Under the pieces are notes generated by a model. It searched no databases. It saw only the letters and a list, made by a program, of their open reading frames with translations, and was not told where the DNA came from. From Ectocarpus siliculosus (taxonomy: Eukaryota; Sar; Phaeophyceae; Ectocarpales; Ectocarpaceae), in assembly GCA_000310025.1 (NCBI GenBank), contig FN649740.1, positions 3,506,544 through 3,537,589 of the forward strand: DNA of 31,046 bases. The letters run 5' to 3'. Each line of letters starts with the position of its first letter. Within the stretch, counting starts at the first letter, position 1. Both the position numbers and the translations under genes were made by a program. This document shows, piece after piece, positions 1 through 31,046 of the stretch.

Positions 1-361
1 GCCAGTGCCCCCGCCACCATCGCTAACCCTGCGTCCCGCCCCGGTGCCGGCGTTCGCGGCCGACCTGGAGACCGGAGCCCTCGAGCCCGCCATTCCCGCC
101 ACCGCCGCCGCCGCCGCCGCGGGGCCTCCTGCGAAATCATCGGACGGTGGCCCGTACGGCCTGCCGAACGCCTCCGAAGCGAGAGCGCGCGCCGCCGCCG
201 CCGCCGCTGGAGAAGAGGCGCCCGCCGGGGTCCTCCGTGGTAGCGTTGGCGGTGATATTGCGAGGCCGCCGGTCTTGGCGGTGTTGGAGAAGGCCACGCG
301 AGATGAGGACGGGGGGGCGAGGGGGCCGGCGGCGGCGGCTCGCCCGTGCATCCGGCGGGCG

Positions 362-396
<35 letters not shown>

Positions 397-452
397 GGAG
401 TAGCGCCCGCCGCCGCCGCCGCCGCCGCCTCCTTCTTCCTCCGACGAGGCGC
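1..452 (-). CDS. Internal coding exon of an unrecognised low-complexity protein (runs off left edge)
   Basis: On the minus strand one frame is open from an acceptor ending in TTGCAG (AG at 454-453) to the window edge. It reads ASSEEEGGGGGGGRYS, then a run of 11 Asn, then an Ala/Pro/Gly/Ser-rich stretch that includes AFGRPYGPPSDDFAGG and RRVSDGGGGTG. The Asn run is encoded by the (GTT)n tract at 360-397 and the Ala runs by GCC/GCG repeats. GC content is much higher than in the flanking DNA to the right, as in the other exons of this window. No domain is recognisable; the sequence looks like an intrinsically disordered linker. The exon begins with two bases that complete a codon, which matches the phase left by the exon ending at 4078 (donor after a single G), so the two probably belong to one transcript, but this is inference. 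The plus-strand frames here give homopolymeric Leu/Val runs and look like shadows. Confidence 0.5.
360..397. repeat. (GTT)n microsatellite inside the exon
   Basis: About 12 uninterrupted GTT units. On the minus strand they read as AAC and encode the poly-Asn run of the exon at 1-452. Length change here would alter the protein in steps of one residue. Confidence 0.9.
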
Positions 453-646
453 CTGCAACACGTGGAGAAATCGGTTTCAGGACGACCGCGGCGACGAACA
501 ATCGCCCAAAAAAAAAAAACTTAAAACACCCGTCTACACGTGACCATCGGGTCGTTGGCGGAGGCGTTCTTCATAAATATGGTGTACGCAACACGGTCGA
601 ACGGAAAAAAACGTCAACGGTCAACTGGAGGATCCGCGGAAACGTA

Positions 647-648
<2 letters not shown>

Positions 649-678
<30 letters not shown>
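649..678. repeat. (TGC)10 microsatellite
   Basis: Ten perfect TGC/CAG-type units. The ORF across it is just repeat-encoded Gln on the minus strand or Ala on the plus strand, and has no supporting context. Confidence 0.9.
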
Positions 679-1217
679 ACGTTGCTGTGGTGACCTGCGT
701 CCAGCCCCCCTTGCATGGTAGCGGGCTTGCAAGGCCAAGCAAACCACTGGGTATTTCAACCGAAACTATTTAACGGTACACCACAGAAGACTCCAACTGC
801 TCGTCGCCACCTATTCTACAGTACCCTTGTCGTCCGGGCTAAAGTTATCAAACTATCAATTTATCATGCACTTCGAACGTGTAATAGTCATCTGTAGCCC
901 GCTCGCAACAGGTACGCATCAACGGGAGGGGGGCGCGAAGCAGGCGGAGATTTGCCTTGCTGTCATGTGAGCGCTTGAGGGCAAGGCACAGCAGCAGTAG
1001 ATAGCTGCTGAAAATGCCGCAACCGCGCAGAGAGCGTCAGAAACAACGAAACATGCTTGCACCGCTGCTGCTGCTGCTGCCTGCCCAGAGAAAGTATTTT
1101 CGTGGTAGACCCCGGGATCCAACTTCTTGTCTTTCGCTGTCAAGAACTACTGTAGGTGCAGATACATGCATGTGTAGATGGTCTGTATTCTAAAGGACGG
1201 GGAGAGTGAGCACCTAC

Positions 1218-2488
1218 TAAGCTTAGCCTTATCAGGCAACCCTGATTTATTGCCCGACAGCCCCTTTTCAGATCGGGGTTGCCTGAGAGGGTGTTTGGTG
1301 CCTGAGATGCCTGACTTTCGCCAGGCAACGCAGCAAACCGCCACAACACGTGTCAGGCATCATAAAATAAACGCCAACTCTCATAAGTAGGTATGTAGGG
1401 GGCCGAGGGGGGCCCGTGAGACACAGAGAGGGGGAACAAATCAAGCACGGACCCCCTCCTAATAAAAAAAATAAAAAAATAGAGACGGATTCGTTGTGCC
1501 ATATTAAGAAAAAAAAAAAAAATGCACGACCTTGCGCGCTCGACGAATGATGCGCCAGCGGTAGTTTAGCTAGCGGTGTGTCGTGCTGGTAGTGTCGTGC
1601 TGGCAGTGTGTCGTGTGGTCGTGCAGCAAGATGCTGCCAGCTAACTTTTCTTGCCCGTGCGTACATGGCAGGGATTGCGGGAAAGTCGAGGGGGCGCCAA
1701 TAATAATCTGGCTGGCTGCTCGCATTTACCTCCGGTCATACTTTAAAAATCCTGGCCCCCTGCTCCTAGAGCTCGTTGACTGTTAGCGTTGTCTATTTAT
1801 TTAGCGCTTCTGCACACACCAAACAGACAGATGGAAGTGGGGGAGGATGGTAATTATCGGTTTACCATGCCTTGCGTCGGCGGGGAATGCTTTGCTTGTT
1901 GTCGAACGTTGAATGTCCGAATCTTGTTTTGGACGTTTGTTTGTTGTCTGGTTTCTTTGGCATCTATCTATCTGTACAACAACAATCTTCTTTGCGAAGT
2001 AGTAATGGTTTTCTCTGTTTCTTTCTGCTCCTCCAGCCTCTGTGCGCTCTCTGTACCTCGCCCCTCGCCCCTCGCCCGCTTCAAGCAACCTCTTGCTGAT
2101 GTTGGTGGAGTACTGAGTCGAGACGCATGGGGTGAATGGGGGGAACCAACGTACAGTATGTTTGCAACATAAAATAATAATATATTTTTTTCGTCAACTA
2201 CGTGTCTGAATACTTCAGTGTAAGCCCTGAATGCCAACACTGCGGGTGCACGTTAGTTACGCGCTAAAGTTGCGTAATGAGGGCGCCAAAACGACTTGAA
2301 TGGGTTTCAGGCAAGTGTCAGGCAAGTTTTCAGGCAGGTTGCGTGATTCAAATCAGGCATTTCAGGCAAAAACCTGGTGTCAGGCAAATGCCTGAAATTT
2401 TGCCTGACCCCAAAATTTTTCGCCTGCGGCGGGCTGTTTTGCACATGCCTGAAGCACGCCTTCGGCGTGCCTGATAAGGCTAAGCTTA
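1218..2488. mobile_element. Non-autonomous hAT-like DNA transposon, 1271 bp, with TIRs and 8-bp TSD
   Basis: The left end starts TAAGCTTAGCCTTATCAGGC and the right end is its exact reverse complement; the match runs 21 bp without a mismatch. The element is flanked on both sides by the same 8 bp, GCACCTAC (1210-1217 and 2489-2496), a target-site duplication of the length made by hAT-superfamily transposases. Both subterminal ~150-bp zones are crowded with the heptamer TCAGGCA/TGCCTGA (left around 1234-1350, right around 2309-2475), as expected for transposase binding sites. The interior has no recognisable transposase; the 127-aa ORF at 1789-2172 has no visible domain. I therefore read it as non-autonomous. 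It sits in the probable intron of the minus-strand gene. Confidence 0.85.
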
Positions 2489-3134
2489 GCACCTACCGTC
2501 GTTATCATCAGCACCACCAGACCGTACATGAAAAAACAAGTTTCGGATACATGGCCGACAGGCTATTCAACCCCCGGAGTGTCAAAAATGCACAACCGCT
2601 TGACTGTAGAATAGGGTACACGTTGTTCGAGGATACTCACGACCAAAACATCGCCCAATGCAAAGTGCCCCGATACTGTAACACATGCGCAAATAACTTG
2701 CATGTGCATCCATGCCGCCGCATGAATTGAGTTTCCGCAAGGTTCTAGCAAAATAACTGCCTTGCTTGGTATAAAAGACACACGACACAAAACTTGTAGA
2801 TACATGTACCAGCAGCAGTCAGTCGCAACATCGCAACATGAAACACGAAGAAAGAAGGGAAAATGCGTGTACCCTTGGTACCCTACCTGGCAGTAATGCC
2901 TGCAAACATGTAATACATACATAAATAGGTTGGATCCCGCACATTCCTGTGGGACGAATTTTTGAAAGCTCAGCTCCACGAAGAGGACTACCTTCAGCAC
3001 AGATATCGTAGACACATACCAAAATCACAAAACAACAGCAGTCTTTTAATAAATAGTAGACTCTTTGGATAATGATACATAAAACACATTCCATTTTTCG
3101 TAAGAATGTTACTACGGAAACAAGTATTTAGACC

Positions 3135-3265
3135 TAGGTAGTTCTCGACGAGAGAGGCTCGATCAAACGCCACCGTTTTCGGCACCGTCTCTGCTTTCGC
3201 TGCAGACAGAGTAGCATTCGATCGAGCTTTACAAGCCCGTCAGGCCAGAGGGTGTGACATATCAC
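3135..3265 (+). repeat. Diverged relic of the GGTGTGAYATC MITE-like family
   Basis: The stretch from the GACGAGAGAGGCTC motif to AGAGGGTGTGACATATCACG follows, in the same order and orientation, the interior and right end of the 181-bp element at 28179-28359 (GACGAAGAGGCTCCC ... GGGGGTGTGATATCTTACG). The left inverted repeat is not clear here, so it is a decayed or truncated copy. Confidence 0.5.
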
Positions 3266-4077
3266 GCAACCTCCAGGCAGTTAGTTATGTTGCCCGTCGT
3301 CCATACATGATGAGCAACATACATGGGGGAATCCGGGGAATCGGGGAACCTGCGTGCGCAGCGATTTGAAACTTTGGACATCGGACTGCTGCTGTGGTGG
3401 AGCACTAGATTAATACATGTAACGCAAAATACAAAATACAGCAGTTGGCAGTGCTGCAACTGCAACCAAACCCTAACGAGCTGTGCTCACACCTCACACA
3501 CACACACGGCACGGGGTAATGTTTTGTGGAGCGTGTCCATCGTGCATGGGTGTTCGCAGTAGAAGAACCATACGCGTATGCATACTTGCTCATAAAAGTT
3601 TGTGCTCATGCGAGAGCATGCTGCTGTATTTTGACAATGCATACGTTGGGGTGTCGGCGAAAACGCGAAAACCATTGATTTGAAAAGTGCGTGAAAAAAA
3701 TCGCGCATTTTGTGGACGGCGGCGGGCAAACAACTCAATATATTAAAAATAAAAAAACATGAATGAAATGCTGTTGGGAGCGAGCGGGTGAATTCGCGGC
3801 AATATAAACCATCACCGTTGTCGTCGCTGTTGCTCGTAACACAGCAGAGAGGGGAGAGGACCTTCCAAGTAACGGTGTCGTGGTAGAAGCAAGCGGGAAT
3901 CGGGTTGGCTCTCTCTCTCCGTCTCCCAGTAACAAACGTGTGCATGTATGATGTACCCCTCCTCTGTGCGCATGCGCACGCATACAACTACACACGGGCA
4001 GCAGCAGCAGCTGCACGTCGCTCTTCGTGGTTCGTTGTTTTAAAAACCCACACGCCGTCACAGCAGCAAGCACTCAC

Positions 4078-4375
4078 CGGTGTCCTTGTTCGCCTTGTAG
4101 AGGCTCCCCTTTGCCGTCAGTGCTATCGGCGCTCCTGTGGATGCTCTCGTGGCTCGCTTCGGAGTGGTCGTAGCAGCAGAAGCAGCAGGCGGTAATTTAC
4201 GGGTTTCAGCTGCTGGGTGCTCATGTGCGGGCGCTCTCCCAGTAGCGCCAACAGCCGCGGCACCGCCATCGCCATCGCCGCCGCTACCGTCGTCTTCCAT
4301 GCCTCCCACCCCGGACGCCTTGCGCTGCTCCTCCCTCCCACCCTTCCCACCCTCTTGCTGCTGAATCTCCGACAT
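4078..4375 (-). CDS. Probable first coding exon of an unrecognised disordered protein
   Basis: Minus-strand ATG at 4375-4373 opens MSEIQQQEGGKGGREEQRKA, followed by an acidic/Gly segment (MEDDGSGGDGDGG), an Ala/Pro/Thr-rich part with basic patches (TTTPKRATRAST) and a tail ALTAKGSLYKANKDT. It is 99 codons plus one base and ends at a strong donor, ACCG|GTGAGTG. The frame is open a little further upstream (to a Met at 4498), but the sequence there is less coding-like, so the Met at 4375 is preferred. No domain is recognised; the composition suggests an intrinsically disordered, possibly nuclear N-terminus. The phase fits the exon starting at 452, giving ...KDTGASSEEEGG. The gene would then extend left beyond the window. 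Confidence 0.5.
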
Positions 4376-6756
4376 GTATCTGCGCCTCTTCGATGATGCG
4401 CCAGGTGAAATATGAATTATACCCGCCTTGGGGCACCTCAGCCAAAAAAGCACAACCGCCCCCGTAGCTCTACGCTGCTCACGCAAGAACCTTCCCAAGA
4501 CAGACAGACCGCTGGCAGAGCCGGGGGGCAGTATCCTCCCCGATCCGGTTGGTCCCGTGGTCTCTCTCTCTCGCGAGTAGCTCTCTCGTTCGTTGCGTGA
4601 GTTAAAATGGACACACCTGAGGCCAACCCCCCGCCTGCTCCGGTGCGCTCCTACACCCCTTGTTGGTCGTTGATTGGTTGAAAATTTTGGGCCCTTCCCC
4701 CTCTCCGTCTAACTCTCTCCGCCCTTGTTCATTTGTGTGCCACTTTCCGCGTACCTTCGCGCTCCCCCCCCCCCCTGTCTCTCCCACCCTCTCCTCTTGC
4801 GCTGCTGACAAGAGCAGAGGATCTACAGTGTTCTTCTAATCGCGTGCCAGCTGCCCACGAGGTAGCTTATCAAAACGATGGAAGCGGGTTGTGATGTGTG
4901 CGCGCATGCTCCTTACAACTATCTAAAGATATTCGTATGTATGTAGCTTACGATTTTGTACCCGTACAAGTATGGCCCGCCAAACAGAGGCCGAACTGAC
5001 ACATCAAATGCGCGCTCCCATCGCCGAGCACTATCATGCGCATGCCTGCCCGGACCTGTGAAGATGGTGCTCAGAGCACGACCTTTGCTGTTGAATTGAG
5101 TGCTCTCCACAAGGTCATCTGGAAGTAAGCCCTATATATTTTCACGTGGAGAGGGGAACGGATGGATGGATGTCCCAAAAAAATATGTGTGTGTGCTGTT
5201 TTTGTGTGTCGACAAGCCGGTCGCCCCCGGTGGTCTATTTAGTGCCGTTTACTCCAACCCGTGGTCACACAGAAGAGCCCCTCTCTACCCTCCCCTCCTG
5301 CGGTACTTTGCCTTCAATTTTTAAGGCGAGAAGAGTTCAGCACTCTCTTCCCTCTTTGTACACACGAAGTAGCGTTATCCACTAGGCCAGGAGCGGAAGC
5401 GAGAGAAAAACTCACTTTGCAAGAAAAGCTCGCTTGCGCCGGGATTCGAACGACCTGACCTCTAGAAGGTTTCGAGGATACCAACTACTGTAGTGCTGTG
5501 AGCGCTGATTTGAAGTGAAGACAAAAAAAAAAAAAAAAGTCCACAGCAGCAGTGTCCCAAGCGGTTCTCGCTGCGTATACCCTTCCGTGGTTTTCCGTGA
5601 GAGACGTGAGACACCATCAATCACGCCATCACGCCTCCTGGACCACCGACTCTCAAACCTCCATTTACTGCGGAGAAAGAACACCAGTAAAGTGACGGCG
5701 CCGAAAAGGAATGGTCCTCGGTTGGAACCGTCTCGTCTGGAGCTTTGTCCCAAAAGTACTCTCATTTGATTCTACGATTGATTAATAATTGCATGTAAAT
5801 GAGTACGGTAAATTTATGTATGTCGTGCTTCTCTTCTTCGTCGTGGAGCAAAATCGAGTTTTTTTTATCTTTTTTTATTAGTATGAGTTTCGGAAGTAAG
5901 TCTGTCCCGGAGGGGGTGTCATGTCTTACTGCGCAACCTAAGGTACAACGGCCGGTCCTTCCGATACTTGTTTATGCCACTGGCGCCGAAAAATTCCTCT
6001 TGCTTTCGGTGGGGGGTCTCCTGCTGCTGTATGTAGTGCGGGTGGCGGAGCAGGGACGGCGGGGGCACTATCGCCTCTTCGGGTTGTTACTCCTCTGCAA
6101 ATCACTTTCCACGCCGTCATCTTTCTACAACAGTCGTTATGCATCAAAACGGATCCATCCCTTGGAGACAGAAGCATATAGCGCCACCATGAAATAATGA
6201 AAGATGAAAAATAAACAAAAACATGCAGCAGGACTAGCCCCCAGCTGGCTGCCAGTTATAACGTTTCCCAAGCTCAACAGCCAACACAGCTCACGTGCTT
6301 TGATTCGAAGAGCCAAGCGAACCTCAACGAATGAGACAAGCACATACTAACCCTAAAACGCCCGGGGAGGGGGGGGGGGGAGGGCGAGTATTGCCCATTG
6401 ATGAATCGGGACAAGCAAGGCCCGTGGTGCGGCGGTTGTTTTCCGACCGCGCCCTAACCATTTTTCTCCTTTTTCAGTTAAACACGGGGCAGGGACCCAC
6501 AAATTCCATTCACGGGGCTTACGCCGCGCCACGCTCCTCTTTCGACAACCGCGGGCCTTGTTTTCCCACTAACATTCTCGAACGCGAGATATCGATCCTG
6601 CGTACCGCACGAAATCGAGGCCCTGCAGTGACGCCCCCCTCCGGCCATGCCCCTGTCCCTACTTTCGGCGCTTTTTCTCCAAAAACCACAGACAGCGGTT
6701 GGCAACCAACCATCTCAGCAGCTGTCGTAGCAACAAGTTGAAGGGTGCAGCTGTCG
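4376..6756. other. Intergenic region without supported genes
   Basis: Lies between the start of the low-complexity gene and the stop codon of the nuclease gene, both on the minus strand, so it should hold the promoter of the former and the 3' UTR/poly(A) region of the latter. I see simple tracts (poly-C near 4770, poly-A near 5523-5538, poly-G near 6368-6380), a short pyrimidine repeat near 4560, and one member of a 130-bp repeat pair at 6199-6333. ORFs here (up to 136 aa) have no domain, no splice context and ordinary composition; I do not support any. Confidence 0.5.
6199..6333. repeat. Dispersed repeat, copy 1 of a direct pair (with 8204-8350)
   Basis: Shares with 8204-8350 the ordered blocks GCAGCAGGAC...AGC, CAGCTGGCTG (CTAGCTGGCTG in the other copy), CCAGCT/CCAGTT, CCCAAGCTCAAC/CCCGAGCTCAAC, TCGAAGAGCC-AGCGAAC and TCAACGAA. 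The two copies are clearly related but diverged, in the same orientation, about 2 kb apart. The family is not identified. Confidence 0.6.
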
Positions 6757-9700
6757 TTATCGCTCTTCTAACGCCGGGTCGAACGCCGGGCATCGGTCCT
6801 GGAAGCTGCACCAGTCGCACAACCTGCTGGTGCGAGGGGGGAAGCTATCTCGCCGCACCGACCCGGCGATCTCGTCCCAGGTGGATCTGAGCTCGCCCTC
6901 CACCGAGGGCAGGGCGGCAGGCTCGATCTTGCGGGTGACGCTGTGAGCACACCAGACAGACGCGGGAACGGCTTCTTAAGCGAGTGCAGCAGCAACAAGG
7001 GGCGGAGGGGGCTTGAACGCACGTACGATGCGGCCGTCGGACCGTTGCCGTGGAAACTGCCCTGTCTGTCGAATCATCTTCATCCCCTGCCCTATTACAG
7101 GCAAAAAAACAGCTTAACAAAACGCTTTCCGCCTGCCCGGCACGTGCAAGTCCTCCTTTCAGAGAACCCCCGGGGGAATGGTTGCATATAACGGTCTGAA
7201 CAACAAATAGAGCCACACCCGAACGACCTCTCCACAACGTCGGGCCCAAACACACAAGAAACACACACTAACAATCCGTTCGAAATAAAAGGAGAGCTCC
7301 TGACCTTGCGGGTCCCTTGAGGTACACCAGCCGCATTTCCCCAGGTGCTTCTCCCAAAACGCGCTCCACCAGCAGGGCGTATATCTAGAAAAGTGTGTAG
7401 GACGGTCGGCGGGAGGGGGGTGGGGAGGGGTGACGCATGGGCAGGGCGTATCGAGGGGGGGGGGGGGGGGCAGGGCGGAACCGTTTCGTGATTGATGTTG
7501 TTCTCCTCATAAGTATGAACAGCTTGAGGGACAGCAGTGTTATCTGACGCTAAAAACTCCACCTAACATAAAATAAAAATGAACTCCCAATAAAGAGAAC
7601 CCGAGTAAGGTTTTATGTAGGAAAAATAGACTATAGACTAGAGTTTGTGTCGTTTTCACGCTGTTTTGCACAACCCAGATGCTGATGCTGAATCGAAGTT
7701 CACTAACGCCCAAAAAGCAGCGGCAGCGAGGTTACATGGTCACCAACCACGGTAGAGCGATGATGGACCACGTGCACCATACGGGAGTTACAAAAGCCAT
7801 TAGGTATGACAGGCTTCGCACTATCTAATCACCCTCTCCCGCTGCCCGCTCTATAAACACATGCACGCGGAAAATCGTCTTCCCACCTGCAGCTGGAAAA
7901 ACTTTTCGTCCATTATCCTCTGGTTGGTCGCCTCGGAGTACTTGAGGTTGGGAATCTTCCCCGTCTTGTAGTCCACCACTCGCAGCGTTCCGTCGGGGCA
8001 CCTATTCAAAATATTTCGGAGGCGTATGCATGTCGACGGTACACCTTAGGCTTGACTCGAAAGTTGATGTTTTGGCTATCCTCCGCCCTTTGCGTGAGTG
8101 GCTCCCTATTTAGGTTTGCGCGAGAGAGCACAAGATATGGGAGGCGTATGTATGTGTGAAGACGATACGAGTGATTTCCTGCGGATTGTCATCAAGGGGT
8201 GCTGCAAGATGACAACAAAACGCAGGCAGCAGGACCACAGCCCTAGCTGGCTGTCGGCTGCTGCCAGCTGTGATGAATTTTCCCGAGCTCAACTGGTCAC
8301 AACGCTGATATATTTCATTACTCGAAGAGCCCAGCGAACTTCAACGAACCACAAATCTGTATACAGTCTTGCATCTGAGGCTGGGCTCGAAAAAAAAAAA
8401 TGGTTGTCCTCCGTTCTTTACATTAGTATCTTGCTAGATTTGCGGGAGAGGGTACATGAGAAGGTTTGGCACTTGTGTCTCTATACTGTAAAGGGTTTGT
8501 AGAGAGGTGTATATGTGACATTCACATTCAGTGCGTTTCGTTTGTTTTCTTCGAATTTTTGGTCTCCGTTCCAAGGACCTTGATTACACCATCTGGAACC
8601 GACGTCATTTCATTGGTCAGCAGGTAATGTAGCGCGGTCGATGCTAACAAAAAATACACACACACCAACACACACACCTATCCAATCGATCCACGATCCC
8701 GGTTACGTTCATGGACCATGCCGTATTGCTTGCCGCAACACCATCACCGGCCTGTCCTCCCTCCCCCTCCTCCTCCACGATATGTCGACCGGCCGCCGTC
8801 TCACCTCCTCCGAACTCGTGCCTGGCGTGTTCGTTTTTCGGCCAGGCAGTGCGGGGCGGCGTTGGTGAAACACGGCATTTGTGGCGGCGAGCTTGGCAAT
8901 TTGTGCCACAGAACAATTGGGCTGCGGCGCGATCGTTGCCACGGAATAATATACCGTGCAGAAGAACAAACGTAGGCCCACGAAGAGCTCGGAAATCGTT
9001 CTTAAAAAAGGTACCTTCTACATCGTACCCCGAAACCTTACGGCTGGCTGGATCACTTCGTTATGACGAGAAAACCAAAAAGGATTGCGGGTTCCAACCA
9101 CTTCTTTGAGCTTGAAACGACTCATGCTGGGGGGTTGAAAATAGCGCGACGTCACTTGTGCTGCCTTAACGGGACTACGCGCAAGGTGAGCGACACCTCA
9201 AACTTTACATTAACCGCGCAACCGCAAAACACAACAAAGGAGGAGGGCGGTTAAGAGCAAAAATTAGGGCATCCTCCCCTCCGCTCCCCCTCCCCGAATG
9301 AACCACACAACAGCACAACGCATAAAAGGGGGGCTATGAGCCAAAACTAGGACACACCCCCCTCCGCTCCCCCTCCCCACATGAACCGCGCGACGGCACA
9401 ACTCACGAAAAAGGACGAGGGATAAGAGCCAAAACTAGGACATCCCCGCCTCCCCACGCGAACCGCCCAACAGCAAAACGAAAAAATGATGAGGGATAAC
9501 AGCCAAACTTAGGGCACCCCCCACGGCGCTTCGCGCTTGGTGATGTGAGAGCCTGGTCCGGTGAGAACCCGGCGTGCTCCGTCCCGGCTTTGTAGGGATG
9601 CGAGGTCAATGGTCAAACGACTACGGCATGCACGACTATGAGTACACCCCCCCCCCCGCCCGCTCCCCCCCGGCTCACGTCATCCTCAGCTCCACGTGCT

Positions 9701-10586
9701 CCGGGTCCCCTTCCCCGTCGTCCCTGGCATCGCTCTCCACCCGCACGAAGTTCGCCACAAGGTCGAGGCACTCGACCACCCACTTCTTCTCCTCCTCCTG
9801 GGTCTCGAAAAGCTTGCCGTAGCCGCGGGAGGGATCCTTTTTTTTTTTCGTTTGTTTCGTCGAAATCGGCGAAAGGAAGGGGGGACAGGGGGCTAATCAT
9901 TAAACGAAAAACGACTTCAGGCTTGCTTCAGGCGAAATATTTCAGAAATTTCGATTTTAGTTGTATTGTTCATTTCTTTTCGATCGGTTTGTGGTGCGCG
10001 CGTGGACACTGGCTGCTGACATCTATTCGAATCTGAGACCGGGAATTGGAAGGATCAGGGTGGCATTCGTCTGCACCACGCGCGATGGAGGGCAAGAAGC
10101 TGCTTCTGGCGTGGATTTTGACTCCCATTTATGTCTCCTCTCTTGCACGCATGACGGGGGGGTGGGGTCAACCGCAGCAGGACGACCGGTGCCAAGATTA
10201 CAGCACCCCGAGGTTCGTGTGTACAGCCTCGTGTTGGTGCGTTTAGCACAAACAAGGGAAACATTACCCCCACGCGCAACAAATCCGTGGATGAGTCCGG
10301 CGGATCGATCTTACCCTCGAAGTCACCAAGCTTCCTTACCATTCAGTTACCCTGTGCCACAACCCCTAAAAAAAACACCTGGCTTAACTATGCATACGGT
10401 AGTGCAGCGTCCTAGGAGCAGTCGATGTTCCACTTTCCTAACACCTTACTGCACCTCCTTGTCCTGTGCGATTAACCCGGTCATGACCTTTCGGAAAAGC
10501 TCGTGCAGGTGACCTATGTCTCTAGACCCCTCCTCTAGCGTGAAAAATAGCGATAGCACCTGAGCAAAAGAAACAAGGACGAGGAG

Positions 10587-10656
<70 letters not shown>

Positions 10657-12202
10657 GGACAGACAGACAGAGATTCAGGGGCGGGCGGAGACATGGAATC
10701 CGTGTGCGCGGGACAACTGCAATGCACTTGACCTACTACCCTCTACGCCATGCTTGAGGAAACCCTGGCGAGTGCCTGCAGCATCAAACACGAAACGTTT
10801 CCACACACGTTCATGGGGAACAACGCAGCAAATTCTCCGTCGACCCCCGCCTCAAAATCGCGGTCACGTACCACTACCCAGCTACAGCAGTGGCACCTAC
10901 GTAGAGCCACCCTGCTGTTTCGGAGTACACATGAGAAAGACCCTATATCGTTCGCAGCCAAAAACTGATCAGACGTTAGCCAGGGATGTCGGATCGGCTA
11001 GCACGCGAGGCTTGGTACGGAGCGTCTTTCTCAGCGCTTGGACCCAAACCTTTGCCTACCACGCCATTCGATCCCGTTCATCGAGGAACGACGTTGAGAA
11101 GACGAGGGTTTCAAGCCCTATACTAGGGAAACTCGACGCTTCTGGATTCAGGGCACCGACTGGGACAACTCTCCTGTTGCGTCTTGTCGAGAAATGCGAC
11201 GCCGGATTACTTGGCGGGTATGCATACAATATTTATATGCCAAGGACACACACGTTTTGAAGGCCCAGCCAGGCGGCGAAGCAAGTACTACTCCCCTCGA
11301 AAGTTGCATGTTTGTACAAGTGATGCACAAAAAGAAATAGGCACACGAAACAATCAACTGCCGACGCTTCCTCTGCGGCAGTGACTAAATAATAGGTACG
11401 CGGACACCACCTTCGGTACGATGTACTACATACACACCTCGTGGACAGCGATGCCCTTGAGGGTTTCCCGTGTGGGCGGGCTCTTCAACCCCAGGATGTA
11501 CCTGTTGCCGGGCGCGAGCGAATGATACATGCATCGGGGGCACTTGGGGGTTTGACTTGGCTGCTCTCCAAGGACAGGTAGGTAGGCTTTCTGTAGATAT
11601 GCATACGCCAGACGTAACGCGACCGCGCACAAACCGCGGAAACCGCACGCCCTAGGTCTCAGTCTTACGGCTCGAGGCCTATGCACACACAGGACACCAG
11701 CAGCAGCAGGTGACATTGAGATGAGATACAATGTATCAGGTATACATTACGAAGTACATGTGATATGCATGGCATACCACTGCATGCCCCTCTGGAGCGT
11801 ACAAGGTGAAGAGTAAGTACGAAGCAAGGCACGCCGGCTGCTGCCACCACCACCAACACCCTGCAGGTCTTGTTCGGCGGAGAAGGGGGCTATGTATCCC
11901 GTAGACCCAAGTATTCAGAGCCGCTCCGACCTACCGAAATAATGCACCGCAGAAATCAGCGAAATATTTTCGTCTACAATGGGGAAAGTCTAACCTAACA
12001 CATCCTCCCGGCGGTGTACAGCAGCAGTACCATACGGCAAGTACATGCTTACCCTGCCCCATGGTACGCATAGATCATCTACATATACGGGCTACCTGTA
12101 GATATACCGCCGCATGTACTGCTGAACCTCGGCAGCAACAAGGTGTAGACTAGAGCGAGTATCAAGCAAGGCACGCCGGCTGCGGTCAAACCCATCAACA
12201 CC

Positions 12203-12236
<34 letters not shown>

Positions 12237-12690
12237 GATCTCTTCCGCGGTGTACAATAGCTTGCTTGCCCAAATAGCCCTCCGTGAATATCCCCTACCT
12301 GTAGTAGAAGAGCTGGGGACACTGTTGGAAGGCGGCAACAGCGGACGGGGAGATTGACCGCACCATGCCCTCGACTGGCCTACTCCCGTCCTTCCTCGAC
12401 CCCAACGCTGCTACGTCTTTCGACGCCCCCGCTGCGCGTGTCGACATCAGAGCCCCGGGCATAGGCGTGGTTCTCGTCCTTCTGCTGCTGCGGCTGCTGC
12501 TGTGGCTGCTGCTGCTGCTGTGGAGGTGTTGCCTTCTCCTGCTGCTTGTATTGCGTCTGCTGATGTAGCTCTCGCTGCTGCCAAACAGGAAATGGCTGCC
12601 CCCGCAGCAGGCGGGAGATTGGTCTGGCCCAAAACCCCGAGCGAAGAGCGCAGGGGCGCGGGACGAGGTATGCATAGCTCGCATCATCAT
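6757..12690 (-). CDS. Stand-alone PD-(D/E)XK nuclease, RecB/AddB/Cas4-like, with AddB-type Fe-S cysteines
   Basis: Eight exons (5'->3' on the minus strand): 12690-12299, 11501-11438, 10559-10455, 9836-9679, 8821-8678, 8001-7887, 7384-7305, 6940-6757 (stop TAA 6759-6757). All joins keep phase and use GT-AG. Motifs in order: SPSAVAAFQQCPQLFYYR (about residues 114-131), KGIAVHE (His ~151), YGKLFETQEEEKKW, VTGIVDRLD (Asp ~284), LRVVDYKTGK (Asp ~298, Lys ~300), FFQLQIYALL (QxxxY-type), LVYLKG, and LCDWCSFQDRCPAF (Cys ~394, 397, 403). This is the full active-site set of the PD-(D/E)XK nuclease fold of RecB, AddB and Cas4. Together with Cys ~124 it gives the C...CX2CX5C pattern of AddB-like [4Fe-4S] clusters. 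There is no helicase part, so it is a single-domain nuclease of ~413 aa (337 aa if it starts at the Met at 12462); expected activity is single-strand or end-directed DNA cleavage, by family. The N-terminal ~110 residues are Ser/Arg-rich and could be an organelle presequence; the start is uncertain. Donor choice at 10455 (GAG|GTGCAG) was made for phase; CA|GTAAGG four bases further in is stronger but would need an unseen extra exon. Confidence 0.82.
6941..7304 (-). other. Intron 7 of the nuclease gene
   Basis: Donor AAG|GTCAGG at the 7304 end and acceptor GTGCTCACAG at the 6941 end. Nothing notable inside. Confidence 0.7.
7385..7886 (-). other. Intron 6 of the nuclease gene
   Basis: Donor CAG|GTGGGA and acceptor TTTTCTAG on the minus strand. 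Contains a run of 16 G at 7455-7470 (poly-C in the transcript), about 70 nt from the acceptor. No gene inside. Confidence 0.75.
8002..8677 (-). other. Intron 5 of the nuclease gene
   Basis: Donor AG|GTGTGTG inside a CA/TG-rich stretch (8656-8677), acceptor TGAATAG. It holds the second copy (8204-8350) of the 130-bp repeat also found at 6199-6333. The 134-aa plus-strand ORF at 8098-8502 runs through this repeat and has no coding character. Confidence 0.7.
8204..8350. repeat. Dispersed repeat, copy 2 of a direct pair (with 6199-6333)
   Basis: Same ordered blocks as the copy at 6199-6333, including CTAGCTGGCTG, CCCGAGCTCAAC, TCGAAGAGCCCAGCGAAC and TCAACGAA. It sits inside intron 5 of the nuclease gene. 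Confidence 0.6.
9211..9520. repeat. Minisatellite, four units of about 80-90 bp
   Basis: Four diverged tandem units beginning near 9211, 9300, 9381 and 9461. Each reads AACCRCRCRAC-GCA, then an A-rich part, a GGG-rich AGGG...RAGAGC or similar, CCAAAACTAGGAC (diverged in units 1 and 4), and CCCTCCGCTCCCCCTCCCC (shortened in units 3 and 4). It ends where the poly-C-ended repeat begins. Confidence 0.8.
9522..9667. repeat. Poly-C-ended SINE-like repeat, subfamily A, copy 1
   Basis: From CACGGCGCTTCGCGCTTGG to CTATGAGTAC followed by a C-rich run. Apart from one base and small poly-C differences, about 125 bp are identical to 20158-20297, so both moved recently. On the minus strand it shows tRNA-like parts: an AGTCGTTAGACC segment resembling a D-arm, and CCGG-GTTCTCA-CCGG, a stem with a 7-nt loop like a T-arm. 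tRNA origin is inference. The poly-C end lies next to a splice donor (9678) of the nuclease gene. Confidence 0.75.
9837..10454 (-). other. Intron 3 of the nuclease gene
   Basis: Donor GAG|GTGCAG. The acceptor is an unusual poly-A run, A11 then G|GATCCC; the pyrimidine tract (CCCCCTGTCCCCCCTTCC) lies about 35-50 nt upstream with no AG between. A short TTTTTTTTAG at ~10366 and DFEG-like codons near 10315-10330 were considered as a micro-exon but give stops or break phase. Confidence 0.65.
10560..11437 (-). other. Intron 2 of the nuclease gene
   Basis: Donor GAG|GTGTGT and acceptor TTTTGCTCAG. A (GA)32 tract at 10592-10655 reads (CT)n in the transcript and forms a very long pyrimidine tract just upstream of the acceptor. 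ORFs on both strands at about 10743-10968 overlap each other and have no domain. Confidence 0.75.
10592..10655. repeat. (GA)32 microsatellite
   Basis: 64 bp of perfect GA/CT. On the sense strand of the nuclease gene it is (CT)n, about 32 nt from the 3' splice site of the exon 10559-10455. Confidence 0.95.
11502..12298 (-). other. Intron 1 of the nuclease gene, with an internal diverged duplication
   Basis: Donor ACAG|GTAGGGG and acceptor CCCGGCAACAG. Two blocks, about 11805-11875 and 12145-12215, share GCAAGGCACGCCGGCTGC and its flanks (AAGGTG-AGA..., then CCAACACCC-type sequence), a tandem duplication with a spacing near 345 bp. A (CAG)9 tract lies at 12211-12237. Confidence 0.7.
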
Positions 12691-14952
12691 CGCCAGCGTA
12701 CCGCCGCTGCCGTGCTTCGGAGAGAGGTGCAACCTCGTCGTACCGCAAGTGGAACGTAGCAGCGAGAGCAACCCCACCAACCCCCTTGCTGAAAATGTGG
12801 GTATGATACCAGTTCTTCGGATGCGAGGGTAGAAAATACAAGGGGTCATGACTTGTTTGCTCGGGCAGATGGTTGCGCTATGACATATGGCCAGATGCAC
12901 GCACGACGGCAGTGAGGGTGGGTGTGAAGATCTGTGGATGGATCGGGGGCCTTCGCCAACCGAGATACAGGGTCTGAACCACCCACCCACCACACCAAGA
13001 CACACCTCATGCCCACCTGGGTACATATTCGAAAAACGTTCTGTGTGCCCCCTCTCAGCTTGCACCTGTTTCGGCGTCTGCTGTGCCTGGCTGTCAAGAA
13101 AGTGAAAGCTGCTGAGAGCGCCGGTCTCTGAGAGCGGACCGCACCACAACATCTCCCACGAGAGAGGAAGCACGATAGATCACGGTGAGTAGCGGTTATT
13201 TCGGCGTTACCAACCGCTGGTGACGACTGCTTGCTTACCCTGCACACCTATACCGCTTGCTGTCGCCGAGAGTCGCGCACACATACATGCAGGTTTGAAT
13301 TTTCGAAAGAAGGCAAACGATAGAAACAAGCGTAGCCGATCATAAGCAGGAAACGTCTCGGGGTACACACGTACACACCCACCTCTACCAAAGTTAGCAC
13401 GACAGGCGACGGTTAGACCGTGAGGCTAGGCTGCTGGTTCTCCTTCGTGCCTGTTCCCGACTTGATCTCTCTCTCTGCCGATTGTGCTACAAGCAGACTG
13501 CTGTATTATAAACAATTTTTTTTGAGGCACAGCAGTACAAACGTAATTTTGTAATTTTGAAGGCCTGATGGGTTGCTGCTCTGAACGTCTGCTGGGAGTG
13601 GTCTGGTGGTCTGTCTGCCAAAAGCGTTGGGGTGCTCGGAGTTGACACCCTCTGTTTCCTCACGTAGGGGGTTCTCATGGTTTGGTCCCCGCTACAGAAT
13701 GTGGTCGTCTAAATTTAAGTCTAAAGTTTTTCCACCGGTGAGGCATGTTGGCTTTCTGAAAGATTCAAAATTCTTGTGTGCCAAAAATCTGTTGTGTTCG
13801 CTGCCCAAAATCAAGCACGCCGACTCTACTGTGTAACTCTGTTTTCTTGTCCCGCTCTCTGCGCAAGTCATTTGTAGACTTGAGCCTTCTCGTGGTCAGC
13901 CGGTCGGCGCGGTGGATGCTATATACTAGAGTAGATCATATTCAATAGAAACCGCGTATTTGTATGCGTATGCATACCATGATCGACCAGTGGTAGTCTA
14001 CAGAGTACCATCGACATCGCACGTACCTGTGTTATGGGAACAGATTGGTGTCCAAGCACATCCCCGAAGTCTCAATGAGCTGATTTTATGGTATGTGTTG
14101 AAGAAGTCCCACACAAACTCAGTGCTCTGAGCAGTCTTGCCGCCACTGGCGACAAGCCATGATCAGCATATGCGCACCTGTGGAATGCCGGCCCTTTGAA
14201 TTGTGAACTGAAACTTTGAATCGTGAATCTCGAACTTCCTCTTCTCGTCAAACAGCACACGGAAGAGAGCAAGCCGTTGGGCGATACGGGCACTACGTAT
14301 CCTTTGTTTTTTTTCGTTTAAGCGAGAGAAGACGACGAAAAAGGTGTCCATATTGGCCCCCTACTGTAAATAGTGCAATGCAAGGGGTTTCGGCCGGCCT
14401 TGCACCCGGTGCCCTGCACTAAAAGTGAGCAAGACAATTTGATCCCATCTGCTGTGCGATGTCACCGGTCTTATACAGCAGTGCGACCGGCCTTATTTAT
14501 GCCGCCCTAGCCTCCATAGGGACCAGTACTATTTGCTGCACCTGACCATATGGGGTGTTGGTAAATACAAGCCGATACGTTCGCCTTGGATGATTTTCTT
14601 TTGTCTGCCTGCTCGGCTCTGAGCCCCGTGAAAACGGGACAACCCCGTATGGCTAGCAATAAAGAAACTTATCATTCCGCTAAGAAACAGAGGCTCAATA
14701 GCTTTATCGAAACATATATGTAGCAATATGGCGTAAGAGACACAGCTTGCTCAGCGATGGGGCTTAACGCCTGGTATATCATAACACCCGGCGCTCGGCG
14801 GAACGGACGGTGGCGACGAAACAAGAAACGTGAGCCTGCCTGCCCCCGACACATGGTGCTTGACGGTCCGAGCCCCACTGCTTGCTGTGTGCGTAACCTC
14901 TTGTGCTCTTGTCGGTGCGTTACACCTCAGGCGTCAAAGCAGCTTGCGTCGT

Positions 14953-15001
<49 letters not shown>

Positions 15002-15105
15002 TCGGCTTCCGGATCCCCTCCAGCGGTTGCTTCGGCGAGCGTCGCCAGGTCACCAACACCACCCACTACTACCAAGAGAACTCAGCACCGCAACCAGGCA
15101 GCCCA
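12691..15105. promoter_or_regulatory. Head-to-head intergenic region between the nuclease and SNO genes
   Basis: The two start codons point away from each other, so promoters and 5' UTRs of both genes should lie here. I see no TATA box or other element I would call with confidence. A (GCA)16 tract sits at 14953-15000, about 100 bp before the SNO start. ORFs in this stretch (for example the upstream part of the frame ending at 12298, and small ORFs at 13487-13836) have no recognisable content. Confidence 0.45.
14953..15000. repeat. (GCA)16 microsatellite upstream of the SNO start
   Basis: 48 bp of perfect GCA. The reading frame of SNO exon 1 is open through it (as poly-Ser) up to a Met at 14830. 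A longer N-terminus is therefore formally possible, but a 5' UTR location is more likely. Confidence 0.9.
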
Positions 15106-16626
15106 ATGGCAGAGCCCCAGCCACCGGCGGCGGCAGGGGAGGCGGCGGGGGACGGGGCCGCGGGCTCGGCGGCGGCGGCGGAGGCGGCGGGAGCGGCGGC
15201 GGAGGGAGCGGGAGGCGGGGGCGAGGAGGATGGCTTCATCGACGCCGGAGACGTGACCTACACGCCCTACCGCCCGGCCAAAGTCAGGGTGGGTGCACCG
15301 TCTCTCCGCTGCGCGGCGTGTGCGTATACAATATCTACGTGTGCCGCCTTGGCACGCACGGCCGCAGTGGCAGCGTTACTTTTAAGAAGGAGTGTAATGG
15401 TTTTAACCTTTTGGTGAGGGCTGCTGCTTGTAGGGTGTGCTGAACCCTGGGGTGCCCGTGTGCCCCTTCGCGCGTGTCGCCCGCCCCCGCTGGCGATAGA
15501 TGGTGCATTTCTGATGTTGTTCTAGCGTGGGAAGGGCGGAGCCGGAGGGGGGGGGGGACCTACGTCATCATTACGCAGCAGTTGCGAATACACGCGCACC
15601 TGTATGTCTCTCTCAACACTATTAGATGCACTGTACAGACGCAGCTCATTGTTTTCGCCTACTACTAATAATAGTGCATCCCCGCACCGGACCTCCACCC
15701 TCCAACCCCCTGCATATGTACCGTAATTGTGCGTGTTATCGCCGCACCCCCGTGTTAGCGTTTTTTCTATAGCGTATTTCTCCACAACCAGGGAGGTATC
15801 ACCACCTCCGAAAAGGGTGGTTTTGGAAACATTTCGTCAAGGGCTTTCCGGAGAGGTATCAGTTGGTATTCGCACCCTCCTAGCTGTGGAGAAATACGCT
15901 ATAGAAAAACGCTTTATCACGGGGGTGCGGCGATAACACGCACAATTATGGTATCTGGTTTTGGCACAGCAAACACAATGATGATGGCCAGCTGCTTCTG
16001 TTCCCCCTTTGTGAAACGCAGCCTGGGCCGGCAAAAGCCCGGCATTGTGTAGGGATACGAGGTCAAAGGTCTGACGACTACAGCATGTCTTTACATGAGT
16101 ACCACCCTTGGTGACGTGATGTCATAGCCTGGTCCGGTGAGGACCCGGCGCGCTCCGTCCCGGAGTTGTTGGGATGCATGGTCAATGGTCTATCGACTAG
16201 GCCTGTGTTTACATGAGCACCCCCCCCCCCCCTTCCAGATAGGGAAACCCCCCCCGGACCCCGTGGTCGAGAACACGTCGCTGGCCGCGGTGCCCCCCCC
16301 TGACGTCACGTACGAGTCGCACCTCCCGCCGTCCTCCCTGGAGCAGCTGAGCGAAGTCCAGATGGAGAGCGTCATGTACGCCGGGCAGCAGTTCAGCAAG
16401 CCTCACCTCAAGAACGGGGAGCGTGCGGGTGAGCATGGATTGCGTTGTTGTTGTTGTTATTAGTGGAACGTTTGGTCGTTACCGCCCGTCTTATCGACGC
16501 GCGCGGCTGGCTGCACTGCAAGGCTGAAGTTGTTTGGTTGGTCTGTCGGGTAAGGCGCCCAAGGACAACGACTCAGGCGGCCGCAGCAGCAGCAACAACG
16601 AAAACAGCAACAACGACGACGACGAT

Positions 16627-16660
<34 letters not shown>

Positions 16661-19600
16661 GCAACACGGAACGGCACTATTGACCACGCGCGCCACACGA
16701 CAGGTTTCATGATCGGTGACGGGGCCGGCGTCGGCAAGGGGAGGCAGCTCGCGGGAATCATCATGGACGCGTGGATGCAGGGGCACAAGCGCCACATCTG
16801 GTTCAGCATATCGCCAGACCTGCTCCACGACACCAAAAGAGACTTGAAGTGAGCGATACGTTCAGTACACCTATTTCATTCTTTTCTGCTCCATGACACT
16901 AGGAGAGGCTTGAAGTGAGCGAAATGTTCCTCCTATTTACACCTTTTCCGTTATTTTCTCGTGTGCTTTCTACTCATTATTTTTGCCTGATGTACTGTGC
17001 CTTGACCTTTTTCGTTCCCTCCTTTTGTTTGTGTCCTCCATTGTCTATTGCCTGATGCGCTCCTTTACGCGGAGAGAGACTCGAAGTGAGCCAAACGTTC
17101 CTCCCACGCCTTTTCATTCTTTTTTTTTAGCTTTCTGCTCGTTTTTGTTGTCTGGTGTGCTCCCCGACACGAAGAGAGACTTGTTGCACTTCTTCTGGAC
17201 CGATGAACCTGAACCAACAACCCCCGCAACAACGCATCACCTATGCTCACGATGCGCCAAGTGTAATGAGGAACCACGCCACCCGATGACTCCCCCCTCC
17301 GTCCTGATCACAACCAGTTGCTGCTGGCGATGCTAATTGTGCCGCTGATTGTGCCGCTGCCTGCGCTGCTGGTCGCGCCGCTAATATTGCTGATGATTGC
17401 GCCGCCGCCCTTGCGCCGCTGATTGCGCTGGTGATCGTGCCGCTGCCCGCGCTGCTGATTTGTGCTGCCGCGGGCCGCAACAGGGACATCAAGCCCGGCA
17501 AGAAGAACCGGCCGAAGGTTTACAACCTCTCGGACCTGGCCTACGACGACAATCTGTCCGTGGGAGACGGGGTGATATTTTGCACCTACAAGAGCCTCAC
17601 CTTGGTCAGCGAGAGCACGTCGGTGTGTGTGTGTGTGTGTGTGTTGTTGTTTTTATCTTTCCGCTAGACACCGTTCCGGTCTCTGCTCAGCACCCCTCGT
17701 GATATCCGTTGTTGTTGTAACCACGTTACAGACCGTGCCGGTCTCAGCTCAGTGCCCCTTGCAATATCTGTACCGCCGGTCCAACTGACGCGCGGACGTC
17801 TTGCGTGGTGCGTGTATGTACAGTAGTACCATGAATTCGTGTGTTGCGTGTTTCTGCAGACCCCGCTAGAGCCGACGGACCAATGAAAATGACGTCGTCA
17901 GTCTTCGCAACTGGGCGAAAAACGAAACGCGAACGCACACAGTTTTAGTCTACGGGGCTCCTCGCACGGGGCGGGAGGGGGGGGGGTTGCGGGGAGGACA
18001 TTGGGCGACCAACTTCTTCAACAATGAGAAGAAAGCACGTACAGCAGTGTGCATCTCGCCGTCCCAACGAAACGACGCGTGCGCTCTCATTCTTTTGCTG
18101 CAGGGCCATGGGACTGTGGCTCGACTCGGCCAGCTCACGCGGTGGCTCGGGGGCCGCGATGCCGAGGGGTGCATCGTCTTCGACGAGGCACATAAGGCGA
18201 GGCAAACTGCTACAGTACTACAGCAGTAGCACACATGCAGTAAGCAGTATCGCTGGTGACGCAAGATAGCACACCCCCGTTACGTAAGATACAGTATTTA
18301 TATTTAGCACACATCCCTTGGCCCGTGTTTCAAAACTATATGGCTCCAAGAAGGAAGTGCTGTAGTATACTGACCGAAGATACCACCCACCCCCCTGGGA
18401 CGAACCGGTGTGATCACAGTTCGATTTATCCGAGATGACAGGAAGAGCGGGGGTGCCGGAATGGTGGAAGAAGGCGTTTGGAACCACCATGTCGAGACCT
18501 TTCTAGAGACGCATGGCTTGATATTGTCCATCCTCTTCGTCGTGTGGAGTACTCGAGCTGTCGGAAATCAGTCCGGGGGGGGGTGACATCTTGTGTCATG
18601 TCACGTACGGTTCTCGCACCGACTGCTGTGGGATATTGCCTTCCGAAGCGTTTCGGAACCCAATGCACAGCAGCACAGCGGTTGACCTTCTGCAGCGGTT
18701 TTTTGTCATGGACTTACTTTGCCCAAGGCGCAGCACGAAACCGCTTTAGCCTCGTGCCTGGCTCTTACTCACCGCTATACTTGGTCTCTCTCTCTCGCAT
18801 GCCTCGAAATGAGGATCTTGCTTTCGTGAAGTTCTTCGTGTTTGACTGCCTTCGTGGATATACCCGTTGACAGTGCCAAGCCCGCCGGTAAGTTGGCCTT
18901 GCACGTGTGATGCATACACCGCCGTGCACCCACAGCCATGCTTCCAGGGAGCGATTACAAAGAGGGTTTGTGGCACGCAGTCTTGTGCGTGCGTCTCTCC
19001 CTGATGACGCCGTTGTAAAGATAGGTGTGGCACATACATACAGTACTGCTGTTGTGCCACATAAAAAAGTTGTCTCGTCCCGGACAGAACTAAAGAAAAC
19101 TCCCGACCTCCTCCTCCTCTCCCTCTCTCACGCGAGAACGGCAGAATCTCAAATTGAGAAGGGCATGTTTGCCACCCGCAGGCTAGGAACAAAGTAGGCA
19201 CCACACTTGCTTGTGGTACACGTCAATTACAACAGATCTGCGCGCGTTTCGTGTGGTTGTGTGTGTGTGTGTGAAGCCGAGTGTTAGAGTTTTGCGAGGG
19301 TGCACGCCGCACCATCAGGAGGAAGAAATCTGTTTTAGCAAACGGATGGATGCATGCACGTACGGTCGAACCTACGTCGGCAAGAATCCCCGCCCCCGCC
19401 CCCCACCCCTCACACCTGACACAATGTGCGGATCCCCCGCCCGCCCCGAGGAGGAAGGACCGATCGGCCATCGGTGATCGGTCGGTACTGTGGGAACAAT
19501 GCTCCGTCCTCTCGAGGACGCGTGGTCGATGGTCTGACCGCTAAGGCATGCGAAACATGAGTACCCCCCCCCCCCCCCCCCCCCCAAANNNNNNNNNNNN

Positions 19601-22600
19601 NNNNNNNNNNNNNNNNNNNNNNNNNNNNNNNNNNNNNNNNNNNNNNNNNNNNNNNNNNNNNNNNNNNNNNNNNNNNNNNNNNNNNNNNNNNNNNNNNNNN
19701 NNNNNNNNNNNNNNNNNNNNNNNNNNNNNNNNNNNNNNNNNNNNNNNNNNNNNNNNNNNNNNNNNNNNNNNNNNNNNNNNNNNNNNNNNNNNNNNNNNNN
19801 NNNNNNNNNNNNNNNNNNNNNNNNNNNNNNNNNNNNNNNNNNNNNNNNNNNNNNNNNNNNNNNNNNNNNNNNNNNNNNNNNNNNNNNNNNNNNNNNNNNN
19901 NNNNNNNNNNNNNNNNNNNNNNNNNNNNNNNNNNNNNNNNNNNNNNNNNNNNNNNNNNNNNNNNNNNNNNNNNNNNNNNNNNNNNNNNNNNNNNNNNNNN
20001 NNNNNNNNNNNNNNNNNNNNNNNNNNNNNNNNNNNNNNNNNNNNNNNNNNNNNNNNNNNNNNNNNNNNNNNNNNNNNNNNNNNNNNNNNNNNNNNNNNAG
20101 ATGCCGAACACCCTTAGCAGGATGCAGCGCACCCTTCATGCGACTCGCCGAATACCTCACGGCGCTTCGCGCTTGGTGATGTGAGAGCCTGGTCCGGTGA
20201 GAACCCGGCGTGCTCCGTCCCGGCTTTGTAGGGATGCGAGGTCAATGGTCTAACGACTACGGCATGCACGACTATGAGTACCCCCCCCCCCCCCCCCGTA
20301 CCACAGGCGAAGAACCTGTACTTGGCCAGTAAGCCCACGTTAACCGGGAAGAAGGTGAAGGAGATACAGGACCGTTGCCCCAACGCGAGGGTGGTGTACT
20401 GCTCGGCGACGCCCTGCTCTGAGCCGATGAACATGGGCTACATGACCAGGTTTTTTGGTTGGCTGTTGTTGTTGCTGTTGTTGCTGTTGTTGCTGTGTCG
20501 GGTGTTTGGTGGGGTTATTGTCGTTCTGCCTTTTTTTTTTTTTTCTCTTGTCTGGTGTCTTTCCCACACCCCTCTCCGCGTCACTGCCTTTTTTTCTTCT
20601 TCCGCACGCACAAACCCTTGCTTTGTTGATTGACTTGGAAGTGCACATGTTGTGCTCTAGGGGTCGACCTCCTCTCTCCTTTTGTCCTCCTTCCGTTTGT
20701 TGGTCTCTTTTTCCCTGCTAGGCTGGGGCTGTGGGGGGACGGGACGCGATTCGAAGACTTCCCCGACTTCCTGAAGGACATCGACGAAAGGTCAGAACAA
20801 GAGGAAAAAAAACGGAATTTGAGACAATCGATTCGAAACACCGCCGTGGTAATTTGTTTTTTCCTGAGCGAGATGTGATTTCAGGGAAATCGATCTGCTG
20901 GACGGGCCCCAGTTCGACGTCGCTGCCTGCTGCGCCGCTGAAAGCACATACGGTAGCAGCAAACACGGCAGTACAGGTGTCACAGTTTTTTTTTTTTTTT
21001 TTGTCCTTCTTCTGCACGGGACGCCCGCTGTACGGTTGGCGTTGGAGAAAGGACGATCCGCTAGAAGATGAACCGCTGTAGATAGGGTAGAGGAGAAGAA
21101 ACGAGGCGTAGCCTCGCTAGATCGAACGATCCCGTACCACTCGCGGCGGTGGTTGGTGTGTCATCTTTTATCTTTCGCAGGGAGCAACTTATCTATGCCT
21201 ACTACAGCAGCAACTTTTCTTCCTTGTTGCGGAATACCTACGTAGCGAGGGCGCATGGATAGTACTTCTCATTTACCGTAGCATTCTAAAATGGCCTTGG
21301 AAGAAAGCAAACCTCAATCAACGATTTTTGATAAATCCGTGTTCAGATACTTGAAGAGAGCTTATTTTAAAATGCAGCGCATTACCTTTCCCCGTGCGGG
21401 GTATGATGTGCGCGCATGTCCAAACGACGAACCAATGCTAGCATGCTACATTGCACTCGAACGCTACTGTATCATCCTCTTCTCGCTGCCGGTACCCCCC
21501 CCCCCCCTTTCAACAACAGGGGTGTTGGTGCGATGGAGCTTGTGGCGATGCAGCTCAAGGCGGAAGGCATGCTCCTCAGCCGCTCCCTGAGCTTCCAGGG
21601 CTGCGAGTTTAGCCTCGTCCCTCTCGTCAATAGCAAGTTCCAGGTTCGTTTGTTATTGTTATTGTTGTTGTTGATGATGTTGTTGTTGTTGTTGTTGTTG
21701 TTGATACTCTTCGCCACCGAAAGCAAGGCGTTCACTTTTTTTCTTTTGCTCTTTTTTTTTTCGCGTTGAAGATGAAGGCCGAGTCGTGTGCGAGGTCTGC
21801 CGGTTTAGCCCGCTTAAGATTCGACAGGCTACATGGCGTCCCCAAAACCGAAAATTAATAATAATAATAAAATTATTAATAGTAACAATAACAATACTCG
21901 CCAACGATATACCAATACACACAGAACAAGCACGGAGAGCGGTTTGGGTTATGTTGTAGAATGGCTGATGGATTTATCCATCAATTCCTGGCACGTTAGA
22001 CATTTTCATCCTGATCGCACGTAATAATGCTACAAAAACGAAGGAGGGCAAATGCCATGACGTCATTCATCTTGCACTTGCCATCCCCAGTACATACCAA
22101 GGATTAAAAAATAATTATAAAAAAAAAGGGAGCCGGTGCGTGTCCAGCAATTGTGACTAACTGCTGTGAGAGTACCGACGGCCAGAACAAAGGGACGACA
22201 AAAAAAAAGTTCGTGGACTACACCAGCAAAGCTACAAGCCGACCCAATACCAAAAATTCACAAGCGGAAAAGAGCGAGTAAACACCGCCTCCCCCTCGTT
22301 GTATGTACACGTATGTATTCAGTACCCAGCGAAGTCCCGTGGTGCTGGTGTACGCACCCTACAATATAATTTCCTGTCCAATTTTTCAGCGAAGGTTAAG
22401 GTTGGTTTGGTGGCACCGCGTCCGAGTTTTGCATTCCCTGCCCCCCCCCCCCCCGGTCGTGTGTCAATACTGCTGAAGATCGATTCCTACAACGCGGCGG
22501 TGAAGACGTGGCAGCTTCTGTGGCAGGTTCTCAACGACGCCGTGGGGGAGGACACCCTGTATACCCTCGTCGAACCCGCCAGCGAGGAAGAGAAAGCCGA

Positions 22601-22615
22601 AAAGGTGCGCACTGG

Positions 22616-22646
<31 letters not shown>

Positions 22647-25600
22647 GCTGGTGCTGTACGTAGGTCTGTCTTGCATTCATGTACATACATACATGCTGCA
22701 GGACCACCCTGCTGCGCCGCACGTTGACACCTCTGCGAGACCGCGGGTGGTCCGATGCCGTTTCGTGCTTGGAGCGGTGTGTATCGAGCACCGGGCACAC
22801 GCCAACCGAAACCAACCGTAGTCAACGCTGAAGATGCTACAGAGGTATACTGCTGAAGCGCCACGCACATAGCCGCAGTGTTTTCTGGGTCCTGAGGCTG
22901 GCCCTCCTGCCGAGTCTCCTTCGTATAACCCGTCCGTCGCGCATATTTCCCGACGAAGCACAGCAGCAGTGTCTACGTATGCGGCGTTTGTTTTTCTTAG
23001 ATGACACTAAAGAGGAGTGTATTCCCAACGAAGTACAGCAGTGTCTACGCATGCGGAGTTTTTTTTTTTTATGGCGCTAGGAGTTTATAACGAGTTTTGT
23101 GCTCGATTTGGTTCTCTTCTCTCTCGGATAACGATGACTGCTTTTCGAAATTCTTGAGAGAAAGAAAGCACACACAATGAACCATTAGAGTCTCTCCCAC
23201 TATGAGACCATGTCCTTCCATTGGTCAACCGGTTTGTGCAACTGAGGGTATCCTGTGACGAATTACACGGGTTTTTTGTCCTTAACAGGAAAATATTTTA
23301 GGAGAGAGAGCTATTAGCTCTACATCCCTTCTCTTGCTCCCTCGGTGCTACTGCTGTAGGGCTATGTACATGCCGGCTATTGTACTGATAATAGCAGGAA
23401 GCTGTGCCGACGACACTAGAGGGTCAGCCATGCTTCGTACCCTCTTCCCATCTCCCCGGCTGGTGCAGACGTACACGTTTACACCTTTACGCGTCCGTGG
23501 TTTGGAGCGCCCCACCTCTCTGCCTCAACATTCCGAATTGGTGCACATCAAGTACAACAGGAAACAAAGGCGACCTGCTCAAACAGGAAAAGCCAAGACT
23601 ATATGGCGAAAATATGTAAGGCCTACCATGAGCAGGGGAGCTGTGGTATAATGGTTAGAATTGATCCCTGTCACGGATCAGATCCGGGTTCAATTCCCGG
23701 CAGCTTCGTTCTTTGTTTTCGTTCATCGCGAATTTATCCTGGAGTCTTCCTCGTGCACTTGTAGACATGTTTTTTTTTCTTTGACAACGAAACAATCTCA
23801 TCTCTCTATAATTCGGACAAGAAAGTCCAGGATAAATATGCTATACTTGTTTTGTCAATGAGTAATTGTAAGTGTGCACTGCCGCCATCAGCGGTCTGTG
23901 GTGTTGAGACTGGGTACTATGTTATCCCAGGAACAGCAGATGAAAAAGGACCATGCATTATAATTCTATATATCCGTCACGCAAGCACCTCAGGCAAGCT
24001 GGTATTGAACACGCAAGCCCCTCAGGCAAGTGCCGGGAGCACACCGCCGTGTGCTCACCCGGGGGGGGGCCGCACTTGGACCCCAACCGCATACATACCC
24101 ATCACACCCATACTTCCCATACGCGTGTCCCCCACAGAGGATGCACAGATCGGACTCATATCCAAGTACCACAAACAAACAGCAATGGATTAATATCGTC
24201 ATATGCTGGTTGGTGCAGACGTAAAATCACGAGTTTCACGTGTACCCGTCCCCATTATCGTAGGAGGGCCCCACCCCTTCCCCTGTCTCAACTCTCAACA
24301 TCCCGAAATGTCATACACCAGGTATTTAGCGAAATGTCAGTAGTTTTGTAGGAAACAAATACATTTTTTATAACGACCTGCTCCAACGAGAGAGCCGACG
24401 ACAACCTGCTCAAACAGGAAAAAGCGTGTGGAGTATAAGGCGAAAGTGTTCTGGTCTACCATCGAGCAGGGGAGCTGTGGTATAATGGTTAGAATTGATC
24501 CCTGTCACGGATCAGATCCGGGTTCAATTCCCGGCAGCTTCGTCCTTTTATTTCTATCCGTCCCTAATCTTGTCCTGGGTCTGTTTTTCCTACAGCACGG
24601 GGTAGATATGCTTTTTTCCCCCCTCAAACAATAACATGGGCCCCCTCTCTAAAGATAAGTAGTCCCAGGATAATTTCGCAATGAATTCATAGTCCACCTG
24701 TCTGTGTGTGTGTGTTTCTTATTTCTGAATATGGCCAAAACGAATCCATCTCTATCTAAGAAAAGAGTCTGAGATAGAATAGCTATGAGACGGTTGTCTC
24801 CAGGTTCGCGTGTGAGCAAGTTCCCTTTGGGATGTGTGGTGTGGATACACACCGGTTCAACCTCTGGTGGAGGGCTGACGAGTACGGATAGTTGTGTTGT
24901 GAGTCAAGGGGGGGAGCAACCTTGTGTTGAAGCAAGGTTCAGCATCCATCCGACACTGACTCTATCTGTGGCAACACCCCGAAGGTAGATCTCCGACAGG
25001 TCATCTGACGTCACAATCCACTACAGTCTGAGGTGGCATTCACAGCACCCCCCTATCTTCAATCACGGGGCCTGAATCCGGATTGAAAGACACAAGAATG
25101 ACATAAATACTCCAGAGTGTATGAAATTGTGAAGTACTGATGAAAAGCACGAGTTAAATGACTTGGGCCGTAACGTACGGCGACTGCCATCATTCAACGA
25201 ATGCTCTGTGTTTTGCAGTCATAAAATTTGGAACGTGTCACCAAAATATCTCATCCGAGCATCGATCGTACATAGTGCAGTCACAACCACAGTTTGCACG
25301 AGAGCAATTCATTCAGGAATTTCGGCAACTATTCCCGTACGACGAACGAATAACTACACAGATGACGAAAAGTGTACGGAACATGTCAGTCCGCCTCGGC
25401 GCTGTAGGTAACATGTGATCTACCGTACGAACGAACGGCGGGTGTACAGAAAAAACATCACTTCGGTGCGCGTCTTGCCCCGACAGTGTAAAAAACTGTA
25501 CAAGTAGTACCTTGAGACAACGCCGTGAACTATTTTGTAGTTGCACACGTAACGAACACCCGGCAACGAAAAATAATTTGGCATTGCACCTGTGAAAAAC

Positions 25601-28600
25601 GATTGCTTGCAAGGCTCAAAGTTCACAAGTGTCGAATAGCAAATGACGTGGGTCGACCCGCTGGGAAAACGTTGCTCAAACGATATGCAGCTGCAACAAC
25701 GAACGAACATATGTGCACAGCTCATGGAGAGCTAACGATACGACCTTCTCATGCGATTACGCAAATGAGAGGCGCTGCATAGACGAACGACGACGAATGG
25801 TGATTACGAATACAGCAAACGATATGCTGTAGCATGGATTTGACGCAGTAGTGGGACGAAAGTCTGGTCCTCTTGTGCTTCCTCTTGCACGGCCCAGACA
25901 CCCATCTACTCTTTCGCAGTGTACGACACGCGAGAAACGATGTGCGGGTAACGAAAGGTGTACGGAACATGTCACTGCAGTCAGCTCCAGCGCTGTAGGC
26001 AACATGTGATCTACCGCACGGACGAACGGCACGGGATAAAAATCCACCGCACGAAACGACTAAACAAAATCGGGCATGAATAAAACCGCGTGAACAATGC
26101 GAAAGTGCATGGATCCAGAAGTCGATTATCAATTGCGATTCCCCCAAACTGCAAGTGAGACGATATCACCCCCCAAGTTAATGTCGGAGTGGACGAGAAA
26201 AATAGCAATGGATTCATATAATAGCGTCTTAGAAAGCTATCTGTATTTCCACGGTTTTTGACTGATCTCCGGCAGTGTATCTACCCTCCAATGTTGTAGG
26301 TATTATTGTAGTCGGAACAAGACAGGTTAAGGGTACAGTTTGGTGGCCTTGATGTGTATCGACTGTTGGGAAGAGTTGGATGTTCGGGCATTTGTGTGGC
26401 GAACAGATCACGCAAGTGTGCTGTGTTGGGGAGGTTTGTGTGGAAATTTTATTGCTGCAAAGAGTGTTTCTATGTTTACAAAACACCGAAAGTATTGTAA
26501 GACATCAACCCGGTTTTTTCGTTTTTTCCGTCTCACAAAAACAGAGGAAACGAAAAAAGCTCCTGTGTGGCCCTCCTCTTGTGTGACCCGGCTGACACAT
26601 ACGTGAGGTATATACCCCGACCGGCGCCAGAATAGATGGGACGAACACACACACTCAAAGACGTCGTTCCATGGGTCTGTTGGTTTGTGCAACTGGTGGC
26701 ATTGTATTGTGCAAGTGCATGTTTTTCTCCTCCTCAGCCAAGAGTTGTGTGGGTCCACATCCTTCCTTATCTCTTTTAGTATGCTTATGTGTAAGGTACC
26801 GACTTTTTTCAGACTTAAGAGAAAAGCTGTGCCTACGACAGTTCGCGTTAGCCATCATCGTCGGCGATATTGCAGATGTGTCGAAGCGGCCGTGATTTGG
26901 GGTACGCCTATATATGGCGACAATATTCCTCATACCACATGGAGCTGTGGTATAATGGTTAGAATTGATCCCTGTCACGGATCAGATCCGGGTTCAATTC
27001 CCGGCAGCTTCGCGCCTTTTTTCCTCTCGTGTTTTTTTTTCTGTCGCGATTTTTCGTTTCGTGTTGTGGTTCCTGGAGCGGGGTTACAACTGCAGGTCTG
27101 CAGGTACATGTTGTACCTCGGCGATTCCGTCCGTTCGCTATGACCAGGTCTAGTCGATTTGTGGTGGCGAAAACATTCCACACCCCTCACGGAGCTGTGG
27201 TATAATGGTTAGAATTGATCCCTGTCACGGATCAGATCCGGGGTTCAATTCCCGGCAGCTTCGTATCCTTTTTCCTCGTGTTTTTTTTTCTGTTGTGATT
27301 TTTCGTTTCGTGTTGTGGTTCCGGGAGCGGGGTTACAGCTGCAGGTCTGCAGGTACATGTTGTACCTCGGCGATTCCGTCCGATCGCTGTGGCCAGGTCT
27401 AGTCGATTTGTGGTGGCGAAAACATTCCACACCCCTCACGGAGCTGTGGTATAATGGTTAGAATTGATCCCTGTCACGGATCAGATCCGGGTTCAATTCC
27501 CGGCAGCTTCGTATCCTTTTTCCTCGTGTTTTTTTTTCTGTTGTGATTTTTCGTTTCGTGTTGTGGTTCCTGGAGCGGGGTTAACAGCTGCAGTTACATG
27601 TTGCACGTCGGCGATTCCGTCTGTTCGCTATGACCAGGTCTACTCCATGTGTGGACAAATAAAAACACGGACGGGAAATAAGTTTATTTTATTTTCTTAC
27701 CTGATATTTTTGTGCTTTTTTAATTTTTGGTGTTGGAGGCCAGCAGTATCTACTTTTTTTTTTTTCTAAATGTGACCCAACGAATCCATCTCCTCTATCT
27801 AGGACAAGAGTCCAAGATAGATTAGCACTGAATTCATAGCGTCAGAGAAAGCTACCTGTATTTCTATTGTTTTCGCATATCTATTTTGTTTTTCTGCCAG
27901 AGGTGACCTACATACCGAACACGAACAGCTGGCACATGTCATTATTTTTAGACCTTCTGGGGGTGGGTGATGACCAAAAAATAAACGGCCGTTAAAGTAG
28001 CCAGCCAAAATCATTGCGTATGCATCTCGAACTGCGAGCGAGAGCAGTTATAAATAGTTAGAGATGAGGGAAAAGAGCCAAAGAAATAACAAGCCTCCGA
28101 TAGCTGCTGTTAACCCTTTCTCTTTATTTAGCGCATTGTTGGGTCTGCCAGGTCCGTGTGAAAAGCCAATCACATTCTACCGTAGGTGACATGACGTAAG
28201 ATATCACACCCCTGGATCGGTTTTTAAAACTCTAATTCTCCACGACGAAGAGGCTCCCAACGCCGCCATTTTCATCACCGCCACTCTTTCTGTGTGGAGC
28301 AATCGAACTTTGAACATCGGTCCAGGGGGTGTGATATCTTACGTCGTGTCACCTACGGTGGTTGCGCTCTTTGTGGGTTTGACGTCTTACGCGCCAATTG
28401 TAACGGTCCAACCAACGGAAAACGTGATACCGTGAGAGTGAGAGGGACAAAGGCGAAAAACACACACCTTCGGTTCACAGTTCATCTTCTCCGCCCTTGA
28501 CACTGGGGTCGCGGGTGGTCGTTTTTTGTGTGCACACGTCGACGTATTCCACACAAGATAACACCCCCGGTGATTACGGGTTCGGCGTTATTTTATCAGC

Positions 28601-30270
28601 AAAAGGCGGGTGTTGGTGTTGTGGGGGGTATGGTAGAGTATCTGCGATTTTCCTAGGTTACTTGACCCGAGAGTATGTGGGTCTTATCACTGCTGCTGTG
28701 TGTTTCTCGTGCTGCTGTACCTTAAACAGGAACAAGAATTGTACCTTAATCAAGAATTACCTCTATGTATGCGGCGGGGGGACTTCGGAGGGGAAAATAC
28801 GGGGAGCCGAGCTTCGGAATACTCCGCCCCGCCCCGCCCGACGGGCTAGAAATGAAAAAATAATCTGTGTCTCTGTTCTTTCAATATATACCCCATGGGC
28901 CCCCTGTTTTGGTGGAAACATCGTTTTTTGTTTTTTCCCTTCCCTCGCGGCACTGAAACACGAGCGACACCCACCCCTGCTGTGCATGTTTCTCAGGTTT
29001 TGAAGATCGCGAGGATGCTGGCGGGAATCCAGGGAGAGCGGAGCCTGGAGGACGATGACCCCTCAGAATGCAACGGGGGGAAGGCAAAGGAGCTCGCCAA
29101 CGTTGGAGGGATCGTAGTGAGTTGTCGTTAGGCTCAGCCGCGTGCTTCACGTGTCATCGTCCCTCTAAGAGTGATATTTAGGTCGTCCGTCTACGGCAGC
29201 AAGTGCGTAGTGCCGTGTGGAAGTTAGTGCGTGTGTGTGTGTATTTTTCTCTTGTGTCCATCGAGGCGCGGTGTGTGTCTTGCGAATGCGTTCGGTCGAT
29301 GTTTCGCGAACAGGGCAGGGCAGGACGTACTTTTCTCCGTCGTTACATGAGATAGAATGGTGCTTTTTTTTTTTAGGTTGTTCGGGGACACATACATGAG
29401 TGTGGCTGGGGAAAGGGCAACATGTGGGATCCGATGATTTGTACAGAAGGGCTGTTTTTTTCCACTGTGCGAGTCATTGCTGTCGTATGTGCTAGGTTAC
29501 ATGAACTGTTTCATGCTGTCGCCAAGCCTCGTGAATTCAGAAGTATGTTCTCTGGCCACCCCACAAGCGGTCGCCAGCGTGCGGCAATGAGGTACTACAG
29601 TGATGCATCTACAGTGTCTGAAACACAAACCCAAGATGCAACGAGCACGCGAAATCGTGTCCCTCACATGAATCCGCCAAATGCCACTGCGTTGTTCATC
29701 TCTCCATTGTGTTTTGACTCAAAGTCTCTCCCGATGCCTTGTTGATTCCTACGCTGCGCGTGTAAAGCATGTACGATATTGTAGCTGTAATGTAGCACAG
29801 ACGCGACAGAGGACCGCAGTTTTTGAGTGCCTTGTCCAATCGGCGTCCGTTACATTTTTTTTTTTTTTTGCCCAGTGCACCGGACGCGCGCGGTACTGCT
29901 GATTTTCATCGTTGTTCGCCGTTCGACCCGGCGAGGCTTACTTACGCTTTTGCCCCCCCCCCGAACGATTGGCCATCGGTGATCGGTCCGTCCTGTGGGA
30001 ACAATGCTCCGTCCTCTCAAGGACGCGTGGGCAATGATCTAACCGCTAAGGCATGCAAAACATGAGACTACGCTCCCCTCGTCTTGTTAATTCTTGTTCC
30101 TGCGGGCGGCTTGTCCAAAATGTGGTGGTGTTTTCCCGTCAGATCAAGCCCATGACGTTCGGGATGATGAAGTCGATGTACTGGGCCGCTCACCAGCGCT
30201 TCTTCCGGGCCATGTGCATCGCGTTCAAGGTAGGTATTGTATGTATACTATGGTTGCATTTATTGTTTAC

Positions 30271-30329
<59 letters not shown>

Positions 30330-30983
30330 GTTATTATTATTATTGTTTTTGTTATTTTCGCGGTCTGCGTTTTGTTGTTTTCACGGAACACTGCTGGCGG
30401 TGTAAAGCTACCAAGGAGTTAATTGCTGACGATGTACATCGCTTTCAAGGCATGCATCTTGTTCTCTCTCGCTTTGTTTTGTCAATGTTCACATCATTCT
30501 CGCTTTTGTTGTATTGTCAACGTATTGTTCTCTTTGTTGTTGTTGTTGTTGTTGTTTGTTTTACCTTCTTATTTTTTTCACGCGATGAAAAATATAATTC
30601 AGCATGCACCGCAGGAGGAAGATGGGGCACGAGAATAAACATGAAAAGAAGGAAAAGCCCTGGTGTTTACCCCCTCCTGTGTGACCCTGGATGGGTGCAA
30701 ATGCTATCGTTCGTTCGGGAAAGTTTTTCTTTTTTAATCACGTTTCGTTTATTTTTTTGCGGCAGGTGTCATGCGTAGTACCGTTCCAGAGAAGAAGATC
30801 AAGTCTTTTCGAGGACACAATACTGCTGCTGCTGCTGCTGCGCTGCTGCTGGAATCGTTGCTCTTCCCCGCCCGCAATAATGGTGATGTTTCCCTTCATT
30901 GACACAGGTGGAGAAGGCAGTGGAGATCACCAAGAAGGCCCTCGAGGATGACATGTGCGTTGTCATCGGCCTCCAGTCCACAG
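15106..30983 (+). CDS. sno: Strawberry-notch (SNO/SBNO) family helicase-like protein, 5' twelve exons
   Basis: Exons: 15106-15288, 16239-16428, 16704-16848, 17484-17622, 18104-18196, 20307-20449, 20722-20790, 21520-21643, 22479-22604, 28997-29116, 30143-30229, 30908-30983; the gene continues past the window. Every join keeps phase. The encoded ~498 residues show, in order: an Ala/Gly-rich acidic N-terminus; [40 protein letters not shown] (Walker A, Lys ~136); [40 protein letters not shown] (DEAH, ~246-249); [20 protein letters not shown] (SAT ~283-285); [41 protein letters not shown] (~457-465); and [10 protein letters not shown] (~490). This order is diagnostic of the SNO/SBNO family, DExH-type nuclear proteins acting in transcription control and chromatin in animals. 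The role in this organism is inferred. The start codon at 15106 was chosen because the coding-like sequence begins there; an upstream 5' exon cannot be excluded. One intron (18197-20306) appears to be GC-AG. Confidence 0.92.
15719..15953. mobile_element. MITE-like inverted-repeat element, 235 bp, TA-flanked
   Basis: Left arm from TACCGTAATTGTGCGTG and right arm ending CGCACAATTATGGTA are inverted repeats of about 73 bp with only a few differences; they share the ATCGCCGCACCCCCGTG and CTATAGCGTATTTCTCCACA blocks. The core between them is about 85 bp. If the terminal TA on each side is the target duplication, the element fits a Tc1/mariner-type MITE; that assignment is inference. No ORF of note. 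Confidence 0.8.
16022..16232. repeat. Poly-C-ended SINE-like repeat, tandem dimer next to a SNO 3' splice site
   Basis: Two diverged subfamily A units: one from about 16022 ending TTTACATGAGTAC (16105), the next with GCCTGGTCCGGTGAGGACCCGG through TTTACATGAGCAC followed by 13 C (16220-16232). The C run is directly followed by TTCCAG and the exon at 16239, so the end of the repeat supplies the pyrimidine tract of the acceptor. Confidence 0.75.
16429..16703 (+). other. SNO intron 2, rich in GTT and AAC repeats
   Basis: Donor GCGG|GTGAGC, acceptor CACGACAG. A short (GTT)n follows the donor (about 16445-16460), and an AAC/CAG-type tract covers about 16580-16665, just before the acceptor. The two tracts are complementary and could pair in the pre-mRNA. 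Confidence 0.85.
16821..17190 (+). repeat. Tandem copies of the exon 3 end plus its 5' splice site
   Basis: The end of exon 3 and its donor (TGCTCCACGACACC ... GACTTGAA|GTGAGCGA..GTTC) recur inside intron 3 at about 16888-16930 (GGCTTGAAGTGAGCGAAATG), 17059-17103 (GACTCGAAGTGAGCCAAACG) and, without the donor, 17157-17190 (GAAGAGAGACTTGTTG). CTTTT-rich spacers also repeat. The copies at 16915 and 17086 are intact-looking decoy GTGAGC donors. Confidence 0.8.
16849..17483 (+). other. SNO intron 3
   Basis: Donor GAA|GTGAGC, acceptor GGCCGCAACAG. It contains the exon-end duplications (to 17190) and then, from about 17325 to 17475, an imperfect minisatellite of GCCGCTGATTGTGCCGCTG-like units running into the acceptor. 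Confidence 0.85.
17325..17475. repeat. Degenerate GCCGCTGATTG(T/C)GC minisatellite
   Basis: Repeats of 12-18 bp built from GCCGCTG, GATTGTG/GATTGCG and CCTGCGCTGCTG. It abuts the 3' splice site of the exon at 17484. The frame reads as hydrophobic Leu/Ile/Val/Pro but has stops and no family match, so I treat it as intronic. Confidence 0.7.
17623..18103 (+). other. SNO intron 4, with a (GT)11 tract that forms the 5' splice site
   Basis: Exon 4 ends ACGTCG and the intron begins directly with (GT)11 at 17623-17644, then GTTGTTG. The acceptor is TTGCTGCAG. The Ser-Thr-Ser end of the exon and GHGTVARL start of the next are in phase 0. Confidence 0.8.
18253..18612. repeat. MITE-like element, diverged member of the GGTGTGAYATC family
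   Basis: The left end CTGGTGACGCAAGATAGCAC and right end GGGGTGACATCTTGTGTCAT...GTCACGTACGG are imperfect inverted repeats. They match the ends of the 181-bp element at 28179-28359. The last ~90 bp (TCGTGTGGAGTACTCGAGC onward) also follows the right half of that element. About 360 bp, with extra or unrelated sequence in the middle. Confidence 0.55.
19461..19585. repeat. Poly-C-ended SINE-like repeat, subfamily B, copy 1
   Basis: CGATCGGCCATCGGTGATCG, then GGGAACAATGCTCCGTCCTC, GGACGCGTGG, GACCGCTAAGGCATGC, ACATGAGTAC and 22 C (19564-19585). It shares the order and the GGTCTGACCGCTAAGGCATG and ACATGAGTAC blocks with subfamily A, and nearly all its length with 29963-30066. The poly-C runs into the assembly gap. 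Confidence 0.75.
19589..20098. other. Assembly gap (510 N)
   Basis: Undetermined bases directly after a C22 AAA run. Anything in here is unknown. ORFs across it are artefacts. Confidence 1.
20158..20297. repeat. Poly-C-ended SINE-like repeat, subfamily A, at a SNO 3' splice site
   Basis: Nearly identical to 9522-9650 over about 125 bp, ending CTATGAGTA followed by 17 C (20281-20297). Nine bases later (GTACCACAG) exon 6 begins at 20307. The repeat's poly-C is the only pyrimidine tract for this acceptor. Confidence 0.8.
20450..20721 (+). other. SNO intron 6
   Basis: Donor CCAG|GTTTTT, then TTG-rich repeats (20467-20495), then T- and C-rich sequence to the acceptor CCCTGCTAG. Confidence 0.85.
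20791..21519 (+). other. SNO intron 7
   Basis: Donor AAAG|GTCAGA; acceptor C13 TTTCAACAACAG (poly-C at 21495-21507). No gene or recognised element inside. Confidence 0.85.
21644..22478 (+). other. SNO intron 8
   Basis: Donor CAG|GTTCGT, followed at once by TTATTG/TTG microsatellite (21650-21705), later AAT repeats (about 21855-21895). A C14 run at 22441-22454 precedes the acceptor CTGCTGAAG. Confidence 0.8.
23637..23708 (+). tRNA. tRNA-Asp (GUC), copy 1
   Basis: 72 nt. Acceptor stem GGAGCTG/CAGCTTC (one G-U), discriminator G. Anticodon arm GATCC-CTGTCAC-GGATC with anticodon GTC. T-arm CCGGG-TTCAATT-CCCGG. D-arm GTAT-AATGGTTA-GAAT has a G10-U25 pair and an A12-A23 mismatch shared by all copies. 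No intron. A TTTT tract follows about 10 nt downstream. Sense orientation inside SNO intron 9. Confidence 0.9.
24471..24542 (+). tRNA. tRNA-Asp (GUC), copy 2
   Basis: Identical in sequence to copy 1. Followed after TCC by a TTTT terminator. Part of the diverged duplication with copy 1. Confidence 0.9.
25361..26030. repeat. Pair of direct repeats about 590 bp apart
   Basis: About 25361-25437 and 25955-26028 share GTGTACGGAACATGTCA, GGCGCTGTAGGTAACATGTG/AGCGCTGTAGGCAACATGTG and ATCTACCG-ACG-ACGAACGGC. The unit could be a terminal repeat of an element or a local duplication. Nothing protein-like was seen between them. Confidence 0.6.
26941..27012 (+). tRNA. tRNA-Asp (GUC), copy 3
   Basis: Identical to copies 1 and 2 over 72 nt, with a TTTTTT terminator at about 27016. 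It opens the tandem array of 250-bp units. Confidence 0.9.
27191..27263 (+). tRNA. tRNA-Asp (GUC), copy 4, with a one-base insertion in the T-arm
   Basis: 73 nt: as the other copies but with one extra G before the T-loop (CCGGGG-TTCAATT). This enlarges the T-loop or variable region by one. Anticodon GTC, acceptor stem and terminator are intact. It may be a non-functional or poorly functional copy. Confidence 0.8.
27440..27511 (+). tRNA. tRNA-Asp (GUC), copy 5
   Basis: Identical to copies 1-3, 72 nt, with a TTTTT terminator after GTATCC. Confidence 0.9.
28179..28359. mobile_element. MITE-like inverted-repeat element, 181 bp
   Basis: The left end ACCGTAGGTGACATGACGTA and right end (reverse complement ACCGTAGGTGACACGACGTA) continue as inverted repeats through GATATCACACCCC, about 40 bp with one or two mismatches. 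The interior is 100 bp without an ORF. A clear target duplication is not visible. Related, more diverged copies lie at 18253-18612 and 3135-3265, and a left-end-like fragment (ACACAAGATAACACCCCCGG) near 28549. Confidence 0.75.
29117..30142 (+). other. SNO intron 10
   Basis: Donor GTA|GTGAGT, acceptor TTTTCCCGTCAG. Contains a subfamily B repeat at 29963-30066, about 75 bp before the acceptor. No gene seen. Confidence 0.85.
29963..30066. repeat. SINE-like repeat, subfamily B, copy 2
   Basis: GAACGATTGGCCATCGGTGA to GGCATGCAAAACATGAGA, matching 19461-19563 closely. This copy has no poly-C at the ATGAG end; a C10 run precedes it (29953-29962) instead. Confidence 0.75.
30230..30907 (+). other. 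SNO intron 11, with a long (TTA)n tract
   Basis: Donor AAG|GTAGGT, acceptor TTGACACAG. (TTA)n covers about 30271-30329 and continues imperfectly to 30345; (TTG)n near 30537-30557; (CTG)n near 30823-30849. The 241-aa ORF across this intron is repeat-encoded and starts outside exon 11. Confidence 0.85.
30271..30329. repeat. (TTA)n microsatellite
   Basis: About 19 nearly perfect TTA units, about 40 bp after the SNO exon 11 donor. Confidence 0.95.
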
Positions 30984-31046
30984 GTACATACATAGGTCAA
31001 ACATAGGTGGGAGGGGGGCACCGTCACCGGGGGGGGGGGGGAGGGG

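Follow-up and report, generated by a model that had tools for sequence, protein, structure and literature searches.

The dispersed repeat that stands beside exons in this stretch of the Ectocarpus siliculosus genome is probably a retroposon that targets runs of C and lands in tracts that already exist, leaving the tract duplicated on both sides of the insert; it has a 3' end in common with a LINE. Judged by their flanks, most of the exon-adjacent copies seem to have inserted at a splice signal that was already there and not to have supplied one. We observed C tracts to the left and right of the inserts, a single orientation of the inserts, 5' truncation, target-site duplications, a 3' end shared with a LINE, nesting of copies at the tails of others, and C runs before splice acceptors.

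The window (the whole 31,046-nt stretch that was analysed, part of contig 15) contains a strawberry-notch-like gene with Pfam AAA_34 matches in the frame over exons 1 to 4 (E 3.3e-51) and in the frame over exons 5 to 8 (E 2.9e-55). Exons 4 and 5 did not join in one frame, so the end of exon 4 is provisional. The copies, exons and C runs that bear on the argument are:

16038..16107, plus strand: older related copy in intron 1, ending GAGTACCACCC
16116..16232, plus strand: second related copy, at the C-rich tail of the 16038..16107 copy, ending in C13 (16220-16232)
16239..16428, plus strand: exon 2, placed by frame and AAA_34 match (gene-model start 16243)
18104..18196, plus strand: exon 5, placed by frame, followed at 18196/18197 by the apparent GC donor of intron 5 (CATAAG/GCGAGG)
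20099..20297, plus strand: visible part of a retroposon copy in intron 5, ending in C17 (20281-20297)
20298..20449, plus strand: GTACCACAG and exon 6 (20307-20449), placed by gene model, frame and Pfam match
21495..21507, plus strand: C13 tract, 12 nt upstream of exon 8 (21520)
22441..22454, plus strand: C14 tract, 24 nt upstream of exon 9 (model start 22479)

The earlier note had placed the C17 of a dispersed repeat nine bases ahead of exon 6, and this was borne out: exon 20307-20449 was predicted by a gene model blind to pyrimidine tracts, with an acceptor posterior of 0.94. Its second case, a repeat ending in C13 and then TTCCAG at exon 2, also held, with two related copies stacked upstream of the exon; we prefer the start at 16239 over the model's, four bases later, because it keeps the frame. 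The exon-6 copy tells neither supply nor landing, since its 5' part and left flank disappear in an assembly gap (19589-20098, N to 20098). At the C runs upstream of exons 8 and 9, to which the earlier note does not refer, no repeat was found.

Elsewhere in the window, the following copies and one further exon were placed:

9519..9662, plus strand: 5'-truncated copy with C-rich sequence on its left (CACCCCCC) and C11 on its right, 97% identical to the copy at 20155
9678..9836, minus strand: predicted exon of a PD-(D/E)XK gene, its donor facing the copy's C end (gene model, donor posterior 0.35)
19458..19585, plus strand: copy of a sibling family, ending in C22
29953..30066, plus strand: sibling copy whose left junction carries C10 (29953-29962)

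A third repeat had been reported near the nuclease donor at 9678. The C11 of this copy does stop at 9657, 20 nt from the exon, and a following shorter C run comes nearer, but the donor is a prediction of low posterior. The PDDEXK_1 match of this gene (E 9.2e-07) falls in two other exons, and exon 9678-9836 searched alone gave no domain match. Other elements in the window include two at 15719-15953 and 28179-28359 that resemble non-autonomous DNA transposons, their terminal repeats being inverted and about 50 nt long, and five tRNA-Asp(gtc) predictions in 23637-27512, the last three about 249 nt apart within a tandem repeat.

The repeat is a 5'-truncating, non-autonomous non-LTR retroposon of about 500 nt. 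A word search of the whole 189-Mb genome with one 27-mer of the repeat found 924 exact copies (472 + 452), and a reversed-word control found none. One full-length example measures 508 nt, and full-length copies frequently carry a further 5' monomer, about 70 nt long; in L047 and other full-length copies we observed one or more such monomers per copy, with C-rich joints between them. Copies that are not full-length are truncated at the 5' end, the shortest to about 46 nt. This combination of a constant 3' end and variable 5' truncation is as for a LINE-mobilised non-LTR retroposon. The 3' end reads CACGACTATGAGTAC with small variations and is followed by C-rich sequence. A pattern search for copies followed by CAGG returned none, a result that is uninformative on splicing because most copies carry TATGAGTAC rather than CATGAGTAC. 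A SINE in the strict sense would have a head derived from a tRNA, 5S or 7SL gene with a Pol III promoter. For the head of the repeat a tRNA origin is not favoured, there being no Rfam tRNA match (one of the two Rfam checks covered three loci). Truncation has an apparent hotspot at positions 361-368 of the 412-nt query, where 12 of the 40 truncated copies begin (L012, L019, L021, L024, L025, L036, L044, L053 and other loci), which makes them about 46 nt long; a reverse-transcriptase pause or a tiny separate family might produce this, and the sampling 27-mer favours copies that reach that point.

Copies were sampled in contig order, which is independent of genes, together with the best matches. 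Flank counts used the 74 copies whose flanks could be read, including two from the window, with L069-L088 omitted for having no left flank. For exon edges, 104 copies with a 3' end were reduced to 98 by removing six that lay in the window or else within or next to LINE frames, and to 90 by removing eight from L002-L008, which were best matches; L001 lies in the window and was omitted. Assembly gaps start soon after the C runs of copies at window position 19589 and in L002, L003, L008, L018, L026 and L055, and some copies may therefore escape any count made close to C tracts.

The left flanks indicate that the machinery of the repeat selects existing C tracts as its insertion target. Within the 30 nt strictly outside the element, a C run of at least 5 occurs in 58 of 74 copies (60 of 74 if the first six element bases are included), against 4.6% of random 30-mers, and a G run of that length in none of the 74. 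The C run is present in 29 of 31 full-length copies, where part of it may be the element's own given the C runs between their 5' monomers. It is also present in 29 of 43 truncated copies, whose left edge is no terminus of the element, and absent from the same 30-nt flank in the other 14. The median run length is 8 both for the first C run on the right and for the longest on the left. Of the 74 copies, 14 carry target-site duplications that reach 9 nt or more and include three or more non-C bases, compared with a mean of 2.1 and a maximum of 8 in 300 trials with re-paired flanks; the remaining 60 lack a clear duplication by this definition. Ten of the 14 duplications start with at least CCC, as in CCCCCCCCATGGTCGACAT. 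Copies also nest, with 54 head-to-tail neighbours genome-wide joined by C-rich sequence and none in the reversed-word control, a count that covers the head-to-tail orientation.

A candidate partner is present at one sampled locus, L024, which contains a 799-residue LINE frame matching RVT_1 (E 1e-32) and similar to L1 ORF2 (E 7.5e-26) and to R2 proteins. The 3' end of this single LINE copy is 83% identical to that of the repeat. Because the LINE copy is truncated, no endonuclease is seen in L024. The locus carries CCCCATCTCACA three times in a row, following in turn a repeat copy, the truncated LINE and another copy of 46 nt, an arrangement that would fit three target-primed reverse transcription events into one C tract. 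Target-primed reverse transcription is most likely how the retroposon moves. We infer that the machinery would nick the G strand of a pre-existing C run, that the freed G-rich 3' end would prime on the C-rich end of the element RNA, and that a LINE of the L024 type may act as helper of the non-autonomous repeat. The outcome would be inserts that are truncated at the 5' end, never vary in the side on which the C end lies, and have flanking duplications that start with the C run.

We determined how often such inserts adjoin exons by using gene structures from a small self-trained model (about 0.3 Mb), which are predictions made without transcripts, and by counting as an exon edge a sense acceptor or an antisense donor relative to the copy's C end. 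Of the 90 unbiased copies, 11 had a predicted edge no more than 60 nt from the C end, compared with 4.6% for random noncoding points (p 0.003); without L012, a locus with two insertions, the count was 9 of 88 (p 0.018). Weighting by posterior gave 9.8 expected edges in the 90 copies versus 4.0 at random noncoding points (p 0.002). The earlier note's count of three of six copies touching exon edges is thus seen in the window but is a local cluster, and the insertion bias it suggested holds for exon edges, at about 2.5-fold, but not firmly for acceptors. Predicted acceptors alone show a weak excess, within 60 nt of 6 of 90 copies against 2.2% at random (p 0.015) and of 4 of 88 (p 0.12) without L012. 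Chance alone, with three contacts falling in one window and no bias behind them, could draw on this last value, but it is very unlikely in view of the excess of edges around copies outside the window, with or without L012. Acceptor density is also raised farther from the copies, to 0.77 per kb at 101-200 nt and 0.53 at 401-700 nt (window copies included), so a general placement near genes may contribute to the excess.

Homopolymer runs are themselves a feature of exon borders in this genome. A C run of at least 7 lies within 60 nt upstream of 12 of 90 confident acceptors and, among acceptors with no element within 100 nt, of 7 of 83, whereas random noncoding windows have such a run in 2.0% of cases (p 0.001). 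Of 52 donors, 5 have a G run of at least 7. Exon borders in this genome are thus a natural home of C and G runs, with C runs ahead of acceptors and G runs following donors in the introns, and an element with C runs as its target is bound to encounter such borders, so that some insertions adjoin exons. Element-free C tracts of at least 8 have an exon edge within 60 nt in 8 of 128 cases, intermediate between random points and copies. The comparison of copies with random points that had been proposed, run here on the sample, does yield an excess at exon edges, but the choice of C tracts can account for it, as copies and element-free tracts differ at a Fisher p of only 0.10.

It has also to be asked whether the element, or the helper, has a preference for exon borders over and above the effect of C tracts, for example through open chromatin at genes. 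If the rate in element-free tracts is taken as fixed, copies exceed it both at 60 nt (p 0.025) and at 40 nt, where 6 of 90 copies compare with 2 of 128 tracts (p 0.003), whereas the Fisher tests return 0.10 at 60 nt, 0.055 at 40 nt and 0.21 at 100 nt, and the posterior-weighted comparison with C tracts gives p 0.12. We consider such an additional preference rather unlikely. The flanks of acceptor-proximal copies bear on whether acceptors without a pyrimidine tract acquired one from a long poly-C tail of the repeat's own. Six copies lie within 60 nt of a confident predicted acceptor (two in L012, and one each in L038, L047, L058 and L079), and the five with a readable left flank, L079 being outside the count, all have C-rich sequence on the far side too; for one of the L012 copies, that sequence is the tail of an older copy. 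Donation of the tail can appeal to copies such as L028 and L058, in which the C run is longer on the right than on the left, and to the exon-6 copy, whose left flank lies unread in the gap. It is nevertheless quite unlikely given these five flanks, the far-side tract in most of the 74 copies and the equal medians on the two sides. The suggestion that the poly-C of the repeat was exapted as a splice signal is therefore mostly turned round, because C tracts flank the inserts on both sides and stand in their target-site duplications; what stands of it is that the repeat may still lengthen the tract.

An introner-like process, in which the repeat creates introns, had been raised as well and is extremely improbable. 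An AGGCGA direct repeat is visible by eye at both ends of intron 5, but that intron is about 2.1 kb long and contains other sequence besides the repeat. Of the 69 unbiased copies for which a left flank is available, two, L015 and L021, have a predicted donor within 60 nt on that side, and no acceptor lies to the right of either. In both loci the copy stands about 52 nt after the predicted donor, on the side away from the C end, with no acceptor within 120 nt on the right. In no sampled copy do the ends of the element form both splice sites of a new intron.

Landing in pre-existing C tracts, the reading that we favour, may carry a consequence for the host. Insertions beside acceptors could be tolerated because the duplicated tract leaves a C tract next to the acceptor. 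We tentatively propose, as a possibility to which we give somewhat less than even weight, that a LINE/SINE pair has evolved a choice of C homopolymers as target, by which the pyrimidine tracts of introns become its safe harbour: the duplicated tract would keep the acceptor working, one acceptor could take repeated copies, and introns would lengthen at their 3' ends with splicing unbroken. Stacked copies at a single acceptor occur at exon 2 of the strawberry-notch-like gene and at one acceptor in L012. If the landing account is right, short repeats at exon edges are explained without exaptation, and it predicts which introns gain sequence; these loci would let one test in nature whether it is the duplication of the pyrimidine tract that makes exon-side insertions harmless, and the plain C homopolymer would join the simple repeats known as LINE targets.

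In Alu-type exonization the poly-pyrimidine derives from the inverted tail, so that the tract comes with the element. That process, like the one described here, brings a retroposon end next to a splice acceptor, but the tract here is mainly the target. Introners, as described in part of one source (PMC9860276), are likewise mobile elements that meet splice sites and duplications, whereas no copy here forms an intron alone. A transposable-element survey of Ectocarpus (PMC12477816) describes a non-autonomous family, abundant and about 600 bp long, whose 3' end is of RTE-X type and whose 5' part is of unknown origin. Compared by description only, RTEX-N1_Ec32 of that survey resembles our repeat in being short, non-autonomous, abundant and common in introns, with a LINE-shared 3' end and an unknown 5' origin; the passages of the survey that describe it make no mention of a C-tract target, unlike what we find for the repeat here. 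Green-algal RTEX families, in the portions of the source that list them, end in simple repeats such as (CA)n and (CAA)n (PMC3747384), which are of other kinds than the C run here. As far as their partial descriptions go, RTE and RTEX elements share with our repeat a simple-repeat 3' end, a base matching the start of the duplication, and abundant 3' fragments (PMC3747384, PMC13295347, PMC2887409), and RTE insertion is termed not sequence-specific in part of one of these sources (PMC2887409). A C-homopolymer target for non-LTR elements was not named in the titles and abstracts from a partial literature search, which does not show its absence from print.

By its sequence features, the repeat belongs with the LINE/SINE pairs that target simple repeats, a plain C run being a different target. 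Kojima and Fujiwara (2004) is cited for LINEs of this kind. Simple-repeat targeting implies that the simple repeat was present before insertion, as the left-junction C runs and the duplications indicate for the copies here. DONG and TRAS LINEs target simple repeats (PMC2887409, in the relevant sections), and their simple repeat, like the C tract here, predates the insertion. Unlike the targets of DONG and TRAS as those sections describe them (PMC2887409), the target of the Ectocarpus repeat is a plain C run, scattered over introns and intergenic DNA.
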